Origin: Deltaproteobacteria bacterium
Lineage (GTDB): Bacteria > Myxococcota > Myxococcia > Myxococcales > SZAS-1
Length of the DNA stretch: 64,000 nt
Assembly (NCBI GenBank): GCA_018266075.1
Contig: JAFEBB010000001.1
Span: 124,001 to 188,000, forward strand
Reading direction: 5' to 3'
Shown here: positions 1 to 64,000 of the stretch, piece by piece
How positions within the stretch are numbered: position 1 is the first letter of the stretch
How the letters are laid out: each line of letters opens with the position of its first letter
Translations under genes and position numbers: made by a program
Notes under the pieces: model-generated
Database searches by the model: none
What the model was told of the DNA's origin: nothing
Seen by the model: only the letters and a program-made list of their open reading frames with translations

Positions 1-108
1 CCACTTGCCCTGGTTGAGGAGCGCGACAAAGTCGCGGCCTTCGTTTCCACCGGGCTTGGGATTCGCCGGAGCTGCTGCCATCAGCGCCGCCAAGAAGAAG
101 GTGAGCAT
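1..108 (-). CDS. Secreted protein, 5' end only (possible DUF3887-type)
   Basis: The reverse strand encodes the first 36 residues of a protein that runs off the left edge. It opens MLTFFLAALMAAAPANP, a short signal peptide with a hydrophobic core and an AxA-like cleavage region, and continues GRDFVALLNQGKW. That last string resembles the helix that starts DUF3887-type domains found in front of alpha/beta hydrolases, but too little is present to assign a family. An in-frame stop just upstream of the ATG fixes the start. It diverges from the lipoprotein gene beginning at 233, so the 125 bases between hold both promoters. Confidence 0.5.
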   Translation of the reverse strand, partial: MLTFFLAALMAAAPANPKPGGNEGRDFVALLNQGKW

Positions 109-232
109 CGCGAGAAGCTAGCTCATCGTTGACTCAGCGTGTCGCGAACCCGGCATCGGCGCTCGCACCTCGAGCGAGCGCTGCGGTACATTCGCGAGAT
201 TCGCGAATTCGATTTCGCCCGGGGAGCGCGTC

Positions 233-1960
233 ATGAAGAAGTTCTCGATGCAGGTGGCGGCCATCGCGGTCCTGGCCTTGTTGGGCTGCGGCGGCTCGAA
301 GACCGCAGGCTCGGGCAGCACCACGGCGACCACGGGCACCGGCGCCACCGGTACCCACAGCTCGAGCAGCGGCACCGGCGCAGGCGCCATCGGCGGCTCG
401 AGCGGCGCGAGCACGGGCGCGTCGACGAACAGCTCGGGCTCGACGGAAGGCTCCGGCAGCACCACGACGTCCGCGAGCTCCGGGAGCACGGCCGCGAGCG
501 CGTCGAGCACCGGTTCGACGGGCAGCACCGCTTCGACCAGCAGCACCGCGTCGAGCACCAGCGGCAGCACCGCGGCGGCGAGCACCGGCGCCTCGTCCGA
601 CTCGGGCTCGACCTCGGGCACCACCACCGCAAGCACCGGCTCGGGCTCCGACTCGGGCTCGACCGCGGCGTCGACCACCGGCAGCACGGCGAGCAGCAGC
701 ACCGCCGCGTCGACGACGGGAAGCACCAGCTCCACCTCCTCCACGTCGACGACGACGGGCACAAGCAGCACCAGCAGCACCAGCAGCACCAGCTCCACGG
801 GCACGACGGGCGGCAGCACAGGCACGACGGGCACCGTCGACGCGGGTCCGAGCTGCGGCAACGGCGTGCTCGACCCCGGCGAGGAGTGCGACGACCACAA
901 CACGCTCAACCTCGACGGCTGCGACGCGAGCTGCCACTACGAGGTGATCACGCGGCTCACGACGTTGAACTTCGCGACGGTTCAGGCGCCCACGGGCTGC
1001 ACGCCGCGCACGAATGACCTGGGCCGCAACGCGTTCAACGCCCAGGCCTTGACCGCCGCGCTCAACCCGGACCTCAATGCCGCCATCGACGCGGGCAGCG
1101 AGAACCTCTTCCTCGACTTCTCACACCTGGACGACGCCACGGGAACCAACGACACGGGCTTCACCATCGGGCTCGCGGGCGGCGCGCTCGATCCGGCCAA
1201 GGGCGCCTGGCCCGGCAACAACCCCATGGACTGGTGGTTCCTCGCGGACGCGCAGTCGTTCGACACGAACGGCGTCGCCCTGAACACCCTGACCAACGGC
1301 ACCATCACCAACCACACGCTCACCGCTGGAAGCGCCACCGACACCATCATCGTCCCCTTGCAGATCGCGGGGCAGGTCTCGCCGTTCCAAATCACGGAGA
1401 CGCACTTCTTCGCCACGGTGGGCACCAACAACAACTTGCCCGCTCCGCCGCCGGCGACCATCGATTCGACGCTGAAGGTCCTGGAGACGCTCTCGGCCAC
1501 CTCCTCGACCACCGGCCTCTGCGGCAACGTGACGGTGGCGTCGCTCGCGGCGATCGCCATGCCTCAGGCCCTCGCCTCGGGCGGCAGCTTCGCTTGCACC
1601 AACGTCGCCTACACCTACTGCGGCGACGGCCAGCCGGTCGGCTCGAGCTGCAACTCGCTGCTCGACGTGCTCATCGGCGGTTGCGTGGTGAACTACCAGG
1701 TGGCCCCTGGCCTCACGATCCCGGTGACCGCCATCAACAGCGACTCTCAGCCCGACGTACCCGGCAACGGCAACAACACCGTCACCACGCTCACTGCGGC
1801 CAGCAGCACGCACAAGGTCACCGTGCCCACCGGCGACGGCGACGCATACTCGCTCTACCTGCAGCTCGCCGCGAAGCGCGTGCACTTCACCGGCGAGACC
1901 TGCGGCGCGACCAGCACCTGCCAGAACGGCACCACCTGCGTGAGCGGGGTCTGCCAGTAG
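233..1960 (+). CDS. Lipoprotein with Ser/Thr/Gly linker and Myxococcus Cys-rich repeat
   Basis: 575 residues. The signal peptide ends in lipobox LLGC (Cys about 19), so the protein is probably lipid-anchored. Residues about 22-206 are an almost pure Ser/Thr/Gly/Ala linker. Then CGNGVLDPGEECDD and a following DGCDASC match the Myxococcus cysteine-rich repeat family seen in exported proteins of this phylum. The remaining 340 residues are a beta-rich domain with scattered Cys, ending in a small CQNG..CVSGVC motif. The function is unknown. The linker probably acts as a spacer holding the C-terminal domain away from the membrane. A weak GGGGAGCG ribosome site precedes the ATG. Confidence 0.85.
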   Translation: MKKFSMQVAAIAVLALLGCGGSKTAGSGSTTATTGTGATGTHSSSSGTGAGAIGGSSGASTGASTNSSGSTEGSGSTTTSASSGSTAASASSTGSTGSTASTSSTASSTSGSTAAASTGASSDSGSTSGTTTASTGSGSDSGSTAASTTGSTASSSTAASTTGSTSSTSSTSTTTGTSSTSSTSSTSSTGTTGGSTGTTGTVDAGPSCGNGVLDPGEECDDHNTLNLDGCDASCHYEVITRLTTLNFATVQAPTGCTPRTNDLGRNAFNAQALTAALNPDLNAAIDAGSENLFLDFSHLDDATGTNDTGFTIGLAGGALDPAKGAWPGNNPMDWWFLADAQSFDTNGVALNTLTNGTITNHTLTAGSATDTIIVPLQIAGQVSPFQITETHFFATVGTNNNLPAPPPATIDSTLKVLETLSATSSTTGLCGNVTVASLAAIAMPQALASGGSFACTNVAYTYCGDGQPVGSSCNSLLDVLIGGCVVNYQVAPGLTIPVTAINSDSQPDVPGNGNNTVTTLTAASSTHKVTVPTGDGDAYSLYLQLAAKRVHFTGETCGATSTCQNGTTCVSGVCQ

Positions 1961-2037
1961 CTCAGGAGCCGACCCACTCCGGCGACAGCGCAGGTGCTCG
2001 CCCTCGGCGAGGCGTGAGCGTGCGCATGCGCGAGATG

Positions 2038-4368
2038 CTAGCGCGCGCGCACGGCCTCCAGGAGCACCTTGCGCTCCGCCGCGCCGATGCTCGCGCGCGC
2101 GGCGTCCACGGCGTCGGCGTTCACGCTGATGGACGTGATTCCGAAGCGCACCAACTGCTCCGCGAACTCGGGGTGGTTCGAGGGCGCCTGGCCGCAGAGC
2201 GACGAGGTGATGCCGCACTCGCGACAGGTGCGGATGATGCGGCCGATGGCGTCGAGCACGGCCTCGTCGCGCTCGTCGAAGAGCTCGCTGCACGTCTCGG
2301 AGTCGCGGTCCACGCCGAGCATGAGCTGGGTGAGGTCGTTGCTGCCGATGGAGACGCCGTCGATGCCGAGCTTGGCGTACTCGGGGATCCGATAGACCAC
2401 CGAGGGCACCTCGGCCATCACCCAGCGGAGCAGCCCACGCTGCTTGCCGAGCGGGCTCTTCTCCACGCGCTCCAGGCACGCCTCCAGCTCCCAGCGCGTG
2501 CGCACGAAGGGGATCATCAAGTGGATGTTGGGCGTCTCCTCGCGCACGCGCGCGAGCGTCTCCAGTTCGAGGTCGAAGAGCTCCGGCTCCTTCACGTACC
2601 GATAGCACCCGCGGTAGCCGATCATCGGGTTCTCTTCGTGCGGCTCGAACTGGTCGCCGCCCTCGAGCCCGCGGAACTCATTGGTGCGAAAATCGTACGA
2701 ACGGTAGATGACCGGTCGATTTCTGAACGGCCGGGTGATCTTCAAGAGCTCGCCGCGCATGGCCTCAATGAACTTCGCGCGTCCGCCCTCGGCGAGGAAC
2801 TTCTTCGGGTGCTTGCCACCCAGCGCGCTGCCGATCATGAACTCCGCGCGCAAGAGCCCCACGCCGTCCACCGGGAGCGCCGCGGCTTTCGCGGCCTGCT
2901 CGGGCATCGCCAGGTTCACGTAGACCCGCGTGGCCAGCGCTTCCACGGCGATCTGCGGCTTCGCCTGGGGCTGCGTCGCCACCGGTGTGGCCTTCGCCTC
3001 GAGGTGGCCCGCGCGCACCAGGCCCTCGTCGCCGTCGACGATGACCTCTTCGCCATCGCGGAGCTTCTGGGTGGCCGTGCGCGTGCCCACCACGCAGGGC
3101 AGCCCGAGCTCGCGGCTCACGATGGCCGCGTGACAGGTCATGCCGCCGCCGTCGGTCACCAGCGCCGACGCGCGCCGCATGGTGGGCAGCCAATCGGGCG
3201 AGGTCATCGCCGCCACGAGCACCTCGCCGTTCTGCAGCCGGTCGCCGTCCTTCGGGCTCTTCAGCACGCGCACCTTGCCGCTCGCCTTGCCCGGCGAGGC
3301 CGCGAGCCCGGTGAGCAGCGGCGCGCCATTCGCCGCGGCGGCCTTGGGCGTGTCGTGCAGCGTGGTGATGGGCCGCGACTGCACCAGCACGAAGCCCTTC
3401 CCTTCATCGGCCCACTCGATGTCCTGCGGCTTGCCGTAGTGCTTCTCCACGCGCGCGCCCAGGTCGGCGAGCGCCAGCGCCTCGGCGTCGGTGAGCACGC
3501 GCGCGCGGGCTTCCTTCTCGGAGATCGGCTCGCGGCGATCGTGGCCGTCCGAGCCACGGACGATGCGCAGCCCCTTCACGCCCACGCGCGCCTCGGCCAG
3601 CGTGCGCGAGCTGCGCACCACCACATACGTGTCGGGTTCCACCTCGCCGCCGACCACCACCTCGCCCAGGCCGAACGCGCCCTCGATGACGATGCGATCG
3701 CGATCGCCGCGCGAGGGATCCGCGGTGAACATCACGCCCGCGCGCTTCGATTCCACGAGACGCTGCACCACCACGGCGATGCTCGGCTCTTCGGCGATGT
3801 GGCGCGCCTTGCGGTAGGCGATGACGCGCTCGTTGTAGAGCGAGGCCCAGCACTCGACGATCTTCCCGAGGAGCTCGGCCTCGCCGCGCACGTGGGTGAA
3901 GGTCTGGTGCATACCGGCGAATGAGGTGCCCTCGGCGTCCTCGCCGATCGCCGACGAGCGCACCGCGAGCGTGGCGTCGCGTCCGAGCTTGGCGAGCGCT
4001 TCGCGGATGGGCGCGGCCACCGCCGGCGGGAGCTCCACGCGCGAGACGATCGCCCGCATCTCCTGGCACGCGCGACGAAGCGCCTCGGCTCCTTCGGTCG
4101 TCGAGGAGGGATCGTCCGGGACGGCGTCGAAGAGCTTCTTGAGCTCCTCGCGCACGCCTGCGAGCTGCATGCTCGCCAGGTAGGCCTCCGAGGTGACGAC
4201 GAAGCCGCGAGGCACCTGGAAGCCCGCGTGGATGAGCTCGCCGAGGTTCGCGCCCTTCCCGCCCACGTGCTCCATGTCGGCCAGGGTCACGCCCTCGAGC
4301 TCCATCACCGCCCGGACAGTGGGCGGCGCCTTCATGCCGGCAAGGATGCCAGTCCAGGTCGAGACCAT
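2038..4368 (-). CDS. ppsA: Phosphoenolpyruvate synthase
   Basis: 776 residues, close to the usual length (792 in E. coli). The enzyme converts pyruvate, ATP and water to PEP, AMP and phosphate in gluconeogenesis. The order is an N-terminal ATP-grasp pyruvate-binding domain ([12 protein letters not shown]), the mobile phosphohistidine domain with [14 protein letters not shown] (catalytic His about 413), and a C-terminal PEP-binding barrel with [16 protein letters not shown] and CGQAPS. The ATG at 4368 is chosen because GAGGGG lies 6 bases upstream. An internal ATG at 4335 lacks a ribosome site. The reading frame stays open far upstream, as often in high-GC DNA, but that part is antisense to the aldehyde dehydrogenase gene. 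Confidence 0.93.
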
Positions 4369-4530
4369 GGTTTCCCCCTCGCCGGCGCGCCGGCATCTGC
4401 GCTCAAGGTAAGCCTTCACGGCACACGGCCTCGGCCCGCTCCCTCGCCGGGTGGCCGGGCAGGCGTCGCGCCGCGTGAAATTCTCCCCGGGCGCTGCTAT
4501 TGCGCCTCGCAGTTCACCTTCGGGGGCCTC

Positions 4531-6096
4531 ATGTCGTCCGCTGCCGTCACCCAGCTTCCAGGAACCGTGCGACCGGCCGACGGCTCGCCGCTCGAGCCCG
4601 TCGCCGCCACGGCGCTCGCAGACATCCCGGGCATCGTGGCCAAGGCCCGCGCCGCCCAGCCCGCGTGGGCCGCGCTCCCGCTCGACGCCCGCGCGGAGAA
4701 GGTCCGTCAGCTCGGGCGCGCGCTGCTCGAGAAGCATGCAGAAGCCGCGAAGATCATGGCCGCGGAGATGGGCCGCAGCGAGCTCGAGTGCATCGGCGAC
4801 GAGATCATGGGCGCCATGGAGTTCACCACCTCGGCCATCGGCGTGGCGAAGATCGCGCTCAAGCCGGTGAAGGTGCCCATCAGCAAGCTCGACTACCCCG
4901 GCAAGCGCGCCGTCATCGAGGCCGTGCCGCGCGGCGTGGTGGGCATCATCGCGCCGTGGAACTACCCGCTCGGCAACTTCTTCAAGCACCTGTTCCCCAC
5001 CCTGCTCGCGGGCAACGCCGTGGTGCTCAAGCCTTCGGAGCACACGCCGCGCACGGGCGCTTGGCTGGCCAAGGTCTGCAGCGAGATCTTCCCAGCGGGG
5101 CTCGTCGGCCTCGTTCAGGGCCGCGGCGACGCGGGCCAGGCCATCCTCGAGGCGGGCATCGACGCCATCTGCTTCACCGGCTCGGTGGCGACGGGCAAGC
5201 GCGTGTCGGCGGCCGCAGGCGAGCGGCTGATCCCGTGCAGCGTGGAGCTCGGCGGCAAGGACGCGGCCATCGTCCTCGCCGATTGCGACCTCGAGCGCAC
5301 CATCGCCGGCGTCGCCAACTGGAGCGTGTTCAACGCGGGCCAGGACTGCTCGTCGATCGAGCGCGTGTATGTGGAGGCGCCCATCGCCGACGCGTTCGCG
5401 ACGCGCATCGGCAAGTTCGTGGGCGCGCTGCGCGTCACGCCGGATCCCATGGCCGACATCGGCACCGTGCAGAACGCGCGGCAGCTGGAGATCATCGAGG
5501 CGCACGTGAAGGACGCTGTCGAGAAGGGCGCCAAGCTCCTCTGCGGCGGCGCGCGCACCGGCCAGGGCTTGGGCTTCCAGCCCACCGTGCTCGACGGCTG
5601 CACCGAAGAGATGCGCATCCTGCGCGAGGAGACGTTCGGCCCTGTCGTCTGCATCCGCCGGGTAAAGGACGCCGACGAGGCCGTGCGCCTGGCGAACGAC
5701 TCGCCTTACGGCCTCAACGGCTCGGTGTGGACGACGGACATCCCGCGCGGCGAAGCCCTCGCGCGCAGGCTCGAGTGCGGCGTGGCGGTGGTGAACAACC
5801 ACTCGCTCGCGGGCATCAACCCCTGGATCCCGTGGACCGGCGTGAAGGACACGGGCCCGGGCGTGGCGAACAGCGTCTTCGCGTATCCCACGTACGTGCG
5901 TCGGCGCACGGTGTACGTGGACTCGTCGAAGCAGCCCGATCCCTGGTGGAAGCCGGTGGACGAGAACTTCGCCACCTTCTCGCAGCTGCTCATCCAGCGC
6001 GGGCTCACCGGCGGCATCGGCGTGCTGCTCAAGCTCGGCGGCCTGGTGGGCAAGCGCTCCAAGGCCATCCGCGCGGCTGCGCAGAAGACGGCGTGA
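4531..6096 (+). CDS. NAD(P)-dependent aldehyde dehydrogenase
   Basis: 521 residues of the ALDH superfamily, oxidising an aldehyde to the acid. Visible motifs are [21 protein letters not shown] (cofactor and oxyanion region), [11 protein letters not shown] (nucleotide binding), ELGGKD (general base Glu about 239) and NAGQDCSS (nucleophile Cys about 273). The C-terminus adds an amphipathic Gly/Leu-rich tail ([16 protein letters not shown]) that may touch membranes. The substrate cannot be read from the sequence; succinate-semialdehyde-like or long-chain aldehydes are both possible. The stop overlaps the start of the next gene (GTGA), so the two are translationally coupled. Confidence 0.88.
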
Positions 6097-6551
6097 GCTC
6101 GCTTCGACTCACTCAATTCATCCGCGCGCCGCGTGCACGCGTGTACCGCGCGCTGCTCGACGCCGATTCCGTGCAGCGCTGGCGGGTGCCCGAGGGCATG
6201 ACCAGCCGCGTGCACACCTTCGACGCGCGCGAGGGCGGCGCGTTCCGCGTCTCGCTCACCTACGACGCGCCGGATCGCCAGGGAAAATCCACGGCGCACA
6301 CCGACACGTACCACGGCCGCTTCGCCAAGCTCGTGCCCGACACGCAGGTCGTGGAGGTGCTCGAGTTCGAGACCGACGATCCTGCGCTGCAAGGCGAGAT
6401 GACGATTCGCATGACCTTGCGTGATGCGCCCGGCGGCACGGAGATCCTCGCGGAGCACGAGGGCGTGCCGAGCGTGGTGCCGCCCGGGGACAACGAGCTC
6501 GGCTGGAAGATGTCGCTCGCGAAGCTGGCCAAGCTGGTCGAGGGCAGCTGA
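6093..6551 (+). CDS. SRPBCC (AHSA1-like) domain protein
   Basis: 152 residues. The typical opening [25 protein letters not shown] followed by WRVPEGM is the helix-grip START/Bet v1-like fold of the AHSA1 family, whose members bind hydrophobic ligands or act as Hsp90 activator-like proteins. The whole domain is present to its last helix ([15 protein letters not shown]). The GTG start overlaps the aldehyde dehydrogenase stop by four bases, which decides the start and argues for joint expression. The ligand is unknown. Confidence 0.8.
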
Positions 6552-6606
6552 CGCGCGTGCGGGACGCCGCGCTGCTTGCTACCTTTGCCGTCGAAACGAG
6601 GGTGCC

Positions 6607-7095
6607 ATGGCGACCGAGACCATCTATCTGGCAGGCGGCTGCTTCTGGGGCATGGAGGATCTGATTCGCCAGATCCCCGGCGTCGTGCGGACAGAGGTGG
6701 GCTACACCGGCGGCCACCTCGAGAACCCGAAGTACGACGACACGCACGACAGCAAGTCGGGCCACGCGGAGTCGGTGCTGGTGGAGTACGACCCGGCCAA
6801 GCTCAGCCTGGAGACGCTGCTGCGCGACCACTACTTCAAGATGCACGACCCCACGACTCCCAACCGCCAAGGCAATGACGTGGGCACGCAGTACCGCTCG
6901 GCGATCTTCTACTTCAACGACGCGCAGCGCGAGGTGGCGGAGCGCGTGAAGCAGCAGGCCCAGGCTTCAGGGATGTGGAAGCGGCCGATCACGACAGAGG
7001 TCGTGCCCGCGAGGAAGTGGTGGAAGGCCGAGGAGTACCACCAGAAGTACTTGATCAAGAATCCTGGCGGCTACACCTGCCACTTCTATCGCTGA
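6607..7095 (+). CDS. msrA: Peptide-methionine (S)-S-oxide reductase MsrA
   Basis: 162 residues. It repairs oxidised methionine (the S-sulfoxide) in proteins at the expense of thioredoxin. The catalytic motif GCFWG holds nucleophile Cys 12, followed by GYTGGHLENPKYDD, SGHAESV and the C-terminal NPGGYTCHFYR, whose Cys is the usual resolving position in short MsrA proteins. The central loop has DDTHDSKSGH where many MsrA proteins have a Cys, so recycling probably uses only the C-terminal Cys. A GAGGGTGCC ribosome site precedes the ATG. A DUF2267 gene follows after 12 bases. Confidence 0.93.
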   Translation: MATETIYLAGGCFWGMEDLIRQIPGVVRTEVGYTGGHLENPKYDDTHDSKSGHAESVLVEYDPAKLSLETLLRDHYFKMHDPTTPNRQGNDVGTQYRSAIFYFNDAQREVAERVKQQAQASGMWKRPITTEVVPARKWWKAEEYHQKYLIKNPGGYTCHFYR

Positions 7096-7107
7096 GGTGG
7101 CGGCGTC

Positions 7108-7527
7108 ATGCCGATGCCAGGTGAGTACGAGAACGCATCGCGGGACTTCGATTCCTTCATCGAGGACGCCAAGCAGGAGTCGCTGCTCCAGACCTCGCAC
7201 CAGACGTACACCATGGTGCAGAGCGTGTTTCAGGCCTTCCGCCGCCGCCTCAGCGTGAACGACGCCATCCGCTTCGCGAACGTGCTCCCCGCGGTGGCGC
7301 GCGCTCTCTTCGTGGCCGACTGGGACCCCGACGAGCCGCAGAAGCCCTTCGAGGACCTCGAAGCCATGACCCGCGACGTGCGCACGCTGCGACCGAACCA
7401 CAACGTCTCGCCGGACACCGCCATCCACGACGTGTCCGTGGCCCTGCGCAAGCACGTGCGCGCCGACACCTTCGACGTGCTCCTCGCATCGCTGCCCGCC
7501 GGAGCGGCCGAGTTCTGGCGCGTGTGA
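7108..7527 (+). CDS. DUF2267 protein
   Basis: 139 residues, all alpha. The pattern ETxxAxRAFLQTL-type helix (TYTMVQSVFQAFRRRLSVNDAI) followed by LPAVARALFVADWDP is the hallmark of DUF2267, small cytoplasmic proteins of unknown role often found with stress or envelope genes. GAGGTGG lies 8 bases before the ATG. A second ATG two codons later is possible. The gene sits 12 bases after msrA and is likely cotranscribed. Confidence 0.75.
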   Translation: MPMPGEYENASRDFDSFIEDAKQESLLQTSHQTYTMVQSVFQAFRRRLSVNDAIRFANVLPAVARALFVADWDPDEPQKPFEDLEAMTRDVRTLRPNHNVSPDTAIHDVSVALRKHVRADTFDVLLASLPAGAAEFWRV

Positions 7528-7540
7528 GCGGGCCCGGCGC

Positions 7541-8869
7541 CTATTGCAGGCAATACCCCGGCACCGTGATGTCGACGTTCGGGTACAGGTAGAGGAAGTC
7601 GAAGCACATCTCGTCTTCCGTGTCCTCGCCGAAGCTGATCGAGGTCGACGACGTGGTGGTGTTGTAGTGGCAGTGCGTGGTGAGCACGTCGCCGGGGAAG
7701 ACCTGCATGCTCACGGGCTTCACCTGCTGATCGTCGAAGCTCCAGTTGTCGGTCTCCACGAGCAGCTCGCTTCCGCCGTCGGGATGCGTGTTCACGGTGT
7801 CGATGTGGCTGCCGTGGGTGTGCATGTGCGGCAGCGCCGCGAAGACGTTGAAGGTGACGTCGTACGAGGCCGGGTTGGTGCAGGTGCCCGTCACTTCGAA
7901 GTCGGCGCTGCCCGCGGGGATGGTGAAGCTGTCGTTGCCCAGGGCGATCACCTGCGCGCTGTGCTGACGCGGCTGATCGGTCCACCAGAAGGCCACGCCG
8001 GAGTTGTCCGTCTGCGAGGCGCCCGTGAAGTTGTGGTAGTGCGTCTGCAGCACGTACTGGTCGCCGTCCTTCACCGGGAAGCCCACGTCACTGGGCAGCG
8101 TGTAGGGCTGGATGCCGGGCGCCCAGGCGTAGATGAACTGCGCGTCGTCGGGGCCGGGGCCACCGAAGCAGTCGTAGTCGGTCGCGGGCGCGCCGCCGGT
8201 GGGCAGCCGATACAGGATCATGTGGTGCAGGATCTGCGAGTTGTCGACGACGGGTCCGAACTCGGTGAGCGTGCGCGGCCCGCCGTCTTCCGTGTGCACC
8301 GTGAACGCGAAGCAGTGGTACAGGTTCGACGCGTTGCCCGCGTCCGGCGTGATCACGAAGTCCTGAGCCGTTCCCTCGAAGGCCGCGCCGGTGAGATCGA
8401 TCGTCCCCGAATCGGCCACGGGGCCGGCGTCGCAGGTGCCGCCGTCGGTGCCCGGGCAGGCGCTCTGGGGCGCGCCCGCGGCGGCCCAGGCGTTGATAAG
8501 CTGCACCTCGTCCGGCGTCGGCCGCGCGCCCGAGGGCGGCATCTGGCCGCTCGCGACCTTGTTCGCCATCAGCGTGTACACCGGCGTGTCCGGCTGCTCG
8601 ACGCTCAGCTTCTGCGTGTCGCCGTACGACGCGAGCGGGTGCGGCGCGCCGAACGCGGCCGGATCGCCGTGGCAGGTGAGGCAGTAGGTCTGGATGATGG
8701 GCTGCACCTGGCTGTCCCAGCTCACGGGGCCGCAGCCGCCGTCGTGCACGCCCGCGTCGTTCGAGCCGCCGCCGTCGGTGGCGCCCTTGCTCGAGCCGCA
8801 GCCGGCGAGTCCGAGCGCGACGAGCGAAACCGCGAAGATCGTGCCGCCGCGCATCAGAAGATGGTGCAT
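7541..8869 (-). CDS. Lipoprotein: cytochrome c domain plus copper monooxygenase-like domain
   Basis: 442 residues. A signal peptide ends in lipobox LAGC. A c-type heme site YCLTCH (about residue 70) starts a small cytochrome domain that continues to GQMPPSGARPTPDE, where the Met is the likely sixth ligand. From about residue 165 the protein resembles the copper type II monooxygenases (PHM/DBM): LHHMILYRLP (His-His), THYHNFTG, LPHMHTHGSHI (His-x-His) and DEMCFDFLYLYP (Met ligand region). Heme and copper centres in one exported polypeptide suggest periplasmic redox chemistry. The substrate is unknown. GGAGGCGG precedes the ATG. It is convergent with the msrA operon. Confidence 0.8.
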   Translation of the reverse strand: MHHLLMRGGTIFAVSLVALGLAGCGSSKGATDGGGSNDAGVHDGGCGPVSWDSQVQPIIQTYCLTCHGDPAAFGAPHPLASYGDTQKLSVEQPDTPVYTLMANKVASGQMPPSGARPTPDEVQLINAWAAAGAPQSACPGTDGGTCDAGPVADSGTIDLTGAAFEGTAQDFVITPDAGNASNLYHCFAFTVHTEDGGPRTLTEFGPVVDNSQILHHMILYRLPTGGAPATDYDCFGGPGPDDAQFIYAWAPGIQPYTLPSDVGFPVKDGDQYVLQTHYHNFTGASQTDNSGVAFWWTDQPRQHSAQVIALGNDSFTIPAGSADFEVTGTCTNPASYDVTFNVFAALPHMHTHGSHIDTVNTHPDGGSELLVETDNWSFDDQQVKPVSMQVFPGDVLTTHCHYNTTTSSTSISFGEDTEDEMCFDFLYLYPNVDITVPGYCLQ

Positions 8870-8919
8870 GTCCGCCTCCGGGCCCGGCACGCTAAACCAA
8901 CGGGTGAACGGAATGCGAA

Positions 8920-9282
8920 TCAACGCGCGGCGACCTCGGCCAGCCTCGCTTGCACCATGCGTCGAATGGCGCGCGCAGGAATCGGCCGCTCGGGCGCGAA
9001 GCGGATGATGTTGCCGCGCGGCTTGAAGCCCGCGAGCGACTCCTCCGCGGCCTCGATGGCCGAGCTGCTGAACACGTAGAGCGCGCAGGCGCCGCCGCCG
9101 GCGGCGGAGATGCCCACCAGCACACCGCGCTCGCAGAAGACAGGGATGCCGTAGCGAAAGCGCTCCTCGCACTCTGGCGCCGCGGCGTGGATCAGCTTGC
9201 GCAGCCGCACGAGCGCACGCCGCTGGGGCGCAGGGAGCGTCGCGAGGTAGTCGTCGAGCGAGCGCGCCAACGGCGTCGTCAT
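8920..9282 (-). CDS. DUF1801 (YdhG-like) protein
   Basis: 120 residues. LDDYLATLPAPQRRALVRLRKLIHAAAP followed by EERFRYGIPVF matches DUF1801, a small iron-chaperone-like fold (YdhG/YyaC). The C-terminal half FKPRGNIIRFAPERPIP is the conserved end of that fold. The role is unknown. Its ATG overlaps the stop of the upstream secreted protein gene (ATGA), so the pair is cotranscribed. Confidence 0.75.
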   Translation of the reverse strand: MTTPLARSLDDYLATLPAPQRRALVRLRKLIHAAAPECEERFRYGIPVFCERGVLVGISAAGGGACALYVFSSSAIEAAEESLAGFKPRGNIIRFAPERPIPARAIRRMVQARLAEVAAR

Positions 9283-9902
9283 TTCAGCTCGACCACCATC
9301 GACGCCACGTGGAGCTTCAGCAGCCGCACCGTGGGATCGTCGGACTTCCAGTCCTTGAGCGCGTTGAGCGTGGCCTGGTCCTTCTCCGAGAGCTTCTCCG
9401 GCTTGACCTCGGGCTCGAAGTTGATGATCGGCGCATGACCCGCGGAGAGCTTGCCCTTCTCAAAGAAGGCGTTGCCGCCGAGGTCGGAGCCCAGCGGCTC
9501 GAGGAAGAACGGCGCGCCGTTGATCTTCTCCACCTCCTCGAGCGAGGTGCCCAGGCCGATGCCCTCGGGCGTCTTCCAGCGCGAGGCGGTCGTCTTCTTG
9601 TTGGCCTTGTCGCCAATGACGATGAGGCGCGGCTGGGTGCGCTTGGCCGCGTCGGTCCAAACGATCAACAGGCGGTCGGGCGACTCGGGAAACACTGCCG
9701 TGGCCTTGCCGCTCGAGCCCTCATCGGCGCCGGCCCAGCCCGAGTCTTCGGTTCGGACGGCCGTGGCTCCAAAGGCCTTCTTGAGCTCGGCCTCGCTGGA
9801 CTTCGCATCGATGGAGCCGACGCGCTTCCCCGCAATCACCTGCGAGTCGCCCGCCGGAGCGGCCGCCAAGATTGCCAGCGCCAACATTCCGTGGATGTGC
9901 AC
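9279..9902 (-). CDS. Secreted protein of unknown function
   Basis: 207 residues. A GTG start follows AAAGGGGA by 6 bases. An N-terminal signal peptide (MLALAILAAAPAGDS) predicts export. The body alternates polar strands, including GKRVGSIDAKSSEAELKKAFG and TPEGIGLGTSLEEVEKING, the latter a loose internal repeat of the first (aligned on the GxxxxSxxELxKxxG pattern). This repeated half-domain recalls beta-lactamase inhibitor-like or SmpA-type folds, but no family can be claimed. The stop overlaps the DUF1801 start. Confidence 0.65.
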   Translation of the reverse strand: MHIHGMLALAILAAAPAGDSQVIAGKRVGSIDAKSSEAELKKAFGATAVRTEDSGWAGADEGSSGKATAVFPESPDRLLIVWTDAAKRTQPRLIVIGDKANKKTTASRWKTPEGIGLGTSLEEVEKINGAPFFLEPLGSDLGGNAFFEKGKLSAGHAPIINFEPEVKPEKLSEKDQATLNALKDWKSDDPTVRLLKLHVASMVVELK

Positions 9903-9928
9903 GATGTTCCCCTTTCGCTAACTCGACA

Positions 9929-10213
9929 TCAGCTGCTCCGCGCGCGCCGTGTCCTTCTCTGCTTCGTCGCAGCGCGAGAGTTCAGATTCGCTTGCGCGCG
10001 AAGCATGTGGCCATCGGGCTCCAGGCGAATCCCCACAATCACTACGTGATTGCGATCTGCGCAGGCTTGCGCAGCGTGGCGGAAGTGATCATCGATGGCG
10101 AGGCCTTCGGTGAACTTGGCGATCGCGTCCTCGAAGCGGCGCTCCTCGATGGCGGCCACGCCGTCGGCGTAGAGCTGCTGCAGCTTCTGGAACGCGCCAG
10201 GCAGGGTATGCAT
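9929..10213 (-). CDS. Small TPR-like protein
   Basis: 94 residues. LYADGVAAIEERRFEDAIAKF reads as a single TPR motif and the basic C-terminus (TKQRRTRRARSS) could bind nucleic acid. The ATG at 10213 has no clear ribosome site. An ATG at 10333 with GGAG upstream would add 40 residues of poor coding quality. Coding is supported by the TPR pattern and position-3 GC, not by a recognised family. It diverges from the M3 peptidase gene. Confidence 0.45.
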   Translation of the reverse strand: MHTLPGAFQKLQQLYADGVAAIEERRFEDAIAKFTEGLAIDDHFRHAAQACADRNHVVIVGIRLEPDGHMLRAQANLNSRAATKQRRTRRARSS

Positions 10214-10360
10214 CGGTCGGTCGGAAATAGGCTGCCTGTGGATTGCGACACGACGATAGATCGGTCGCGCAGCGATCTGTGCAAACCGTCTCACTCGCGC
10301 GATCGCCGTACGTGGGTCCGCAGCCGCTGACATAGACTCCGCGCGCCCGAGGAGCCTCCC

Positions 10361-12310
10361 ATGCCCGCGCCCCGCCCCGCCGCTGCCCCGCTCGTCACCG
10401 GTTCGCCGAAGCAGTTCACCCAAACCTCCGACGACGCGCTCGCTGCCGCGCGCGCCGCCGTCGCCAAGCTGCGTGGCCACCAGGCCGGCACTCGCCCCAC
10501 CGAGGTGCTCGCCACCTACGACGACGCCATGGCCCAGCTCTCCGACGCCGGCTCGCGGGCGAGCGTGGTGAAGAACGCGCACCCCGACGCCGCGATGCGC
10601 GAGGCCGCCGAGAAGAGCGAGCAGCAGATCGAAGCGCTGGTGACGGACATCGCGCTCGATCGCGGCGTGTACGACGCGCTCGTGGCGCTCGACGTCGGGA
10701 AGGAGGACGCCATCACCCAGCGCTGGGTGAAGCACACCCTGCGCGACTTCCGCCGCGCCGGCGTGGACCGCGACGAGCCCACGCGCGCCAAGGTGAAGGC
10801 GCTCAACGAGGAGCTGGTGCGCATTGGCCAGGAGTTCGCGCGCAACATCCGCGAGGACGTGCGCTCCGTGGAGCTCTCGCCCAACGAGCTCGAGGGCCTG
10901 CCCGAGGACTACGTCGCGGCGCACAAGCCGGGTGTTAACGGAAAGGTGAAGATCACCACCGACTACCCGGACCTGATTCCGTTCATGACCTACGCGCGCA
11001 GCGCCCGCGCCCGCGAGGCTCTCTGGCGCGTGAACCGGCAGCGCGCGTTCCCCAAGAACGTGGAGGTGCTCAACGCACTCCTCGCCAAGCGGCACGAGCT
11101 GGCCACGCTGCTCGGGTATCCGAGCTGGGCGGCGTACGTCACCGAAGACAAGATGATCAAGACCGCGGACAAGGCGCGCGAGTTCGTGGAGAAGGTCGCC
11201 GCGGGATCCAAGGCGCGCTCGCAGCGCGACTACGACAAGCTCCTGGAGCGCAAGCGCCGCGACGAGCCCGGTGCGCCGCGCGTCGACCCGTGGGACCAGG
11301 GCTACCTCGAGGACCGCATCCGCGCCGAGCAGTACGCGTTCGACTCGCAGGCCGTGCGGCCCTACTTCGAGTACACGCGGGTGCAGCAGGGCGTGCTCGA
11401 CACCACGGCAAAGATGTTCGGCATCACCTACCGGCGCGTCACGGACTCGCCGGTGTGGCACCCCGACGTAGAGGTCTTCGATGTCCTCGAGGGCGACGCG
11501 GTGCTCGGCAGAATCTACTTGGACATGCACCCGCGAGAGGACAAGTACAAGCACGCGGCGCAGTTCACGCTCGCCTCGGGTCAGCGCGGCAAGCGGCTCC
11601 CCGAGGGCGTGCTGATGTGCAACTTCCCGCGACCCGGCGGCGCGTCGCCGGCGCTGATGCAGCACGACGACGTGCAGACCTTCTTCCACGAGTTCGGCCA
11701 CCTCCTGCACCACGTGCTCGGCGGCCACACCACCTGGGCCAGCCAGGCCGGCGTGCGCACCGAGTGGGATTTCGTGGAGGCGCCGTCGCAGATGCTCGAG
11801 GAGTGGAGCTGGGCACCCGAGTCGCTGCAGCCATTCGCCAAGCACATCGACACGGGCGCGCCGCTGCCCACCGAGATGATCCAGCGCATGAAGGCCGCCG
11901 AGGAGTTCGGCAAGGGGCTCTGGGTGCGCCAGCAGATGTTCTACGCGGCGCTCTCGCTGCGGCTCTACGACCGCGACCCCAAGGGCGTGGACCCGGTGAA
12001 GGTCGTGGAGGAATTGCAGGGCGCGTACACGCCGTTCCCGTACGTGAAGGACACCTACTTCCACCTCGCGTTCGGCCACCTCGATGGCTACTCCGCCATC
12101 TACTACACGTACATGTGGAGCCTGGTGATCGCGAAGGACCTGTTCACGGTCTTCAAGCAGAAGGGGCTGATGAACCCCGAGCCGGCGAAGCGCTACCGGC
12201 GCGCGGTGCTCGAGCCCGGCGGCTCCAACGATGCGGCGCTGCTGGTGAAGGACTTCCTCGGCCGCGAGTATTCGTTCGACGCCTACGAGACGTGGCTCAA
12301 CGCGGGCTGA
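10361..12310 (+). CDS. M3 family zinc oligopeptidase
   Basis: 649 residues, the normal size for thimet-type oligopeptidases, which degrade peptides of roughly 5-20 residues in the cytoplasm. The zinc motif HEFGHLLHH has its first His at about residue 443, and the third ligand region is EAPSQMLEEW about 28 residues later. The C-terminal helical bowl includes AFGHLDGYSAIYYTYMWS. The first 20 residues are Pro/Ala-rich (PAPRPAAAP) but lack a hydrophobic core, so export is not evident. GGAG lies at 10351. Confidence 0.9.
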   Translation: MPAPRPAAAPLVTGSPKQFTQTSDDALAAARAAVAKLRGHQAGTRPTEVLATYDDAMAQLSDAGSRASVVKNAHPDAAMREAAEKSEQQIEALVTDIALDRGVYDALVALDVGKEDAITQRWVKHTLRDFRRAGVDRDEPTRAKVKALNEELVRIGQEFARNIREDVRSVELSPNELEGLPEDYVAAHKPGVNGKVKITTDYPDLIPFMTYARSARAREALWRVNRQRAFPKNVEVLNALLAKRHELATLLGYPSWAAYVTEDKMIKTADKAREFVEKVAAGSKARSQRDYDKLLERKRRDEPGAPRVDPWDQGYLEDRIRAEQYAFDSQAVRPYFEYTRVQQGVLDTTAKMFGITYRRVTDSPVWHPDVEVFDVLEGDAVLGRIYLDMHPREDKYKHAAQFTLASGQRGKRLPEGVLMCNFPRPGGASPALMQHDDVQTFFHEFGHLLHHVLGGHTTWASQAGVRTEWDFVEAPSQMLEEWSWAPESLQPFAKHIDTGAPLPTEMIQRMKAAEEFGKGLWVRQQMFYAALSLRLYDRDPKGVDPVKVVEELQGAYTPFPYVKDTYFHLAFGHLDGYSAIYYTYMWSLVIAKDLFTVFKQKGLMNPEPAKRYRRAVLEPGGSNDAALLVKDFLGREYSFDAYETWLNAG

Positions 12311-12322
12311 CCCGCGCACGGA

Positions 12323-12343
12323 GGGCCCACACCACGCGGGCCC
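12323..12343. terminator. Hairpin between convergent genes
   Basis: GGGCCC (12323-12328) and GGGCCC (12338-12343) form a 6-bp stem with a 9-base loop in the 49-base gap between the converging M3 peptidase and lipoprotein genes. There is no T-tract, so termination is inferred from position only. Confidence 0.35.
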
Positions 12344-12359
12344 CCCGCCTCGCCTCGGC

Positions 12360-13061
12360 TCAGCAGCTCCCGAACGCCAGGCACGCGCCGGTGCCGTTTC
12401 CGATCGGGCAGCAGCTGTAGGAGGCGTTGTCCTGGCTCTCGTACTGATCGCACGAGAAGGTATCGCTCGAGTCGCAGGCGTGCGCGCACAAGCCCTGCGC
12501 GTCGCCCGGGTTGTGCACCACGCAGATCAGCCCGCTCCCACAAGCAAAGTCGGGCTCCACGCAGGGCTGACCCACGCCCGGCCCGCCGCTGGTGCCACCA
12601 ATTCCGCCACTGGTGCTGGTGGAGCTGTTGCCGCCCGTGGTGCTCCCCGTGCCCGTGGTGCCGGTGCCTTGGCCGCTCCAGCCGTTGTCGTTGCTGCAGG
12701 CGTCATTGCAGGCGACTGCGCCGGTGGCGCACACGCCGTTGTTGCAGCCCGTGTAGTTCACGATTGCGCCGTCGTTGCACGCGCAAGGCACGTTCGGACA
12801 GTCGCTGCCCGACTGACACGCGGTGCCGGTGGTGCTCCCGTTAGACGTAGACGTGGAAGTGGACGTGCTTGTGCTCGTGGCGCCCTGGGTGGTGCTCGCC
12901 GATGTGCCAGATCCGTTGCCGCTGCCCTGCGACGTCCCGGTGCTGTGCGTCCCGCTGCCGCCCGAGGTGGCGCTCGTGGTCGTGGAGGTGGACGTTCCGC
13001 CGCTCCCGCCGCCGCACGCCGCCATGGCCAACACCGCAAGAATCAAGATTCGCTTCGACAT
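12360..13061 (-). CDS. Cys-rich lipoprotein with Ser/Thr/Gly linkers
   Basis: 233 residues. The signal peptide ends in a lipobox (MAAC). A Ser/Thr/Gly linker spans about 20-83, a first Cys block follows (CQSGSDCPNVPCACNDG and later pairs), then a second Ser/Gly linker (about 130-160) and a second Cys block ending CCPIGNGTGACLAFGSC. The layout, two small disulfide domains on flexible stalks, matches surface lipoproteins of Myxococcota. The function is unknown. The start region lies inside a set of competing hairpins (13064-13112). Confidence 0.75.
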   Translation of the reverse strand: MSKRILILAVLAMAACGGGSGGTSTSTTTSATSGGSGTHSTGTSQGSGNGSGTSASTTQGATSTSTSTSTSTSNGSTTGTACQSGSDCPNVPCACNDGAIVNYTGCNNGVCATGAVACNDACSNDNGWSGQGTGTTGTGSTTGGNSSTSTSGGIGGTSGGPGVGQPCVEPDFACGSGLICVVHNPGDAQGLCAHACDSSDTFSCDQYESQDNASYSCCPIGNGTGACLAFGSC

Positions 13062-13063
13062 GG

Positions 13064-13112
13064 TTCACCCGTTTGGTGAAGGCGGCCGGAATGGCGGCCT
13101 TTGCTTCACCAA
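13064..13112 (-). promoter_or_regulatory. Mutually exclusive hairpins over a ribosome site
   Basis: Reading the minus strand, segment 1 TTGGTGAA (13112-13105), segment 2 TTCACCAA (13080-13073) and segment 3 GGTGAA (13069-13064) precede the ATG at 13061. Segment 2 can pair with segment 1 (8 bp, plus inner GGCCG/CGGCC) or with segment 3 (6 bp), and segment 3 contains the likely ribosome site. The two structures cannot coexist. An operator made of the same inverted repeats is an alternative reading. Confidence 0.4.
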
Positions 13113-13183
13113 CCCGACGGGCGCGGGCTTCGCGCAAGATTTCGCGCGTGACGGCGGTCACATGGCGATGCGGCCGCCGAGGT

Positions 13184-13564
13184 TCAGATTGCGAGGAGAG
13201 CATCGAGCCCCGCCACCGCAGCGGGAAGAAGATCGCGGAAGTCGCCCTCCCATCGGCGTTCGACCTCGGCACGCAGCGCCGCCTTCGCGCGCGCAAGCAT
13301 CTCTTCCGACGCGTACAGCGCCTTGCGATCGACGGGCGGCCCCGCCTCCTCGAAGAGGGGATCGCGAAATATTCCTCGGACCTTCGGCATCAGCTTCGCG
13401 AACGCCGCTTCGGACCTCGCGCGACTCGGCGAGTAGAGCTCTACGCGCTTACCTACGCGGCGACGAATCAGTTCAACGATTCGCAAGAAGCCTTCGACCA
13501 AGCCGAGAGTGAAATCGAGACCGCCGCGCGCGAGGCAATTGCCTGGACCGCGAAGCGATTGCAA
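13184..13564 (-). CDS. Hypothetical small protein
   Basis: 126 residues from a TTG at 13564; the true start may be internal because no ribosome site is visible. The C-terminal two thirds has high GC at codon position 3 and a believable helical sequence (MLARAKAALRAEVERRWEG, DLLPAAVAGLDALLAI). No family is recognised. A competing plus-strand frame exists over the same bases; the minus frame is preferred on codon use. It ends upstream of the Cys-rich lipoprotein start. Confidence 0.4.
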   Translation of the reverse strand: MQSLRGPGNCLARGGLDFTLGLVEGFLRIVELIRRRVGKRVELYSPSRARSEAAFAKLMPKVRGIFRDPLFEEAGPPVDRKALYASEEMLARAKAALRAEVERRWEGDFRDLLPAAVAGLDALLAI

Positions 13565-13640
13565 GAGCCTACGGATTTGGTGATGCGGGCATTGAAGAGC
13601 TGACCGGGACGCTTCGCGGCGAAGCCCGGGATGGCTCGAG

Positions 13641-13845
13641 GTTCGGTTTGAGCCTCTCGACCTCTGCTGTGAACCTCCGACCTTCGTTTGAACGTCTCGA
13701 CCTCCATTCGGAACCTCCGAACCTCGGTTTGAACCTCCGACCTTCGTTTTGAAGCTCCCGGACCTTCGTCTTGAACCGCCGAACCTGGTTTGGACCTCTC
13801 GACGTTCGGTTGGAACCTCCGTGGTTCGTTCCCGAACTCCCGACG
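13641..13845. repeat. Ten degenerate tandem repeats of 18-22 bp
   Basis: Ten successive units follow the pattern TTCGTTTGAACCTCCGACC with changes. Units begin near 13641, 13663, 13683, 13703, 13724, 13743, 13765, 13786, 13804 and 13825. The cores GAACCTCCGA and CCTCTCGACC recur. They fill most of the 350-base gap between the hypothetical gene (13564) and the small lipoprotein (13915). No gene was seen in this stretch. Confidence 0.7.
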
Positions 13846-13914
13846 GAGTGCGTTTCGGGCCACGACGGTGGCCTCCACTCGCGCCCGCTCGGCGGAAGTG
13901 GCTACACTGTTCCC

Positions 13915-14028
13915 ATGCAGATCGCCGTGAAGGTCCTCGCGCTTGCGCTCGCCCTGGTCCTCGGACTGGGCGCTTGTGGCAAGCTCCCGCGCATGGATCA
14001 CGCCGCGCAGTCGTCCAGCCAGCGTTAA
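13915..14028 (+). CDS. Very small lipoprotein
   Basis: 37 residues. MQIAVKVLALALAL then GLGACGKLPRMD gives a complete signal peptide with lipobox LGAC at Cys 24, leaving a mature peptide of only about 14 residues (CGKLPRMDHAAQ...). Entericidin-like or toxin-like small lipoproteins have this form, but no family match can be claimed. There is no strong ribosome site. It converges with and overlaps the HAD gene end by four bases. Confidence 0.5.
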   Translation: MQIAVKVLALALALVLGLGACGKLPRMDHAAQSSSQR

Positions 14029-14681
14029 CCGAAAAGTAACGTCGTCAGCTCCGCGGGCAGCTCGCGGAAGTCGCGGGCGGTCCACCTCGCGCCCGCCTCG
14101 CGGAGGAGCTCCGCAGGTGTGGTGCTCAAGATTCCGGCGACGCGCATTCCCGCCGCGTGCGCGGAGGCCACGCCGTTGACCGCGTCCTCGAAGGCCACGC
14201 ACTCGCCGGGCGCGACGCCGCTGCGCTCAGCCGCCGCGAGGAAGATGTCGGGCGATGGCTTTCCGCGGAGCCCCTCGCCGCCCACCACCGCCGCGAAGCG
14301 CGCGTTCCAACCCAGTCCCTCGACGACCATCGTCCGATTGGCCGCTGGCGCCGCGCTGGCGATGGCGAGCTTGAGGCCCTTCGACGCGAGCTTGTCCATG
14401 AGCTCGACCGCGCCGGCCATCGGCGCGAGGTGCGGACGGTAGAGCTCGCGGTAGGCGGCCTCCTTCTCCTCGGCGAGCGCGTGCAACTCGTCGGGCGGAA
14501 CGACGCGTCCGAGCAAGCGCGGGAAGATCTCCTCGTTCTTGCGGCCGGCGAAGTCGCGCTCGAACTGCTCCGCGGTGATGGCATGCCCGAGCTTCTCGCC
14601 GATGGCCTGCCAGGCGCGCAGGTGGAACGCCATGTTGTCGACGAGCGTGCCGTCGAGGTCGAAGATCGCCGCGCGAATCAC
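14025..14681 (-). CDS. HAD-superfamily phosphatase / beta-phosphoglucomutase-like
   Basis: 218 residues. FDLDGTLVDN is motif I with the nucleophile Asp, IASAAPAANR is motif II, GKPSPDIF holds the motif III Lys and FEDAVNGVASAHAAGM is motif IV. A helical cap sits between motifs I and II, as in subfamily IA enzymes such as phosphoglycolate phosphatase and beta-phosphoglucomutase. The substrate is not predictable. The GTG start overlaps the stop of the ParB-like gene (GTGA), so the two are coupled. Confidence 0.85.
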   Translation of the reverse strand: MIRAAIFDLDGTLVDNMAFHLRAWQAIGEKLGHAITAEQFERDFAGRKNEEIFPRLLGRVVPPDELHALAEEKEAAYRELYRPHLAPMAGAVELMDKLASKGLKLAIASAAPAANRTMVVEGLGWNARFAAVVGGEGLRGKPSPDIFLAAAERSGVAPGECVAFEDAVNGVASAHAAGMRVAGILSTTPAELLREAGARWTARDFRELPAELTTLLFG

Positions 14682-15664
14682 TCCTCGTCGCCTCCGCCGC
14701 CGCCGTAGCCGCCTGCGCGCGCCACGTCTTCCTTCTTCACCTTCTCGAGGTCCATCTTGAGGAGCGAGGCCTTCATCTTCTCCATCGTGGGCTCGAACTC
14801 GAAGTAAGGCGCCTTCGCGAAGCGAATCGGGTTGGTGCGCGCCACGATGAAGTTCTTGATGTACGGCGAGTCGAAGCCCTTGGCCTTCAGCGCCGCCACA
14901 CGCTCGACGACGAGATCGTCGATGGCGAGGATGGTGTCCGCGCGCGCTTCGCGGGCGGGGAGCGCGTCCTTGAACGGCTCGTCCATGAACTTCTCGCAGC
15001 GCTTCACCAGGCTCTGGTAGGCGCCGCCGGAGAACCGCGGGCGCTTCTCGTAGCAGGCGCCGAGCGTCACGAAGACGGGCTCCTCGAGCATGGCCGCGGC
15101 GTCGCTCTCCTTGCGATTCGGATCCGACGCGGTCAGCCCGCGCACCATGCGGATCACCTCGAGGGAGCGCTCCTTGAGGTTGTGCGCCTTCTCCGTGTTC
15201 AGGGCGAGGATCTGGTACGCGACCTCGGGCTCGGGAACGACCAGCGCGATGATGCTCTTCCCGCCCAGCGCCTTGATGGTCGCGAGCCGGTGGTTTCCGT
15301 TGGGCGTCCAGTAGGTGCCGTCGTGGCGCACGGCGATGATGGGATCGAGGTAGCGATCGAGCTTGCCCATGGCCACGGTGAGCTTCTTCACGTGCGCGTC
15401 GGAGAGATCGCGCTGGTACGGCGTGGGCGCGACCTTCTCGATGGGCAGCGCCGCGAGCACCAGATCGTGTGCGCCGAGCGGGTCGCGATAGCGCGCGAGC
15501 ACCGCGCCGCCGTCCGACGCCACGTGCGCGGCGAGCGCTTCCGACTGGGCGCCCGGCTTCGACACTTCGTCCGGCGTGAGGCCGCGACTTCCGGGAGCGG
15601 CCTTGGGCTTGCGCGGGGCGCGGGGCTTCTTGGGGGCGGTGGACGCGGCCTTCTTGGCGGGCAT
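14678..15664 (-). CDS. ParB/Srx-fold domain protein
   Basis: 328 residues. The first 25 residues are Lys/Pro/Ala-rich (MPAKKAASTAPKKPRAPRK), suggesting DNA binding. Residues about 78-145 form a ParB N-terminal (CTP/nuclease-like) domain: TPYQRDLSDAHVKKL, then PNGNHRLATIKALGG in place of the usual GERR/NGHHR motif. The C-terminal half is helical and ends in Gly/Asp/Glu. It lacks the usual ParB helix-turn-helix and has no parA neighbour, so it is not the chromosome partition ParB. Its 3' end is coupled to the HAD phosphatase gene. Confidence 0.75.
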   Translation of the reverse strand: MPAKKAASTAPKKPRAPRKPKAAPGSRGLTPDEVSKPGAQSEALAAHVASDGGAVLARYRDPLGAHDLVLAALPIEKVAPTPYQRDLSDAHVKKLTVAMGKLDRYLDPIIAVRHDGTYWTPNGNHRLATIKALGGKSIIALVVPEPEVAYQILALNTEKAHNLKERSLEVIRMVRGLTASDPNRKESDAAAMLEEPVFVTLGACYEKRPRFSGGAYQSLVKRCEKFMDEPFKDALPAREARADTILAIDDLVVERVAALKAKGFDSPYIKNFIVARTNPIRFAKAPYFEFEPTMEKMKASLLKMDLEKVKKEDVARAGGYGGGGGDEE

Positions 15665-15751
15665 GGCTTCCTCGCTCGAGAGACCCGCTTCCTAACATGC
15701 TCGCGCTCGCCCGGCCTGCGAACTCGAACTCGGGGTAACCTGCGCCGGCCG

Positions 15752-17449
15752 ATGACCGCTCGCCTCCCCAGGTGGCTGGACGCGCTCCTCGTGGCCGCGC
15801 TCGCCGCGCTGGCCTCGGCGAACACGCTCCACAACCAGCCCGTGCTCGACGACGGCTGGGTGATCTTCGAGAACCCGCTCATCAAGAGCCTGGCCAACGT
15901 GCCGCGGCTGTTTCGCGAGCCGTACAACGTAGCCGGCGCGAGCACCGTGGGCGGGCTCTATCGGCCGTTCACGTCGCTGACCTACGCGCTCAACCACGCG
16001 GTCGGCGGCGACAACGTCGTGGGTTACCATTTGGTTAATGCCGCGCTGCACGTGCTCGCGGCGCTGCTCGTGTTGCTGCTGGCGGGAAAGCTCGCGTCGG
16101 CGGCCCTTCCCGATCACGCTCGGCCGATCGCATTCGTGGCAGCGGTGCTGTTCGCGGTGCATCCGGCGCACGTCGAGGCCGTGACCGGAATGGTCGGGCG
16201 CGCGGACGAGCTCGCGGGGCTGTTCGCGCTGGCGGCGCTGAACCTGGTCATCGGCGCTCAGAGGTGGTGGCGGCTGGCGCTCGCGTTCATCTGCGCCGCG
16301 CTGGGGGTGCTCTCGAAAGAGAGCGCCGCGACGGTGATGCTGCTTCTGCCGCTCATCGCCTGGCTGCTGCCGTCGGCCCTGCCCCGACGCCAAGCGGCGT
16401 TCGGGTTCGCGGCGGTTGCGGTCGGCGTGCTCGTCTATCCGGTGCTGCGCCTCGCCGGTCCGGGTGGGTTGAGCGTTCCGGCGACGTCGCAGTGGTTCAA
16501 TGGCCAGACGCACGCGACGGTGTTTCTCACCATGACCCGCGCGCTCGCGGAGTACTTCCGCGTGCTCGCCTGGCCGCACCCGCTCGGCGTCGACTTCTTC
16601 TATTCGCAGCAGATTCCCTTCACGCACGAGCTCGGCGGTCCGTCCGTGATGGCGACGCTCGTCTGGCTCGGCTTGATCGCGCTCGCGCTCGGGATGGGAA
16701 AGCGCGCGCCGCTCGTGTCGCTCGGCATTCTCTGGGTGTTCGCGGCGCTGGCGACAGTGCTGAACATCATCCCCATCGGCACCCTCATGGCGGAGCGGCT
16801 CTTGTACTTGCCGTCGGTGGGCTTTTGTTTGGCTGCGTCGGCGGCGCTCGTGCGCTCGTTGCCGAAGCGCGCGCTCATGCCTGCGCTCGTGTCCGTGACG
16901 GTTCTTCTCCTCGCGCTCACCTGGCAGCGCAACGCCGAGTGGCACGACGCGACGACACTCTGGGAAGCCGAGCTGCAGAAAGAGCCCAACGACGTCACGG
17001 TGAACAACAACCTCGCCGTGGAGTACGTGGCCCGCGGCGACTACGCGCGCGCACGCGAGCGACTCCTGGTCGCGCTGCAGACGATGCCCAGCTACTGGCG
17101 CGCGTGGGTGAACCTCGGCAACGCGCAGCACCACCTCGGCGACGATTCGGGCGCGCTCGTCTCGTTCGCGCACGCGCGCGAGCTCGCGCCCGCGTCGCCG
17201 AGCCCGGACATGTTCGAGGGCATGATGCAGCTCGATCGCCACGAGATCCTCTCGGCCACGATCGCGCTCGCCCGCGCGGTGCAGAAGGGGCCGATGGACG
17301 CGCAGAGCCACGCGCAGTACGGCCGCGCGTTGATGCAAGCGGGTCGCAATTCCGAGGCAGTCGCCGAGCTGACGCGCGCGCTGGAGCTCGATCCGGACAT
17401 GGCCTGGGTGCGCGCGCTGCGCGATCAGGCACGTGGGACTGCACCCTAG
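15752..17449 (+). CDS. TMTC-like membrane glycosyltransferase with C-terminal TPRs
   Basis: 565 residues. After a first membrane helix comes the GT-C motif DDGWVIFENPLIKS, then LYRPFTSLTYALNHAVGG and HPAHVEAVTGMVGRADELAG, the signature of TMTC/DUF1736 proteins, which transfer mannose or other sugars from lipid carriers to proteins outside the cytoplasm. About ten hydrophobic segments follow, and residues about 410-560 hold at least three TPRs (NNLAVEYVARGDYARARERL, WVNLGNAQHHLGDDSGAL). Bacterial substrates are unknown. The many Ser/Thr-rich lipoproteins nearby are conceivable targets, as an inference only. Confidence 0.8.
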   Translation: MTARLPRWLDALLVAALAALASANTLHNQPVLDDGWVIFENPLIKSLANVPRLFREPYNVAGASTVGGLYRPFTSLTYALNHAVGGDNVVGYHLVNAALHVLAALLVLLLAGKLASAALPDHARPIAFVAAVLFAVHPAHVEAVTGMVGRADELAGLFALAALNLVIGAQRWWRLALAFICAALGVLSKESAATVMLLLPLIAWLLPSALPRRQAAFGFAAVAVGVLVYPVLRLAGPGGLSVPATSQWFNGQTHATVFLTMTRALAEYFRVLAWPHPLGVDFFYSQQIPFTHELGGPSVMATLVWLGLIALALGMGKRAPLVSLGILWVFAALATVLNIIPIGTLMAERLLYLPSVGFCLAASAALVRSLPKRALMPALVSVTVLLLALTWQRNAEWHDATTLWEAELQKEPNDVTVNNNLAVEYVARGDYARARERLLVALQTMPSYWRAWVNLGNAQHHLGDDSGALVSFAHARELAPASPSPDMFEGMMQLDRHEILSATIALARAVQKGPMDAQSHAQYGRALMQAGRNSEAVAELTRALELDPDMAWVRALRDQARGTAP

Positions 17450-17514
17450 CGACGCCGAATTCTTGAAGCTCCTGGGGACACGCGACACGAAGCTGAAATG
17501 GCTTCGGAGGCCGG

Positions 17515-18600
17515 ATGTCGACGTCGAGCTCACGCGAGTTGCTGATCTCGCTTTGGATGGTCGGTGCTGCCGGGTGCTTCTCGAGCTCGCGCGTGGCGAG
17601 CAACGGCAGCACTGGAACGACTTCAGCCATCACCAGCGGCGGCAACTCGGGCTCGGCCTCATCGGGCGGACCTGCATCGACGTCCGGAAGCTCGGCGAGC
17701 AGCTCCAGCTCCGGCAACGGAACGTCAAGCGGATCGGGGACGAGCAGCGGCAGCACGGGTGTGGGCAGCTCCTCCACGACCGGCGGCGCGTGTCTGAGCG
17801 ACGGTCAAGTGTGCCACCTCGGCGATGCCTGCTGCTCCGGTGAGGTTTGTGGCCCCATCGGCGAGGTCTTCACCAGATGCTGCGTCGACTTCGGGCAGAG
17901 CTGCAGCGGCAACAATTGTTGCTACCCGAGCGAATGCGTGAACGGCACCTGTGTCGCGCCAACCTGGCCCGACGGCGGCGACCTCGACCTGGCGTGTGCG
18001 CCGACGCTCCCGTGCATCGCGCCCTCAGTCTGCGTCCAGTACAACGGCATCGACTCCTCGGCGTTCTTGTGCCGCACACCGGATGGTGGCGCCTGCAGCT
18101 CCACGAACGACGACTGCACGGGAGCATTCAATGCAGCGCGCACGACGTGCTGCGCGAGCGGCCCGTGCACGGACGGTACGTGCTCCTGCATCGCGGACGC
18201 CGCGAACTGCGTTCCTGGCGTCGAGACGTGCTGCGGCAACGAGGTCTGCGACGCCACCGCTTCCACGCCGTCCTGCTGCAGCGTTTCGGGCGCGGATTGC
18301 AGCGAAGGCCAGACCTGCTGCTCGCCGGGAAGCTGCGTGAACGGCACCTGCTCGGGCCCGCGTTGGAACGACGGCGGCGAAGTCGGCGCGGCGTGCTCGA
18401 CGGTCGCCAGCTGCGACGCGAATCTGGTCTGCCAGGACCAAGACGCGCCGGACGCTGGCACAGCGCTGGTTTGCCTCATCCAGCCCGGTTCCCCGTGCGC
18501 GCCCGCGGGTACAGTCTGCGCAAATTGGCAGGCAAGAAGTCCCGCTGGGAGCTGCTGCGCCACGGGACTCTGCAACGCCGCCACCGGCAAATGTGAATGA
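17515..18600 (+). CDS. Cys-rich lipoprotein with Ser/Thr/Gly linker
   Basis: 361 residues. The signal peptide ends GAAGC (Cys 21). A Ser/Gly/Thr linker spans about 22-90, followed by four to five disulfide-rich blocks with repeated CCSGEVC, NCCYPSECVNGTC, TCCSPGSCVNGTC and SCCATGLCNAATGKC patterns. The two ECVNGTC/SCVNGTC blocks, each followed by a W.DGG segment, are clear internal duplicates. It is probably a surface protein. GGAGG precedes the ATG. Confidence 0.75.
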   Translation: MSTSSSRELLISLWMVGAAGCFSSSRVASNGSTGTTSAITSGGNSGSASSGGPASTSGSSASSSSSGNGTSSGSGTSSGSTGVGSSSTTGGACLSDGQVCHLGDACCSGEVCGPIGEVFTRCCVDFGQSCSGNNCCYPSECVNGTCVAPTWPDGGDLDLACAPTLPCIAPSVCVQYNGIDSSAFLCRTPDGGACSSTNDDCTGAFNAARTTCCASGPCTDGTCSCIADAANCVPGVETCCGNEVCDATASTPSCCSVSGADCSEGQTCCSPGSCVNGTCSGPRWNDGGEVGAACSTVASCDANLVCQDQDAPDAGTALVCLIQPGSPCAPAGTVCANWQARSPAGSCCATGLCNAATGKCE

Positions 18601-18666
18601 AGCGCCAGTTGTGGACCATCCCACTGATTCTTCCTAAGGTGGCCGCCCTTCTCCGGGAGTGAGGGC

Positions 18667-20223
18667 GTGCAGCTGCCGAAGCCGTCGCTGTTTGCCTACG
18701 CGTTCGGGGTGGCGCTAATCGCCACCGCGTTGCCGCTGTGGAGCGCGCACTACCTGCCCTTCGTGGACATCCCGCAGCACCTGCACCTCATCAACGTGCT
18801 CGGGCACCTCGACGACCCGAACACGCTCTACCCCGAGTTCTTCAAGGCCCGCGGCGAGATCACGCCGTACATGGGCTACTACGACACCGTCTGGCTCTTC
18901 GCGCGCGTGCTCGACGTCTTCCACGCCAACGCGCTCTTCCTCACGCTCGTGGCCATCTCGGCGCCGCTCGCGGTGGGCGCGCTCGCGCGCCAGCTCGGCG
19001 GCAGCTTCTGGATTGGCATCCTCGCGTGCCCGCTCTTCTACGGCGACAACCTCTACTGGGGCTTCATCAACTACTGCGCCGCGCTGCCGCTGCTCTTCTT
19101 CGCGATGGCGCTCTTCGTCTCCGTGCTCGAAGGCCCGCCGCATCCGAGGTTCGCAAAGGAGATTGGCCTCGGCTTGTTGCTCGTCGCCGTGCAGCTCACG
19201 CACGTGCAGGCCTTCGTGTACGCGGGCGTGGCCCTGCCGGTGTTGCTGTTGCTGACCCCGAGCGACAAGGTGCGCCGCATTCGCGCCGTGGCGGCGACCG
19301 CGCCCGCAGTGATCCTCTTCTCGGTCTGGTCGCTCGGCCGTCTCGGCGAGAAGCCCGACATCGCCCCGGGCCAGCCGTGGAAGGCGTGGGGGCCGCTGCT
19401 CTCGTCGCAGAACCTGAGCTTCAAGCCCGTGGGCCAGAATTTCAGCCAGCTCACCACGCTGCTCGCCAACGGGCTGAAGGACGACGCCGACAAGCCGGTG
19501 ATCACGCTGCTCATCGTGCTCGCCGTGGGCGCCATCGTGCTTGGCGGGATCGCGTTGCGCGACAAGGGCGCGGCGGTGTGGCGTCCGGCGAATGCGCGCG
19601 GGCCGCTGCTCGTGGCCATCGCGCTGGCGATGTTCCTCTTCATGCCGTTCGACGTGCGCGGCTACATGTATTACGTGAACTACCGCTTCGCGGAGCTGTT
19701 CGCGCTGGTGCTGGTGGCCGCGCTGCCCTTCCCCGCACACGTGTGGGCCCAGCGCGCGCTCGTGACCGCCGCGACCGCCGTGGCCATCTGGTACGGCGTG
19801 ATGCTCGCCAACCACTTCCAGGCCTTCCAGCGCGAGGCGGATTCGCTCGACTCGATCATTCCGACCGTCGGCGACAAGCCGAAGATCATGGCGCTCAGCT
19901 TCGACACCTCGAGCGCCGTGGCCTCACACCCCGTGTACCTCCACGCCGCGAGCTATCTGGCGCTGGCCCACGGCGGCATCACCTCATTCTCGTTTGCATC
20001 GACCGCGCACTCGCCGCTGGCGTACCGGGGCGACCCGCCGCCGGCGCCGGTGTCGGAGTGGGCCGCAAACCAGTTCGACTACAACGCGTACGGCCACTTC
20101 TACGACTACTACCTGGTCCGCGCGCCCATGCAGATCGACCCGAACCGGCTCTTCCGCGGGCACGCCGACGAGACGCGCGTGGCCTCGCAGTCGGGCGCGT
20201 TCGTGCTCTACACGCGCCGCTGA
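18667..20223 (+). CDS. Polytopic membrane protein, GT-C-like
   Basis: 518 residues from a GTG with GGGAGTGAGG upstream. It has about eleven hydrophobic segments, an early luminal loop HYLPFVDIPQHLHLINVLGH (the acidic loop after helix 1 is typical of GT-C sugar transferases), and a soluble C-terminal domain of about 130 residues. No family is assigned. It stands 66 bases after the Cys-rich lipoprotein gene on the same strand. Confidence 0.65.
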   Translation: MQLPKPSLFAYAFGVALIATALPLWSAHYLPFVDIPQHLHLINVLGHLDDPNTLYPEFFKARGEITPYMGYYDTVWLFARVLDVFHANALFLTLVAISAPLAVGALARQLGGSFWIGILACPLFYGDNLYWGFINYCAALPLLFFAMALFVSVLEGPPHPRFAKEIGLGLLLVAVQLTHVQAFVYAGVALPVLLLLTPSDKVRRIRAVAATAPAVILFSVWSLGRLGEKPDIAPGQPWKAWGPLLSSQNLSFKPVGQNFSQLTTLLANGLKDDADKPVITLLIVLAVGAIVLGGIALRDKGAAVWRPANARGPLLVAIALAMFLFMPFDVRGYMYYVNYRFAELFALVLVAALPFPAHVWAQRALVTAATAVAIWYGVMLANHFQAFQREADSLDSIIPTVGDKPKIMALSFDTSSAVASHPVYLHAASYLALAHGGITSFSFASTAHSPLAYRGDPPPAPVSEWAANQFDYNAYGHFYDYYLVRAPMQIDPNRLFRGHADETRVASQSGAFVLYTRR

Positions 20224-20394
20224 GCGTTGGCAGCGCACGCCACCGCGGTTGGCCTTTCGCGCCAATTCGCCCGCGCCGCCCGAGGGGACTGACCGCGCGC
20301 GCCACCTGTGCAGACCGCCCGCGCCAAACGCGCCCGAGCACGCAATCCGTTGCCGACCGGTTCGAGAATCCCTTCACGAACTGCGAGGCACACC

Positions 20395-21462
20395 ATGTCG
20401 ACCAATAAGGCCGTCCGGACGCTGCACAACGACCTCACCCGCCTGAAGAGCGCCGAGTCCAAGGTCTCCAAGGCCGAGGCCGCGGAGAAGACCGCGAGCG
20501 CCGATGAGCAGAAGGCGCTGGCCGCCATTCAGGCCCAGGAGACGCAGCTCATCGACTCCTTCGTGTCCGCTCCCCCGACCGACGCGACGCAGCGCGCGCA
20601 ACTGCTCAACCAGCTCTTCAACCTCGGCCAGTCGGCGGTGAAGACCCAGGACGCCGGCGACGCCAAGATCGCCGCCGACAAGAAGGCCATCACCTCCGAC
20701 AAGAAGGCCGTGACCGCGGACCAGAAGACCGCCCTCAAGGACCTCAAGCCGGCCGAGTACCACCTGAGCCTCAAGGACACGAACGCCGCCCGCAAGCAGC
20801 TCGGCCTCAAAGCGCTCACCAAGCCCGTGCGCGACAGCTTCAAGCCCGGCAGCTTCCACAAGGGCCCGGGCACCGAGTACGGCGCCGACACCTCCAACTG
20901 GCAGAGCAACGCGGAGTTCCAGGCGTCCATCAAGGGCAAGCCCTTCGCCGCGGTGAAGGCCAGCGACGGCACCGCCGCCAACCAGGCCGACTTCAAGTCG
21001 CGCTGGAACGAGCTCGGCAAGCTCGTGGACTCCGGCAAGATGAAGCTCCGCATCGCGTACCACTACCTCGAGCCGAACGAGAGCGGCGTGGCGCAGGCCA
21101 AGACCTTCCTCAACACCGTGGGAATCCACGGCAAGCTCAAGGCCGGCACCCGCCTGGCGCTCGACTGGGAAGGCGGCGCGCTCAGCCAGCCCAGCGTGCT
21201 CCGCGACGCGGCCAACTACATCCACAAGGTCACCGGCGTGTGGCCCATCGTGTACAGCAGCGCGGGCAACGCGAGCGCGGCGCACGCGGCGGCTCCGAAC
21301 TCGCCGCAGTGGCTGGCCGCGGTGGCCGACAACGCCGGTGACGCGCTGCCCGTCTCCATGCGCAACCGCAACGTGCCCTTCTTCCAGTACTCGTGGAAGC
21401 CGTGGGACGAGGACCAGTTCAACGGCAACCTGAAGGCCCTCGAGAAGTTCGCGGGCTACTGA
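20395..21462 (+). CDS. GH25 muramidase-like protein with N-terminal coiled coil
   Basis: 355 residues. The first 150 are Lys/Ala/Asp-rich heptad helices (ADKKAITSDKKAVTADQKTA). From about residue 162 a GH25 (Chalaropsis lysozyme) barrel begins: YGADTSNWQSN (first catalytic-site Asp), FAAVKASDGT, YHYLEP and ALDWEGG, where the Asp and Glu of the DxE pair lie. It would cut the glycan strand of peptidoglycan. There is no signal peptide or holin neighbour, so delivery by a contractile system or lysis is implied, or the protein acts elsewhere. GAGG precedes the ATG. Confidence 0.8.
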   Translation: MSTNKAVRTLHNDLTRLKSAESKVSKAEAAEKTASADEQKALAAIQAQETQLIDSFVSAPPTDATQRAQLLNQLFNLGQSAVKTQDAGDAKIAADKKAITSDKKAVTADQKTALKDLKPAEYHLSLKDTNAARKQLGLKALTKPVRDSFKPGSFHKGPGTEYGADTSNWQSNAEFQASIKGKPFAAVKASDGTAANQADFKSRWNELGKLVDSGKMKLRIAYHYLEPNESGVAQAKTFLNTVGIHGKLKAGTRLALDWEGGALSQPSVLRDAANYIHKVTGVWPIVYSSAGNASAAHAAAPNSPQWLAAVADNAGDALPVSMRNRNVPFFQYSWKPWDEDQFNGNLKALEKFAGY

Positions 21463-21492
21463 GCACGAGCTCCCGAGGTCGCAGCAATCAGG

Positions 21493-21522
21493 CACCGACG
21501 CCCGCCCCCCGGCGCGTCGGTG
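21493..21522 (+). terminator. Rho-independent-like terminator
   Basis: CACCGACGC (21493-21501) and GCGTCGGTG (21514-21522) make a 9-bp perfect stem with a 12-base loop, followed by TTCTGGTTCTT. It lies between the converging GH25 and lipoprotein genes and may serve both. Confidence 0.65.
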
Positions 21523-21544
21523 TTCTGGTTCTTGCGGGCTGCGT

Positions 21545-22717
21545 CTACTGGTTGGGCTTGGCGAAGAGCGAGGTGATCGCCCCGGCCTTCACCACCACGG
21601 TGTACTGCCCCGCGACGGCACCCTGGTCGTTGTAGGTGGTGAGTCCGAACGTGTCCGAGGGCGGCACGTTCATGATCAAGAGCCGCCCCGAGGCGTCGGT
21701 CGCGTGCGCCGAGAGCGAGGGGAACCCACCGGCCACGTAGAGGATGAGCATGCTCGGGTCGGTGGTGGTGGTCGTCAGCGTGGCGCCGGCGACGGGCAGA
21801 TCCTGGCAGTCGTGGATCTCCGCGAGCAGACCGCCCTTCGTGTCCAGGTTCGGGTTGCCGAGGATCGGTCCGTATTGAATGCGGTCCTGCTGCGAGAACG
21901 TCACCGGCACCAGGCTCAACGCGTTGATGAACGGCTGCGTGTACACGAGATTCTCGAGCACGCCCGCATCGCCGGTCAGGTTGGGATCCACAGCGTCGAC
22001 GTAGCCGATGAACGGCCCGCCATCGAGCGGCGCGTGCAGCAACACGGTGCCACTGGAGTCGGTGATGCCGGTGTCGACGGGGCTCGAGCAGGTGAGATCG
22101 TCGGCGAAGCAGAGGTTCGCGTTGAGGCCCACGTCGTACAAGCCCGGGCCGCCGAGCACGCTCTCGACCTCGTCTTCGAAGACGAGCGTGAGCGGCGCGC
22201 TCGGCCCTGTGGCACGCAAGGTGGGCTCGTTGCCGAGGCAGCTCCAGTCGCCTTGCCCGGTGGTGCCCGTGGTGCCGCCGCTGCTGCCCGAGGACGCGCC
22301 GCTGCTGGAGCTGCTCGACGACGACGAGGTGCTCGCGCCCGCCGTGGTGCTGCCGCTGCTCGACGACGACGCGCTCCCGCTGCTCGAGGAGGAGGCTGTG
22401 GACCCCGTGGAGCTGCTGCTGGAGCTACCGGTCGACGACGCCGCGCTCGATGCGCTCGAGCCGCCCGTGCTCGCGCCCGTCGACGCCGACGAGGCCGAGC
22501 TCCCGCTGCTCGACGCCGATGATGGGAAGACCACCGGGTGCGGGCAGCGGTTCGGGTCCTGGTCGCCGGTGACGCAGTAGTTGAGCTTGCAGACGGCCGC
22601 GTTCGGGCAGTCCTCATCGGCGTGACAGGCCACGCACGCGAACGACTGCGTGGTGGACTGCTGGCAAGCGATGAGGGGCACCGCGAGGACCAACACGAAG
22701 ATTAGGTGTCGAAGCAT
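21545..22717 (-). CDS. Lipoprotein with Ser/Ala linker
   Basis: 390 residues from the ATG at 22717; a GTG three codons earlier (22726) is the alternative. The signal peptide ends in lipobox LIAC. A small Cys block (CVACHADEDCPNAAVCKLNYC) is followed by a Ser/Ala/Thr/Gly linker (about 68-155) and a C-terminal beta-rich domain with carboxypeptidase-regulatory-like features (LPVAGATLTTTTTDPS, DASGRLLIMNVPP). CVACH could bind heme c but may be a disulfide site. The function is unknown. Confidence 0.72.
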   Translation of the reverse strand: MLRHLIFVLVLAVPLIACQQSTTQSFACVACHADEDCPNAAVCKLNYCVTGDQDPNRCPHPVVFPSSASSSGSSASSASTGASTGGSSASSAASSTGSSSSSSTGSTASSSSSGSASSSSSGSTTAGASTSSSSSSSSSGASSGSSGGTTGTTGQGDWSCLGNEPTLRATGPSAPLTLVFEDEVESVLGGPGLYDVGLNANLCFADDLTCSSPVDTGITDSSGTVLLHAPLDGGPFIGYVDAVDPNLTGDAGVLENLVYTQPFINALSLVPVTFSQQDRIQYGPILGNPNLDTKGGLLAEIHDCQDLPVAGATLTTTTTDPSMLILYVAGGFPSLSAHATDASGRLLIMNVPPSDTFGLTTYNDQGAVAGQYTVVVKAGAITSLFAKPNQ

Positions 22718-22865
22718 GGGGCTCACGGGTCTGCGGAGCTCACCGACGCGGAAGAGCTTACGCCAAAGCGCGAGCCCGGCGCACCGCAGGGATCCAATTT
22801 TTCGCGCCGCGAAGTTTCATGAATGCGTGCGCGAAGACGCGGCTACGCTCCAACCAGGAGGCTTC

Positions 22866-24447
22866 ATGGCTTCGAGCGCCGCGAGGATCCTCGCGCTCGC
22901 GTTGAGCGCGACGGCACCCGCATCGAGCCTGGACTGGCCCTTCCCTGCCGCTGCGCCGGCGGCGTCGCCGATGGCGCCCGAGGTCGTCGAAGCCGAGCTG
23001 CCCGCGCATGCCATCGCCGAGGTCGGCGCGCGCGCGCCCGAATGGCCCGTGCGCGGTCAGCTCGACGCGACGAACCACTTCGAGCCCGAGTACGCACACG
23101 ACGTCGTGCTCGACGGTTCGTTCGTGCTGGTTGCGGCCAACTCTGGGCTCTGGGTGCACGACGCGGCGAACCTGGTGCGACGCGGGCGGCTCTTCGCGGG
23201 CCCGGTCGCCCACCTCGCGGTCTCGCGTGATCTCAAGACCCTCGCGTTCGTGGCGAGCGCGGCGAAGGGCGCGGACGACCTCTGGGTGTTGGGCTTGCCC
23301 GGTCTCGAGGGCCGCTGGCACCTGAAGGCCGAGGACGTGCGGCGGCTGCGGTTCTCGGACAGCGGCGATGAGCTCTTCGTCGCTTCGGGCGACGACGTGC
23401 TCGTGCTCCCGCTCGCGACGGGCGTCGCCACGCGCATGCCCGTGCGCTCAGCCGTCAACGACGTATGCGCCGTGCCCGGTCGCCCGGACCTCGTGACCGC
23501 GGCGCACAACGGCGACAGCGTGGACATCCTCACCATCCCCGCGGCGATTCCCGTGATCCGCACCGAGTCGATGGCTCGCGAGCGCGGACTCGTGACCTTC
23601 ACGCGCGATCAGGAGGCGTGCACCTTCCTGACCAGAGGTCCGGTGCTCTTCGGCGGCGGCGACGACAACATGGTCTGGCGCGTCACCGATCCGCTGGGCA
23701 ACAAGCCGCGCATCTCGCGCGCCGCCGAGCTCGACGGAAACGTGGTCGCGCTCGACGTCACCGGCGATGGGCTGCTCATCGCCGCCGACGATCGGCCCGA
23801 GCTCGTGGCCCTGACGCCCGAGGGCAAGCGCGTGGCTGCACACCAACCGTCGCTCGGTGGAGAAGTTCGAGTATCGACCGGTGGTGCTGGCAGCGGGTCC
23901 CAGCGAGGTCTTCGCGGCCGTCGACGGGACGCTGGTGCGCTGGCAGCCCAAGACCAAGAAAGCGTGGCTCTCGGACGACTACCTGCGCCAGGGCGCGCAA
24001 GCGCAGTCGGCACCGCTCGAGTCGGGGACGCTGATCCTGGTCGCCGAGGGCGTCGGCGGCGATCGGGCGTGGCTGCAGCGCGCGCCCGCGAAGCCCGGGT
24101 TGCAGCAGGGCACGCTCCTCGGGCCCATGCCTGCGGACCCGCGACTCTTGCGGCTCGCGCACGACGATGTGCTCGTGGAGGGAAAGCACAACGGCCTGCC
24201 GCGGCTGGTCCTCGTTCCGGCGGGCGGCGCACCGCAGAAGCCGATCGAGATTCCATTCATCGCGAGCGACATTCAGATCAGGCCCGATCAGGAAGAGGTC
24301 GCGTTCATGAGCTCCCGCGGCCAATTCGCGACCTTCGATCGCGCGACCAACAAGGTCACCGCTCGCGGCAAGCTCGCAGGCAAGGGCGCGGGCGTTCGCT
24401 GGAACCCGACCACGGGTCACTGGGAGCGTTACGAAACTGGCGACTGA
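22866..24447 (+). pseudogene. Beta-propeller-like secreted protein gene with a frameshift
   Basis: The ATG at 22866 has a perfect AGGAGG site. Frame A reads a signal-like N-terminus (ARILALALSATAPASS) and propeller-like strands (GLWVHDAANLVRRGRLF, DLWVLGLPGLEGRW, VWRVTDPLGNK) until TPEGKRVAA near 23840. The sense then continues without loss in another frame as RRSVEKFEYRPVVLAAGP and runs to the stop at 24447 with the same style (TLVRWQPKTKKAW). Together they would give about 526 residues. A one-base indel near 23835-23855 explains this. It could be a true mutation or a sequencing error. Confidence 0.7.
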
Positions 24448-24463
24448 TGCGCGCCTGATCAAA

Positions 24464-24494
24464 CCTGATCGGCTCTCGCAAAAATCCGATCAGG
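24464..24494. promoter_or_regulatory. Inverted repeat CCTGATCGG / CCGATCAGG
   Basis: A 9-bp perfect inverted repeat (24464-24472 and 24486-24494) with a 13-base A-rich spacer lies between the frameshifted gene and the small lipoprotein. A further CCTGATC copy stands at 24454-24460. There is no T-tract, so an operator is as likely as a terminator. Confidence 0.4.
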
Positions 24495-24537
24495 AACTGC
24501 GTGCGTGATAGCGTCCGCGCGCACCTCGGGAGGGGCG

Positions 24538-24846
24538 ATGCGAATCCTGATCCTCGCTTTGGCGATGGCGCTGATCGCAGGTTGCAGCCCGGCAAAGAAG
24601 GCCGCGACGATCTGCACCGAGGACGATTGCGCGGCGGGGCTCTCGTGCATCGCGGGCGACTCGACCATCGACCTCGCGGGAGGCACCTGCACGGCGACCC
24701 CCGCGTCGTTCAAGACTTGCACCAGGTCCTGCACCACCGACGCCGACTGCGCCGGGCTTCAGGGCGAGATCGCAGGCACGTTCAAGTGCTTCGGCTGTCC
24801 CGGCCAGGCGACCTGCGGCCTGACCGCGGGCACCGACGGCGGTTAA
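24538..24846 (+). CDS. Small Cys-rich lipoprotein
   Basis: 102 residues. The start at 24538 is set by GGGAGGGG upstream and by the signal peptide MRILILALAMALIAGC (Cys 16). The mature part has about ten Cys in pairs (CTEDDCAAGLSC, CTRSCTTDADC, CFGCPGQATC), a compact disulfide-bonded domain of the kind seen in the other lipoproteins here but without the Ser/Thr linker. The function is unknown. It converges with tsaC, overlapping by four bases. Confidence 0.7.
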   Translation: MRILILALAMALIAGCSPAKKAATICTEDDCAAGLSCIAGDSTIDLAGGTCTATPASFKTCTRSCTTDADCAGLQGEIAGTFKCFGCPGQATCGLTAGTDGG

Positions 24847-25907
24847 CGAATCGACGCGCGCCGCAGCCGGTCGGCAATGGCGTAGCCCAGCCCTGCTTCG
24901 GACGGGCACGGCTCGGCGAAGAGAACTTCCGCATCGGATGCGTCGAGCGCCCGGAGCGCAGCGAAGAGCCGGCGCGCGGACTCGTCGAGCTCTCCGCGCG
25001 CGCTCAGCACCTCGACGCGCACACGCCGCGCGCTCGTCCGCTCGAGCCGCGCCTGAAGCTCGGCCGCGTCGCCCGATTGCGCGAGCACGCCAATCGACGC
25101 GGGCAGCTCGCCCGAAAAAGTCGGGCTCTCGAGACCCGTCCCCAGCGGCCCGGCGAGCAGGTGCAGCGGCTTTCGCGGCGCGTAGTGGCTCGCGAGCAGG
25201 CCCGGCGAGAGCTGGGCCACGTCGCCGCTCTGCGACGCGCGCGCGACCGGCCGACCCAGCAGCTTCTCGACGTCCTCGCGCGGCGCCCCGCCCGGACGGA
25301 GCAACACCGGCGCTTCGTCGTCGAGCAGCAACACGGTCGACTCGACGCCGAGCTGGCACGTCCCGCCATCGAGCACGAGGCCGATGCGATCGCCGAGCTC
25401 GCTCACCACGTCGGCGGCGGACGTCGGGCTGATGCGGCCAAAGCGGTTCGCGCTCGGCGCCGCGAGCGGCACGCCCGCGGCGCGGATGAGTGCCTGAGCG
25501 ACGGGATGCCGCGGCATGCGCACGGCCACGCGCGGCAGCCCGCTCGTCACCAGATCGGGAACCTTCGGCCCGCGCGGCAGCACCAGGGTGAGCGGCCCGG
25601 GCCAGAACGCGTGGATGAGCGCCTCCGCCTGCTCGCGAACGACCTCCGAGAGCCGCGCGCCGTCCACGAGCCCGAGCTGCTCGAGCGGCGCCAGGCCCGG
25701 AGCATCCGGCGCGACGTGCACGATGAGCGGATCGAACGTCGGCCGCTCCTTGGCCGCGAAGATTCGCGAGACGGCCGCCGCGTCGAGCGCGTTCCCCGCG
25801 AGCCCGTAGACGGTCTCCGTCGGCATGCCCACCAGCTCGCCCCGGCGCAGCGCCTCGGCAGCACGCGCGATGTTCTCGGGCGAAGGCGTGAGCAGCGCTG
25901 CGGTCAC
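24843..25907 (-). CDS. tsaC: L-threonylcarbamoyladenylate synthase, Sua5 type
   Basis: 354 residues. It makes threonylcarbamoyl-AMP from threonine, bicarbonate and ATP for the universal t6A37 modification of ANN-decoding tRNAs. The YrdC domain (about 1-210) shows MPTETVYGLAGNA, AAKERPTFDPLIVHV and PLAAPSANRFG. The C-terminal Sua5 domain (SPGLLASHYAPRKPL onward) marks the long Sua5 form rather than short TsaC. The GTG start overlaps the preceding lipoprotein stop (GTGA), so it is the last gene of a three-gene operon. Confidence 0.9.
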   Translation of the reverse strand: MTAALLTPSPENIARAAEALRRGELVGMPTETVYGLAGNALDAAAVSRIFAAKERPTFDPLIVHVAPDAPGLAPLEQLGLVDGARLSEVVREQAEALIHAFWPGPLTLVLPRGPKVPDLVTSGLPRVAVRMPRHPVAQALIRAAGVPLAAPSANRFGRISPTSAADVVSELGDRIGLVLDGGTCQLGVESTVLLLDDEAPVLLRPGGAPREDVEKLLGRPVARASQSGDVAQLSPGLLASHYAPRKPLHLLAGPLGTGLESPTFSGELPASIGVLAQSGDAAELQARLERTSARRVRVEVLSARGELDESARRLFAALRALDASDAEVLFAEPCPSEAGLGYAIADRLRRASIR

Positions 25908-26224
25908 TTGCCCTTCTTCTTCTTGCCCGGCTTGCCCTTCGCCGGCGGCGCCGCGTGCGCGGACGCCTTGACCACCGCCGGCTTGGCGGCTGCGGCGGCC
26001 GGGGCCTTGGCTGCTGCTGGCGCGCCGGCGTCGGGCGTCGCCGCGGGCGCGGGGGCTGGCGCAGGCGCGGGTGCCGGCGTCGGAGCGGGCGCTGGCGCCG
26101 GCGTGGGATCGGGCGCATTGGCTGGACGCGCCACGGGCTTCATGGGCTGCGGACCTTCGAGCTCCTGGTCGCACGCGCCCACAGAGAACGCAGCCAGGGC
26201 CAGGATGAAACGAAATGGTTTCAT
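25904..26224 (-). CDS. Pro/Ala-rich lipoprotein
   Basis: 106 residues. The signal peptide ends in lipobox VGAC (Cys 18). The mature chain is a Pro-Ala repeat (PAPAPAP) followed by Ala/Lys stretches and a tail KGKPGKKKKGK. Pro-Ala rods with basic ends can span or bind the cell wall, but the function is unknown. Both ends overlap neighbours by four bases (bpt upstream, tsaC downstream), an odd place for an envelope protein. Confidence 0.7.
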   Translation of the reverse strand: MKPFRFILALAAFSVGACDQELEGPQPMKPVARPANAPDPTPAPAPAPTPAPAPAPAPAPAATPDAGAPAAAKAPAAAAAKPAVVKASAHAAPPAKGKPGKKKKGK

Positions 26225-26919
26225 TCGAAGTCCATCCAGACGCCGTTCACCCGCCGTTGGTGCGGCCGGTATGCCGCCTTGTACGACAACGAGCCGCAGT
26301 CGGCCACGAAGAGCCCCAGGTAGAACCAGCGGCGCCCCTCGAGCCGGGTGAACTCGATCTCCTTCAGCTTCGAGTAGACGCCCAGCGAGCGCGCCTCGAG
26401 ATCCGGATCGAAGAAGTGGTACACGCCTGAGACGGCCTCCCGCCCGAAGTCGAGGATGCTCACCGCCACCAGCTTGCCGTCGAGATGGTACTGCACCTCG
26501 CGGGTGTCCACGCAGGTCTGGAGCAGGTGCGTGCGGTAGTCACGGCCGCTGCTCTCCTCGCCCGTGCGCGAGAGGCCGCGCTCCAGCTTGTGCCGGTTGT
26601 AGAGCTCCAAGTGCCGCGCGGTGAGCTCCGGCGGCCCGAGCTTGGCGACGATCTCGCCTTCGTTGCGCTTCCAGGCGCGCTTCTGGGTGCGGTTGGGCGT
26701 GAAGCGATTCACATCGACGCGGATGGGCTCGCAGGCCTGGCAGCTCGCGCACTGCGTCCGATAGAGCAGCGGCCCGCTGCGGCGCGTGCCCACTTCGAGG
26801 AGCTGGTCGAAGGTCTCGGCGTCGAGCGGCTGCACGGGCAGGTGCAGCGGCATGCGCGCGATCTGGCCCGGCAAGTAGGGGCACGGCTCGGGCGCGTCAT
26901 GGACCAGCAGGGTCTTCAC
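26221..26919 (-). CDS. bpt: Aspartate/glutamate leucyl-transferase (N-degron pathway)
   Basis: 232 residues of the ATE family. It attaches Leu from Leu-tRNA to proteins with N-terminal Asp or Glu, marking them for ClpS/ClpAP. The N-terminal part has PCPYLPGQIARMPL, then RRSGPLLYRTQCASCQACEPIRVDV with the paired Cys motif; FTPNRTQKRAWKRN and the acyl-transfer half ending YKAAYRPHQRRVNG follow. The GTG at 26919 gives the usual distance to the first Cys. An upstream GTG at 26961 would translate a 7-bp repeat and is less likely. Its stop overlaps the lipoprotein start. Confidence 0.85.
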   Translation of the reverse strand: MKTLLVHDAPEPCPYLPGQIARMPLHLPVQPLDAETFDQLLEVGTRRSGPLLYRTQCASCQACEPIRVDVNRFTPNRTQKRAWKRNEGEIVAKLGPPELTARHLELYNRHKLERGLSRTGEESSGRDYRTHLLQTCVDTREVQYHLDGKLVAVSILDFGREAVSGVYHFFDPDLEARSLGVYSKLKEIEFTRLEGRRWFYLGLFVADCGSLSYKAAYRPHQRRVNGVWMDFE

Positions 26920-26946
26920 ACCCGAAGAATAGCGCTGACCCTTCCG

Positions 26947-26974
26947 CCAGCCACCAGCCACCAGCCACCAGCCA
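26947..26974. repeat. Four copies of CCAGCCA
   Basis: A perfect 7-bp unit is repeated four times just upstream of bpt and just downstream of the M20 peptidase stop. Copy-number change would alter spacing in the bpt promoter region, or the reading frame if the distal GTG were used. Confidence 0.8.
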
Positions 26975-26980
26975 CTGCCT

Positions 26981-28447
26981 TCAGTGATCGACGTTCTCGA
27001 TGAGCCGCTCGTAGAACGCGATCGCGTCGCCGAGGTCCTTCACGCCCACGCGCTCGTCGGTGCCATGGATGCGCGGCAAGTCCGTCGGCCCGACGTGCAG
27101 CGGCCCGAAGCGATAGATGGGCCCGCCGAGGATCTGGCTGTGCCGCGAGTCGGTCGCGCCCAACACCAGCGACGGCGCCACGATCGTCCCCGGATACATC
27201 TCGCGAATCGTCTTCTCGATCGCGCGATAGCCCGGCCCATCGACGGGCGCTTCCGGCGACGGCTCGCTGCGCGTGTCACCCACCGCATTCACGTCGACGC
27301 GCGCATCCGCCACGGCCTCGCGCACGTGCGCGAGCACACCTTCGATGGAGTCGCCCGGCAGGATGCGGAAGTTCACCACCGCGCGCGCGGTGATGGGCAG
27401 CACGTTCTCCTTGGAGCTGCCCTCGAGCATCGTCGGCGCGGTCGTGGTGCGCATCATGGCGTTGCCCGCGGGCTTGGCCATCTGCGCACGCATCACCAAC
27501 GACTCGGTGAGCCACAGGTTCGCGAGCGCCACCTGCTGCGGCAGCGGCATGTGCGGCCCGAGCAGCTCGAACTGCTTGCGGCTGATGTCCGTGATGCGCG
27601 CGGGCATGGGGTGCGCCTCGAGCCGCGCGAGCGCATTGGAGAGAATGCCCACCGCCGTCTCACGCGGCGGCATCGACGAGTGCCCGCCCTCCGCATGCAC
27701 CGCCAGCTCCACGGTCAGGTACCCCTTCTCGGCGATGCCCACGAGCGCCACGTCGCCGGGCACGCCCGGGATGAGGTCGTGGGTGATCGCCTGGCCTTCG
27801 TCGAGCACCATGAACGGCTTCACGTTCCGCGACTTGAGCAGCTCCGAGATCTTCACCGCGCCATCGCGACCGCCGATCTCCTCGTCCGCGCCGAGCGCGA
27901 GCAGCACCGTGCGCTTGGGCTGGAAGCCGCGCTTCACCATCGCCTCCACCGCTTCGAGCGTCGCAATGAGCGCGCCCTTGTCATCGATGGCGCCGCGGCC
28001 CCACACGAAGCCGTCCTGCACCTCGCCCGCGAACGGCGGCACCGTCCACTTCGACTCCGAGCCCTTCTCCACCGGCACCACGTCCTGGTGCGCGAGCAGC
28101 AGCAACGGCTCCAGGCTCGGGTCGCTCCCCTTCCAGGTGAAGAGCAGCGCCGCCGGCCCGACCGACTCGTGCGGAAGCGCGCGATAGACGTTCGGATAGG
28201 TGGCCTCCAGGAACTGGTGCAGCCCGTCGAACGCGGCGGTGTCGGTGAGCTTGCGGTCCTGGTTGGAGATGGTGGCAAAGCGGACGGCCTTGGCCAGGTG
28301 CGCAGCAGCCGCGGCTGCGTCGACGGCGGCGTGTTGCGCGGGCGGCACCTCGAGCTGAGCGGGGTGGAAGCGCGCGGTGCGCACGGCGACGGGGATCGCC
28401 AGCACCACCAGCACGAGGAGCACGCCAACGAGCAGCCGCTTGAACAT
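26981..28447 (-). CDS. M20 family metallopeptidase, PM20D1-like
   Basis: 488 residues. One N-terminal membrane helix (LLVGVLLVLVVLAIPVAV) anchors it, with the enzyme outside. Metal ligands are visible in LLLLAHQDVVPV (His, and the Asp four bases on), GRGAIDDKGAL (bridging Asp), GADEEIGG (Glu pair) and the late His in RIHGTDERVG. The dimerisation lid lies in the middle (AEGGHSSMPP). The length and motifs match PM20D1/carboxypeptidase S-like enzymes, which hydrolyse or form N-acyl amino acids or cut dipeptides. It is divergent from the FHA-like gene. Confidence 0.85.
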   Translation of the reverse strand: MFKRLLVGVLLVLVVLAIPVAVRTARFHPAQLEVPPAQHAAVDAAAAAAHLAKAVRFATISNQDRKLTDTAAFDGLHQFLEATYPNVYRALPHESVGPAALLFTWKGSDPSLEPLLLLAHQDVVPVEKGSESKWTVPPFAGEVQDGFVWGRGAIDDKGALIATLEAVEAMVKRGFQPKRTVLLALGADEEIGGRDGAVKISELLKSRNVKPFMVLDEGQAITHDLIPGVPGDVALVGIAEKGYLTVELAVHAEGGHSSMPPRETAVGILSNALARLEAHPMPARITDISRKQFELLGPHMPLPQQVALANLWLTESLVMRAQMAKPAGNAMMRTTTAPTMLEGSSKENVLPITARAVVNFRILPGDSIEGVLAHVREAVADARVDVNAVGDTRSEPSPEAPVDGPGYRAIEKTIREMYPGTIVAPSLVLGATDSRHSQILGGPIYRFGPLHVGPTDLPRIHGTDERVGVKDLGDAIAFYERLIENVDH

Positions 28448-28576
28448 CGCGTCGCCTCCGGTGTCCGTCCAGGGTCGGGCACTCTACACGCCGCGCAGGA
28501 AACGCCGGAGTCTCTGCAAGTCACGGGCGCCGCACGGCTGCTTCTGCTACAACCAGCCTCGCTCCTGCTCGCCGCC

Positions 28577-29080
28577 ATGGCTCAAGTCCGCGCGTACATG
28601 ATGTCGTTCGTCGGCTTGCAGCTCACCACGGGCCGCGACCGCTTCCCCGAGCGCTTTCCGCATCCCTGGCTGGTCTGGGAGCCGGGGGCGTGGCACGTGC
28701 CACAAGCAGGCGCGCACCGCACGCAGCTGCCCACGCATGAGAAGCGGCCCGGCAGGGGCGACGCGCTCTGCTTCGAGATCGCCCTGCAGCCGGGCGGCAA
28801 GCTGCACGCCGGCCGCTCGGACGCGCACGCGCTGGTGATCAACGACGCCACCTTCTCGCGCGATCAGTTCCTCATCCAGCGCTCGACGTCGGACGACTGG
28901 ACCATCGAAGCGATGCCCAACGCCTCGGCGGCCACGCTCGACGGCGCGCCCATCACGCGCGCGCCGATGCCGCTGAGCTCTGGAAACACCATCGTCGCCG
29001 GCGACGTGACGCTGCGCTTCTACTTTCCGTTCGACTTCGTGGCCCGCATCGACAGTGAGATAGCGGGCGGCAAGCTCTAG
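28577..29080 (+). CDS. FHA-like domain protein
   Basis: 167 residues. After a 50-residue lead-in, HALVINDATFSRDQFLIQ, WTIEAMPNASAATLDGAPI and SSGNTIVAGDVTLRFY follow the strand order of FHA domains, with Ser-Arg at the phosphopeptide loop and an Asn in NAS. The family recognises phosphothreonine and is abundant in Myxococcota with Ser/Thr kinases. The canonical GR and SxxH motifs are partly altered (FSRDQF), so binding may differ. No good ribosome site is visible; an ATG seven codons later is possible. Confidence 0.6.
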   Translation: MAQVRAYMMSFVGLQLTTGRDRFPERFPHPWLVWEPGAWHVPQAGAHRTQLPTHEKRPGRGDALCFEIALQPGGKLHAGRSDAHALVINDATFSRDQFLIQRSTSDDWTIEAMPNASAATLDGAPITRAPMPLSSGNTIVAGDVTLRFYFPFDFVARIDSEIAGGKL

Positions 29081-29101
29081 CTCGTTTCCGGGAGTGTCCC
29101 C

Positions 29102-29644
29102 ATGCGCCGCGTCCTGCCCTTCCTGCTGCTCCTCGCTGGTTGCGCCAACATGTCCGCGGGTCGGCCGACCACGGTGTTCCCGCCGCTCCCCGATGAGGAC
29201 TCCGGCGCCGTGGCGGTGCACGACCAGGGCCTGGTGACGGTGCTCGAGCACCGCGTGGCGGTGCACAACGGGTGCTACGCGGTGCAGCGGCCGAACGGCG
29301 CGGGCATCATCCGCTGCGGCGTGGGGCAGCTGGAGTGGGTGGTGGCGCAGAGCGTGGCCGAGGGCGTCGACGACTTCGACAACCTCAAGGACGCGATGAA
29401 GTACGACGCCGAGCGAGAGCAAGGCCAGTTCGAGGACAAGGAGTTCTCGTGCACGGTCGGCGGGGCGCCCGCGAGCTGCCGCGCGTATGGCTTCCAGCCC
29501 CGCGACGGCTCGCCCGCGCGCACCACGCTCATCGGCCTGGCGCAGCTGCCGGGCAAGGCGCTGGTGGCGCAGTGCGTGGCCAAGGCCGGCGGGACCGATT
29601 CGATGAAGCCGGTGTGTGCCGAGATCTTTGAGGCGAAGCAGTAA
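29102..29644 (+). CDS. Lipoprotein of unknown function
   Basis: 180 residues. The signal peptide MRRVLPFLLLLAGC has Cys 14 as the lipid site. The mature protein has six Cys, no linker and no recognised domain (LEHRVAVHNGCYAVQRPNG, EFSCTVGGAPASCRAYGF). It is 21 bases after the FHA-like gene and is followed by a strong terminator, so the two form a small operon. Confidence 0.65.
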   Translation: MRRVLPFLLLLAGCANMSAGRPTTVFPPLPDEDSGAVAVHDQGLVTVLEHRVAVHNGCYAVQRPNGAGIIRCGVGQLEWVVAQSVAEGVDDFDNLKDAMKYDAEREQGQFEDKEFSCTVGGAPASCRAYGFQPRDGSPARTTLIGLAQLPGKALVAQCVAKAGGTDSMKPVCAEIFEAKQ

Positions 29645-29666
29645 GCGCTGCCGCTTCTGAAACCCC

Positions 29667-29709
29667 ATCCCCTTCCCCGTCTTTCGCGGGCGAAGGGGAT
29701 TCATTTTTG
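29667..29709 (+). terminator. Rho-independent terminator
   Basis: ATCCCCTTC (29667-29675) and GAAGGGGAT (29692-29700) form a 9-bp stem, followed by TCATTTTTG. An AT-rich run follows (to about 29735). It ends the FHA-like/lipoprotein operon. Confidence 0.85.
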
Positions 29710-29766
29710 TATTCAAATATTAGTTAACAAATCAGCTCCCCTCCGCGTGAGACGGCCAAGGGCTCT

Positions 29767-30780
29767 CTACGGTTTCACCGGATCCGCCGCCCCCAGCGCC
29801 GATCCATACGGGTTCAAGAACGGATTGAAGAATGCCGGCAGCCCGTCCTTGCCTGAGGGCAGCACCATCACCTTCGTGTTGTTGCCGGACATGGCCGTGC
29901 TCAGCGCCTCGATGGACTTGAGCTTCACGTAGTTCGCCGTGAGGTTCACCGCCTCCGCCTGGATGCGCGCCTTGTCTGCCTCGGCGTGGATGCGCGTGGC
30001 CTCCGCTTCGCCCTTGGCGCGGATCTCCGACTGCTCCGCCTCGGCCTCCACCCGCTCCTTCTCTGCCTTGCGCTTCACCTCTTCGAGCTGGAGCTGCCGC
30101 TCGGCGTCGGCGATGGCTTGCTCGCTGCGCAGCTTCTTCTCCAGCGCCTCGGCCTCCAGCGCGCCCTGCCGACGCGCGCGCTCCACCTCGGCGTCCCGCT
30201 GCGCGAGCTTCAAGTCGGTCTCGCGCGCCACCAGCATCTGGTCGTTGGCGGCCTTCTTGTCCGCTGCGGCCTCCACCTCGGGCGGCAGGTCGAAGTGTTG
30301 AATCGCCACTTCTGACACTTCGATGTGCTGACCTTGCAAGTGCTCGAGCAGCGCCTCCTGGATGGAGTGCTCCACGGTGTGGGTGTTCGTGGCAATCTCC
30401 AGATGTGTGTAGTGCGCCGACGCGTCGCGCGTGGCCGCGTACACCGCGGGCTTCACCTGCTGGTCGTAGAACTCGGGGCCGACGTCGGTGTCGAGCCGGT
30501 AGAGCTCGTTCGCGTTCGGCCGCACCACGACGACCACCTCCAGGTCCATGTGCAGGCCGTCCTTGGAGTGGATGTGGATGTCCTCTTTGTGCGAGCCCCA
30601 GCGCAGGTCGTAGATGAGGTAGCCGTTCCACGGCAGGTGCCAGTACCAGCCGGGCCCCACGGGATCCGGGTTCATGCCGCTGGCTGCGGAGTAGTAGAGG
30701 CCGCGCTCATGGCCGGCGATCACGGTCGCGCAGCCAGACAGAGACAAGACGATGCCCATCAGGGCGACTGAACGCGCCAT
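29767..30780 (-). CDS. SPFH/band-7 lipoprotein
   Basis: 337 residues. A signal peptide with lipobox LSGC (Cys 17) replaces the usual membrane helix. The band-7 domain spans about 40-190 (HSKDGLHMDLEVVVVVRP), followed by a long Ala/Glu coiled coil (about 180-280, EAEALEKKLRSEQAIADAERQ) and a C-terminal segment VMVLPSGKDGLPAFF. Such proteins assemble into ring-like cages on membranes. It shares the VLPSG ending with the SPFH proteins at 36103 and 37164, which suggests they are related scaffolds. Confidence 0.8.
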   Translation of the reverse strand: MARSVALMGIVLSLSGCATVIAGHERGLYYSAASGMNPDPVGPGWYWHLPWNGYLIYDLRWGSHKEDIHIHSKDGLHMDLEVVVVVRPNANELYRLDTDVGPEFYDQQVKPAVYAATRDASAHYTHLEIATNTHTVEHSIQEALLEHLQGQHIEVSEVAIQHFDLPPEVEAAADKKAANDQMLVARETDLKLAQRDAEVERARRQGALEAEALEKKLRSEQAIADAERQLQLEEVKRKAEKERVEAEAEQSEIRAKGEAEATRIHAEADKARIQAEAVNLTANYVKLKSIEALSTAMSGNNTKVMVLPSGKDGLPAFFNPFLNPYGSALGAADPVKP

Positions 30781-30921
30781 GCTTCGCTCCCAGCGAGAGT
30801 GTGCGAAGTGTCAGGAGCAAAGCGCGTTCCCGCCGCCAAGGCCGCAGAACTGCGCGCAGGCGCACGCGCGCGCACACCCGCGTCCAACAAGAAAGTTGGA
30901 TGTATCGATTGCGCTGAACTT

Positions 30922-31368
30922 TCAGGTGCCCGCGTCGGGGGTGCCCGCGTCGGGCGCGAAGGCCACACACGCGCCGGCGTAGCACGCGGCCACGAGCGGC
31001 TGGCACGTGGGCGGTGAGGCTGTGCACCCGCCGTCGAAGCCGGTTCCCAGGCAGACCTGCTCGAAGGCCGAGGCCCGCGCCTGGTCACCGTCGACCCGGA
31101 CGGGGTTGTAGGCGCACGGCGACGGGCAGTAGCAGTTGCCGCTCACCGTCACGTTCTTCGCGTAGTGGCTCAGCGTGCAGTCGGCGTCGGTCGTGCATTC
31201 GCACTCGAGGTTGGAGCCCTGGCAGCTCGCCTCCGGGATGAGGCCAGCGTCGACGCCGGCGTCGTCCTGGGGGTTCGCCGATGAGTCGCAGCCGCCGAGC
31301 GCGCCGAACGCAGCGAGGGCGCCGATCGCCGCCAGCAGGAGCGAACCGCGCACGAAGGAACTGGGCAT
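30922..31368 (-). CDS. Cys-rich lipoprotein
   Basis: 148 residues. The signal peptide ends GALGGC. The mature part starts with an Asp/Ala stretch, then CQGSNLECECTTDADC and other Cys pairs, ending with a short PDAGTPDAGT repeat. It is probably a small extracytoplasmic disulfide-rich protein. The 141 bases between it and the SPFH gene hold no gene. Confidence 0.65.
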   Translation of the reverse strand: MPSSFVRGSLLLAAIGALAAFGALGGCDSSANPQDDAGVDAGLIPEASCQGSNLECECTTDADCTLSHYAKNVTVSGNCYCPSPCAYNPVRVDGDQARASAFEQVCLGTGFDGGCTASPPTCQPLVAACYAGACVAFAPDAGTPDAGT

Positions 31369-31489
31369 GGGCGTTGGCCTCCGGCGCGCGAGCTTACAGG
31401 CAGAGGCGCACGCGGCGCAGCTTGCAAAGCATCAATCCCACCAAGCGACCGAGCGGGCACGGCGCGCGGAGCCGCCGCACCCTAGAGCC

Positions 31490-31759
31490 ATGGATCGCCC
31501 GAAGCTTCCGTACATCGAAATTGGCTACCAGGTCTTCGTGCCAGGAAGCAGCGAGGCGCTCGGCGCGGTGCGCGACGTGGCGCCGGACGGACGGCCGGAG
31601 CTGCGCGTGTACGTCGAGAACGCGGGCGACTTCACCGTGCCACTCGAGGCCGTGCGCGCAGTGGTCGAAGAGAAGGTCGTGCTGGACACCGCGCGGCTCC
31701 CGGACTCGATGCGCGCCGTGATTCAGCTCGCGCACGCCGGCGAGCAACCCGGCCTCTAG
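31490..31759 (+). CDS. Small PRC-barrel-like protein
   Basis: 89 residues. YIEIGYQVFVPGSSEALGAV, LRVYVENAGDFTVPLEAV and EKVVLDTARL follow the strand and loop pattern of PRC-barrel/DUF2171-like domains that act as small RNA- or membrane-associated modules. The assignment is by eye only. The ATG at 31490 is preferred because the longer upstream frame is poor coding sequence. There is no clear ribosome site. Confidence 0.55.
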   Translation: MDRPKLPYIEIGYQVFVPGSSEALGAVRDVAPDGRPELRVYVENAGDFTVPLEAVRAVVEEKVVLDTARLPDSMRAVIQLAHAGEQPGL

Positions 31760-31902
31760 CTCGAAACCAGCCGGCCCCCGAGCGTTGCCTCGCTCGCTTG
31801 CGAGCCACGAGCCACCGGCCACTTGCCGAGGGGGCGATCGCTTTCAGACCAAGCAGCGAGCAACGCTTTCAAGCGCGTCCGGGCTTTGCTACACGATTGG
31901 CC

Positions 31903-33174
31903 GTGAGCGACGACCAATCCATCCACGCCTTCCGCCCGGTTCCACGCACGGGCGTCATTTTCGTCACCACCGAGGCCCAGAAGCGCGGCTACCGCGGCGG
32001 CGACGCGAGCTGGTGCAACCTCGGTCAGGGCCAGCCCGAGACGGGCGAGCTGCCGGGCGCGCCGGCGCGCATCCACGCGGTGGACACCGCCGTCGACGAC
32101 CTCGAGTACGCGCCCGTGCCCGGCATCTGGGAGCTGCGCGAGGCGATCGCGGGGCTCTACAACCGGCTCTACCGCAAGGGGATGCCCTCGCAATACTCGG
32201 CCGAGAACGTGTCGGTGTGCGGCGGCGGACGCGCGTCGCTCACGCGTGCGGCCGCGGCGCTCGGCCAGGTGAACCTCGGCCACTTCCTGCCCGACTACAC
32301 CGCCTACGAAGAGCTGCTCGACATCTTCAAGAACTTCACCTCGATTCCGATCTTGCTCGAGGGCGAGCGCGGCTACGGCTTCACCGCCGACGACCTGCGC
32401 AAGGAAATCCTCGGCCGGGGCCTCTCGGCGCTGCTGCTCTCGAACCCGTGCAATCCGACCGGCAAGCTGGTGCAGGGCGAGGAGCTTTCACGCTGGGTGA
32501 AGGTGGCGCGCGAGCTCGACTGCGCGCTGCTCGTGGACGAGTTCTACTCGCACTACGTGTGGACCGCGCGCCCGGGCCAGCTGCCCGTGGAGAGCTGCGC
32601 CCGCTACGTGGAAGACGTGAACCGCGATCCGGTCGTGATCTTCGACGGGCTCACCAAGAACTGGCGCTACCCGGGTTGGCGAACGACGTGGACCGTCGGG
32701 CCGAAGCAGGTCATCGACGCGGTGGCCTCTGCGGGCAGCTTCCTCGACGGCGGCGGCTCGCGACCGCTTCAGCGCGCGGCCATTCCGCTCATGGAAGACG
32801 AGTACGTGCGCAAGGAGACCATGGCCACGCACGCCGTCTTCCGCGAGAAGCGCGATCGGCTGCTCTCCCGGCTCGAGCGCATCGGCATCCGCACCGACCG
32901 CGCGCCCGACGGCACCTTCTACGTCTGGGGCAACGTCTCCGGCCTGCCGGCGCCGTTGAACGAGGGCATGGGCTTCTTCCGCGCCGCGCTGGAGCGAAAG
33001 ATCATCACCGTCCCCGGCGAGTTCTTCGACGTGAACCCGGGCAAGCGCCGCAGCATGCGCGGCTCGCGCTTCAAGGGCTACGTCCGCTTCTCGTTCGGCC
33101 CCAGCCTCTCCGTGGTGGAGAGGGCCGCGGGGATCCTCGAGGAGATGGTGTCGGACGCGACGAAGGCAGCTTAA
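31903..33174 (+). CDS. Class I/II PLP-dependent aminotransferase
   Basis: 423 residues of the fold-type I aminotransferase family. GQGQPETGELPG opens the enzyme, VCGGGRASLTRAA is the phosphate-binding turn, LSNPCNPTGKLV and LLVDEFYSHYVW are the cofactor-binding Asn and Asp, and DGLTKNWRYPGWR holds the Schiff-base Lys (about 252) and the Arg. The substrate is not predictable; aspartate-like or tyrosine-like is possible. The GTG at 31903 is chosen because the frame upstream is not coding-like, but its ribosome site is weak. Confidence 0.85.
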   Translation: MSDDQSIHAFRPVPRTGVIFVTTEAQKRGYRGGDASWCNLGQGQPETGELPGAPARIHAVDTAVDDLEYAPVPGIWELREAIAGLYNRLYRKGMPSQYSAENVSVCGGGRASLTRAAAALGQVNLGHFLPDYTAYEELLDIFKNFTSIPILLEGERGYGFTADDLRKEILGRGLSALLLSNPCNPTGKLVQGEELSRWVKVARELDCALLVDEFYSHYVWTARPGQLPVESCARYVEDVNRDPVVIFDGLTKNWRYPGWRTTWTVGPKQVIDAVASAGSFLDGGGSRPLQRAAIPLMEDEYVRKETMATHAVFREKRDRLLSRLERIGIRTDRAPDGTFYVWGNVSGLPAPLNEGMGFFRAALERKIITVPGEFFDVNPGKRRSMRGSRFKGYVRFSFGPSLSVVERAAGILEEMVSDATKAA

Positions 33175-33200
33175 CGATTCTGTTACACCGGAGCAGCGCG

Positions 33201-33338
33201 ATGGAGAACGCAGAAGGCCTGGTGCTCTTCCTGGCGATCATGGGCGCGGCGTTCGTGTACCTGGAGATGACGCGCAAGCCGGACGCCCCGCCTTCGCCGG
33301 CTCCCGTTCCGGCGACCGACGAGAAGAAGTCGAATTAG
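33201..33338 (+). CDS. Small single-pass membrane protein
   Basis: 45 residues. GGAG lies 7 bases before the ATG. One hydrophobic helix (GLVLFLAIMGAAFVYLEM) is followed by a Pro/Ala hinge and an acidic-basic tail DEKKSN. It has the size and shape of small membrane subunits such as CcoQ-like proteins, but nothing around it supports that. It starts 26 bases after the aminotransferase stop and overlaps the debranching enzyme 3' end by four bases. Confidence 0.55.
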   Translation: MENAEGLVLFLAIMGAAFVYLEMTRKPDAPPSPAPVPATDEKKSN

Positions 33339-35161
33339 CCGCACCGTTCGACCGCGCGCAGCAACTCCGCAACGCTCCACGCCTGCGCCACGCAGCCCTC
33401 GGGCGCGTGCGGCGCATCGCCGCTGAAGACCTCGGCCACCGTCCCCGATTCCCGCGCCCAGTCGCGAAGGTGCTGAAGCTCGCCAAGCAGCCGCGACTTC
33501 GAGCTCGAATCGAACGCGAGGTTGGCGTCGACCCAGGCGCCCATCAGCCACGGCCAGACGGTCCCGTTGTGATACGCGGCGTCGCGCGCGCGCACGTCGC
33601 CTGCGTAGGTGCCGCGATAGCGCTCGTCCGACGGCGCGAGCGTCCGCAGCCCGAAGGGCGTGAGCAACGCGTCGCGAACGGCTTCGAGCACCGCCAGCCA
33701 CCGCTCGCGCGCCAAGACCGGCTCCGGCAGCGAGAGCGCGAAGAGCTGATTCGGACGCAAGCTCGCGTCGTCACCCTGCTCACCGTCGACGACGTCGAAG
33801 AGATGCCCGCGCAACTCGCACCAGAAGCGCTCGTTGAAGCTCGCGCGCACGCGCTCGCTCTCGCGCAGCAGCGCGTGGTCGTTGGCCCACTTGCCCACGA
33901 GCCGCAGTGCTTGAAACCAGAGCGCGTTGAGCTCCACGGCCTTCCCGCGGCGCGGCGTCACCACCCAATCGCCGACCTTCGCGTCCATCCACGTGAGTTG
34001 CACGTCGGGCGCACCCTGTCGAAGGAGGCCGTCTGCCGGGTCGACGCCAATGCCGAAGCGCGTGCCCTGAAGGTGCCGGTCGATGATCTCGCGAAGCCTG
34101 GGAAGGAGCGCCTGCGCCAGCTGGCCGTCGCTCGTGCGCGCTTCGTAGCGTCCGAGCGCGTGGATGAACCAGAGCGTGGCGTCGGCGGTGTTGTAGGCGA
34201 TCTCTCCCGGGCCGTCGGGGAAGTGATTGGGAATCAAGCCATCGCGCGTGTGCGCCGCGAAGCGCTCGAGGATGGCGCGCGCCCACTCTCCACGCCGAGT
34301 GGTCAGCGTGAGGCCCTCGAGCGCGATGAAGGTGTCGCGGCCCCAATCGGCGAACCACGGGTAGCCTGCGACGACCGTGGGCTCCAGGCCGACCGGCCGG
34401 CGAATGAGGAACGCATCCGCCGCAACCGAGAGCTCGCCGAGCTGCTCGCGCCGCTTGCGCTCGCGCTCGAGGCTCTGCGCGCCGTGCCGATGGATGTCGT
34501 TCGGTCCGGTGCTCAGCACCAGCGCGCCCTGCTCTCCCGCTTGAAGCGCAAGCTGCAACGCACCCGCGCACTCGACGGGCCCCGCATCGCCGTAGCCGCG
34601 CTTCGACTCCAGCGCGCGCACCTCGGTCCGCGTCTGGCGCGGAGTCTTCGCGGCTCGACCACCGACCGCGCGAATGCCGATCTCGCGCCCGCCGGGCCGC
34701 TCGACGTTCAGCGAGTCTCCGCTCGCGCGCCACGTCAGCGGCGCGCCTTGCGCATCGAGCGGCTCGTTGTGCCCTCGCACGTTCAGCCAGGGCCGCAGCC
34801 GCACTTCGACGGGCGCTGGCCCGAGGTTGCGATAGGTCACGACGGTGGTGTTCTCGCCGTGCACCATGCAGAGCCGCTTCTCGAGCTCGCTCGGCCCGAT
34901 TCGCCAGCGCCAAACCGGAAGTCCCAGCTCGGTCGAGAAGCGGACGAGGTGCTCACCGTCGTCCGCATCGAGCGAGACATCGTGTCGCCCGATCACCGCG
35001 TGCTCCTCGACGTGCTGAACGGAGATCTCGCGTCCTTGCGGAGGCTCGAGCGCCGACACCAGCAGCGCGTGGTAGCTGCGCGTGGGACCACCGGTCGCGG
35101 GCCCGAACGCGTAGCCGCCGAGCCCATTGGCGACGAGCCACTCGCGCGTGTCGGCGGGCAT
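33335..35161 (-). CDS. Glycogen debranching enzyme (amylo-alpha-1,6-glucosidase type)
   Basis: 608 residues. The N-terminal GDE_N domain opens REWLVANGLGGYAFGPATGGPTRSYHALLV, the hallmark of the archaeal/bacterial debranching family. The C-terminal GH133-like (alpha/alpha)6 barrel includes YPWFADWGRDTFIALEGL, EIAYNTADATLWFIHALG and YHNGTVWPWLMGAW with the acidic catalytic region. It removes alpha-1,6 branches of glycogen. Its ATG overlaps the GNAT stop by one base (TGATG), so it is coupled to the genes upstream. Confidence 0.88.
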   Translation of the reverse strand: MPADTREWLVANGLGGYAFGPATGGPTRSYHALLVSALEPPQGREISVQHVEEHAVIGRHDVSLDADDGEHLVRFSTELGLPVWRWRIGPSELEKRLCMVHGENTTVVTYRNLGPAPVEVRLRPWLNVRGHNEPLDAQGAPLTWRASGDSLNVERPGGREIGIRAVGGRAAKTPRQTRTEVRALESKRGYGDAGPVECAGALQLALQAGEQGALVLSTGPNDIHRHGAQSLERERKRREQLGELSVAADAFLIRRPVGLEPTVVAGYPWFADWGRDTFIALEGLTLTTRRGEWARAILERFAAHTRDGLIPNHFPDGPGEIAYNTADATLWFIHALGRYEARTSDGQLAQALLPRLREIIDRHLQGTRFGIGVDPADGLLRQGAPDVQLTWMDAKVGDWVVTPRRGKAVELNALWFQALRLVGKWANDHALLRESERVRASFNERFWCELRGHLFDVVDGEQGDDASLRPNQLFALSLPEPVLARERWLAVLEAVRDALLTPFGLRTLAPSDERYRGTYAGDVRARDAAYHNGTVWPWLMGAWVDANLAFDSSSKSRLLGELQHLRDWARESGTVAEVFSGDAPHAPEGCVAQAWSVAELLRAVERCG

Positions 35162-36099
35162 CAGATCCAGACGCCGCGCGAGGTCTGGCCCCAGTCGCGC
35201 GCGTCGAGGCCGGACACGAGCGGGGCGATCATCGGAATCGAGTCGGCGCGGCGAACGCGGCGGCCACCGCCGGCGCTCTCAGCCAGCTCGAACGGCCAGG
35301 CGCACTCCCAGAGCACGACCTTCGACAGACCCGCTCCGTGGGCCGCACGGCGCGCAGCCTGAATCAATGCGAGCGCCTCATCGCTCCGCGTCGCCGCCAG
35401 CCAGAGGATGACGAGCTGGTCGTTCTTGAGATCGCCGGCCCAGACCGCTCGGCCGCGTCCAGCGCGCGCACCGTGCCACGGCGGCCGGGGCTCGTCGACC
35501 AGCTGGGCATAGATGCGCTCGCGCTCGATGTGCCAGTCGAGCTGCACGGCGCTCGGGTAGAGCAGCAGCGCGTCGTCTGGCTCGGGGGCGTCGGCGAGCG
35601 CTGCGCGCAGGTCGTCCATCGACTCGCTGAAGACGGCGTCGCACACGTTGGCGGGCGCGCCCGCCTCCGGCGAGAAGAGCCTCTCCAGCGCCGGCCGGGC
35701 CGCGTAGCCCACGCGCGCGTAGATCGACTCACCGACATCCGAGAACAGAATCGAGGCAAGCGCGCCCTCATCGCGCAGCCGGGGCAGGAGCTTTTCGAAT
35801 ATCGCGCTCGCGTAGCGCTTGCCGCGCAGCCGCTCCTCCACGAACACGCTGGCCACGCCCTCGACGACGCGCTTCTCGCCGCGAAAGCGCGCGCCCATGG
35901 CGAACGTCTCGCACGAGGCAAGCACCTCGCGCTCCTCAACCAGAAGCCACGTGCGCATCGCCGTGGCCGCCCAGGCCTGCGCGCGCAGCCGCCTCTCGCG
36001 CTCGAGGTACTGCTCGGGGGTGAGGCGCTGTCCCCAGGCGGGATACGTCAGGCGATCGCGCAGCTGCCTCTCGAAGTCGCTCGCGCGCTGCAGCTCCAT
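35161..36099 (-). CDS. GNAT-family acetyltransferase (LYC1-like)
   Basis: 312 residues. The acetyl-CoA site is GVASVFVEERLRGKRYASAIFEKLL (V..V.V....RGKG-like). The long C-terminal extension with AVQLDWHIERERIY and LVILWLAATRSDEAL resembles yeast LYC1-type lysine acetyltransferases and Eis-like two-domain GNATs. The substrate is unknown. It lies three bases after the SPFH gene and is coupled to the debranching enzyme, so it belongs to the same transcript. Confidence 0.7.
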   Translation of the reverse strand: MELQRASDFERQLRDRLTYPAWGQRLTPEQYLERERRLRAQAWAATAMRTWLLVEEREVLASCETFAMGARFRGEKRVVEGVASVFVEERLRGKRYASAIFEKLLPRLRDEGALASILFSDVGESIYARVGYAARPALERLFSPEAGAPANVCDAVFSESMDDLRAALADAPEPDDALLLYPSAVQLDWHIERERIYAQLVDEPRPPWHGARAGRGRAVWAGDLKNDQLVILWLAATRSDEALALIQAARRAAHGAGLSKVVLWECAWPFELAESAGGGRRVRRADSIPMIAPLVSGLDARDWGQTSRGVWI

Positions 36100-36102
36100 G
36101 GC

Positions 36103-37167
36103 CTACTGCCCGCTGCTGTCGCCAGCCGGCGCCGGTGCCGAGCTCTCTTGCGCCACGGTGGCCGCGATGAGCTGGTTCACGTCGAGCTTCTGGATGGCGG
36201 CGCCGCCCTTGCCCGAGGGCACGAAGATGAGCTGCTTGCCCTGCAGCGCTTCGGCGATGCGCAGCTTCACCATGGTCTTGCCGCCGCTGGAGGCGAGCGC
36301 CTCGTTCTGCTTCTTGATGGCCTCGGCCTCCGCGGCGCGCTCGATGACGATGGCCTTGGCGCGCTGCTGGTTCTGGAAGAGCTGCGCGTCGGCCTGGAGC
36401 TCGATGGTCTCGAGCCCGCCCTTGGCGGTGGCGAGCTGCTGGTTCACCTGGCCGATGGCCTGCTGGAGGTTGCGCTTCGACTGCTCCGCGGCGGCCTTGG
36501 CCTGCGAGCGCAAGCCGGCCGTCTTCTGCTCGGCGAGCTTCTTGTCGCGGATGACCTCTTCGTAGGCCGGGTTGAAGTGGTACTCGCCGAGGATCACCTG
36601 GGAGACGATCACGCCCTGCGGCTTCAAGACCGCGTTGAGCACATCCTCCGCCTCCTGGGCCTTCGCGAAGCGCTTGTCAGAGACGTAGAAGTCCTCCGAC
36701 TGGAGGCCGTTGAGCACGTCGCGAACCACGCTGCGGCACACGGGGCGCACCAGCTTCTCCTTCACCTGCGCGGTGTCGTCGCCCACGTACTGCAGGAGGT
36801 AGCCGACCTTCGTCTCGTCGATCTGCCAGACCACGGTCACGTCGACGCGGATGTCATTGCCGTCGAGGGTCTTGAAGAAGATGTCGTCCTCGCCGCTGCG
36901 GTCGCCCTTCTGGGAGTCGCGCACCATCACCAGGTTCTGCAGCGAGCGGTCGAAGGTGTGCCAGTCGGTGATGAACGCGGGCACCGGATAGGTGGCGCCG
37001 GGCTGCTTCACGTCGGGCTGGACGCCGGTGGCTGCGCCAAAGAACGGAACCTTGTAGGTGAGCACGCCCACCTCGTTGGTGCTGGTGTGGTGGCAGGTGC
37101 AGCCCGAGACCGGCATGGCGGCAACCGCCAGCGCGAGGGCGAAGTTCCGGGTGGAGCGCTGGATCAT
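36103..37167 (-). CDS. SPFH/band-7 lipoprotein
   Basis: 354 residues. A signal peptide ends VSGC, and the next CHH is unusual. The band-7 domain covers about 70-200 (LDGNDIRVDVTVVWQIDE, DVLNGLQSEDFYVSDKRF) and a coiled coil follows (QSKRNLQQAIGQVNQQLATA). The conserved end is LIFVPSGKGGAAI. It is probably a membrane scaffold working with the SPFH protein encoded immediately upstream, whose stop overlaps its ATG (ATGA). Confidence 0.8.
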   Translation of the reverse strand: MIQRSTRNFALALAVAAMPVSGCTCHHTSTNEVGVLTYKVPFFGAATGVQPDVKQPGATYPVPAFITDWHTFDRSLQNLVMVRDSQKGDRSGEDDIFFKTLDGNDIRVDVTVVWQIDETKVGYLLQYVGDDTAQVKEKLVRPVCRSVVRDVLNGLQSEDFYVSDKRFAKAQEAEDVLNAVLKPQGVIVSQVILGEYHFNPAYEEVIRDKKLAEQKTAGLRSQAKAAAEQSKRNLQQAIGQVNQQLATAKGGLETIELQADAQLFQNQQRAKAIVIERAAEAEAIKKQNEALASSGGKTMVKLRIAEALQGKQLIFVPSGKGGAAIQKLDVNQLIAATVAQESSAPAPAGDSSGQ

Positions 37168-38219
37168 GGCGTCACGTCGAAGCGCTTGAGCGCGCTCTTG
37201 AGGTCGAGCGGGTTGGTGCCGCCCTCACCGTCGCTGGGAAGCACGATGACCTTGGTGCCCTTGAGCGCGTCGGCCATCTTCAAGCCCACTTGATATTCGG
37301 AGCCGGTGCCCTGGTAGGCCAGTGCCTTGAGGCGCGTGCCCTCGGCCTCGGCGAGCTTGATCTCCTTCTCGCCCTCGGCGGCCTTGGTGCGCTGGTAGAG
37401 CTCGGCCTCGGAGTCGAGCTTCTGCTTCTCGGCGTCGCCCTTGGCGAGCTCGACCTTCACCGCGGCCTCGCCCTCGGCCTCGATCTTCTTGCGCTCGGCG
37501 TCGGCGGTGGCCATCTCCGCCTCGGCCATGTTCTTGAAGACGGTCTGGTCCTGGATCTTCCGCTGCTCGATGGCGTCCTGGTACGCCTTGTCGTAGCTGT
37601 ACCGGCGAACGAACACGCCCATGGCCTTCACGCCGTTGGGCACCAGCTCGCCATTCAAATCATCGAGCGCGAGCTTCGACTTATCTTCGCGCTTTTGCAC
37701 ATTGTAGAAGTCCTCGGCGTCGAGCTCGCCGAAGCGCTTGCGCAGGATCTGCTCCGCGCGTGGAATCACCAGCTGGCTCTCGTAGGCGGTGCCGCGGCCC
37801 ACGGTGGTCATTACCTTGAACGGATCCTCGATGCGGTACAGCACGGAGACGTCCACCGTGACCGCGTAGCCCTCGCTGGTGGTGATGTTCAGCGCGGGGA
37901 CCCGCAAATCCTCGTTGTCCGAGCGCTCGTTGGGATCGTTGGTGAGGTTGAGCACCTGCAGGTCGGTGGGGAACGTGAAGAGGTGCTCGCTGGGGCCCAC
38001 GAAGTGCAGCCCGGTGTGGAGCACGCCCGGCTGGATGCCCGAGCCCGGCCCCACGGTCACCACCTTGATGGCGGACTCGTTTGGACCGACATATACGCTG
38101 AAGATATTGTATATAAACAATACAGCCACGGCCGTGGCAAACACGAGGTACAACAGTCGTCCTCGTGGCGTGCCGAAGACGCGCTTGCTGGCGCCTTTCA
38201 AGTCTGGCGTCGGGCTCAT
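37164..38219 (-). CDS. SPFH/band-7 membrane protein
   Basis: 351 residues. It has one membrane helix (LLYLVFATAVAVLFIYNIF), a band-7 domain (about 50-210, GYAVTVDVSVLYRIEDP, FGELDAEDFYNVQKRED) and a Glu/Ala/Lys coiled coil (about 215-300), ending KVIVLPSDGEGG. The pair of SPFH proteins recalls HflK/HflC, which form a hetero-oligomeric cage around FtsH, although no ftsH or hflX is here. Both its ends overlap neighbours by four bases. Confidence 0.82.
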   Translation of the reverse strand: MSPTPDLKGASKRVFGTPRGRLLYLVFATAVAVLFIYNIFSVYVGPNESAIKVVTVGPGSGIQPGVLHTGLHFVGPSEHLFTFPTDLQVLNLTNDPNERSDNEDLRVPALNITTSEGYAVTVDVSVLYRIEDPFKVMTTVGRGTAYESQLVIPRAEQILRKRFGELDAEDFYNVQKREDKSKLALDDLNGELVPNGVKAMGVFVRRYSYDKAYQDAIEQRKIQDQTVFKNMAEAEMATADAERKKIEAEGEAAVKVELAKGDAEKQKLDSEAELYQRTKAAEGEKEIKLAEAEGTRLKALAYQGTGSEYQVGLKMADALKGTKVIVLPSDGEGGTNPLDLKSALKRFDVTP

Positions 38220-38872
38220 CGGTTCCCCTCCGATTCCTTGGTTCTCGATCCGTTCAAGCCGCCCTCTTCCGCGCTGGCCACGTCGGCCACGGGCTGCGGC
38301 TTGTCATCCGTCAGGCCCAGCGGCTGGTAGAGCTTCTGCGCCTCGGCCGCAGCGGCCATCTCTTCCATGATCGCCTCGATCTTCTTGCGGAAGCGGCGCT
38401 TGTGCCACGCCACCTGCATGTCCGGAATCAGCGGCGCGCCGATCATGGTCAGAAACGCGAAGAAGTCCCACTCGGTGGGGATGGGGATGAACGGCAACTT
38501 CACGCACAGCCCACCGATCACGAGGCCGCCGCCCGCATACGCGAGGCGCGCAAGCAGATCTCCGCCGCGCCAGACGCCGTACTCGTTCTGCTCCAGCGCG
38601 GTCTCCTTCTCGGCCACGGCCGCGTAGCGCGGGAAGGCGTCGTGGAGCACGGCGTGCTCCAGGTTCTCCCAGTCGTCCTTCTCCTGGCCGGTGCCGGCGC
38701 TGGCGGCGAGCTCGTCGTAGCTCTTCTTCACGCTGGCGAGCTCGTCCTTGAAGATGCCCAGCAGCTCCTGGCGGACGGCGGGCGTCCACGGCCCCAGGCC
38801 CGGCCGGCGGCGCTCGGCCGCGGCGATGAGCACGGAGGTCACGAACGGCAGGCTGAACCTGTCGGAGAACAT
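38216..38872 (-). CDS. Membrane-associated protein upstream of the SPFH pair
   Basis: 218 residues. A helical N-terminal half (LLGIFKDELASVKKSYDELAASAG) is followed by one or two hydrophobic segments (LAYAGGGLVIGGLCVKLPFIPIP, FFAFLTMIGAPLIP) and a basic, acidic-tailed C-terminus (HKRRFRKKIEAIMEEM). No family is recognised. It is the first gene of the operon with the SPFH genes, GNAT and debranching enzyme. Its ATG has no strong ribosome site. Confidence 0.65.
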   Translation of the reverse strand: MFSDRFSLPFVTSVLIAAAERRRPGLGPWTPAVRQELLGIFKDELASVKKSYDELAASAGTGQEKDDWENLEHAVLHDAFPRYAAVAEKETALEQNEYGVWRGGDLLARLAYAGGGLVIGGLCVKLPFIPIPTEWDFFAFLTMIGAPLIPDMQVAWHKRRFRKKIEAIMEEMAAAAEAQKLYQPLGLTDDKPQPVADVASAEEGGLNGSRTKESEGNR

Positions 38873-39082
38873 GGCGCGCGCGAGTGTATGCGAGGGCTCC
38901 CCGACGCGGTATCGACTTGGCCAGGGCCAGATTTCACAGCCCGTCTGCCCGCTTGACGACCGGCCAGACGGCTCGACAGCACGTGGACGCTGCGTCAAGG
39001 TCCTTGTCCAGGCGCTTGCCTGAGTGCCGCCAGCTTTTCTACAAAGCTCCGCCCGGCGCCGCCCGGGTCCCGAGGTCTCTTC

Positions 39083-41149
39083 ATGTTCCGCACTGGCTCT
39101 CTCTGCGTCGCGCTCGGCGCTCTGGTGATGTTCGGCTGCAACAGCACCAAGGCATCGACCACCACCACCACGGGCGCGGCGACCAGCGCCACCAACGGCG
39201 CGGGCAGCACGACGTCGCAAGTCACCGGAAACGGAACCAACGGCACCAACGGCGCGGGCAGCAACGGCGCGTCCACGAACGGTACCGGCGCGACCACCGG
39301 CCCCACGGGTACGAGCGGCACCAGCGCGACCACGTCCAGCAACGGCGGGGGCAGCACCACCGGCGACTGCGTGCCCGACGGCCAGTTCGCCTCGGACCCC
39401 ACCCAGTGCTGCAGCGGCTTCGCCGACAGCAGCGGCTACTGCGGCTCGAACGCCACCAACGGCAATGGCAGCGCGAGCGCCACCACCAGCGCGGGCTCCA
39501 CGGGCTCGGGCAGCACTACCGGCCCCAACACCTCGGGCACCACCAGCGGCACCAACGGCGCGATCAGCTTCGGCGGCGGCTGGATTCCGGATGACGCGGG
39601 CTACACCCCCGCGACCGACGGCGGCGGCGCCACGATCGTGGTCATCGACACCGGGGCGGACGCGAGCTCCTCCAGCAAGTTCGGCGGCGGGACCGATCCC
39701 AATGCGCCGCAGATCGTCTACCCGCCCAACGGCGTGCTCGTGCCGCCGAACATGAACTCGCTCGAGTTCCACTTCATCCCCGGCGCGGGGCAGACGCTCT
39801 TCAAGCTCGAGCTGCACTCGCCCACGGCGACCATGGACATCTACACCGGCTGCACCGCGGTGGGCTCGGGCTGCGTGTACAGCACCGGGGCCACGTTCTG
39901 GAGCCAGTTCGTGAACACGGCGCGCGGCACGGCGCCGGTGACGTACACCATCAGCGGCGTGAACGGCACGAGCCCGGGCGCGGTGGGCACCTCGGCGCAA
40001 CAGACGATCGCCTTCAGCGACCAGGACATCACCGGCGGCATCTACTTCTGGAACACGAGCGGAGAGGTGGACCGCTACGACTGGGGCCTGCCGGGCTCCG
40101 CGCCGGAGACGTGGATGGCCGGCAACCCGGTGAGCTGCGTGGGCTGCCACGTGCTCTCGCGCGAGGGCAACAAGGCCATCGTCGACCGGGGCATCCCCTC
40201 CCCGCAGACGGTCACCAACAGCTACGTCGACGTGGCGACCACGCAGCCGCTCACCACGAGCTCCGGCACCGGACTCTCCGGTGGCGGCAACCTGTTCTTC
40301 TCCTTCTCGCCGGGCGGCGGCTTCGCGCTCTTCAGCAACGGCAACAAGATCGGCTGGCGCGACCTGAGCTCGGGCGCAGTGCTGGGCACCAACATCACCA
40401 GCGGCAGCATGCCCGACTGGTCGCCGAGCGGGAACGACATGGTCTTCGCCAAGCCGCAGCAGAACCCGTTCATCGGCGAGCCGGGCGTGACCTCGGCGTC
40501 CATCGAGACCATGCACTTCAACGGCTTCGGATGGGACCCGGCCGCGCCGCTGGTGTCCTTCAGCGGCGAGAACAACTACTACCCGGCGTACGCGCCCACC
40601 GGCGACTGGGTGGCCTTCAACCGCTCGCCCAGCAACGTGGACTCCTTCTCCAACTCGCCGGGCACAGAGATGGACGGCGGCGCGCCGGACGGCGAGCTCT
40701 GGGCGGTGGCGGCGGCGGGCGGCACGCCGGTGCGCATGGACGCCGCGTCGAACCCGGGCGCGCTCAGCTGGCCCAAGTGGGCGCCGGTGGTGGGCAGCTA
40801 CTACGGCGGCAAGGTGATGTGGCTGACCTTCTCCAGCGACCGCGCCTACGGCCTGCGCCTGGGCAACAACCAGGAGACGCAGCTCTGGATGACGGCCTTC
40901 GACCCCGACGTCGCCGCCGGCGGCGTGGACCCCAGCTTCCCGGCGTTCTACTTCCCGTACCAGGACATCGGCGGCGGCAACCACATCGCGCAGTGGGTGA
41001 CCACCATCGTCCGGCAGGACTGCACCACCAACTCCGACTGCCCGAGCAAGGACACCTGCCAGGCCGGCAAGTGCGTCCCCGGGCAGTTCACCCACGGGCT
41101 GCCCGTGGCGCACCCGCCGAAGCCGAAGTCTCCGCACGGGCACCACTGA
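39083..41149 (+). CDS. Lipoprotein with CxxCH site and TolB/PD40-like propeller
   Basis: 688 residues. The signal peptide ends MFGC (Cys 19). A Thr/Gly/Asn/Ser linker, interrupted by a small Cys block, runs to about 165. Near residue 350 is SCVGCHVLSREG, a possible heme c site. Repeats such as MPDWSPSGNDMVFA, YPAYAPTGDWVAFN and WPKWAPVVGSY are PD40 beta-propeller blades. It ends with a Cys block (CPSKDTCQAGKC) and HGHH. It is probably a surface protein; the ligand is unknown. Confidence 0.78.
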   Translation: MFRTGSLCVALGALVMFGCNSTKASTTTTTGAATSATNGAGSTTSQVTGNGTNGTNGAGSNGASTNGTGATTGPTGTSGTSATTSSNGGGSTTGDCVPDGQFASDPTQCCSGFADSSGYCGSNATNGNGSASATTSAGSTGSGSTTGPNTSGTTSGTNGAISFGGGWIPDDAGYTPATDGGGATIVVIDTGADASSSSKFGGGTDPNAPQIVYPPNGVLVPPNMNSLEFHFIPGAGQTLFKLELHSPTATMDIYTGCTAVGSGCVYSTGATFWSQFVNTARGTAPVTYTISGVNGTSPGAVGTSAQQTIAFSDQDITGGIYFWNTSGEVDRYDWGLPGSAPETWMAGNPVSCVGCHVLSREGNKAIVDRGIPSPQTVTNSYVDVATTQPLTTSSGTGLSGGGNLFFSFSPGGGFALFSNGNKIGWRDLSSGAVLGTNITSGSMPDWSPSGNDMVFAKPQQNPFIGEPGVTSASIETMHFNGFGWDPAAPLVSFSGENNYYPAYAPTGDWVAFNRSPSNVDSFSNSPGTEMDGGAPDGELWAVAAAGGTPVRMDAASNPGALSWPKWAPVVGSYYGGKVMWLTFSSDRAYGLRLGNNQETQLWMTAFDPDVAAGGVDPSFPAFYFPYQDIGGGNHIAQWVTTIVRQDCTTNSDCPSKDTCQAGKCVPGQFTHGLPVAHPPKPKSPHGHH

Positions 41150-41188
41150 GAAATTGTTTCAATCGCTCGCGCGCACCTGATCTAGCGT

Positions 41189-41208
41189 CTCCCCTCCACT
41201 GAGGGGAG
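41189..41208 (+). promoter_or_regulatory. Perfect hairpin hiding a ribosome-binding site
   Basis: CTCCCCTC (41189-41196), loop CACT and GAGGGGAG (41201-41208) form an 8-bp stem. The 3' arm is the ribosome site of the VOC gene starting at 41216, so folding would block initiation. Confidence 0.55.
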
Positions 41209-41215
41209 CAACGCC

Positions 41216-41653
41216 ATGCCGAACCCGTTCGTGCACATCGAGCTGAACACCGACGACGTCGCCAAGGCCAAGCAGTTCTACAAGGCCGTCTTCGCCTGGA
41301 AGCTGGAGGACATGCCCATGGGCCCGGGCATGACCTACACCATGCTCGACGTGGGCAAGGGCGTGGGCGGCGGCATGCAGGCCAAGCCCATGCCGCAGGC
41401 GCCCACGCAGTGGCTGCCCTACGTCGAGGTCGCCGACGTGAAGGCCACGCTGCAGAAGGCCGCCGCGGCGGGCGCCCAGGTGGTGGCGCCGTACATGGAG
41501 ATCGGCGAGATGGGCGCCATCGGCGTGTTCGTGGATCCCACGGGCGCCGGCATCGGCGTGTGGCAGACCGTGAAGAAGCCCGCGCGCGCCAGGAAGCCCG
41601 CCAAGAAGGCGGCGAAGAAGGCCACCAAGAAGAGCGCCAAGAAGCGCCGCTAA
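41216..41653 (+). CDS. VOC (glyoxalase-fold) protein with histone H1-like tail
   Basis: 145 residues. Residues 1-118 are a full VOC domain (FVHIELNTDDVAKAKQFYKAVFAW, YVEVADVKATLQKAAAAGAQ, GAIGVFVDPTGAGIGVW) like the YP_/27-kDa antigen Cfp30B family. The last 27 residues are Lys/Ala/Pro/Arg-rich (KPAKKAAKKATKKSAKK), as in histone H1-like bacterial proteins. The enzyme partner or ligand is unknown. The tail suggests DNA or RNA binding. The ribosome site lies in a hairpin. Confidence 0.78.
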   Translation: MPNPFVHIELNTDDVAKAKQFYKAVFAWKLEDMPMGPGMTYTMLDVGKGVGGGMQAKPMPQAPTQWLPYVEVADVKATLQKAAAAGAQVVAPYMEIGEMGAIGVFVDPTGAGIGVWQTVKKPARARKPAKKAAKKATKKSAKKRR

Positions 41654-41677
41654 CGTTGGTCCGGCGGGCTCACCGAG

Positions 41678-41705
41678 GCGGAGTCGAGGAGGACCTCGAC
41701 TCCGC
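41678..41705. terminator. Bidirectional terminator hairpin
   Basis: GCGGAGTCGAGG (41678-41689), loop AGGA and CCTCGACTCCGC (41694-41705) form a perfect 12-bp stem between the converging VOC and lipoprotein genes. There is no clear T-tract on either side. Confidence 0.6.
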
Positions 41706-41722
41706 TCTCGCGTTCGCGTGAA

Positions 41723-43426
41723 TCAGCGGGCGCCCGGGCGGGGCGGCTTACCTGCGATGAGGCAGCTGTACTGGCACGTGCCGCCGCCATCGTCGACGTA
41801 GGTGCAGGCCGTCTCCGAGCTGCAGCCGCCGTTGTTCTCCAGGCCGGCCGCGCTCACGTCGCAAGGGTCGCCCAGCGCGAGCGGCTGGCAGGTGCCGCCC
41901 GCCGCGCAGACCGCGTCCAGGCACTGGTCGGCGACGCCGGCGGTGCAGCTGTCGCCGTACGCGAGCTGGGCCACACAGGTGCCGTTCGCGCACGCCTCGA
42001 AGGTCTGGCAGTCGTAGTTGTTCTGGCAGGCGTCGCCGGCGCGGACGCGCTGGATGCAGTGGCCGTTGATGCAGTCGTAGTCGTACACGCACGAGCCCGA
42101 GCCCGCGTCGTCGCCGGCGCAGGTGTCGCCGAGGCCGCCGTAGCTCACGCAGGTGCCGGGGCCGCTGTCCGGGTTGTCGCAGAAGCCGGTGGTGCAGTAG
42201 CGACTGCCGAAGCCGCTGGGGTCGTTGCCGCAGGCCTCGCCCAGGTTCGAGTTGAAGGGCTGGCAGCTGCCGAGGAAGCAGGTGTCCGACGTGTCGCAAT
42301 TCGACGCCGTGGGATCACACGCGCCGCCATCCGGGATGGGCGCCAGGCAGATCCCGCCGCCGTCGGCGAGGGTGCTGCAGTTCAGGCCGGTCGCGCAGTC
42401 GCCGTAGTAGGCGCAGGGCTGGTTCGCGCCGAGCGGAGCGCCGCACGTCGACGTGGTGCCCAGGCACACCAGGCCCGCCTGGCAATCGGTCGCCTGGAAG
42501 CAGGAGCCGCCCGTGCCCAGGAAGGCCGTGCACAGCCCGCTGAAGTCGCAGAAGCCCTGGGTCGGGTCGCACTCGTCGCCCTGCGGGCAGCCGGCGTCGA
42601 CGCCCACGAACGGCGCGCAGACCGCGCCACCGTCGGGGACGTCGGTGTAGTCGCAGTAGCCCTGGGCACACGCGGCGTCCAGGCACTCCTGTCCGAGGTT
42701 CGCCGAGCCCACGTAGTGGCAGGTGCCGGTGCCGCAGCCGAACTGGCCCACGGTGCAGTACGGCGTGCCGCCGTCGGGGAACGCCGCGCACTGCTGCGAG
42801 AAGGTGCAGCTGCCGCCCACGGGAACGGCGCCCACCACCAGGCCGGAGAGGTCCAGCGAGAGCGGGTTGTTCTGCAGGGTCGCGCCGTCACAGCCCGCGT
42901 CGCCCAGGAGCGCGGTCACGCTGGCCACGAGCTGCGCCGCGTTGGCCGAGACCGCCAGGGTGCCGTCCGACACCGAGTCGCGGATGAGGGTCGGGCAGAT
43001 GGTGTTCACGTTGAAGAGGCCCACGCAGTCGGTAGTCGCTGGGTCGAGCAGCTGGCAGCGCTGCGCGTAGGCGCACATGGCCTGGGCCGCGCTGGAGCAC
43101 ACGGTGTCGAGCGCGGCGGTGCCGCTGGTCCCGCTGCTGCCGGTGGTGCCGGTGCTCGCCGACGTCCCCGTCGACGCGCTGGTGCCCGTGCTCCCGTTGC
43201 TCGCGGTCGTCGCGCTCGAGCCGTTGGTGGCCGTGGAGCTGCCGGTGTTCGAGCCGCTGGTGTTGGCGTTGGTGCCCGAGCTGCCGCTGCCGGAGCCGTT
43301 GGCGTTGCTGTTCGTGCTGGTGCTCGTGCCCGAGCTGCCCGCGGTGCTGCCAGAGCTGCTCCCGCCGCCCGAGCTACAACCCACGAGCAGCGCCGTCAGC
43401 GCCGCCGTCCAGAGTACCTTGCGCAT
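41723..43426 (-). CDS. Large Cys-rich lipoprotein with Ser/Thr/Gly/Asn linker
   Basis: 567 residues from the ATG at 43426, which has GGGAGAGG upstream; an 11-codon extension to 43459 lacks a site. Signal peptide with lipobox LVGC, Ser/Thr/Gly/Asn linker (about 17-110), a helical segment with Cys (CSSAAQAMCAYAQRC) and then about fourteen short disulfide blocks of the form CxxGxxC separated by DGG turns. The C-terminal 430 residues hold more than 50 Cys. It is likely a surface stalk or adhesin. The function is unknown. Confidence 0.75.
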   Translation of the reverse strand: MRKVLWTAALTALLVGCSSGGGSSSGSTAGSSGTSTSTNSNANGSGSGSSGTNANTSGSNTGSSTATNGSSATTASNGSTGTSASTGTSASTGTTGSSGTSGTAALDTVCSSAAQAMCAYAQRCQLLDPATTDCVGLFNVNTICPTLIRDSVSDGTLAVSANAAQLVASVTALLGDAGCDGATLQNNPLSLDLSGLVVGAVPVGGSCTFSQQCAAFPDGGTPYCTVGQFGCGTGTCHYVGSANLGQECLDAACAQGYCDYTDVPDGGAVCAPFVGVDAGCPQGDECDPTQGFCDFSGLCTAFLGTGGSCFQATDCQAGLVCLGTTSTCGAPLGANQPCAYYGDCATGLNCSTLADGGGICLAPIPDGGACDPTASNCDTSDTCFLGSCQPFNSNLGEACGNDPSGFGSRYCTTGFCDNPDSGPGTCVSYGGLGDTCAGDDAGSGSCVYDYDCINGHCIQRVRAGDACQNNYDCQTFEACANGTCVAQLAYGDSCTAGVADQCLDAVCAAGGTCQPLALGDPCDVSAAGLENNGGCSSETACTYVDDGGGTCQYSCLIAGKPPRPGAR

Positions 43427-43507
43427 CGTGCCTCTCCCGATTGGGACGCTCGGCCCCACGCGTCCGCGAGGGTCGGGAGGCTAGCACCGGCTGCGGAGCC
43501 CCAACAG

Positions 43508-44299
43508 TCACACGGTGCGCGGGGACCCGAGCGGGGCGCGTGGGCGCACGGGCTCGGCGGAGAGCGCGGCGCGCAGCTCGTCGGCCGCGCGCTGGATGAC
43601 CTCGCGGCAGCGCTCGCGGAGCGCGGGCACGTCATCCGGGCCGAGGCCGGCCGTCGGAATCGGCTCGAGGACCTTTACCACCGCGCGCGCATCCCCGAAC
43701 CAGAGCGAGCCCTTGGGGCGGCAGGCGTGGGTGCCCACCAGCGCCAGCGGCAGGAGTGGCGCCTGGGCGTCGATGGCGAGCTGGAAGGCGCCGTCCTTGA
43801 AGGGGAGCAGCTTGCCATCGGGCGAGCGCGTGCCCTCGGGGAAGATCATCACCGGCACGCCCGCGTCGAGCGTGCGGCGGCAGGCCTCGAACATGCGCCG
43901 CACGCTGCCCGAGTCGCCGCGCCGCAGGGGGATGTCACCGCCCAGCCGCATCAGCCAGCCCAGGAGCGGCAGCTTGAAGATCTCCTCCTTGGCGATGAAG
44001 CGCATATCGAACGGCAGGTGCGAGAGCAGGAACGGATCCGACGTCGACGCGTGGTTCGAGACGACGACGTAACCTTTTTGTTTCACATCCACCGGCGCCT
44101 TTCCGGCCACGGAGAAGCGCCAGAGCGGCGTGATGCTGGAGGTGACGCGCCCGAAGAAGCGCATCATGTGCCCGCGCGCACGCATGCCCGGATCGCGCTC
44201 GCGGTGCCAAAGGGCGACCACGGCGAACGCAGGCAGCAGGAACACCGCCGCGCCAAAGAACTCCACGTACGTCCACAGGCCGAGCACTGCGCGTCTCAT
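43508..44299 (-). CDS. plsC: 1-acyl-sn-glycerol-3-phosphate acyltransferase
   Basis: 263 residues from the ATG at 44299; an ATG five codons earlier (44314) is possible. It acylates lysophosphatidic acid to phosphatidic acid in phospholipid synthesis. An N-terminal membrane helix (VEFFGAAVFLLPAFAVVAL) precedes the catalytic block SNHASTSDPF (HxxxxD), the substrate motif GDIPLRRGDSGS and FPEGTRSPDG. The length and motifs are standard. It is 82 bases from the lipoprotein start on the same strand. Confidence 0.88.
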   Translation of the reverse strand: MRRAVLGLWTYVEFFGAAVFLLPAFAVVALWHRERDPGMRARGHMMRFFGRVTSSITPLWRFSVAGKAPVDVKQKGYVVVSNHASTSDPFLLSHLPFDMRFIAKEEIFKLPLLGWLMRLGGDIPLRRGDSGSVRRMFEACRRTLDAGVPVMIFPEGTRSPDGKLLPFKDGAFQLAIDAQAPLLPLALVGTHACRPKGSLWFGDARAVVKVLEPIPTAGLGPDDVPALRERCREVIQRAADELRAALSAEPVRPRAPLGSPRTV

Positions 44300-44381
44300 A
44301 GGGCAAGCATGCATCTGGACCGGTCACCGCGCGGTCACGGCGGCGGATCAACTCCGGGGACTTCTGGGTTAGCTTTCGCCC

Positions 44382-45137
44382 ATGCGCACCCTGCTCCTCA
44401 CGGCCGTCCTGCTTGCGGCTTCGGCCGACGACGTCGCCGCCAAGTACGGACTGCAGCCCGTCGACCTGCACTCCGCCATCTTCTCCAACATCACCGGGGA
44501 CACGATGTGGGTCCCCATGCCGACCTCGCAGCTCCGCGCCCTCGACGGCAAGGGCCGCGCGGCCGCCATCGAGGCGCTCGGCGCCCTGGCCCGCGAGTAC
44601 GTGAAGTCGGCCGACTTCAAGCAGCGCTACGCCGCCTGGCGCAAGGACCAGGTGGGCGACGCGCCGCCCAAGCCCAAGTCGTACGACCAGGCGCTCAAGG
44701 AGCAGAAGGCCCAGGTCGCGAAGATGGCCAAGGACATGGAGGAGCAGATCAAGAAGCTGCCGCCCGACGCGCAGGCCAACGCGCGCGACGCGCTCAAGGG
44801 CATCGTCAACGACCCCAGCCGCTATCCGGACCGCTCCGCCTACGACAAGATGGTGAAGGACCAGTACGAGGAGGCGCTCAACGCCTACAAGGCGCGCGAC
44901 GCCAAGTACCCGGCCGATCCCAAGCCGCTCATCAAGGGCGCCCTGCAGCGCTTCCTCGATGGCACCTCGGACGTCGACTTCAACGCCAAGGTGGCGGACG
45001 CCGGCGGGCACAAGGTCTTCGAGAGCGACGACTACGAGCGCAAGCCCGAGCTGTGGAAGCGCGCCTTCCGCGCCGGGCCCGAGGCGACCCAGGCCGCGCG
45101 GAAGATCGCTACGGAGTGGCTGAAGGAGCTGAAGTAG
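44382..45137 (+). CDS. Secreted helical protein of unknown function
   Basis: 251 residues. A short signal peptide (MRTLLLTAVLLAASADD) precedes a Lys/Glu/Ala/Asp-rich helical body with likely coiled coil (LKEQKAQVAKMAKDMEEQIKK). No family is recognised. Codon use is that of the neighbours. Its last 29 bases overlap the 3' end of the convergent endopeptidase gene. Confidence 0.65.
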   Translation: MRTLLLTAVLLAASADDVAAKYGLQPVDLHSAIFSNITGDTMWVPMPTSQLRALDGKGRAAAIEALGALAREYVKSADFKQRYAAWRKDQVGDAPPKPKSYDQALKEQKAQVAKMAKDMEEQIKKLPPDAQANARDALKGIVNDPSRYPDRSAYDKMVKDQYEEALNAYKARDAKYPADPKPLIKGALQRFLDGTSDVDFNAKVADAGGHKVFESDDYERKPELWKRAFRAGPEATQAARKIATEWLKELK

Positions 45138-46527
45138 CCGCAGTCGCCGTCGCCGGTGCCGCAACCGCCGCGACGTGCACTTCTGCGCGCGTCGGAACGG
45201 CCGGGTTGAGCGTGACTTGAACAGCGCTCGCGGCGGGTGCCGGCGCCGCCTCGACGGGCGCAGGCGCCGCGGCCACGACGGGCGCGGCCGGAGTCGGCGC
45301 AGGTGCGCGCGCGGCGAGCATGGCCGGCGAGAGCCGCCGCTCGGGCACCACCACCGCCGGCGGAATCGGGCAGTGCGTGCACGCGCCGCGCAGCGGGACG
45401 GTGAGCGTCACGCCCGCGCGGATGAAGTTGTTGCTCATGTGGTTGGCCTTGCGGATGGCCTGCACCGTGGTGCCGTACTTGAGCGCGATGCGGCCCAGGC
45501 TGTCGCCGCTGTGCACCTTGTGCATGGCCACGTTGTACTCGGGCTGCTGCGCGAGCAGCGGCGCCACCCGGCGGCCCAGCTCCTGCGCGCGCGGGTTGAA
45601 GAAGCGCACGTGGAAGTGGTCGCGGTGCCGGCGCGCGTGCTGGATGAGCGAGTCGTGGCCGTTGTGGAAGAGCGAGTCGAGCCAGGCTTTGTCTTCGCCC
45701 TGCTTGAGCGCGTAGTCATAGATGACCTTCTGCACGTGCTTGTCGAGGAGCACCAACTGCACGTCGGTGTTCTGGATGATCGACTTGAGCAGCTCCCAGC
45801 ACAGCGGCACGTTGATGTACTTCTCGCGCTCGCGGGCGCGCACCACTTCGTCGGTCGGGTAGTAGAACGCGAGGTCGACGTCGCGGCCGCTCTGGTGGCT
45901 CTTGTGGGGCCGCAGATACCCGCCGTCCTGGGCGCCAATCTGGTTCACGCGAAGCAGCGGCGCGTCCGGATGTGCAGCGCGCACCGCGCTGATGGCCTTC
46001 TCCAGGTACGCGATGGTCTCGTGCGTGCCGTAGGTCTTCTCCGGCGTGACGACGGTCCAGTCCTTCCCGTCGGGCATGCGCTCCGAATTGACGACGCGAC
46101 CGGCGTCGACGAAGCCCACCGACATCGACCCCAGGGCCTTCGGGCTCGCCTTCCACAGCCGCTCCAGCTCGGCGTCGGAGATGTCTTTCGTGTAGCGGAG
46201 CTCACCGCCGCCCTGGTCGGCGCCCTCGTGCGACTCGCCCTCTTCGGCGACGTCCGAGTCGTCGGAGTCGTCGTCACCGTCGTCGGCCTTTTCGTCCTTG
46301 GCTTCCTCGGCAGGAGCCGCGGGCGCAGACGCGACCGCCACAGGTGCCGGAGCTGGCGCAGGTGCCGCAGCGACCGCGACCGGCTGCGGAGCCGGAGTCG
46401 GCGCAGGCACAGCAGCGATGGGCACAGGCGCCGCAGCAGCGACAGGCGCAGCCGGCTCAGATGCAGGGACCACGGGCGCGGCAGCGCAGCCCGCGAGGAC
46501 GAAGCTCAGAACGATCGGAATTCGCAC
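45109..46527 (-). CDS. Lipoprotein murein endopeptidase (M74/MepA-like) with LysM
   Basis: 472 residues. The GTG at 46527 has AGGTGG 8 bases upstream and gives signal peptide PIVLSFVLAGC. An Ala/Pro/Val linker and an acidic run (DDGDDDSDDSD) lead to an M74-like domain: GSMSVGFVDAGR, RPHKSHQSGRDVDLAFY (zinc His and Asp) and RRHRDHFHVRFFNP (HxH). A LysM follows (HKVHSGDSLGRIALKYGTT), then a second Ala/Pro tail. It would cut DD- or LD-crosslinks of peptidoglycan from a lipid anchor. Confidence 0.85.
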   Translation of the reverse strand: MRIPIVLSFVLAGCAAAPVVPASEPAAPVAAAAPVPIAAVPAPTPAPQPVAVAAAPAPAPAPVAVASAPAAPAEEAKDEKADDGDDDSDDSDVAEEGESHEGADQGGGELRYTKDISDAELERLWKASPKALGSMSVGFVDAGRVVNSERMPDGKDWTVVTPEKTYGTHETIAYLEKAISAVRAAHPDAPLLRVNQIGAQDGGYLRPHKSHQSGRDVDLAFYYPTDEVVRAREREKYINVPLCWELLKSIIQNTDVQLVLLDKHVQKVIYDYALKQGEDKAWLDSLFHNGHDSLIQHARRHRDHFHVRFFNPRAQELGRRVAPLLAQQPEYNVAMHKVHSGDSLGRIALKYGTTVQAIRKANHMSNNFIRAGVTLTVPLRGACTHCPIPPAVVVPERRLSPAMLAARAPAPTPAAPVVAAAPAPVEAAPAPAASAVQVTLNPAVPTRAEVHVAAVAAPATATAATSAPSATP

Positions 46528-46642
46528 GCCGAAAACCACCTGAAGCCCGCAACACGCGCGAGCAAGAACGAGCCTAGCGCAGATTCTCCACGGCGCCGAT
46601 TCGCGCGCCAGCGCCATCATCGTCCAGCGTCGTCCCAGCGAC

Positions 46643-46987
46643 TCAGCGCCGAGCGAACGACCGCACGGCCACCAGCAGCGCGCCCAGCGCGAGGATGCCG
46701 CCGAACACCGGAAACACGTACGGCATCGTCCACGCGGGCAGGAACAGGTCTGCCACCGAGCCGCTGCGGGCACCGAGCCACTCCGCGAGGGTCGTCAGCG
46801 GACAGCGCCAGTTGAAGACCACCAGCACCGCGAGCTCCAGCGCGCAGCCACCGAGCGCAATCCAGAGCCAGCGCCCTCGCCTGCCCGTCACGCCGCAGAC
46901 GAGCACGTACAGCGCGCCCGCGGCCAGCACGAGAAACAGCAGCGCGTGCACCGCCTCGATGGCCACGATGAGGCGCTCGCGGCCCAT
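46643..46987 (-). CDS. Small membrane protein, DUF2784-like
   Basis: 114 residues with three hydrophobic segments. FNWRCPLTTLAEWLG is close to the conserved WxCPLTxLE motif of DUF2784 proteins, integral membrane proteins of unknown role. The N-terminal helix EAVHALLFLVLAAGALYVLV and the C-terminal helix fit. It begins 9 bases after the preceding gene and is probably cotranscribed. Confidence 0.6.
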   Translation of the reverse strand: MGRERLIVAIEAVHALLFLVLAAGALYVLVCGVTGRRGRWLWIALGGCALELAVLVVFNWRCPLTTLAEWLGARSGSVADLFLPAWTMPYVFPVFGGILALGALLVAVRSFARR

Positions 46988-46996
46988 GCGCGCGGC

Positions 46997-47398
46997 TCAG
47001 TGCAGGAGCGGAACGGCGGCGTCTTCGATCGCGGCGCCGAGGTGCTTGCGGAGCTCGTCGAGCTGATCGCCGCTTGGCGGCCGCTCGAAGCAGAGCTGCA
47101 ACGAGATCCGCCCGAAGGCCTTCGCCCAGAGCTCGAGGTCGATGCGACACGGCTGGCCCACGGGCGCCAGGTCGCGCACCAGGGGAACCTCGGCGTCGAA
47201 GACGGAGATCGGCCACTCGTCGTTGTGGCGGCGGCACAGATCCGCGAGCTCTTCATCGAGGCGCATGCGCACGCGCTCCACCGTGGCTTGCGGCCCGCCG
47301 GGCGCGCCTTCGGGCAACCCCTCCACCACGCCGATGCTCACCGTGTCCATGGTGGCCACGAAGAACCGCCCCCGGATGTTCGCCGACGCACGACCCAT
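46997..47398 (-). CDS. Hypothetical protein
   Basis: 133 residues from the ATG at 47398, preceded by AAGGCGGG; a GTG five codons upstream (47413) is the alternative. An alternating strand/helix sequence (FFVATMDTVSIGVVEG, ATVERVRMRLDEELADLC, DLELWAKAFGRISLQLCFE) suggests a small alpha/beta cytoplasmic domain. No family is recognised. About 118 bases separate it from the cysN stop. Confidence 0.6.
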   Translation of the reverse strand: MGRASANIRGRFFVATMDTVSIGVVEGLPEGAPGGPQATVERVRMRLDEELADLCRRHNDEWPISVFDAEVPLVRDLAPVGQPCRIDLELWAKAFGRISLQLCFERPPSGDQLDELRKHLGAAIEDAAVPLLH

Positions 47399-47516
47399 CA
47401 ACCCGCCTTGCACAGACGGGCTTCAGCCTAGTCGATCTCAGAAGAAGACCTGGAGTCGGCTGTTGAGATCGTACTCGGCGCGGTCGGCCCTGGTCCGCTC
47501 GCGGAGCGGCGCGAGC

Positions 47517-49091
47517 CTATGAGACCTCGAACACAGCCGAGCGTTCGAGGCCTGCGAGGATCTCCTCGTCCGTCTCAGCCTTCGAGGTCTCGTCCTCGAG
47601 CACTGCGATGGCCCCCGCCGCAGCGAGCTCTTCAGCCGTCACGACCGATGCGGTCCGCAACACGCAACATCCGCGGTCGAAGAGACATCGCTCGACCTCT
47701 TCTGCGCGCGTTGCTGACTCCACCCGCACCACCGCGCCGCCGTGGCCATACCGCTTCTTCCGCTCGGCGCTCGCGACCGGCGCGCGCACGCTGCTTCCTG
47801 CATGGGCCTGACGAATCATTCCGGCCGCGACCGTCTCATTGCTGCGCGCATCCACGAGGATGAACGCGCCCGTTCCCGGCGAGTCGCGATACGCATCCGC
47901 GAAGATCGGCCGCTGGCAAGCGATCCGCACCTGGGCGATGTCGTTCTTCTCCAGCGCGCTCGCAGCCACGAGCTCCAGCGACTCCAAATCCACCCTGCCC
48001 TGCACCTCCGCGATGCGCGCGCGCACGCGGCGCGCGGTGTGCTTGAGCACGAGCTCGCGCGAACCGTCGAGCGGCCCATCGCCCATCCACACCAGCGTGG
48101 CCTCGAGATCCGTCGCAACCGTGGGCGCCGTCGCTGCATGCGCGAGGAGCTCACCACGGCTCAGATCAATCTCTGAATCCAACCGGACCACGACCGACTG
48201 CGGCGCGCTCGCCTCCTGAAGCGTGCCATCGAACGTGTCGATCGCACGGACGCGGGACCGCTGTCCCGAAGGCAGCGCGACCACCTCGTCGCCAATTCTC
48301 AACCGGCCCGACGCGAGCTGCCCCGCGAAGCCGCGGTAGTCGAGGTTTGGGCGCACGACCAGTTGCACCGGAAAGCGCATCGGCCTCGAACTTGCCGAGC
48401 GGCCGATGGCGACCGTCTCGAGGTACTCCATCAAGGTTGGGCCGGAATACCAGGGCGTCTTCACACTTCGTTGAACGACATTGTCGCCCGCCGTCGCCGA
48501 GATCGGGATGGGCGCGACCTCTTGAAACCCGAGCGTCGCGGCGAACTTGGCAAACGTCTCAACAGTCTTATCGAATATCTCGCGTTCAAACCCGACGAGA
48601 TCCATCTTGTTGATGGCGACCACGAGCCGCGGGATCCCCAGCAGCGATGCGATGTACGCATGACGCCGGCTCTGCGTGAGCACGCCAAGCCGCGCATCGA
48701 TCAGGATCACGCCGACATCCGCCGTCGACGCCCCGGTGGCCATGTTGCGCGTGTACTGCTGGTGGCCGGGCGTATCCGCGATGATGTACTTGCGCTTCTT
48801 CGTCGAGAAGTAGCGATGCGCGACGTCAATCGTGATGCCCTGTTCGCGCTCGGCACGAAGCCCGTCGGTGAAGAGCGAATAGTCGATCTCGCCGCCCTGC
48901 TTCGACGCGCGCTTCACCGCGGCGACCTGATCTTCATAGACGCCATTGCCCTCGAAGAGCAGGCGTCCGATGAGCGTCGACTTCCCGTCGTCGACCGAGC
49001 CGACCACGACGCATCGAACCAACTCCTTCTGCTCGTGCTCGGCCAGCTTGGCGATGACCTCCGAGTCCGGATCCGTGATGGCGGCGTGCAT
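47517..49091 (-). CDS. cysN: Sulfate adenylyltransferase subunit 1 (GTPase) with vestigial kinase-like tail
   Basis: 524 residues. With CysD it forms APS from sulfate and ATP, driven by GTP hydrolysis. GTPase motifs are GSVDDGKSTL (G1), DTPGHQQYT (G3), INKMDLVG (G4) and SATAGDN (G5). Two elongation-factor-like beta barrels follow to about 440. The last 85 residues start ERKKRYGHGGAVVRVE and LFDRGCCVLRT, which lines up with the opening and first helix of APS kinase (CysC) but lacks the GLSGSGKST P-loop between them. The ATG overlaps the cysD stop by one base. It is the last gene of the sir operon. Confidence 0.9.
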   Translation of the reverse strand: MHAAITDPDSEVIAKLAEHEQKELVRCVVVGSVDDGKSTLIGRLLFEGNGVYEDQVAAVKRASKQGGEIDYSLFTDGLRAEREQGITIDVAHRYFSTKKRKYIIADTPGHQQYTRNMATGASTADVGVILIDARLGVLTQSRRHAYIASLLGIPRLVVAINKMDLVGFEREIFDKTVETFAKFAATLGFQEVAPIPISATAGDNVVQRSVKTPWYSGPTLMEYLETVAIGRSASSRPMRFPVQLVVRPNLDYRGFAGQLASGRLRIGDEVVALPSGQRSRVRAIDTFDGTLQEASAPQSVVVRLDSEIDLSRGELLAHAATAPTVATDLEATLVWMGDGPLDGSRELVLKHTARRVRARIAEVQGRVDLESLELVAASALEKNDIAQVRIACQRPIFADAYRDSPGTGAFILVDARSNETVAAGMIRQAHAGSSVRAPVASAERKKRYGHGGAVVRVESATRAEEVERCLFDRGCCVLRTASVVTAEELAAAGAIAVLEDETSKAETDEEILAGLERSAVFEVS

Positions 49092-49999
49092 CAGAAGTAC
49101 CCCTCGCGCTTCTTGGTCTCCATCGACGCCTCTTCGTCGTGATCGATCATCCGGCCCTGGCGCTCGGAGACCTGCGAGGCAAGCATCTCGTCGATGATTT
49201 GAGGAACGGTGACCGCGCTCGAGAGCACAGCGCCCGAGAGCGGATAGCAACCCAGCGTGCGGAAGCGAATCCGACGCACCACGGGCTGCTCCCCAGGACG
49301 CAGGCGCATCCGCTCGTCGTCCACCATGATCAGGTTGCCGCCCCGCTCCACCACGGGCCGCTCGGCGGCAAAGTACAAAGGCACAATGGGAATGCGCTCG
49401 AGCCAGAGGTAGTGCCAAACATCGAGCTCGGTCCAATTGGACAATGGAAAGACGCGCAGGCTCTCGCCGGGATCCACGCGCAGGTTGAACAGATTCCAGA
49501 GCTCCGGCCGTTGATTCTTCGGATCCCACTGACCGTGGCGATCGCGGAACGAGAAGATGCGCTCCTTCGCGCGCGACTTCTCCTCGTCACGGCGCGCACC
49601 GCCGAAGGCCACGTCATAGCCGCCCTCGCGAAGCGCCTCGAGGAGCGCCTGGGTCTTCATCGCGTGCGTGTACTTCTGGCTGCTGTCGTCGAAGGGGTTC
49701 ACCCCCTCGGCGAGCGCCTTCCGATTGGTGTGAATCCGCAAGTCGAGCCCGTGCTGCCTCGTGAACGAGTCGCGAAACTCGTACATGGCGCGGAACTTCC
49801 AGGTCGTGTCGATGTGCAACAGCGGAAATGGAACCGGTGCGGGATGAAACGCCTTCCGAATCAGGTGCAGCAGCACCTGCGAGTCCTTGCCGATGCTGTA
49901 CAGAACGATCGGCTTCTCGGCCTCTCCTGCGACCTCGCGGATGATGTGAATGCTCTCGGCCTCGAGCTGCTGAAGGTGAGTGAACCGCGGGGCGCTCAT
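49091..49999 (-). CDS. cysD: Sulfate adenylyltransferase subunit 2
   Basis: 302 residues, the usual length. It is the catalytic subunit of ATP sulfurylase, with the PP-loop [16 protein letters not shown] and the family blocks [41 protein letters not shown] and [16 protein letters not shown] precedes the ATG, which overlaps the cobA stop by four bases (ATGA). Its own stop overlaps the cysN start (TGATG), fixing the 1:1 order cysD-cysN. Confidence 0.95.
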
Positions 50000-50757
50000 G
50001 AGTAGGCCTCCTCGGCAGTCGACGCGACGCCGAGCTGCTCCAACTGCTCGCGCAGCGCCACGACTTCTCCGACCACCAGCAGCGCCGGCGTGCCGACGTC
50101 CGCGGCTTCGGCGAGCAGAGCCACGCTCGCGAGCGTGCCCTGCACGACGCGCTGGTGCGCCCAGGTGCCCGCTTCCACGACGGCTGCCGGCGTCGACGGG
50201 GCGCGTCCCTGCTCGACGAGCTTCCGAGTGGCCTGTCGCAGCTTCTTCCCCGACATGAAGAGCACGAGCGTCGGCGACCGCGCGAGGTGGGCCCAATCTG
50301 GCTCGGCGCCCGAGAGCGACGCCGTCGCGAACGTGACCGCCGCGGAGATCCCGCGGTGCGTGATGGGAATGCCCGCGCTCGCCGGCGCCGCGACACCACT
50401 CGAAACGCCCGGCACAACCTCGAACGGAATGCCGGCGCGCACGAGCTCGAGGGCCTCTTCTCCGCCGCGCCCGAACACGAACGGATCGCCGCCCTTGAGC
50501 CGCACCACGCGTCGACCGAGTCGCGCCTGGGCGATCAGCGTGGCGTTGATCTCCTCTTGCGCGACCTGCTCGCCGCCTCCGGACTTACCCGCAAAGATGA
50601 GCCGCGCGTGCGCGCGTGCGTGGCGAAGGATGTCCGGATGCACCAGGCGGTCGTAGACGACGGTGTCCGCCTCACGGAGAAGCTCGGCCGCGCGCAGCGT
50701 GAGCAGCCCCGGGTCACCCGGGCCAGCGCCGACGAGATACACAATTCCATGGTTCAT
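49996..50757 (-). CDS. cobA: Uroporphyrinogen-III C-methyltransferase
   Basis: 253 residues. It uses SAM to methylate uroporphyrinogen III to precorrin-2, the first step to siroheme. Motifs are [64 protein letters not shown] and the late [15 protein letters not shown] lies before the ATG at 50757, which overlaps the sirC stop by four bases. In this operon it supplies the siroheme used by Sir. Confidence 0.93.
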
Positions 50758-51431
50758 CGTTCCACCTCGCTGAGCCCCGCACTCGCCGAGTCGAGAAGCG
50801 TCGCCAGCCGGCTCCGCCAAATCTGTCGAATCGCGCGCCAGAGCTCGCGCTTGCGCCCCATGGCGATGAGCTCGGCAGCGCCGGCGTCGATCACAGCCTG
50901 GAGCTTGGCCGCGCGATCGGGCCCTCCGGGCGTGAGCTCCCGCAGCCGCCCGAGCAAACGCGCGAGCGTCCCGAACTCTTCGCCGATGGCCACCATCGCT
51001 CGCTTGCGCAGGAAGCGCGCGAGAGCCGGCGCGCGTCCGGAGGTCGAGACGGCGACGGTCACCGGTCCGCGACGGCCGATGGAGGGCATCGTGAAATCGC
51101 AGAGCTCGGGCACGTCGGCAGCGTTGACGAGAATCCTTCGCGCGCGGGCCTCAGCCACGACCGATCGGTTCACCTCGGGTACTTCAGCCGCCGTGAACAC
51201 GAGAAACGCGCCGGCACAGTCGCCACTCCGGTACTCACGTTCGACGAGCTCGATCCGACCCGCGTCAGCGAGCGCGCGGAGCTCGGGCGTGACCTTCGGG
51301 TCAATCACGCGAACCTGAGCGCCCACCTCGAGCAGCTGCGCCAGCCGGCCCTGCGCGATACGCCCACCGCCGACGAGCACCACGCTTCGCTCTTCGAGCT
51401 GCAATGCAATCGGAAAATCGTAGGTACTCAT
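50754..51431 (-). CDS. sirC: Precorrin-2 dehydrogenase / sirohydrochlorin ferrochelatase-like (SirC/CysG N-terminal type)
   Basis: 225 residues. The Rossmann motif VVLVGGGRIAQGRLAQLLEVGA binds NAD, and VNAADVPELCDFTMPSIGRRG is the family core that oxidises precorrin-2 to sirohydrochlorin. The helical C-terminal dimer domain is present. In CysG the same domain also inserts iron; whether this stand-alone form does so is open, and no other chelatase is in the window. Both ends overlap neighbours by four bases. Confidence 0.88.
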   Translation of the reverse strand: MSTYDFPIALQLEERSVVLVGGGRIAQGRLAQLLEVGAQVRVIDPKVTPELRALADAGRIELVEREYRSGDCAGAFLVFTAAEVPEVNRSVVAEARARRILVNAADVPELCDFTMPSIGRRGPVTVAVSTSGRAPALARFLRKRAMVAIGEEFGTLARLLGRLRELTPGGPDRAAKLQAVIDAGAAELIAMGRKRELWRAIRQIWRSRLATLLDSASAGLSEVER

Positions 51432-52300
51432 GAGCTCGCCTCGGCCGGCGCGAGGATCTGTGCCCGGGCGAGCTTGAAGTAGCGCCAGAGGAGCACGCCC
51501 TCGAGCACCACCGTCGCGGCCACGAGCGAATAGCCGAGCACCGCAGCGACGAGGTGCTGGTCGATCAGCACGCGCGCGAGACCAAAGCTGACCAGCAGCG
51601 CGTCCGAGCCCATGCAGGCTCGCCGGAAGGTCTCATTGGGGAGCTTTCGCAGCACGAGGAACCCGAGCGGAATGCCGATGAGCACGCCCGGCGCAGCGAT
51701 GCCCGAGAGCCGAATGCTCTCGCCCGTGAACAACCCAGCTGACCCGTAGAGTCCCGCCGCCAGGATCGACTCCGCAATCCGGAACAGGCTCAATGCCGCG
51801 CGGAAGTTCTCTTTTGTATAGCCCTGATTATTGAGAAGCAGAGCCAATGGCGGCCCGGAGATCGTCGTCGCCGCGTAGAGCGCGCCCACCCCAGCGCCGA
51901 GCGGCACGCCTGCCACGACCTCGCGCTTGAGCGGCCAGCGCACACCGGCCGTCTGCAAGACGATCAGCGGCAGGAGCACCGCGTAGGTCGCAATTCGTAA
52001 GGTCGCATGTCCCGTCTGCGCGAGCGCGAAGGTGCCCAGCACGGCGCCCGGCACCAGGCCACCCAGCATGGGCAACATCCGTCGCCAGATCGCCGGGACC
52101 GCCCGGATGTTCACGAGCAGCGCCACGAAGTTGATGAAAACCTCGACGAGCACCAGCGCGGGGCTCAAGAGCTTGTTGGAGAAGAGCAGCAACGCCAGCG
52201 GCACGGTGATGGCCGAGAACCCGTAGCCGAGGCCGCCATTCACCAGGGCAGCCACGAGGGTAATGAGGGCAAACAGAAGATCGATGTCGGTCAGGTGCAT
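51428..52300 (-). CDS. TauE/SafE-family sulfite/sulfonate permease
   Basis: 290 residues with about eight hydrophobic segments in two halves, each with a Gly-rich signature (ALVNGGLGYGFSAITVP, GVPLGAGVGALYAATTISGPPLALL), as in the DUF81/TauE family. Members move sulfite, sulfoacetate, sulfate or related anions. Its place between cysH and sirC argues for sulfate or sulfite transport across the inner membrane. Direction cannot be told from sequence. It starts 12 bases after cysH. Confidence 0.85.
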   Translation of the reverse strand: MHLTDIDLLFALITLVAALVNGGLGYGFSAITVPLALLLFSNKLLSPALVLVEVFINFVALLVNIRAVPAIWRRMLPMLGGLVPGAVLGTFALAQTGHATLRIATYAVLLPLIVLQTAGVRWPLKREVVAGVPLGAGVGALYAATTISGPPLALLLNNQGYTKENFRAALSLFRIAESILAAGLYGSAGLFTGESIRLSGIAAPGVLIGIPLGFLVLRKLPNETFRRACMGSDALLVSFGLARVLIDQHLVAAVLGYSLVAATVVLEGVLLWRYFKLARAQILAPAEASS

Positions 52301-52312
52301 GTGTTCCTCGGA

Positions 52313-53029
52313 CTAGCGCCTCGCGTGCAGCCCGCACTCCTTGTGCTCGGGCTGCTCCCACCACCAGCGTCCGGCCCTGGCGTCTTCGTACGGCTTCACC
52401 GCGCGAGTACACGGCGCGCAACCAATCGAGGAGAAGCCCACATCGTGGAGCGCGTGGTACGGCACGCGGTTCTGTCGAATGTGGTTCCACACATCGGCTT
52501 CGGTCCACGCGGCGAGCGGATTGAGCTTCCAGATTCCATTCTGCGAATCGTCAATCTCGATGACTTCGACACCCGCGCGCGTCACCGACTGCTCGCGTCG
52601 CAGCCCGGTCACCCACGCCTCACGGCCAGCGAGCGCGCGTTTGAGAGGCTCGACCTTTCGAATGGCGCAGCACGCCTTTCGCTGCTCGAGGCTCTCCCGA
52701 AACGAGTACAGCCCCTGCTCGCTCTCGAGCTTCTCCACGCTGGCGCGCTCGGGCGCGTACACGCGCAGGTTGATTCCATAGCGCTCGCGGATGGCCTGCA
52801 TCACTTCGTACGTCTCGGGATGTAACCTTCCGGTATCAAGCGTAAAGACCTCCAACTTCGGCGTGACGCGCGAAGCGAGATCGATGAGCGCCACGTCCTC
52901 CGCGCCGAAGCTCGAGGCGAGGACTGCCCGAGCCCCAAAGCGCGCCCACGTCCAGGCGAGGATGTCGGGCGCGGATCTTCCTGCCAGCTCGGCGCGCGCA
53001 GCCGAGAGCTCGTCGAGGGCGGCGCTCAC
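52313..53029 (-). CDS. cysH: APS reductase, iron-sulfur type
   Basis: 238 residues from GTG 53029, chosen because it overlaps the sir stop (GTGA) and has GGGGAG at 8 bases; a GTG at 53038 is too close to that site. The enzyme reduces adenylyl sulfate to sulfite with thioredoxin. The PP-loop region SSFGAEDVALIDL, LDTGRLHPETYEVM, and the cluster ligands KACCAIRKVEPL and GCAPCTRAV (CC plus CxxC) mark the [4Fe-4S] APS form rather than PAPS reductases. The C-terminal Cys is in KECGLH. Confidence 0.93.
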   Translation of the reverse strand: MSAALDELSAARAELAGRSAPDILAWTWARFGARAVLASSFGAEDVALIDLASRVTPKLEVFTLDTGRLHPETYEVMQAIRERYGINLRVYAPERASVEKLESEQGLYSFRESLEQRKACCAIRKVEPLKRALAGREAWVTGLRREQSVTRAGVEVIEIDDSQNGIWKLNPLAAWTEADVWNHIRQNRVPYHALHDVGFSSIGCAPCTRAVKPYEDARAGRWWWEQPEHKECGLHARR

Positions 53030-54765
53030 TGGGCGCACTCCCCGTCCATGTCCACGACCTGGAACTCGACGTTGCTTCCGAGGTCGATGAAGTCGTCGGG
53101 CTTGGCGTCGGCCTCTTTGAGCTCGATCAGATCCGCGAGCAGTTGCTTGGCGACGGGAATCTCCAATCGCTGGAAGTACGCGCGCGCGGTCTCTCCAGGC
53201 GTCCGATTCGCGTCGAAGTGTGCAATCAGCCGATCAATGGCTTCAGGCACGCGCCGCGCGGGAACCTTGCCCACGAGCCGTCCGAAGGTGGCGCCGCGCA
53301 CGTCGATGCCGCCGCCAATCATGACGAAGTACTGGGGCACCAACTTCGTCCCCACGTGCCGCGTGCCGCCCTGGAGCCCAATCGCAGAGACATGGTGCTG
53401 CCCGCAGCCGTTGGGACAGCCCGAGACCTTGATGTCGAGGCCTTCTCGTCGCAACGCACCGTGCTTCTCGCGCAACCGGTCGCCCACGAGCTGGGCCACG
53501 CCACGAGAAGCGGTCACCGCGATGCGGCAGGTCTCTGCGCCCGGGCAGCTCACGACATCGGACGTCGAGCCTGCGTGCGGCTCGCCAAGGCCCACGGCGT
53601 CGAGGTCGAGCCAGAGCGCAGGCAGGTCCTGCTCGCGAATCCAGCGGATGAGCAGGTTCTGATCATTCGTGGTGCGCAGCGTCGCGTCGCCGTACTTGGC
53701 AACGATGTCGGCGAGCGCGCGCAGCTGCCGGCTCGAGACATCTCCAAGTCGCAGCCAAACGGCGACTGCACAGTATCCCTCCTGGCGCTGCGGCCGTGCG
53801 TGCGCCCGCTTCCAGTCGGTGAAGCGAGTGGGCATCGGCCGCTCCACGCGCGGAAGCGGCGCCTTGTTGGGCGGCTGCTCGTCGGTCGCTTCAACAGGCA
53901 GCGGCCGCCCGCCCTCCTTTCGAATGAGCTCGAGCTGCTCTTCATAGAGCGCCTGGAACTTCTCCCAGCCCAGGCGCTTGATGGCCCACTTCATCCGCGC
54001 CTTTTGCAAGTTGCCGCGCTCGCCCTCGGCGTTGAAGACACGTGCAATCGCCTCGCACGACGCGAGCAGCTCCTCGGCGGGCAGGAACTCGTGCAGCACG
54101 CCGGCGTTGCGCGGCAGCGTGCTCGTGCCGCCACCGGCGACGATCTTGAACCCGCGAACGCCCTCGCGAACGCGGCCAATGATGCCGATGTCGTTCATGG
54201 CGCCCTGGGCGCAGTCGTCGTCGCAGCCGGAGATCGCAATCTTGAACTTGCGCGGCAAGCCAGAGCCGTAGGGCCGTCGCAGGAAGTGGCGCGTCACCAT
54301 CTCGCCGTAGGGCGTCACGTCGAACGCCGCGCCGCTGCACACGCCCGCGTACGGGCAGCCCGCGACATTGCGCACGGTGTGCGAGCACGCCTCGCGCGTG
54401 GTCAGCCCGCTCCGCGACACCGCTTCCATGAACGCCGGCGCGTGCTCCGTCTTCACGAAGTGAAATTGAAAGTTCTGCCGCGTGGTCACGTGGCCGAACC
54501 CACGCGAGTACTTGTCGGCGCAATCGGCGAGCACCACCAGCTGCTCGGCGCTGAGCACGCCTTGCGGGATCTTCACGCGCACCATCTGCACGCCGTCCTG
54601 GCGCTGGCCGTAGATGCCGCGGCTCAAGCGGTAGTGGCGGTACTGGTCACTGGTCAGCTCGCCGCGCTCGAACTTCTCGAGCATCTCCACGAACTCGGCG
54701 GACTCGGCGGCGTCACCGAAGCTCTCGCGGCTGCGGCTGTCGTTGGCTTCCGGTCTTGCGGTCAT
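53026..54765 (-). CDS. sir: Assimilatory sulfite reductase hemoprotein (ferredoxin/NirA-like)
   Basis: 579 residues of the nitrite/sulfite reductase hemoprotein family. It reduces sulfite to sulfide with six electrons. The two ferredoxin-like halves each have their core (VTTRQNFQFHFV; TTNDQNLLIRWI). The [4Fe-4S]-siroheme ligands are SCPGAETCRIAV and SGCPNGCGQHH. Its context with cysH and siroheme genes supports sulfite over nitrite. The ATG at 54765 has GGAGG upstream. Transcription must pass the attenuator at 54781-54823. Confidence 0.92.
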   Translation of the reverse strand: MTARPEANDSRSRESFGDAAESAEFVEMLEKFERGELTSDQYRHYRLSRGIYGQRQDGVQMVRVKIPQGVLSAEQLVVLADCADKYSRGFGHVTTRQNFQFHFVKTEHAPAFMEAVSRSGLTTREACSHTVRNVAGCPYAGVCSGAAFDVTPYGEMVTRHFLRRPYGSGLPRKFKIAISGCDDDCAQGAMNDIGIIGRVREGVRGFKIVAGGGTSTLPRNAGVLHEFLPAEELLASCEAIARVFNAEGERGNLQKARMKWAIKRLGWEKFQALYEEQLELIRKEGGRPLPVEATDEQPPNKAPLPRVERPMPTRFTDWKRAHARPQRQEGYCAVAVWLRLGDVSSRQLRALADIVAKYGDATLRTTNDQNLLIRWIREQDLPALWLDLDAVGLGEPHAGSTSDVVSCPGAETCRIAVTASRGVAQLVGDRLREKHGALRREGLDIKVSGCPNGCGQHHVSAIGLQGGTRHVGTKLVPQYFVMIGGGIDVRGATFGRLVGKVPARRVPEAIDRLIAHFDANRTPGETARAYFQRLEIPVAKQLLADLIELKEADAKPDDFIDLGSNVEFQVVDMDGECAQ

Positions 54766-54780
54766 GCGGGCCTCCAGGGA

Positions 54781-54823
54781 CAAAAAACAAGAAGGCCCGC
54801 CTCCTTTTCGGGGGCGGGCCTTC
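54781..54823 (-). terminator. Attenuator hairpin of the sir operon leader
   Basis: On the minus strand GAAGGCCCGCC (54823-54813) and GGCGGGCCTTC (54801-54791) form a perfect 11-bp stem with an 11-base loop, followed by TTGTTTTTTG (54790-54781). It lies between the Cys leader ORF and the sir ATG, so it can stop transcription before the operon. The 5' arm can alternatively pair with GGCGGG at 54879-54874 inside the leader ORF. Confidence 0.85.
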
Positions 54824-54848
54824 GGGCACCTTCGAGTGGATTCGCTTT

Positions 54849-54953
54849 TTAGGCGAAGTCTCCCGGTGCTCGTCCCGCCGGACGGCAGCAGCAACACGCA
54901 CAGCAGCAGCAGGCCGCGGTGTGGTCGAAGCTGGTAGCGGAGACGGTTCGCAT
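54849..54953 (-). CDS. Cysteine-run leader peptide of the sir operon
   Basis: 34 codons plus TAA. The peptide begins MRTVSATSFDHTAA, has CCCCACCCC at residues 15-23 and ends RPAGRAPGDFA. Eight Cys codons in nine are TGC or TGT. There is no Shine-Dalgarno, and the ATG is only about 5 bases after the predicted transcription start, so it may be translated as a near-leaderless ORF. The product is unlikely to act as a protein. Stalling at Cys codons when charged tRNA-Cys is low would change folding of the RNA downstream. A second copy of the design lies at 63156-63260. Confidence 0.88.
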   Translation of the reverse strand: MRTVSATSFDHTAACCCCACCCCRPAGRAPGDFA

Positions 54954-54964
54954 CAGGAGCCCAA

Positions 54965-54994
54965 GGAATACGCAGCTCGCACGCGCTGCGTCAA
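54965..54994 (-). promoter_or_regulatory. Sigma-70-type promoter of the sir operon
   Basis: TTGACG (54994-54989), 18-base spacer, TATTCC (54970-54965), then 11 bases to the leader ATG. The same spacings occur at the second leader. Confidence 0.7.
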
Positions 54995-55045
54995 GCGATG
55001 GTCGGTCGATTCTTGAATTACACAGTGTCCACGGCGGGTTTGTGG

Positions 55046-56395
55046 CTATCCCACCTTCATCGGCCGGCCCAGCTCTTCCCAGTCGTTCATCCCGCCGCGC
55101 ACGGCCTTCACCTTCTCGTAGCCTTGCGCCTTGAGGAGCAGCAGCGCCGTGAGCGAGCGCTTTCCGGACGCGCAGATGGTGACGAGCGGCTGGTCGTGCC
55201 GCGCCGGAAGGCCTGGCGCCCCGGCTTTGGAGAGCGTCCCCACGGGCACGTTCACCGCCTCGGCGATGTGGCCCTCCGCGAACTCGCGCGGCGAGCGCAC
55301 GTCGATGAGCGCGGCTCCGCCCTTTACCAGATCCGCAATCGCGTCGAGCTCCACCATGTCCGCCGACTCGCGCGCGAGATCCTGGATCGCCGAGAGGATC
55401 TCCGGCGTCGGTCCCGACGACGATGCGGGCTTCGGCGCGTCATCCGCCGACCCCACGAAGAGCTGGGGCAGGTGCTTCTTGAACGAGCCGCTGTACTTGA
55501 AGGCATTGTCCGGGAACATCACCACGCAGATGTTGCCCGGCTCATCGGGCACCAGCTTCAGCGCGCCCGCGAGCGCCATGCCCGAGCTCGGCCCGGCGAT
55601 GATGCTCTCTTCCTGATTCAGGCGCCGCGCCATTTCATAGGCTGTCGCGTTATCGATTTCGACGAGCCCGTCATACTCTTTAGGCAAGAAGAAGTCGGTC
55701 AACTTGAGCGCGCGCAGCGTGCGCACGCCGGGGATGTCGTGCCCCTCGGCAGGGTGCACGCCGAAGACCTTCACGTCCTTGCGCTGCGTGCGCAGGAAGC
55801 GCCCCGTGCCGGTGATGGTGCCGCAGGTGCCAAGCCCGGCCACGAAGTGGGTGATCTTGCCCTCGGTCTGCTTCCACACCTCCGGACCCGTGGTGCGGAA
55901 GTGCGCGTCCGGATTTGCCGGATTCTTATATTGATTGAGCTCGTGCCAGCCAGGCTGCTTCGACATCTCCTCGGCCTTCGACATCGCGCCTTCGGGCTGT
56001 CCCGGCATCGGGCACAGGTCGTCCGAGAGCTCCACCAGCTTCGCGCCGAACATGCGCAGGCTGGCGCGCTTCTCCGCGGGGATTGCGGTCGAGAGCGTGG
56101 CCGTGAACTCGATGCCCTTGGCGTTCGAGATCATCGAGAGCCCGATGCCGGTGTTTCCCGAGGTCGGCTCCACGAGGTGCTGGAGCTTGATGCCCTGCTC
56201 TTCCGCGTCGCGGATGAGGTTGGCGGCCACGCGATCCTTCACGGCGCCGAAGGGGTTGTACCACTCGAGCTTGGCGTAGACCTTCGTGTGCTTGAACGGC
56301 ACCACGCGGTTGAGCCGCACGATGGGCGTGGGGTTGTCGGCGTTCGACAGCATGTCGAGCATCGAGTCGTAGACGCGCTTGGAAAAGTCAGTCAT
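55046..56395 (-). CDS. Cysteine synthase/cystathionine beta-synthase fused to rhodanese
   Basis: 449 residues. Residues 1-325 are a fold-type II PLP enzyme: WYNPFGAVKDRVAAN (Schiff-base Lys), EPTSGNTGIGLSM (substrate loop), GLGTCGTITGTGRFL (phosphate cradle) and GPSSGMALAGA. Residues about 350-449 are a rhodanese domain with LIDVRSPREFAEGHI and the active loop ICASGKRS (Cys nucleophile). The PLP part would join sulfide with O-acetyl- or O-phosphoserine. The rhodanese could deliver or remove sulfane sulfur. AGGAG precedes the ATG. Confidence 0.87.
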   Translation of the reverse strand: MTDFSKRVYDSMLDMLSNADNPTPIVRLNRVVPFKHTKVYAKLEWYNPFGAVKDRVAANLIRDAEEQGIKLQHLVEPTSGNTGIGLSMISNAKGIEFTATLSTAIPAEKRASLRMFGAKLVELSDDLCPMPGQPEGAMSKAEEMSKQPGWHELNQYKNPANPDAHFRTTGPEVWKQTEGKITHFVAGLGTCGTITGTGRFLRTQRKDVKVFGVHPAEGHDIPGVRTLRALKLTDFFLPKEYDGLVEIDNATAYEMARRLNQEESIIAGPSSGMALAGALKLVPDEPGNICVVMFPDNAFKYSGSFKKHLPQLFVGSADDAPKPASSSGPTPEILSAIQDLARESADMVELDAIADLVKGGAALIDVRSPREFAEGHIAEAVNVPVGTLSKAGAPGLPARHDQPLVTICASGKRSLTALLLLKAQGYEKVKAVRGGMNDWEELGRPMKVG

Positions 56396-56468
56396 GTGCG
56401 GCTCCTGCAAATTCGTAACGTCGGCCTTGCATCAGGTCGCGGAGGTGCGAGGGCGAGACGTTGGGCAT
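56388..56468 (-). CDS. Possible 26-codon upstream ORF of the cysteine synthase gene
   Basis: MPNVSPSHLRDLMQG then RRYEFAGAAHD, with GAAGGGCGG upstream. Its stop lies 5 bases inside the cysteine synthase start (ATGACTGA overlap), so translation of the two would be coupled. It is the first ORF after the predicted promoter. It is not Cys-rich. It may be a regulatory leader or simply chance. Confidence 0.4.
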   Translation of the reverse strand: MPNVSPSHLRDLMQGRRYEFAGAAHD

Positions 56469-56485
56469 CGCGCCGCCCTTCAGGT

Positions 56486-56520
56486 GGCCGGACACTAGAT
56501 GCCGGCCCCTGCATGATCAA
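56486..56520 (-). promoter_or_regulatory. Promoter with inverted repeat over the -10
   Basis: TTGATC (56520-56515), 17-base spacer, TAGTGT (56497-56492). GGCCGG (56486-56491) and CCGGCC (56502-56507) flank the -10 as an inverted repeat, a plausible repressor site or early hairpin. Confidence 0.5.
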
Positions 56521-56572
56521 CGACAACGCGGGGTCTCGCTCGGCGGCTCGCTCGGCGACCACCCGGGTCGCG

Positions 56573-57352
56573 TCAGCGCGCCGGCTTCTCGAACACGAAG
56601 ATGAAGCGATCGCTGGTGCCGCGCTTCTCCTTCGCGGCCGAGGGCGACGCGTTCCAGTCGCGGGTGTCGGCCGGATTGCGCAGCGACTCGTCGGCGCGCA
56701 GGAAGTGAAAGCCCGCGGCCTCCACCTGTTGCCGCACCACGGTCTCATCGATGCGATGCAGCGTCTTCGCGTCCTGAAGGCCGGTGCCCGGCTTCGCAGA
56801 GGAGTCCGCGACGATGTACCAGCCACCCGGCTTGAGCGCGGTGAACACCGCCGCGTTCATCTTGGCCAGGTCGACGCCCGCCCACACCGCGTCGTGGTAG
56901 TTGGCGTTGGTCACCACGCGATCGAGCTGACCGTCGAGGTTGGGAAACGGCGCGTCGAGCTCGGTGTCCTCGCGCACCACGTTCGCGTTCACCGGCCGAG
57001 CGAGGCGGTCTGCCCACGGCTTGGCCGCGAACTTCTCCAGCACCCACTTCGGGTTCTCGGCGTAGACCTTTCCGCTCGGCGCCACCACGCGCGCGAGCAG
57101 CTCGGTGGTGTACCCGCCGCCCGCGAACAACTCGCCCACGTTCATTCCCGGCGCAGGCGCGATCGCCGCGAGGAATGCGGCTGGCTTGCGACCGGGGTCG
57201 AGCGCGCGATCGGCGTCGGTGCGATCCGGCGCGGCGACGACGGCGTCGTAGTTGGCAGGAGCCGCATGCGTCGCGGCGTCGTTCGACGAGGACGTGTTGG
57301 GCGCGGTGACACATCCCGCGAGCACCAGGAACGCTGCGATGAGCTTCTTCAA
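56573..57352 (-). CDS. Lipid-anchored predicted methyltransferase (COG4798-like)
   Basis: 259 residues. The signal peptide MKKLIAAFLVLAGC ends in a lipobox. The mature part keeps a class I methyltransferase core: NVGELFAGGGYTTELLARVV (SAM glycine loop), DRVVTNANYHD and ALKPGGWYIVADSSA, ending FIFVFEKP. The same export of a methyltransferase-like domain is known for COG4798 proteins, whose role is unclear since SAM is not expected outside the cytoplasm. It is separated from the cysteine synthase promoter by about 50 bases. Confidence 0.78.
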   Translation of the reverse strand: MKKLIAAFLVLAGCVTAPNTSSSNDAATHAAPANYDAVVAAPDRTDADRALDPGRKPAAFLAAIAPAPGMNVGELFAGGGYTTELLARVVAPSGKVYAENPKWVLEKFAAKPWADRLARPVNANVVREDTELDAPFPNLDGQLDRVVTNANYHDAVWAGVDLAKMNAAVFTALKPGGWYIVADSSAKPGTGLQDAKTLHRIDETVVRQQVEAAGFHFLRADESLRNPADTRDWNASPSAAKEKRGTSDRFIFVFEKPAR

Positions 57353-57504
57353 GGTGGGCTCCTTTGGAACGGGCGATTTCTATCTTTGCCGCGCATCACT
57401 CGCACGACGAACGCTCGCGGCGGGAGTGCCCCGACTGCGCTGAAAGTTGCAGCGCGCAGGGCGAGGCTGCGTCGTTCGCGCGGTCTCATGGAGAGGTTTC
57501 GTTC

Positions 57505-58164
57505 TCAGTGCGCCACGGCGAACGACACCTGCAGCTCCACCGGCGGCTCGCCCGGCTCCTCCGGCTGCGCGTCGATTCGAAGGTGGAGCTCCTTCGCGTC
57601 GTAGGCGCGCTGGAAGTAGATGAAGCCCGCGGCCTGGGTCTCCGGCAGCAGACGGCCTTCGGCCAAGCCGCGGTTGAGGATGTTCGAGCGCGCGGGATCG
57701 GTGCTGGGGTTCGGCGGCGAGATGCAGCCGCAGGGTGTGAGCGGGGTGAATGGGCTGTAGACGGGCAACAGGCAGCCGACGATTGCCAATTGTGGCACGT
57801 CGCTCGTCCCGGCTTCTGCCACGAGCGTGCCGCTCATGGGTACCTCGACGTTGCCCACGGTCGCGATCATCACGTCCATCGGCGCCACGGCTGCGTAGAT
57901 CCGACCCTGCTCGTCGATGAGGCGGATGTCCGCGAGCGTGACGTCATAGGCCACGCTGCCGCGGTTCTGAATGAGCACCCACAGCGGCGTGAAGCGCTCG
58001 GCCACGCTCGAGGGATCCATGTGCCAGGCGTTGGGCACCGCGCGGAGCGAGAGCCCGCCCGGCCCCTGTGCGATGGCGCCGTCCGCATCGCCTTGCTTGG
58101 GCGTGAGGTGGGCCGTGCTCGCGCAGCCCATCAAAGCGAGCACGAGCGCGGTGAAGCGAATCAT
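57505..58164 (-). CDS. Lipoprotein of unknown function
   Basis: 219 residues from the ATG at 58164 (AAGG upstream), giving signal peptide FTALVLALMGC. The mature chain has an immunoglobulin-like strand pattern (FTPLWVLIQNRGSVAYDVTLADIRLID, a common form of DUF-type periplasmic domains) and a Pro/Cys-rich loop (SPFTPLTPCGCISPP). The open frame upstream of 58164 is not coding-like. The function is unknown. Confidence 0.68.
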   Translation of the reverse strand: MIRFTALVLALMGCASTAHLTPKQGDADGAIAQGPGGLSLRAVPNAWHMDPSSVAERFTPLWVLIQNRGSVAYDVTLADIRLIDEQGRIYAAVAPMDVMIATVGNVEVPMSGTLVAEAGTSDVPQLAIVGCLLPVYSPFTPLTPCGCISPPNPSTDPARSNILNRGLAEGRLLPETQAAGFIYFQRAYDAKELHLRIDAQPEEPGEPPVELQVSFAVAH

Positions 58165-58461
58165 GAAGGACCTTTCGCCTGCGATGCGGGTCCCCTGTCG
58201 TGCTTGAGGACGGCTTTTGGATAAGCGTGGATGGAGGAAGCTCGCCGGAAGGGTTGGTCGTTTTCCACTTTGATGGCGGGCAATCGTGGAGCCCTTGGGG
58301 CTTACGCCTGCGACAGGCGGGCGTCGGTTCCCGCCCAGTCGCCCCAAGCCTTCTCCGCAATTTGCTAGCAGCTTGTGTCACACGCCGAAATCGACTTCTT
58401 CAGCAGCTTGCCAGGCGAAGCATCGTATCGGTCGACTTGACCTCGAGAAATGATGGACCCG
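58165..58461. other. Gene-free stretch
   Basis: About 300 bases without a convincing gene. A plus-strand frame from 58200 opens with a protein-like stretch (VVFHFDGGQSWSPWG) but degrades after about 50 residues. It may be the remnant of a gene end. A promoter for the lipoprotein to its left is expected here. Confidence 0.4.
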
Positions 58462-59319
58462 CTACGGACACGCATCATCATGCTGCCCGTTTGAGCAGAG
58501 CACCTTGATCGACAGCTTCAAAATGTCCTTCTCAACCACAGGGTCCAGGCTCTTGCCGATGACGAGCGCCTTGTGAAACAGCAGCTTTGCGTCGTCGTCG
58601 TGGCGGTCGATGTAGAGAATTCGGCCTCGCTCCTCCGCCAAGACCGCCGACATGGCATCCAGGACGGTGGTGTTCACACCGGCCTGCTTGCTCGCATCGA
58701 TGAACGCCTGAGCTTCTTCAAAGGAACCGCCATATCGGGGATCCAGATTCTGCAGGTACGTCAGTCGAGCGAGCATGTTCTGCGGAACCATCGCGTCCGC
58801 CTTATCGATAAGTCGCCTGGCTTCCTCCTGATCGCCGTGCTCGAAGGTGATGTCCATCAGGTTGATCAGGGAGAGGTAGGGTTGGGCAGTGAGGGTCAGC
58901 GAGGAGTCCAGCTCGTCTTTGGCCTGGGCGAGCAGGTCCTCCATCTCGTCGATCTTATCTGTCGGCGTGTCCTTGATCAGCTTCGCTCCGCGCGCTCTGC
59001 TCGCTCGTCTTCGCAAGTTGATCGCTCGCGCCAGGTGCGCGGGATACGAGCTCCGTTCCGTCGACGCCCATTCGCTCAGCGGGTGATAGGCATCCGGCGA
59101 TTCGTCGTAGAAGGGTCGATATGCATTTCGGAGCTCGAACTCAGTCGCCTGGCCGTGCTCGAAGCGCGCCTGGATACTGTTTAGCGCGGCGTCGAGCTGT
59201 TTGAACTTTCGCTGCTTGAGGAGGGTAAGGGTCTCATCCGCCGTCGAAGGCTTCTCGGCCTTGGGTTGACTCACGGACGCCGAGAACATGAGCCCCATCA
59301 CGATTGTCGGCACGAGCAT
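58462..59319 (-). CDS. Secreted DUF4034-like protein
   Basis: 285 residues from the ATG at 59319, which has GGAAGGAAAG upstream and a signal-like start (IVMGLMFSASVSQ). The helical repeat body LLKQRKFKQLDAALNSIQARFE, YHPLSEWASTERSSYPAHLARAI and LMDITFEHGDQEEARRLIDKAD resembles DUF4034, a TPR-like domain found near polymorphic toxins and in large secreted proteins. Codons are less GC-rich than in the rest of the window, in line with transfer. The frame is open to 59601 but poorly coding there. Confidence 0.65.
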   Translation of the reverse strand: MLVPTIVMGLMFSASVSQPKAEKPSTADETLTLLKQRKFKQLDAALNSIQARFEHGQATEFELRNAYRPFYDESPDAYHPLSEWASTERSSYPAHLARAINLRRRASRARGAKLIKDTPTDKIDEMEDLLAQAKDELDSSLTLTAQPYLSLINLMDITFEHGDQEEARRLIDKADAMVPQNMLARLTYLQNLDPRYGGSFEEAQAFIDASKQAGVNTTVLDAMSAVLAEERGRILYIDRHDDDAKLLFHKALVIGKSLDPVVEKDILKLSIKVLCSNGQHDDACP

Positions 59320-59672
59320 CAGCGCTTTCCTTCCAGAACAAGGCGCGGTGGCGAAGGTCCCGTCGCAAATCGCGTTCGACCTCAGTTCCGGCGGATAATT
59401 TCCGTTGATGATGTTCGACCCGAAGAACTCGTCCACCGGGTGGATGCCTCCGAGCGCGACAATCTCTTCTCCATATTGACTACCCGGGCTCAGAGGACAG
59501 GACAGACAAGCGCGGTTCGAACGTCTGGGAAGGTCGATGATGTTCAATCCCACCCGCGCCACCCTGCCCTGCTCCTCGCCATGATACCCTCGTCGGGTCA
59601 CTTGGAAGCGCTCGCGCGAGTCCTCAGCAGCAGGGGCCGGAGGCGGAAGCGGGTTGAGTTGATTCAGCGGGT
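59320..59672. other. Gene-free or eroded stretch
   Basis: No supported gene in 350 bases. The minus frame that leads into the DUF4034-like gene contains one protein-like piece (GGIHPVDEFFGSNIING), possibly an eroded coding segment. Confidence 0.35.
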
Positions 59673-59948
59673 CTAGGCCAACCCGCGAACCACGGCCAGA
59701 ATGGTCCGAGCGTCGAGCAGCGCTGAGTCCAAGCTGGCAGAAGGGGCGTAGCTTTTCCGGTGCTCAAGAGTCTCGCGGCGTTGTTCAAAAAGACGCTCAA
59801 GTGCCACCAGGTCATCGAAAGTATCCAAGAATTCCGAATTGAGCCCTGTCCCCCCAGACGGGGAGGCCAGGCTCCGTCCGACCCACTTCCACCCCTGTCG
59901 CTCGAGGCCACTGAAGAGTTCCTGTTTCGTTTTCGGTCCAATCATCAT
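59673..59948 (-). CDS. Small orphan protein, possibly an immunity protein
   Basis: 91 residues from ATG 59948 with AAGG 5 bases upstream. It is helical and acidic toward the middle (FLDTFDDLVALERLFEQRRETLEH). No family is recognised. It starts 6 bases after the stop of a short basic ORF in a low-GC patch, a layout typical of toxin C-terminus plus immunity gene pairs. This is inference only. Confidence 0.5.
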   Translation of the reverse strand: MMIGPKTKQELFSGLERQGWKWVGRSLASPSGGTGLNSEFLDTFDDLVALERLFEQRRETLEHRKSYAPSASLDSALLDARTILAVVRGLA

Positions 59949-59954
59949 CAAACC

Positions 59955-60176
59955 TTACTCAACAATGGGCCAGCGCGGCGTTGGTGCCTCTAACGGGATA
60001 GGCTCACCAATCTGAGACGCGGGAACAGGCTTTGGATTCCCCCGCCGCTGTGCCTTACCGCATTGCCGACCGTATAGGGCCCGATTGTGAAGTCGCCCCT
60101 GTCCTCGATCGGGATTACGTGAGTCGGGCGTTCCTTTAATTAAGCCAAGCTTGTCCACCGCTTTGTCTGGGAACAT
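59955..60176 (-). CDS. Short basic orphan ORF, possibly a toxin C-terminal fragment
   Basis: 73 residues from ATG 60176. It is rich in Gly, Arg, Pro and Lys (DSRNPDRGQGRLHNRALYG, GKAQRRGNPKPVPASQ) with AT-rich codons (TTA, ATT, AAA) unlike the neighbours. The frame is open upstream to 60344 but degenerate. It resembles the cut-off end of a larger secreted protein more than a free-standing gene. No domain is recognised. Confidence 0.4.
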   Translation of the reverse strand: MFPDKAVDKLGLIKGTPDSRNPDRGQGRLHNRALYGRQCGKAQRRGNPKPVPASQIGEPIPLEAPTPRWPIVE

Positions 60177-60932
60177 GTTTGGATCATCGGTAACGGAGCT
60201 CTGTCCGGTCGTTGCGCGGCTGGGACTGACCTGCCGGCTTCGATGCGCTCCACGCCGCACGGTCCGCTCCGGCTGGCGACGCCTGCCCAGGCTTTGCGCA
60301 CACGCGCGCTCGTGCGCGAGGCCCCCGCCCCCCACCCGCCCCACCTCCCCCGCTCCGCGCGCACCCTACCCCGGGCGTCCGACATCCCTCGGCGGTGCTC
60401 GGTAGGCGTCGCCCCTCGGCGAAAGAGCCGCCCCGGCTCCCCGGTCCCGCCCCCCGCTCCCCCCATTCCGCGGATTCCTCCGCCTCGTTCATTCGATCGT
60501 CCAACGGGAGCGTCGCCCCCACCCACGGACCCTTCGAGTGAACGCCTCTTTCATTCGACTGGGCCCGACCCAGCCTCGGAATGGTCCTCACGAGCCACTC
60601 GAATGAACACCTCATTCATTCCAGTCTTCGCCCCGGAGCATCGAGCGCTTTGGCTCCACCTGGCGATTGCTCGTCGCGTTCATTCGATGAAGCGCTCCTG
60701 AGCATTGGAATGCTCGGCGACACCCTTCTCGTCTGGCGAGGCCGTCGAGCGGCACACGCCAGGCGTGGGTCGGCCACTCCACAATGCGGCCACGTCCACT
60801 GTGAAGTTTCTCCGTGTCTTCCCCGACTCGACACTTTCGAAGTCGGCCAGGCTTCACACTTTCCCCGCCTCGATTGAGCTGCGCCCCGGCGCTCGGGCAC
60901 CCTCGCCGCGTCTCACATCCCAGGAGCCGCAC
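60177..60932. repeat. Gene-free stretch with C-rich DNA and a repeated TTCATTCGA motif
   Basis: About 750 bases without a supported gene. 60310-60480 is strongly C-biased on the plus strand. TTCATTCGA occurs at 60488-60496, 60550-60558 and 60679-60687, once inverted at 60599-60607, with a near copy TTCATTCCA at 60615-60623. Confidence 0.6.
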
Positions 60933-61592
60933 ATGTCCACGCACAAGTCCCCGAATGTGAAGTCCAACACCGCCGTCCTCGAGCTCGAGGTGGCCGAGCG
61001 CAACCTCGTCGCCGGGGAGTCCCGCGAGGAGCCCGTCGGCATCATCACCGCGCAAGACGTCGAGGAGCTGCACAAGGAGCACATCCCGCCCGAGGTGCCC
61101 AAGAACCCGCCCCGCGGCATGGGCGACTGGTTCACCGCCGACGTGAAGCGCACCCTCAACACCTCGGCCGTCCGCGGGTACTTTGGAACCCGGGTGGACA
61201 TGTCCAAGCTGCTCCATGCCGAGCAGCGCTACACGCGGTTCGACGACATGCGCACCCGCATTGAAAACACCGCCGCGGTGGTGGCGCAGATCTGCGCGCC
61301 CGACGGGCAATACATCGAAGATCAAATTGGCAAGATCATGAATGACTGGGATGACCTCACCGTCGCCCTGCCGCGCGAGGCCCTGGCATTGGAGCCCTTG
61401 CACACTGCGTGGATGGCCGCGCACCCGGGTCGGAAGGCGACCAAGGCGACGAAGAACAACAAGTCGACTGCGACCGAGGGAGAGAGCGCCCGGAGCGCGA
61501 CGACTTCTGGTGCGAGCGCCAGCGGTTCGACGCCGACCACCCAAGCGCCGGGTGTGGACACCGTCGAGGCGGCGAACACGAAGTCACACTGA
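60933..61592 (+). CDS. Hypothetical protein with low-complexity tail
   Basis: 219 residues. CAGGAG precedes the ATG at 60933. Residues 1-160 are a helical, charged domain (VLELEVAERNLVAGE, MSKLLHAEQRYTRFDDMRTRIENTA, DQIGKIMNDWDDLTVALP) without a recognised family or signal peptide. Residues about 165-219 are a Ser/Thr/Ala/Lys tail. It stands alone between gene-poor DNA and the inverted-repeat element. Confidence 0.6.
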   Translation: MSTHKSPNVKSNTAVLELEVAERNLVAGESREEPVGIITAQDVEELHKEHIPPEVPKNPPRGMGDWFTADVKRTLNTSAVRGYFGTRVDMSKLLHAEQRYTRFDDMRTRIENTAAVVAQICAPDGQYIEDQIGKIMNDWDDLTVALPREALALEPLHTAWMAAHPGRKATKATKNNKSTATEGESARSATTSGASASGSTPTTQAPGVDTVEAANTKSH

Positions 61593-61744
61593 TCAGAACC
61601 CCAGGCCCGGCCCCTTCTTCATATTTCTCATGGAGAAGGGGAGTCCGGGTGCATGAAGCCGAGTCACCGTTGGAGTCGGCGAGGGCTGGAGGACGAGGCC
61701 CGAGGCGAGGTGGGAGTTTGCGGCAAGGCCGGGGCGAGCTCAGC

Positions 61745-62140
61745 GTCGAGCTGAGTCCAGTCCGGTTCACCGCGTTCGCCGAGGACGTGAAGCGGGTTCA
61801 CCCGGTCCAATTTTTGAACAGAAACAGGGAGGCGCCCCCGGGCCTCGCTGCGCTCGGGCGTGGGGGCGGGATGTTCGAGGCGCTCCTGAGAAGCGAGGGC
61901 GCGTTCTTGTGGCTTTTGAGGGGGAACGCATTTTCATCCCCAAAAGCAAAAGCTGTCGAAGCAGGCGTCTTCGCAGCGAACGAACACCGTGCCTCCGCGC
62001 ACGAGCGCAGCGAGGCGTTCGGCGCCATGGCGCAATCACCTCCGAGGGGGTGCTGGGGATTTCCCCACAAAAATTGGACTGGGTGAACCCGCTTCACGTC
62101 CTCGTCGACTCCGGTGAACCTGCGGAGCTCAGTTCCGCGC
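61745..62140. repeat. Element flanked by a long inverted repeat
   Basis: The left arm (about 61745-61816) and the right arm (about 62068-62140, inverted) match over some 70 bases. The core GAGGACGTGAAGCGGGTT followed by CACCC(G/A)GTCCAATTTTTG is nearly perfect. Between them lie about 250 bases with further mirrored short stretches (CCTCGCTGCGCTCG; AACGCATTTTC). There is no transposase. It resembles a MITE or two diverged copies of a dispersed repeat in opposite orientation. Confidence 0.65.
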
Positions 62141-62168
62141 CCAGCTCGCTCCTGCCTCGTCGCGAGCT

Positions 62169-62636
62169 TCAGCCGCACGTCTCGGGCTTGACCTCGGACG
62201 TCACCTCGAATGCCGGCTGCGACTCCGGCACGACGCGCTCGAAGAGGGAGTGCGCAACCATCCCCACGGCCATCGCGGCCACGAAGAGCAGCGCCGCAGG
62301 GCAGCCCGCACCGAAGGCGACGATCCCCGGGCCCGGGCAGAAGCCGCCCAGTCCCCAGCCGATGCCGAAGATCGCCGCGCCTGTCACGAGCCGCGTGTCG
62401 ATGCCACGCGCAGCCGGCTCGGCGAATGAGGCGGCGAGCAGCGGTCGCTTGGGCGCGAGCAGACGCATCACCGCCAGCACCGCCAGCCCGGAGCCCATCA
62501 CCAGCGCCAGGCTCGGGTCCCAGCTGCCGGTGACGTCGAGGAAGGCGAGGATGTTGGCGGGCAGGGTCATGCCCGAGACCGCGAGCCCCACGGCGAAAAG
62601 GAGCCCACTCGCAAACGCCACGATCAGGTTCTTCAC
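62169..62636 (-). CDS. YeeE/YedE-type sulfur transporter, second half (DUF6691-like)
   Basis: 155 residues. The GTG start overlaps the stop of the first half (GTGA). It has four or so membrane segments (LIVAFASGLLFAVGLAVSGM, GAAIFGIGWGLGGFCPGPGI, AALLFVAAMAVGMVAHSLF) and Cys in GGFCPGPG and GAGCPAALL, as in the second repeat of YeeE proteins. The polar tail holds a final Cys. With the upstream subunit it should form one pore for a sulfur species such as thiosulfate. Confidence 0.85.
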   Translation of the reverse strand: MKNLIVAFASGLLFAVGLAVSGMTLPANILAFLDVTGSWDPSLALVMGSGLAVLAVMRLLAPKRPLLAASFAEPAARGIDTRLVTGAAIFGIGWGLGGFCPGPGIVAFGAGCPAALLFVAAMAVGMVAHSLFERVVPESQPAFEVTSEVKPETCG

Positions 62637-63076
62637 GCGGCACCTCCCAGCGCGTGCCGCAGCACGAAGACGGCCACCATCCCCAGCGCCATGAACACCA
62701 GCGTGGCCACGATGGAGCGCCCCGAGAGCCGACTGATGCCACAGAGCCCGTGGCCGCTGGTGCAGCCGCTGCCGAGCCGCGTCCCGAAGCCGACGAGCAA
62801 TCCCGAGGCGATGAGCAGCGCGCTCGAGTGCGGCACGTCCCAAGTGAAGAAGCGCGGCGCGAGCCGGCTCAGCACCAGACCGCCGAGCGCGAGCCCGCCG
62901 AGGAAGGCGCTGCGCCAGGGCAGGTCCGGGCGATCGAGCTCCAGCACGCCGCCGAAGATCCCGCTGATGCCCGCGGCGCGACCGTTGAGCACCCACAGGC
63001 CCGCGACCGCCAGGCCGGTGAGCACGCCTCCCACGGCCGCCGGGACCAGGTGAGATGTAACCGTTGGGTTGAGCAT
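62633..63076 (-). CDS. YeeE/YedE-type sulfur transporter, first half
   Basis: 147 residues from ATG 63076 (AGGAG at 8 bases). It has membrane segments AAVGGVLTGLAVAGLWVLNG, FLGGLALGGLVLSRL, SSALLIASGLLVGFG and IVATLVFMALGMVAVFVL. The family signature is GTRLGSGCTSGHGLCGISRLS, with the Cys used in YeeE/TsuA to pass thiosulfate. Single-chain YeeE proteins are about twice this length; here two genes encode the halves. It is expressed after a Cys leader peptide. Confidence 0.88.
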   Translation of the reverse strand: MLNPTVTSHLVPAAVGGVLTGLAVAGLWVLNGRAAGISGIFGGVLELDRPDLPWRSAFLGGLALGGLVLSRLAPRFFTWDVPHSSALLIASGLLVGFGTRLGSGCTSGHGLCGISRLSGRSIVATLVFMALGMVAVFVLRHALGGAA

Positions 63077-63089
63077 CGATTCGACTCCT

Positions 63090-63128
63090 GAAACGCAGAA
63101 GGCCCGCCTCCTCGTGGGTGGCGGGCCT
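63090..63128 (-). terminator. Attenuator hairpin of the YeeE operon leader
   Basis: On the minus strand AGGCCCGCC (63128-63120) and GGCGGGCCT (63108-63100) pair over 9 bp with an 11-base loop, followed by TCTGCGTTTC. The stem and the AGGAGGCGGGCCTTCT string match the sir attenuator, but the U-tract is weaker. Confidence 0.72.
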
Positions 63129-63155
63129 CGGGGTCCTTCGGGATTCGCTTTGCGG

Positions 63156-63260
63156 TTACGCGAAAGGTCCCGATGCCCGGCCCGCCGGCCAGCAACAGAG
63201 ACACGCACAGCAGCGACAAGCCGCGGTGGAGCCCTTGCTGGTGGCGGAAACGGGAGTCAT
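63156..63260 (-). CDS. Cysteine-rich leader peptide of the YeeE operon
   Basis: 34 codons plus TAA. It begins MTPVSATSKGSTAA, has CRCCACLCC at residues 15-23 and ends WPAGRASGPFA. It aligns without gaps to the sir leader: VSATS, TAAC, CAC, CC, PAGRA, G and FA are shared. Six of nine central codons are Cys. There is no Shine-Dalgarno, and the ATG is 11 bases from the -10. The same reading as for the sir leader applies, namely a sensor of cysteine supply. Confidence 0.87.
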   Translation of the reverse strand: MTPVSATSKGSTAACRCCACLCCWPAGRASGPFA

Positions 63261-63271
63261 CGGTTGCTCAA

Positions 63272-63301
63272 AGGCTAGGTGGCGCGTCGGCCTGGCGTCA
63301 A
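63272..63301 (-). promoter_or_regulatory. Sigma-70-type promoter of the YeeE operon
   Basis: TTGACG (63301-63296), 18-base spacer, TAGCCT (63277-63272), then 11 bases to the leader ATG. This is the same geometry as the sir promoter. Confidence 0.68.
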
Positions 63302-63348
63302 GCTGCCCCGCTGAAGGCCTTGTTCCACAAGGGTTTGCGGGCTTCGGC

Positions 63349-64000
63349 TCACAGCGGCAACACGCCTTCGGCCGCCTCCATCAGCTTGAGGCGACGCTGG
63401 GTGATCGGGCTGGAGCCGTCGATGAGCGCCTTGGTCTCCTCGAGCACGCGCGCGAGCGGGAAGCGCTGCACGGAAGGATCGAGCGTCTTCGTGCCGCCCT
63501 CGACCTGGGGCTGCCACGAGACCATCTCGTCGGTGCAGCCCGAGAGCAGCGCGCTCACCGCGCCGAGCGCGAGGCGGCTCGCGACCATGCGGTCGAGGAA
63601 GCTCGGGTTGCCGCCGCGCACCACGTGCCCCAGCACCGTGCCGCGGATGTCGACGCCGAGGTCTTTGATCTTCTCATCCACCTCGCGCACCAGCTTCGTG
63701 CACGGCACCTCCACGCCCTCGGCCTTGATGATCAGCACGCGCCGCTTGCCGCGCTCGGCGAAGGCGTGCCGCACCAGCTTCACCGTCGCCTCCACGATCT
63801 CCGACTCGGCGCGCCCCTGCTCGCGGATGAGCGCGGCGTCGGCGCCGGCGGCGATGGCGCTGGCCATGGCGAGGTAGCCGCAGTCGCGGCCCATCACCTC
63901 GACCACGAAGGCGCGCTTGTGGGCGCGCGCGGTGTCGGCGATGCGGTCGCAGGCCTGGACGATGGTGTTGAGCGCGGTGTCCACGCCGAGGCAGGTGGAG
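63349..64000 (-). CDS. pfkA: 6-phosphofructokinase, 3' part
   Basis: The last 217 residues; the 5' end is beyond the right edge. LGVDTALNTIVQACD is the fructose-6-phosphate site region, FVVEVMGRDCGYLAMASAIAAGAD is the MGR motif that binds substrate, and ILGHVVRGGNPSFLDR-like TVLGHVVRGGNPSFLDR is the family QRGG-type block. It phosphorylates fructose-6-phosphate in glycolysis. ATP versus pyrophosphate use is decided in the missing N-terminal part. About 90 bases separate it from the leader promoter. Confidence 0.88.
   Translation of the reverse strand, partial: STCLGVDTALNTIVQACDRIADTARAHKRAFVVEVMGRDCGYLAMASAIAAGADAALIREQGRAESEIVEATVKLVRHAFAERGKRRVLIIKAEGVEVPCTKLVREVDEKIKDLGVDIRGTVLGHVVRGGNPSFLDRMVASRLALGAVSALLSGCTDEMVSWQPQVEGGTKTLDPSVQRFPLARVLEETKALIDGSSPITQRRLKLMEAAEGVLPL

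Follow-up and report, generated by a model that had tools for sequence, protein, structure and literature searches.

Candidate cysteine-sensing attenuators ahead of sulfur-assimilation operons in Myxococcales

How might a myxobacterium match the transcription of its sulfur-assimilation genes to its supply of cysteine? In the 64-kb window (the whole stretch of DNA that we analysed), two short ORFs dense in cysteine codons, each followed by a terminator hairpin, stand ahead of sulfur genes, one before the sir operon (unit A) and one before yeeE (unit B). Comparison with related genomes makes it highly likely that such a unit works by ribosome-mediated transcription attenuation and responds to charged tRNA-Cys, and a cysteine gauge of this kind, repeated at several myxobacterial sulfur operons, is very probably real.

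Results

Unit A lies on the minus strand and is made up of the following features.

54965-54994, minus: predicted promoter of leader A, read from the sequence, TTGACG (54994-54989), 18 nt, TATTCC (54970-54965)
54849-54953, minus: leader ORF A, 34 codons, MRTVSATSFDHTAACCCCACCCCRPAGRAPGDFA, ATG at 54953 and TAA at 54851-54849
54885-54911, minus: cysteine-codon run of leader A, the proposed stall site, 8 Cys in 9 codons (residues 15-18 and 20-23)
54871-54884, minus: possible protector hairpin 1:2, CGTCC-GGCG-GGACG, which would hide segment 2 and recurs in most units
54813-54879, minus: antiterminator A, its apical stem enclosing the stop codon, GGCGGG (54879-54874) with CCCGCC (54818-54813) and GCACC (54869-54865) with GGTGC (54830-54826); from folding, the swap test and fitted alignments
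54783-54823, minus: intrinsic terminator A with U-rich tail, arms 54823-54810 and 54804-54791

The minus-strand sequence 54953-54849 bears out the 34-codon ORF with eight Cys codons in nine that the preliminary description reported, and its 11-bp GC-rich hairpin with a U-tract is likewise present: the terminator arms are 14 nt long and 93% complementary, with 11 perfect base pairs at the base, and are followed by TTGTTTTTTG. The promoter that it placed at the sir leader, whose -10 box ends 11 nt 5' of the ATG, drew no call in a strict consensus scan, yet other leaders show the same layout. None of the Rfam families searched over 54500-55300 (T-box, SAM riboswitches and others) reached its gathering score, and there were weak chance matches only. 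Upstream of leader A on the same strand lies a cysteine synthase with a rhodanese-like domain fused at its C-terminus (55046-56395, minus); no terminator was noticed between this gene and the leader, so that readthrough could also meet the attenuator.

Behind unit A the operon runs as follows.

53026-54765, minus: sir (nitrite/sulfite reductase), the first gene, NIR_SIR domains above Pfam cut-offs
52313-53038, minus: cysH (PAPS/APS reductase), passes a curated cut-off
51428-52300, minus: TauE-type sulfite exporter family protein, PF01925 above the Pfam cut-off
50754-51431, minus: siroheme synthase N-terminal domain (sirC-like), passes a curated cut-off
49996-50760, minus: cobA (uroporphyrinogen-III C-methyltransferase), passes a curated cut-off
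49091-49999, minus: cysD, passes a curated cut-off
47517-49094, minus: cysN, passes a subfamily cut-off

Domain searches agree with the identities proposed earlier for sir-cysH-tauE-sirC-cobA-cysD-cysN, and the sir/cysH, tauE/sirC, cobA/cysD and cysD/cysN pairs overlap as described. The name sir is given by domains and context, because the reductase scores under every NCBIfam equivalog cut-off.

Searching the DNA of the window's own genome returned one further match, with 77% identity over 157 nt. It is unit B, which sits in the same 64-kb window and had been missed in the preliminary description.

63272-63301, minus: predicted promoter of leader B, from promoter comparison, TTGACG, 18 nt, TAGCCT
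63156-63260, minus: leader ORF B, paralogue of A, 34 codons, MTPVSATSKGSTAACRCCACLCCWPAGRASGPFA, found by DNA search and the detector described below; 6 Cys in 9 codons
63120-63186, minus: antiterminator B from folding, GGCGGG (63186-63181) with CCCGCC (63125-63120) and inner stems
63088-63128, minus: terminator hairpin B, arms 63128-63117 and 63111-63100, with a weak U-tract (TTCTGCGTTTC)
62633-63076, minus: half of a YeeE-type sulfur transporter (PF04143), followed by a DUF6691 gene

No Cys leader precedes the yeeE orthologues of other Myxococcota, which suggests a lineage-specific placement of copy B.

Could such units arise by chance? A strict detector, which requires an ATG ORF 20-60 aa long, a stretch of 9 residues with 4 Cys or more, and then a terminator, found exactly two units in the window, both before sulfur genes, and none in the reversed window. 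It found none in 98 kb of relatives' yeeE loci and one in 168 kb of control loci, against 26 units in 15 of 30 myxobacterial cysH loci. A scan of the 195 genomes for a six-Cys codon pattern was dropped, being too noisy from TGC repeats.

For the wider distribution, cysH, sir and yeeE were searched for in 195 Myxococcota genomes and their upstream regions scanned for a short Cys-rich ORF with a terminator. Units like these turn up in four families of the order: the window's own (f1), f3, f7 and f8. Myxococcus, a genus (g24) that we recognised by its members M. xanthus AM003 and M. vastator AM301, has units before cysH; in f7, f8 and other genera of f3 a unit precedes cysH or sir, or is found some kb away on the upstream side of cysH. 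All 27 Myxococcus genomes scanned with covariance models R1 or R2, M. xanthus included, have a gene-proximal unit at cysH, and at least 16 of the 27 have a second, promoter-proximal one (R2, E ≤ 1e-3); both AM003 and AM301 have the tandem cysH units. The relatives' leaders hold 4 to 13 Cys, about thirteen codons nearly in a row in one of them (G150), and otherwise share little as peptides. Conservation of the leader had been put forward in the preliminary description as a check, through an exact peptide pattern: leaders with a conserved antiterminator do precede sulfur genes in four families, but the pattern itself is not conserved, and what the units have in common is confined to the Cys codons and RNA segments.

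Some relatives differ. No unit was detected in the f5 and f9 genomes. In genus g30 (L188, L154, L156) a GC hairpin with a T-run is kept ahead of cysH and there is no Cys leader ORF, so that the hairpin may be a decayed or differently controlled attenuator. In genus g11 (L066, about 1180-1465, upstream of cysH) the Cys leader is gone, the hairpin is kept and ATCCGCTATAGCGGA-like palindromes flank the promoter; replacement of attenuation by a repressor is possible there. Because g30 and g11 are without the Cys leader, and f5 and f9 without a detected unit, the attenuator is not essential to the pathway.

Covariance model R1 was trained on sir, cysH and yeeE leaders only and run on the 195 genomes, and neither R1 nor the retrained R2 was ever given the gene that follows a site. 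In Myxococcus, strong new R1 matches fell ahead of two cysK genes, with Cys-rich leaders MSLPLPTTGAQCCCCCRVACACCCLAGPEHWESA and MLVFVARFGTCCRGACCRVPTGPSVRAY and a terminator each, and R2 further picked out leaders that precede metN-type transporters (MLVRAATFRTCCHGMCCRVAAGPSVRMR). The R2 matches inspected below about 1e-6 all carry a Cys-rich leader and all lie ahead of a sulfur gene. Across the leader units found, the downstream genes (sir, cysH, cysD, cysN, cysK, metN and yeeE) belong to sulfur and cysteine pathways. Units A and B are the sole matches of both models in the window's own genome, with scores that are not independent evidence because both copies were in the training set. Weak matches (L236, L238, L239, L240, L330 and L334) proved on inspection to be plain terminators or chance. 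The metN-type ABC transporter genes that directly follow Cys leaders at L323-L333 encode a NIL domain, which suggests that a transporter of this type is regulated by cysteine. About 54 nt before one cysK1 leader (L227), a perfect palindrome, TCCGTTATAACGGA, overlaps the -35 region and suggests a protein regulator in that one genome.

Promoters were compared at 20 promoter-proximal leaders. For 18 of them the best candidate consists of TTGAC(A/G/T), a spacer of 17-18 nt and a -10 box that stops 3-12 nt, in most cases 8-12 nt, 5' of the ATG. A sigma-70 promoter so placed would leave a 5' UTR of a few nt, and it is from this spacing that we predict the leaders to be near-leaderless. The second units of tandem pairs have no such promoters.

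To what extent are the two folds mutually exclusive? Twenty-two representative units (A, B and 20 others) were each cut off before the 3' arm of the terminator and folded. All 22 adopt a like antiterminator, in which GGCGGG or a variant pairs with the terminator 5' arm around a middle stem, and in all 22 the stop codon of the leader lies in the apical loop. For this unit type, z of the antiterminator fold is about -2 to -4.8. Removal of the 5' half lets the terminator form. In an alignment-free swap test, antiterminator 5' and 3' halves were exchanged between units: native pairs gave -21.7 versus -13.9 kcal/mol for swapped pairs in seven divergent units (p=1.5e-4) and -20.3 versus -15.3 kcal/mol in 15 units (p=5e-5). 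One structure-fitted alignment holds 37 two-sided changes versus 14.5 ± 3.5 in shuffles (0/500), and another 23 versus 8.7 ± 2.4; in the structure-fitted alignment the changes exceed slid registers as well as shuffles. The GACGGG of the cysK2 leaders, for example, is matched by CCCGUC in the cysK2 terminators. A sequence-only alignment of the units gave no column covariation and fitted alignments lean towards structure, and for these reasons we give the swap test more weight. It supports selection on the antiterminator pairing. By folding and covariation the antiterminator excludes the terminator, and a ribosome at the stop codon would presumably block the antiterminator in turn. A hairpin also directly follows the Cys run in most units; its own swap test gave no covariation support (p=0.49), and because its arms are interchangeable between units its role as a protector is a possibility only.

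Outside Myxococcota, an Acidobacteria MAG (AS06rmzACSIP_132, L252:3407-3297, minus) has a Cys-rich leader, MHSVIHGNFCCCCRCGAACCCTLLRMAACGRTAFRR, and a terminator ahead of a sulfite-reductase-type gene. Its antiterminator layout is similar to that of the Myxococcales units and its sequence unrelated, and the leader is apparently of separate origin; the sir search in Acidobacteriota gave one further homologue, without a leader. In Thermoflexibacter ruber (L302:5592-5770), a frame ending in NICCCCCC and a stop codon is followed, after about 220 nt, by cysH-cysD-cysN. No terminator was seen, and the frame resembles the mycobacterial type of Cys leader.

Discussion

How would such a unit work? Transcription would begin a few nucleotides 5' of the leader start codon, with immediate loading of a ribosome. 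With ample cysteine, the ribosome would translate straight through the Cys run, reach the stop codon and mask the antiterminator 5' half; the terminator hairpin would then form, and transcription would end before sir in unit A or yeeE in unit B. With cysteine short, the ribosome would stall in the Cys run, GGCGGG...GCACC would pair with the terminator 5' side, GGTGC...CCCGCC, and the antiterminator would block the terminator so that the operon is transcribed. When no ribosome is present, the small hairpin after the Cys run may mask the antiterminator segment. The ORFs, Cys runs, terminators and exclusive folds with compensatory changes recur among the genomes as laid out above; for the transcription start, translation, stalling and cysteine response of the units we reason from them. 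That cysteine shortage stalls ribosomes and lets transcription pass was already the reading of the preliminary description, and the comparative evidence (recurrence and the conserved antiterminator) supports it, with the stalling itself as the inferred step. To that reading we add three features absent from the preliminary description besides the second copy: the competing antiterminator, the predicted near-leaderless starts and the tandem units frequent in Myxococcus.

Would a stalled ribosome instead free the ribosome-binding site of the first gene, the hairpin being no terminator in vivo? Translational attenuation is a known mechanism for mycobacterial polycysteine leaders (Canestrari 2020, as cited in PMC13236596 and PMC9094748), the predicted near-leaderless starts look similar and the U-tract of copy B is weak. 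We nevertheless think it unlikely here, since most units have GC-rich hairpins with T-runs directly after them, the terminator 5' arm is the target of the conserved competing pairing, and the sir start region (CTGGAGGCCCGC ATG) comes after the U-tract, outside the hairpin. Less likely again is a functional Cys-rich peptide, metal- or redox-binding or trans-acting, whose translation or folding is the signal: the Cys content is high and trans-acting leader peptides exist, such as peTrpL of S. meliloti (PMC7298713), but only the Cys codons are common to the leaders, the residues on either side, the leader length and the number of Cys (4 to 13) differ greatly, the conserved residues after the Cys run coincide with antiterminator RNA, and every downstream gene supplies sulfur or cysteine.

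The hairpin as a plain terminator of the upstream gene, next to a chance Cys-rich frame, is hardly credible. A GGCCCGCC-type hairpin is indeed an ordinary terminator elsewhere (L236, L238, L330), but this explanation has against it two independent window copies, recurrence across families, the promoter spacing, covariation and the strong contrast with control loci, and since units recur at sulfur loci, both orthologous and new, it is already largely refuted. Ribosome-mediated transcription attenuation thus stays our preferred reading.

Attenuators of this class are known. The uORFC-8-2 motif, predicted before cysS in Rhodobacterales, has a two-Cys leader, its tandem Cys codons at about positions 14-15 in the first stem, and an intrinsic terminator (PMC8632094). 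It resembles the Myxococcota units in its Cys-codon leader ORF, intrinsic terminator and proposed readthrough on tRNA-Cys shortage, and differs in having two Cys codons only, at cysS only, in one alphaproteobacterial order, without the tandem units or sulfur regulon that are features of the Myxococcota units. The myxobacterial loci found, with long Cys runs and no cysS among them, fall outside uORFC-8-2. In Actinobacteria, Cys-run leaders without conserved terminators have been predicted (PMC1262725). Mycobacterial polycysteine leaders are reported as cysteine-responsive attenuators (Canestrari 2020, cited in PMC13236596 and PMC9094748), with the M. smegmatis case described there as translational attenuation (PMC13236596); they too are Cys-run leaders at cysteine and sulfur operons with a (near-)leaderless start, here predicted, but they have translational control and no intrinsic terminator, whereas the Myxococcota units keep the terminator/antiterminator pair. 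The enteric trp, his, leu and ilv attenuators share regulatory codons, an exclusive terminator and antiterminator, a possible protector hairpin and an operon of the same pathway; unlike them, the Myxococcota units would sense Cys, are predicted to initiate near-leaderless, and occur in tandem.

A literature search, with subscription papers mostly outside its reach, returned no report of a sulfur-wide, tandem, near-leaderless Cys attenuator in Myxococcota. The suggestion that such a system was little or not described has to be narrowed, as both the cysS attenuator (PMC8632094) and the terminator-less leaders of Actinobacteria (PMC1262725) had already been predicted. What appears to be new in Myxococcota is the sulfur-wide use, the predicted near-leaderless leaders and the tandem units. 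On a broader proposal we are evenly divided: that Myxococcales have a distributed cysteine regulon (sir/cysH, cysK, metNI, yeeE) run by cis-acting near-leaderless Cys-leader attenuators, with a serial pair at cysH in many Myxococcus species and a dedicated cysteine regulator unneeded at most of these promoters, and that the same architecture arose separately ahead of sir in the Acidobacteriota MAG.

Control of sulfur assimilation in Myxococcota is little described, as far as the literature search reached, and the units would give it a specific RNA-level answer with named target operons and a tractable model, M. xanthus. They would tie near-leaderless initiation to a close coupling between translation and termination, the tandem units raise the question of serial attenuation, and the metN leader hints at a role for that transporter in the supply of cysteine or cystine.

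Follow-up and report, generated by a model that had tools for sequence, protein, structure and literature searches.

Two short open reading frames in the window, i.e. the whole 64,000-nt stretch of Myxococcota DNA analysed here, are with high probability the leader peptides of classical ribosome-mediated transcription attenuators for cysteine, one preceding a cysI-like gene and the other a sulfur transport gene. The window by itself is weak evidence for this reading, and it is the comparative data that make the case. From the sequence parts, their recurrence in other genomes, their conservation at the RNA level and their coevolution we infer that the ribosome stalls, that cysteine is the signal and that termination and readthrough occur in the cell.

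Leaders, terminators and alternative stems in the window

All features of the window described below lie on its (-) strand. Leader peptide 1 (54953-54849, MRTVSATSFDHTAACCCCACCCCRPAGRAPGDFA) and leader peptide 2 (63260-63156, MTPVSATSKGSTAACRCCACLCCWPAGRASGPFA) each comprise 34 amino acids and, as is characteristic of attenuators, are rich in codons for the regulated amino acid, i.e. they contain 8 and 6 Cys codons, respectively. The sensing region of leader 1 would be the Cys codon run at codons 15-23 (54885-54911, CCCCACCCC). Both leaders are colinear paralogues with 24 of 34 residues in common and with a nucleotide identity of 74% over the ORF and 39% from the stop codon to the terminator; they are the only clear copies in their own genome and are located on the same contig. 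A putative σ70 promoter (TTGACG-N17-GTATTCC, 54965-54994) ends 11 nt before the ATG of leader 1, and a putative promoter of leader 2 (TTGACG-N17-CTAGCCT, 63272-63301) lies 11 nt 5' of its ATG. These positions suggest that the 5' UTR comprises a few nt and that the leader ORFs are nearly leaderless. Leader 1 is followed by the cysI-like sulfite reductase gene (53026-54765, NIR_SIR domain) as first gene of its operon and then by cysH (52313-53038, PAPS_reduct domain), and a gene for a YeeE/YedE-type sulfur transport protein (62633-63076, Sulf_transp domain) stands under leader 2. The gene directly 5' of leader 1 (55046-56410) codes for a PALP enzyme of the cysteine synthase or CBS type with a fused rhodanese domain; in genome G007 a PALP gene related to this fusion has a Cys attenuator of its own (L243).

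Each leader is succeeded by a terminator hairpin, located at 54791-54823 in leader 1 (an intrinsic terminator of -27.4 kcal/mol, followed by TTGTTTTTTG) and at 63099-63129 in leader 2 (-23.0 kcal/mol). According to the first-pass annotation, the GGCGGG element spelled by codons 25-27 (CCG GCG GGA in leader 1, CCG GCG GGC in leader 2) pairs with the 5' arm of the terminator to form an antiterminator. Both partners are indeed present in leader 1 (GGCGGG at 54879-54874, CCCGCC at 54818-54813), as is the longer match in leader 2, where GGCGGGCC (63186-63179) can pair over all its 8 nt with GGCCCGCC (63127-63120). The pairing is, however, only the base of a longer stem of three helices, the interior ones of which carry the coevolution signal. 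In leader 1 the complete antiterminator stem (54813-54879, predicted fold of -29.7 kcal/mol) is composed of the basal helix GGCGGG:CCCGCC, with the element as its 5' strand, and the helices GCACC (54869-54865):GGTGC (54830-54826) and TTCGC (54857-54853):GCGAA (54845-54841), so that the stop codon sits near the apical loop. The antiterminator of leader 2 (63120-63186, -39.6 kcal/mol) combines the 8-nt pairing with interior helices.

In GC-rich sequence such complementarity is not rare: a 6-nt match to the terminator arm is found in 11% of the shuffled tails of leader 1 and in 7% of 36-nt windows, and an 8-nt match as in leader 2 in ~1% of shuffles and 0.25% of windows. Taken alone, the leader 1 pairing is within chance and that of leader 2 is borderline. 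Similarly, the antiterminator of leader 1 is matched in stability by 61% of its synonymous recodings (z +0.33), and 6% of the recodings of leader 2 reach the stability of the native one. Moreover, covariation is unprovable from the window since it holds two paralogues with two differing pairs.

Relatives across Myxococcota and conservation at the RNA level

When the leader 1 peptide and a profile of both leaders were used as queries, clear matches were confined to the own genome, the many weak ones being chance-like, and a pattern scan of genome contigs gave matches of the chance kind alone among the matches listed. Reading the regions upstream of cysI in 195 Myxococcota genomes revealed the first relative (L159), patterns combining poly-Cys and a terminator revealed L179, L180 and L237-L243 (a CCCCAC pattern mostly hit long coding frames, L179 and L180 being the clear leaders among the matches listed), and reading upstream of cysH matches brought the number to about 30 leaders in total. 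In all, 36 further Cys-codon leaders are found in Myxococcota, 5' of cysH, cysI or a cysK/CBS-like gene. A covariance-model search gave seven more leaders upstream of cysK (L347-L353, Myxococcaceae), which constitute a third type of site and combine a poly-Cys leader (MSLPLPTTGAQCCCCRVACACCCLAGPEHWESA) with the same element. In the final set, 38 Cys leaders are each accompanied by a terminator; they come from the window's own family, from several genera of f3, and from f7 and f8, and represent far fewer independent cases as many of the relatives diverged recently. A covariance model built without the window gave its best score within it to leader 1 (35.4 bits, E 1.9e-6), followed by leader 2 (21.1 bits, E 0.005). 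The genes behind these leaders, i.e. cysI, cysH, cysK, the cysK/CBS-like gene and the sulfur transporter, make or import the amino acid that would be sensed, as is typical of attenuators.

Each of the 38 leaders has a Cys run, and all of them share one and the same terminator 5' arm, GGCCCGCC. The GCGG core of the element is likewise present in 38/38, mostly as GGCGGG, and a long stem closed by GGCGGG...GGCCCGCC is predicted in every lineage examined, with energies of -29 to -47 kcal/mol for the antiterminators and -18 to -34 kcal/mol for the terminators. The element is, however, read in all three codon phases: phase 3 is used in the window (P-A-G), L159, L243, L290/L291 and the cysK leaders (L-A-G), phase 1 in the cysH leaders of Myxococcaceae (G-G), and phase 2 in f7 (W-R-S), so that the surrounding peptides differ (P-A-G-R, G-G-C-R, W-R-S-G, V-A-D-R). 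As the element always faces an identical arm, it is the nucleotides and not the residues that are conserved, in line with the earlier proposal that the GGCGGG pairing explains the conserved leader residues. In f7 and f8 the pairing continues beyond its opposite end (GUGGCGG:CCGCCAC and GGUGGCGG:CCGCCACC), in agreement with the ACC that comes next in their terminators. GGCGGG was not found to change freely among the leaders.

Column-wise covariation on MAFFT alignments is uninformative for these leaders, since there is no variation in the basal helix and the middle regions are of unequal length. It was therefore replaced by an alignment-free swap test, in which leader halves were joined to foreign downstream halves in 20,000 permutations. 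Native combinations are more stable than swapped ones (mean of -36.8 versus -31.2 kcal/mol), with 0/20,000 permutations as good (p<5e-5), whether the test is run on 16 representatives or on 9 deep lineages. The signal is carried by the interior helices, which on their own give -19.1 versus -14.1 kcal/mol (p<5e-5); the basal helix alone gives -17.1 versus -16.5 kcal/mol (p 0.026 for the 16 representatives, 0.078 for the 9 lineages). In addition, most relatives have an antiterminator that becomes weaker upon synonymous recoding (z mostly -1.3 to -4.3). Terminator and antiterminator are mutually exclusive and the latter coevolves, as is the case for the alternative structures of attenuators. That the basal pairing itself covaries was not borne out: it is invariant, and the six of 28 aligned rows that vary do so at end positions and without compensation. 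Support for the basal helix thus comes from its invariance across codon phases and not from covariation.

These data bear on two other readings of the leaders. P-A-G(-R-A) might be kept for the sake of the peptide, which could, for instance, function as a small protein or as an arrest peptide, the GC-rich complementarity being incidental. The residues shared by leaders 1 and 2 and the ease with which the peptide and codon usage of leader 1 give equally good folds would fit this view, but GGCGGG or its core is found in all three codon phases within different peptides, the swap test detects coevolution beyond chance, and the peptide profile had no clear relatives outside the own genome, whereas the RNA model connects leader groups that the profile did not. 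We consider this reading very improbable, and pure peptide conservation was set aside on account of the three codon phases. Hardly more probable is a cysteine attenuator that acts via translation, i.e. by uncovering a Shine-Dalgarno sequence, or via Rho, with no role for an intrinsic terminator. Such a mode of action has been proposed for mycobacterial cys uORFs, which are presented as lacking clear terminators and as cases of translation attenuation (PMC1262725, PMC13236596), and the terminator of leader 1 ends ~16 nt from the start codon of cysI, which would be in line with this idea. Nevertheless, 38/38 proximal leaders have, at a similar place, a strong GC hairpin with a run rich in T behind it, and the 5' arm of this hairpin is the exact partner of the antiterminator, which argues against such a mode. 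A riboswitch, including a T-box or S-box (SAM) element, was also rejected: no Rfam covariance model matched, and it would leave the Cys codons unexplained.

Several loci depart from the common layout. In G048 (L158:1-900) the ORF upstream of cysI, MVRVDALAYPAAAQRCRCACRQGAAPEFAAS, has three Cys codons and no clear terminator and is possibly a decaying leader. The proximal leader of G150 (L274) contains twelve consecutive Cys codons (MSHFSLTTRAVSVLGAGDVCVCCCCCCCCCCCCACPSGGCRASGSA), a run that looks like a TGC repeat expansion. Finally, in other genera of f3 (L250, L254, L257, L269, L282, L283) the terminator before cysH is mostly kept without a Cys-rich leader, and some of these loci have an inverted motif such as CCGCCATATTGGCG close to the promoter, which suggests that a protein regulator has replaced the attenuator there.

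Modelled ribosome stalling and the proposed switch

The effect of a stalled ribosome was modelled with its edge 10-14 nt beyond the first A-site base and with the RNA folded up to the terminator loop. In these calculations, which are thermodynamic sketches, the basal pairing probability of leader 1 lies mostly at 0.65-1.0 when one of the Cys codons 17-22 occupies the A site, drops to 0-0.19 for a stall at the last Cys codon, and is 0 both with the ribosome at the stop codon and without a ribosome. The low value at the last Cys codon arises because the ribosome covers GGCGGG, and thus the effective stalls in leader 1 would be earlier, at about codons 16-22. The earlier idea that a stall on Cys frees GGCGGG therefore agrees with the folding for the middle Cys codons, but not for the last one in leader 1. 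Representative Myxococcaceae leaders mostly behave like leader 1, and several keep the antiterminator in untranslated RNA. Switching by leader translation is likewise reproduced in part, i.e. leader 1 has no antiterminator with the ribosome at the stop codon, but leader 2 is not clearly switched in the model, as its antiterminator, like those of L287, L159 and partly L179, is still possible in that state. When the whole terminator is included at equilibrium, the terminator wins almost everywhere; hence the switch must be kinetic.

We propose that both leaders control transcription by ribosome-mediated attenuation and respond to the level of charged cysteinyl-tRNA. With ample cysteine the ribosome would pass the Cys codons and reach the stop codon, where it would mask the 5' side of each interior antiterminator helix; GGCGGG would be kept in or near a local hairpin, and the terminator GGCCCGCC...GGCGGGCC would form ahead of the sulfur gene. 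If Cys-tRNA is short, the ribosome would halt in the Cys run, in leader 1 best at about codons 16-22, leaving GGCGGG and all RNA downstream of it free. This RNA could then fold into the long antiterminator with GGCGGG:CCCGCC at its base, which would remove the 5' arm from the terminator, prevent termination and allow RNA polymerase to proceed into cysI or the YeeE gene.

The part of the local hairpin in this scheme is tentative. The 1:2 hairpin CGTCC-GGCG-GGACG of leader 1 (54884-54871) and its counterpart TGGCC-GGCG-GGCCG in leader 2 (63191-63178) can be seen in the sequence, together with the U-A/G-C and C-G/U-G differences between them that had been taken as covariation. Covariation does not support the fold, as 0 pairs are changed on both sides in 28 relatives and 500/500 shuffles are as good. 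It is quite possible, though we lean against it, that no protector is needed, in which case the hairpin would simply reflect GC-rich coding sequence, and a ribosome that has reached the stop codon would suffice to block the interior helices. Such a view would account for the missing double changes, for the mean z of only -0.68 against synonymous recoding and for the near absence of the hairpin in the f7 leaders; yet most leaders are predicted to form a hairpin of 4-5 bp that covers the element, in L271 in a shifted register and in L265 and L289 with G-U pairs. The local hairpin may be real despite the absent covariation.

Known systems, putative tandem attenuators and implications

In the trp, his, leu and ilv leaders of enterobacteria a short ORF with codons for the end product is combined with alternative 1:2, 2:3 and 3:4 pairings; these classical attenuators have an intrinsic terminator, and their stop codon lies between the codon run and the terminator. 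The leaders described here share this anatomy, but they would sense cysteine, belong to another phylum, are predicted to form a long three-helix antiterminator around the stop codon, have a nearly leaderless ORF and occur as tandem copies in Myxococcaceae.

Regulatory leaders with Cys codons have been predicted before. The uORFC-8-2 motif 5' of cysS in Rhodobacterales has been predicted to attenuate transcription by means of Cys codons and an intrinsic terminator, and by its description in PMC8632094 it differs in being found in Alphaproteobacteria before cysS alone and in having a tandem pair of Cys codons within its first stem. The mycobacterial polycysteine uORFs, in contrast, are candidates for which PMC1262725 gives no conserved terminator, they are treated as translation attenuation in PMC13236596, and they are leaderless (Canestrari et al. 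2020, as cited in PMC7790235). As far as these descriptions allow a comparison, they resemble our leaders in the poly-Cys ORF, the cys operon and the (near-)leaderless initiation with a short predicted 5' UTR, and the strong conserved terminators set our leaders apart from this type with its translational control. No family in Rfam or NCBIfam matches the element, and a literature search on Myxococcus attenuation, leader peptides and cysteine gave no relevant paper. Very probably, the cysteine leaders of Myxococcota are a new family within a known kind of switch.

In Myxococcaceae a distal Cys leader (about MTHSTPTAALFRCRCCRSCACCALSGLGC) with its own terminator and a proximal GGCGGG leader are arranged in series before cysH (L262, cysH strand, bases ~1000-1500; L255, L256, L266-L268, L277, L279, L281, L286-L289, L293-L299). 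The antiterminator of the distal leader pairs GGGCCTGGGC with an GCCCGGCCC arm (swap test p 0.028), and the distal terminator appears degraded in several genomes. The promoter layout of the window leaders recurs in 5 proximal and ~30 distal leaders; most distal cysH leaders have a TTGACG-N17-(TA-containing hexamer) that ends ~7-14 nt 5' of their start. It may be, and we give this about even weight, that a Myxococcota-wide family of near-leaderless cysteine attenuators governs cysH, cysI, cysK, CBS-like and YeeE operons, and that the two in series before cysH of Myxococcaceae provide a steeper or two-step response to cysteine.

The proposed switch would add a terminator-based cysteine attenuator system to a phylum for which the literature searched contains no such report, and the bases and codons named here allow a direct test. 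The constancy of GGCGGG across reading frames offers a way to distinguish conservation at the RNA level from that at the peptide level in leader peptides, and the tandem attenuators before cysH of Myxococcaceae would be a simple case in which to study why a cell places two sensors for one amino acid one after the other.

Follow-up and report, generated by a model that had tools for sequence, protein, structure and literature searches.

Near-leaderless cysteine leader ORFs as putative transcription attenuators of sulfur genes in a Myxococcota genome

In mycobacteria, leaderless poly-Cys short ORFs are described as cysteine-responsive operon attenuators (Canestrari 2020, 10.1111/mmi.14498, as cited in PMC9031893, PMC13236596, and PMC9094748). 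Six such ORFs are predicted in M. tuberculosis according to one citing text (PMC9094748), and another refers to their control as translation attenuation (PMC13236596). For the Cys leader peptides of Actinobacteria, including mycobacteria, the accessible text of an earlier study reports no conserved terminator hairpins and leaves the mechanism open (Seliverstov 2005, PMC1262725). Several amino-acid leader peptides of Streptomyces lividans are transcribed leaderless, some with terminator hairpins; the eight leaders named in the accessible text are specific to Leu, Trp, Ala, Ile, Met, and Thr, and none is a Cys leader like those described here (PMC8079986). In Rhodobacterales, uORFC-8-2 upstream of cysS combines a Cys-codon uORF with an intrinsic terminator (Brewer 2021, PMC8632094). 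According to a 2010 survey, hardly any of the attenuators predicted in Acidobacteria had a known function (PMC2965389); in a search of the open-licence literature, Cys leaders were not found reported for Myxococcota or Acidobacteriota, and no paper paired them with Acidobacteria by name.

The window, the whole 64,000-nucleotide stretch of DNA analysed here, carries two leader ORFs upstream of sulfur genes, which we interpret, with a probability of about 0.83, as ribosome-mediated cysteine-sensing transcription attenuators with a near-leaderless start. Like the mycobacterial poly-Cys ORFs as cited, they are short, contain a run of Cys codons, precede operons, and occur more than once per genome; unlike them, their predicted start lies a few bases inside the RNA, and an intrinsic terminator and antiterminator-like pairing are present. 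The initial annotation had drawn a parallel with the mycobacterial leaderless ORFs; set against what the citing texts describe, it holds for the Cys-run, near-leaderless layout but is qualified by the terminator and by a gap exceeding that of true leaderless genes. The lack of an intrinsic terminator by which the mycobacterial type is recognized is not seen here, as a hairpin with T tract is present. The actinobacterial leaders described in PMC1262725 likewise lie ahead of cys operons and have their Cys codons in runs close to the stop; the present leaders differ from them in having terminator hairpins. The Rhodobacterales motif shares the Cys-codon uORF with intrinsic terminator but has two tandem Cys codons in a structured motif before cysS, and the accessible text does not mention a near-leaderless start (PMC8632094).

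Two leaders upstream of sulfur genes

All features described in this section are located on the minus strand. Leader 1 has the promoter TTGACG-18-TATTCC (54965..54994; TTGACG at 54994-54989, TATTCC at 54970-54965), followed by an 11 nt gap (54954..54964) without a Shine-Dalgarno (SD) sequence, giving a predicted 5' UTR of approximately 4-5 nt. The leader ORF (54849..54953; ATG at 54953-54951) encodes a 34 aa peptide, MRTVSATSFDHTAACCCCACCCCRPAGRAPGDFA, with eight Cys within nine codons. A GC hairpin (GAAGGCCCGCC...GGCGGGCCTTC) with a good T tract (54782..54823) begins 25 nt past the leader stop; at this position a simple terminator scan reports only a smaller overlapping hairpin (54806-54789). 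The first gene behind the leader encodes a nitrite/sulfite reductase (53026..54765; PF01077 and PF03460) and is followed by genes for a cysH-type PAPS reductase (52313..53038; PF01507), a TauE/SafE permease (51428..52300; PF01925), a protein of siroheme synthase N-terminal type (50754..51431; PF13241, PF14824), and a tetrapyrrole methylase (49996..50757; PF00590), probably of the uroporphyrinogen methyltransferase type given its context. Genes for putative sulfate adenylyltransferase subunit 2 (49091..49999; PF01507), designated cysD-type from operon order, and putative cysN-type subunit 1 (47517..49085; PF00009, PF22594) complete this series. Directly upstream of leader 1 lies a gene for a PLP enzyme of cysteine synthase/CBS type fused to a rhodanese domain (55046-56395; PF00291, PF00581), ahead of which the whole-window scan found no Cys leader.

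Leader 2 has the promoter TTGACG-18-TAGCCT (63272..63301; TTGACG at 63301-63296, TAGCCT at 63277-63272) and again an 11 nt gap (63261..63271). Its ORF (63156..63260; ATG at 63260-63258) encodes the 34 aa peptide MTPVSATSKGSTAACRCCACLCCWPAGRASGPFA, with six Cys within nine codons, and a terminator-type hairpin (63091..63129) with a weaker, interrupted T tract lies 26 nt past the stop; this hairpin is absent from the output of the simple terminator scan of the window. The genes that follow encode one half of a YeeE/YedE-type sulfur transporter (62633..63076; PF04143) and a DUF6691 protein (62169..62636; PF20398, with a weak PF04143 match below cut-off), presumed to be the second transporter half.

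Both ORFs have the run of codons for their own regulatory amino acid that characterizes attenuators, Cys making up 8/34 and 6/34 codons, and the intrinsic terminator ahead of the first gene is clear for leader 1 and present with a weak T tract for leader 2. When the window was scanned for a Cys cluster (4 in 8 codons) with a terminator, exactly these two leaders were returned and nothing else, while Rfam covariance models gave no matches in the window at gathering score. No further copies were detected in the same genome by DNA search, patterns, or a scan of the whole window and 30 loci; one Cys ORF from the latter scan (L145) was judged not credible as a leader.

Terminator and predicted antiterminator pairing

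A comparative leader set was built by scanning genome contigs with the sulfite reductase, which gave 80 loci. Of 123 Cys-cluster ORFs considered in all, 45 had terminators scoring 16 or more, and nine of these were discarded on inspection by eye, ahead of the promoter test (L020, L028 at 15438, L066, L070, three in L083, and two in L095), all ruled coding-frame noise except L066, which resembles an exported Cys-rich protein. The resulting 36 leaders comprise the two of the window genome, one of genome G041 from the same order, and 33 in 31 of the 80 loci, with one doubtful leader (L087) retained; since a T tract was required for inclusion, leaders lacking one are uncounted. Promoters of the 36 leaders were chosen blind to the start codon. 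For pairing and folding tests the set was extended to 42 by six leaders (L110, L037, L088, L028 at 3982, L093, and L096) that were found with the help of promoter criteria and are excluded from the promoter counts given below. A DNA search returned 20 places, of which, besides the two leaders of the window, only the G041 locus (L004) was accepted as a leader. The order-wide pattern TTGACN{55,85}TGYTGYGCNTGY proved too noisy, matching 85 of 145 genomes, with a backward-read control also matching in many; scanning 42 loci from this and a further pattern yielded one new leader (L110) and leader 1 again (L131), along with a candidate that was not credible (L132).

The promoter spacing, Cys runs, hairpins, gene context, and conservation seen in these sequences suggest a mechanism in which start sites, stalling, and read-through are the predicted elements. 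RNA would start from a sigma-70 type promoter a few bases ahead of the ATG, and a ribosome would load at or near the RNA 5' end without an SD sequence. With plentiful Cys-tRNA, the ribosome would translate the whole Cys run and reach the stop, which lies 25-26 nt ahead of the GC hairpin, and the terminator would form. With scarce Cys-tRNA, the ribosome would stall in the Cys run, leaving the downstream ORF segment to pair with the 5' arm of the terminator as an antiterminator, and polymerase would read on into the genes behind, the sulfite reductase operon for leader 1 and the sulfur transporter genes for leader 2.

Pairing between the ORF segment after the Cys run and the terminator 5' arm equals or exceeds the median of shuffled ORF sequence in 34/36 leaders; individually, only 10/36 reach p 0.05 against shuffles. 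Leader 2 is among the stronger cases (p 0.04, antiterminator probability 0.70 in a folding model), and the putative antiterminator of leader 1 itself is weakly supported (p 0.18, probability 0.20 whether stalled or not). Across the 42 leaders, own 5' arm and ORF pairs summed to -889.8 versus a mean of -775.7 (sd 17.1) for swapped pairs, with 0 of 20,000 permutations as good and own pairing better than expected in 37/42. A reversed-sequence control also favoured own pairs, to a lesser degree (-791.1 versus -755.8, sd 15.6), indicating that composition and relatedness or descent explain part of the own-pair signal. In the folding model, treating the Cys run as covered raised pairing between 5' arm and ORF in 32/42 leaders, from a mean of 0.53 to 0.68. 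A ribosome placed at the stop gave less pairing than a stalled one in 33/42 (mean 0.52 versus 0.68), a mean hardly below the 0.53 obtained with no ribosome.

The hairpin may instead serve translational attenuation in the mycobacterial style, not acting mainly as a terminator, with the stalled ribosome freeing the SD sequence of the next gene. The mycobacterial case is itself cited in those terms (Canestrari 2020), and the weak T tract of leader 2 and a GGAG just past its hairpin would suit such control, but in leader 1 a GC hairpin and T tract precede the sulfite reductase SD sequence, which lies beyond them, and the distance from leader stop to hairpin is held at 21-33 nt in 39/42 leaders. 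We consider this explanation unlikely, and transcription attenuation is retained as the preferred reading.

Start position relative to the promoter

As the initial annotation had noted, the arrangement of TTGACG, 18 bases, -10, 11 bases, and ATG is exact in both minus-strand copies, each inside GCTTGACGC. The spacing could nonetheless be incidental, with the true start further upstream and the hexamers due to chance. In line with this, the 9-mer GCTTGACGC taken alone is no commoner than chance allows (2 occurrences in the window versus 2.13 expected), the leader 1 -10, TATTCC, is weak, and a consensus promoter scan of the window listed neither leader promoter. Scored by position weights, each promoter is the top site in the 160 nt ahead of the first clustered Cys codon, and 0 of 200 mononucleotide shuffles of the upstream stretch scored as high as either. 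The leaders are paralogous, with 77% identity over 157 bases in the DNA search, and spacing common to both copies could therefore reflect descent; however, their 18 nt promoter spacers are identical at only about 8/18 positions, counted by eye.

Chance is most directly opposed by the comparative set, in which the first in-frame start falls 6-14 nt past the blindly chosen -10 in 30/36 Cys leaders. With promoters placed at random, the mean was 7.1 and the maximum 15 of 36 in 2000 trials, and swapped offsets gave a mean of 13.7 and a maximum of 22 in the same number of trials. The proportion is 25/27 among leaders with better promoters, the six leaders outside the 6-14 nt range have distances of 3, 4, 16, 22, 29, and 59 nt, and the mode of the set is 9 nt, compared with 11 nt in both window copies. 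Under a common promoter cut, this strong-promoter layout occurs in 25/36 leaders versus 5 of 411 background ORFs in the 80 loci, chosen mechanically as at least 450 nt long with a 60 nt upstream gap, a contrast somewhat inflated because many background ORFs may not be first in their transcript. Within the window, none of 26 long ORFs has a strong promoter so close to its start. Incidental spacing thus appears very improbable in view of these counts, and the near-leaderless start is, on this comparative sequence evidence, a real and conserved part of the leader design.

The claim that no SD sequence precedes the leader ORFs was borne out, the longest upstream match to TAAGGAGGTGA being 0 in copy 1 and 3 in copy 2. 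Among nine neighbouring gene starts scored in the window, matches were 5-7 at sir, SUMT, cysD, PALP, YeeE, and DUF6691 and 3-4 at cysH, tauE, and the siroheme gene, with the starts of sir, PALP, and DUF6691 placed three bases off their true positions in this scoring. Over the 36 leaders, the mean match was 3.47 versus 3.20 (sd 0.20) in shuffled upstream bases, approximately as shuffled, and 3/36 had a match of at least 5.

Transcription starts as a rule 6-7 nt past the -10. Given this rule, a 5' UTR of approximately 2-5 nt is more likely for these leaders than none. In bacterial leaderless genes, one report puts the first T of TANNNT about 12 bp upstream of the start (PMC3160421), which corresponds to a distance from -10 to start near 6. 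The gap in the Cys leaders, with a mode of 9 nt and 11 nt in the window, is above this value, and they are probably not strictly leaderless. The near-leaderless claim of the initial annotation is consequently upheld for the layout, found in 30/36 leaders and without an SD sequence, and narrowed in that a strictly leaderless form is improbable, with start sites predicted from the promoters.

Distribution in other genomes and significance

Of the 31 leader loci from the sulfite reductase scan, 26 have Acidobacteria-type titles, and single loci are titled Myxococcaceae (L022), Chloroflexi (L062), Acidimicrobiia (L073), Planctomycetota (L087, the doubtful leader), and Bifidobacterium breve (L100, probably a misnamed bin); these labels are record titles and unreliable as taxonomy. 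Two Acidobacteria-titled loci (L025 and L049) carry a second Cys leader on the other, minus strand (ASGCPCCR..CQ), whose start codons lie 6 and 9 nt beyond the -10, and shorter Cys leaders occur in two Chloroflexi/SAR202-titled loci (L093 and L096), found with promoter criteria. It is scarcely credible that the leader peptide works as a protein in metal or redox sensing with the hairpin incidental: Cys-rich small proteins exist and both paralogous peptides share M-x-x-VSATS and PAGRA, but between lineages the peptides are unlike outside the Cys run, judged by eye, and terminator distance and 5' arm pairing are conserved instead.

Within the same order, Cys leaders were identified in G041 (L004), G007 (L110), and three genomes of one genus (L239, L240, and L246). 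Thirty cysH-anchored loci of the order contained credible Cys leaders in four, one being the G041 leader again. The leaders of the three congeneric genomes, which are part of neither the 36- nor the 42-leader set, start 11, 11, and 10 nt past the -10. In these loci (reverse strand, approximately 990-1480), two serial Cys-rich ORFs precede cysH, each with its own terminator, and a near-leaderless promoter is found only at the first ORF. This arrangement looks like a tandem double attenuator conserved in three genomes of one genus. The closest relative of the sulfite reductase (L021) has no Cys leader by either Cys-leader scan; its sulfite reductase gene is itself preceded by TTGACT-17-TAGAGA-9-ATG (7965-8005) and may be near-leaderless.

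Loci of the order belonging to pathways for other amino acids served as a control: one candidate (L183) came from 30 of the ilvB family and none from 30 of the leuA family, in a scan that retained only candidates with good promoters and so gives no rate. The L183 candidate (reverse strand, approximately 1255-1470) is a Leu/Ile-containing leader ORF (MNRSPRSSNDAF...) with a terminator, located upstream of an acetolactate synthase family gene and with a TTGACA-type promoter 9 nt before the ATG. Since this ilv-type leader also looks near-leaderless, the layout need not be specific to Cys and may be common to attenuators of these bacteria in general.

As far as the search of the open-licence literature shows, a near-leaderless Cys leader with an intrinsic terminator outside Actinobacteria appears to be a new combination. 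The broader proposal, possible but at present doubtful, is that selection maintains near-leaderless initiation as a functional element of the cysteine attenuators of several phyla, where it would set the interval from ribosome loading to hairpin synthesis and replace the enteric pause hairpin; with the paralogous leaders and the tandem cysH leaders, this would amount to a ribosome-sensed sulfur regulon outside Actinobacteria. The putative attenuators described here would extend near-leaderless Cys leaders from Actinobacteria to the order of this genome and to Acidobacteria-titled genomes, making available many natural variants for asking whether a start at the 5' end matters for coupling between ribosome and polymerase.

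Follow-up and report, generated by a model that had tools for sequence, protein, structure and literature searches.

A putative cysteine-specific transcription attenuator upstream of a split YeeE-type transporter, and its paralogue upstream of sir, in a member of the Myxococcota

The window, that is, the whole 64,000-nucleotide stretch analyzed here, comes from the genome of Deltaproteobacteria bacterium GCA_018266075.1 (contig JAFEBB010000001.1, positions 124,001 to 188,000). Near its right end, two adjacent reverse-strand genes encode the halves of a YeeE-type transporter, and the GTG start of the second gene overlaps the stop codon of the first. This yee pair is preceded by a hairpin and a short open reading frame (ORF) rich in Cys codons, the yeeE leader, an arrangement already described in the first-pass annotation (Table 1). 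A paralogous ORF, also followed by a hairpin, lies in front of a sulfate-assimilation cluster that begins with sir. Directly upstream of this sir leader is the gene for a cysteine synthase-rhodanese fusion, an enzyme that would fit the use of zero-valent or thiosulfate sulfur. Upstream of the yeeE leader lies a phosphofructokinase gene (63349-63999, minus strand), apparently a separate unit.

Table 1. Coordinates of the two leader regions and of the genes associated with them.
Feature	Position	Strand	Details
Candidate promoter, yeeE leader	63272..63301	-	TTGACG (63301-63296), 18 nt, TAGCCT (63277-63272); read directly
Leader ORF before the yee pair	63156..63260	-	34 codons; MTPVSATSKGSTAACRCCACLCCWPAGRASGPFA, then stop
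Sensing region of the yeeE leader	63192..63218	-	6 Cys codons in 9, residues 15-23
Antiterminator strand	63179..63186	-	GGCGGGCC, inside the PAGRA codons; sequence of the terminator 3' arm
Antiterminator inner hairpins	63138..63173	-	TCGGGA/TCCCGA and TTCGC/GCGAA; apical loop contains the TAA stop codon
Intrinsic terminator, yeeE leader	63099..63129	-	GAGGCCCGCC...GGCGGGCCTT; weak T tail (CTGCGTTTC); -23 kcal/mol
PmpA/YedE1-type half YeeE transporter	62633..63076	-	Sulf_transp, PF04143, C-terminal half; GCTSGHG motif, Cys105
PmpB/YedE2-type half	62169..62636	-	PF20398 DUF6691, N-terminal half; GGFCPGPG Cys
Cysteine synthase-rhodanese fusion	55046..56410	-	directly upstream of the sir leader
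Candidate promoter, sir leader	54965..54994	-	TTGACG, 18 nt, TATTCC
Paralogous sir leader ORF	54849..54953	-	34 codons; MRTVSATSFDHTAACCCCACCCCRPAGRAPGDFA, then stop
Terminator, sir leader	54791..54823	-	strong T tail (TTGTTTTTT); -27 kcal/mol
Sulfite reductase (sir)	53026..54765	-	first gene of the sulfate-assimilation cluster
Remainder of the cluster	47517..53038	-	cysH, TauE-like, cysG N-terminal-domain-like, uroporphyrinogen-III methyltransferase, cysD-like, cysN

The two leaders align end to end without gaps, as the first-pass annotation had stated, with identity at 24 of 34 residues (18 of the 26 non-Cys positions) and at 75 of 102 nucleotides; a further 25 of 42 nucleotides are identical in the region 5' of the ORFs. 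Shuffling of the non-Cys residues gave p = 5e-5 for this match, and tblastn with the yeeE leader against the whole genome retrieved the sir leader with E = 1.8e-6. The claim that both leaders carry six Cys codons in a common nine-residue interval holds for the yeeE leader; the matching interval of the sir leader contains eight. The shared VSATS, TAAC, PAGRA and FA residues had also been read as a sign of homology, but the conservation of PAGRA and FA is largely a matter of RNA pairing (see below). The conclusion of common descent is unaffected, because the two leaders also agree in promoter, ORF frame, spacing and terminator; comparison of the sequences thus supports a common ancestor rather than chance.

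The yeeE and sir leaders are the sole two copies in this genome. Beyond the sir leader, the tblastn search yielded no other real copy, its next matches being chance frames inside other genes; neither the weak matches (C32, C44 and others) nor an exact occurrence of TGCTGTGCGTGT at C18 is a leader. A covariance model scored the two leaders at 134 and 128 bits, the yeeE leader slightly below the sir leader, and nothing else in the genome above 33 bits; the two next-best places are without a Cys ORF. The whole-genome scan that had been proposed as a check therefore turned up no copy before unrelated genes. None of the cysteine-synthase-type genes of this genome has a Cys leader of its own, and neither the window nor ten related loci reached the gathering score of any Rfam leader family.

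A consensus promoter scan made no call for the leader promoters, which are too weak for it. Candidate boxes can nevertheless be read in front of both ORFs, and the ATG of the yeeE leader lies 11 nt past the -10 box. Across the leaders with a visible promoter, TTGAC is separated from the ATG by 29-35 nt, with TA-containing boxes 17-18 nt on. From this spacing we would expect a 5' untranslated region of about 0-6 nt. Since, in addition, no Shine-Dalgarno sequence is visible before the ATG of either window leader, transcription probably begins at or very near the ATG, which would recall the leaderless ORFs of mycobacteria.

Downstream of both window leaders lies a GC-rich hairpin built on GGCCCGCC/GGCGGGCC. 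Directly 3' of the Cys run, the PAGRA codons read GGCGGG(CC), and this strand can pair with the 5' arm of the terminator because it is identical to the 3' arm. When the 3' arm was omitted from folding, both window leaders formed an antiterminator around two stacked hairpins, with the stop codon in the apical loop. Blocking the bases around the stop codon, to mimic a ribosome that terminates there, left the terminator in place in both. Computationally, therefore, a mutually exclusive antiterminator with one strand inside the leader is present. The minimum-energy structure of the yeeE leader varies with the segment folded.

RNAalifold on a MAFFT alignment of the leaders gave no consensus structure because the inner helices were misaligned, and the structures were therefore compared one by one. 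In this comparison all 14 aligned myxobacterial leaders showed the nested antiterminator, with the stop codon inside the apical loop or adjacent to it. The inner helices change in sequence and keep their pairing (TTCGC/GCGAA, CGAGAAG/CTTCTCG, GGGAGAG/CTCTCCC, CTCCGC/GCGGAG), and the inner helix of the yeeE leader is likewise unlike that of sir with its pairing intact. Folding energies were significant against dinucleotide shuffles for most leaders (p = 0.005 for yeeE), with a combined p = 8e-10 for seven representatives. Because the region is GC-rich, the bare count of leader:terminator base pairs was not significant for most single leaders (p = 0.15 for yeeE) and gave a combined p of only 0.006. 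Both combined values overstate independence, since the representatives are homologous. No conserved protector (1:2) hairpin was identified in the leaders folded.

One could suppose that the leader serves to make its peptide, a small protein rich in cysteine that binds metal or sulfur, as the Cys content and the conservation between the two copies might suggest. We find this hardly credible. The codons of PAGRA and FA form the antiterminator and the inner hairpin, so that their conservation is largely explained by the RNA and provides no argument for a peptide function. Across relatives, the Cys cluster and the RNA pairing are kept and the remaining peptide changes. Moreover, NCBIfam contains no family matching the leader peptide, and the ORF stands directly before a terminator and cysteine genes.

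We then turn to the distribution of such leaders in the phylum. A covariance model built from four leaders was run over 195 genomes of Myxococcota, and the matches were read individually. Homologous Cys leaders stand before cysH at 14 loci, before cysK-type genes at 8, before sir at 3 and before cysK plus sir at 1; one further locus preceding cysH (L233) was left out of the count because its leader region is masked. Several genomes carry both a cysH and a cysK leader, and among the covariance loci read no Cys leader preceded any gene besides cysH or cysK. Upstream of sir we found the leader MVRVDALAYPAAAQRCRCACRQGAAPEFAAS in the Myxococcaceae MAG SSF41 (G048, JAIBBQ010000170.1), and MSAFASSCCCCCACPVRALAGREPVTSA with a terminator in G149. 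In G007, MYALASTRLTIDSAACCCACACPSVADRAPESSA and a terminator precede a cysteine synthase-rhodanese gene (L180), 61% identical to the fusion beside sir in the window, and sir itself follows further downstream; this leader came from a promoter-plus-Cys pattern search that otherwise gave mostly chance matches. The cysK leaders carry CCCC or CCCCC, so that the number of Cys codons varies by whole codons, as expected of a translated frame. At six cysH loci of Myxococcaceae (L251, L253, L254, L256, L270, L289) the leader-terminator units are in tandem, for instance MTHSHTPTAAPFASRCCPSCTCCRQPDLGC followed by MTFTADARVPRSPVLPAGGDDACATGGACCLCRACPECPPAGGCRASRSV at L270. They lie about 100 nt apart, from the first stop codon to the second ATG, and the second unit has no visible promoter of its own.

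Two groups of matches in relatives were set aside: tblastn hits L009-L029, mostly antisense frames of ABC-transporter genes, and weaker covariance matches (L225, L227, L232, L236 and others), which are other leaders or plain terminators and not Cys leaders. The four named here, from Myxococcaceae, have Val/Leu-rich leader ORFs (e.g. VEVLVVVLVAVLLLALLLAQGAGPPF) with similar terminators and are probably branched-chain amino-acid attenuators.

Outside the phylum, 80 loci of sir relatives in GTDB were searched. Sulfate-assimilation genes of several MAGs, Acidobacteria among them, are preceded by poly-Cys ORFs with terminators (e.g. MVSPACCCCCCCRPTRPTGGSGLGGFIE), the contigs concerned being L097, L113, L098, L100, L101, L103, L105, L128 and L138. 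Complementarity between leader tail and terminator 5' arm was above that of shuffles (combined p = 7e-5 for 14 leaders, related ones included). The sequences of these leaders show no apparent relation to those of myxobacteria, and such leaders may therefore have arisen repeatedly. At L098 the poly-Cys ORF lies 3.7 kb before sir, and its direct target is thus another gene. Contig L103 carries, besides its poly-Cys leader, a SAM riboswitch (5912-6032, 78 bits), so that sulfur amino-acid metabolism has two unlike RNA sensors close together there.

Taken together, we consider it highly probable that the yeeE leader works as a transcription attenuator of the trp/his type, specific for cysteine and mediated by the ribosome. 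Clustered Cys codons in an ORF, an intrinsic terminator, a mutually exclusive antiterminator and homology to leaders of cysteine-biosynthesis genes were all found, and from these we infer translation, stalling, regulation and the transport of a sulfur source for cysteine. According to this model, RNA polymerase would start a few bases before the leader ATG and a ribosome would translate the 34 codons, the six clustered Cys codons sensing the supply of charged Cys-tRNA. With enough cysteine, the ribosome would reach the stop codon in the loop of the inner hairpin and break that hairpin; the GGCCCGCC/GGCGGGCC terminator would then form, and transcription would stop before the transporter genes. 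When cysteine is scarce, the ribosome would stall in the Cys run and leave the adjacent GGCGGGCC in the PAGRA codons free to pair with the terminator 5' arm around the inner hairpins. No terminator would form, and the PmpA/PmpB-type importer would be made.

Control by cysteine could instead be exerted at the level of translation or via Rho: ribosomes that stall in the Cys codons would expose a ribosome-binding site or shield the RNA from Rho, and the hairpin would be incidental. In favor of this, the poly-Cys leaders of mycobacteria work with no intrinsic terminator (PMC1262725; Canestrari 2020 as summarized in PMC9031893), the yeeE terminator has a weak T tail, and the G048 leader lacks a clear terminator. 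We regard this mode of control as improbable here, given that almost every other leader is followed by a terminator-like hairpin with a T tail and that the antiterminator strand is conserved. In addition, the Shine-Dalgarno-like CAGGAG (63090-63085) lies outside the terminator hairpin, which argues against a purely translational mechanism.

Judged by its sequence, the yee pair is a member of the split PmpA/PmpB (YedE1E2) subfamily. Its half-length YeeE genes lie next to each other, and each subunit has one conserved Cys (Cys105 and about Cys100 here, vs Cys104 and Cys101 in PMC10812762). In that report, YedE1E2 imported zero-valent sulfur and required each of its conserved Cys residues, whereas full-length YedE3 did not import it (PMC10812762). 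PmpAB, for which a heterodimer was proposed, was predicted not to serve assimilation (PMC11582611). In the two Myxococcaceae relatives examined, the yee pairs have metallo-beta-lactamase, rhodanese or TauE neighbors, and among 30 yeeE loci in relatives, the present one included, only the present one has a Cys leader directly upstream.

This singular position would suit a yeeE leader that is a non-regulating remnant of a duplicated sir attenuator, the transporter being expressed constitutively or from another promoter; so would its slightly lower score, its two fewer Cys codons and its weaker T tail. We nevertheless judge a remnant quite improbable, even more so than control by translation or Rho, because its frame and Cys cluster are unbroken, as are the terminator and antiterminator, and because the inner helix differs from that of sir in sequence and still pairs. 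For a functional attenuator, the unusual placement of the yee pair behind a cysteine leader points to imported sulfur being used for cysteine. Homologous leaders have sir, cysH or cysK as their targets, and it is by this association alone that the yee pair is joined to cysteine metabolism. As these are the only genes that such leaders precede among the loci read in relatives, the membership of the pair in a cysteine regulon, proposed by the first-pass annotation, is well supported by the sequence comparison. That its cargo is a sulfur source for cysteine is a reasonable reading and is put no more strongly, because PmpAB is reported as a zero-valent-sulfur importer and predicted to be non-assimilatory.

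Since the yeeE and sir leaders share one ancestor, we propose that sulfate reduction and sulfur import answer one signal. We also lean, with less assurance, towards a wider picture: a myxobacterial cysteine 'ribulon' in which one family of terminator-bearing leaders, partly in tandem, would govern cysH, cysK and sir, and which in this lineage would have captured a PmpAB zero-valent-sulfur importer, making a detoxification-tied transporter assimilatory. The little-understood split YeeE (PmpAB) transporters would thereby be tied to cysteine supply by a regulatory signal, and the leader may be used as a search tag for more cysteine-supply genes. In Myxococcota such attenuation may govern the central steps of cysteine synthesis, and in Acidobacteria leaders of unrelated sequence may do likewise. 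As far as we found, a leader/terminator switch before cysteine genes is apparently undescribed across myxobacteria: open-licence papers contained no report of cysteine attenuation by a leader peptide in Myxococcus, and subscription journals may carry earlier ones. For a classical terminator and antiterminator responding to cysteine, the one report that we came across is a prediction for cysS in a single order of Alphaproteobacteria.

That prediction concerns uORFC-8-2 before cysS in Rhodobacterales, for which ribosome-mediated attenuation was proposed (PMC8632094). It resembles the present leaders in that its upstream ORF contains Cys codons and an intrinsic terminator comes next, but has only two Cys codons, targets cysteinyl-tRNA synthetase and is confined to Rhodobacterales. 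In mycobacteria, leader peptides with Cys runs were predicted before cys operons, without terminators (Seliverstov 2005, PMC1262725), and subsequent work showed cysteine-responsive regulation by them (Canestrari 2020, doi 10.1111/mmi.14498, as summarized in PMC9031893 and PMC13236596). There, too, a Cys run is carried by a short ORF upstream of cysteine genes, leaderless in mycobacteria and perhaps so here, and several operons of one genome share a poly-Cys leader. In the mycobacterial leaders no intrinsic terminator is obvious, and control is via translation or perhaps Rho, whereas here a terminator stands behind both window leaders together with an antiterminator, and the targets include a sulfur importer. 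PmpA/PmpB (YedE1E2) pairs elsewhere are likewise two adjacent half-size YeeE genes with one conserved Cys each (PMC10812762, PMC11582611), but lie near persulfide dioxygenase or sulfur-detoxification genes, and some Myxococcaceae relatives have comparable neighbors; here the pair stands alone behind a probable cysteine attenuator. With the classical trp, his and leu attenuators, the myxobacterial leader has in common the sensing codons, an antiterminator overlapping the leader ORF and a terminator. No conserved protector hairpin was seen in the leaders folded. Unlike the classical attenuators, the myxobacterial leader would sense cysteine, and it places its stop codon in the loop of a hairpin nested within the antiterminator.
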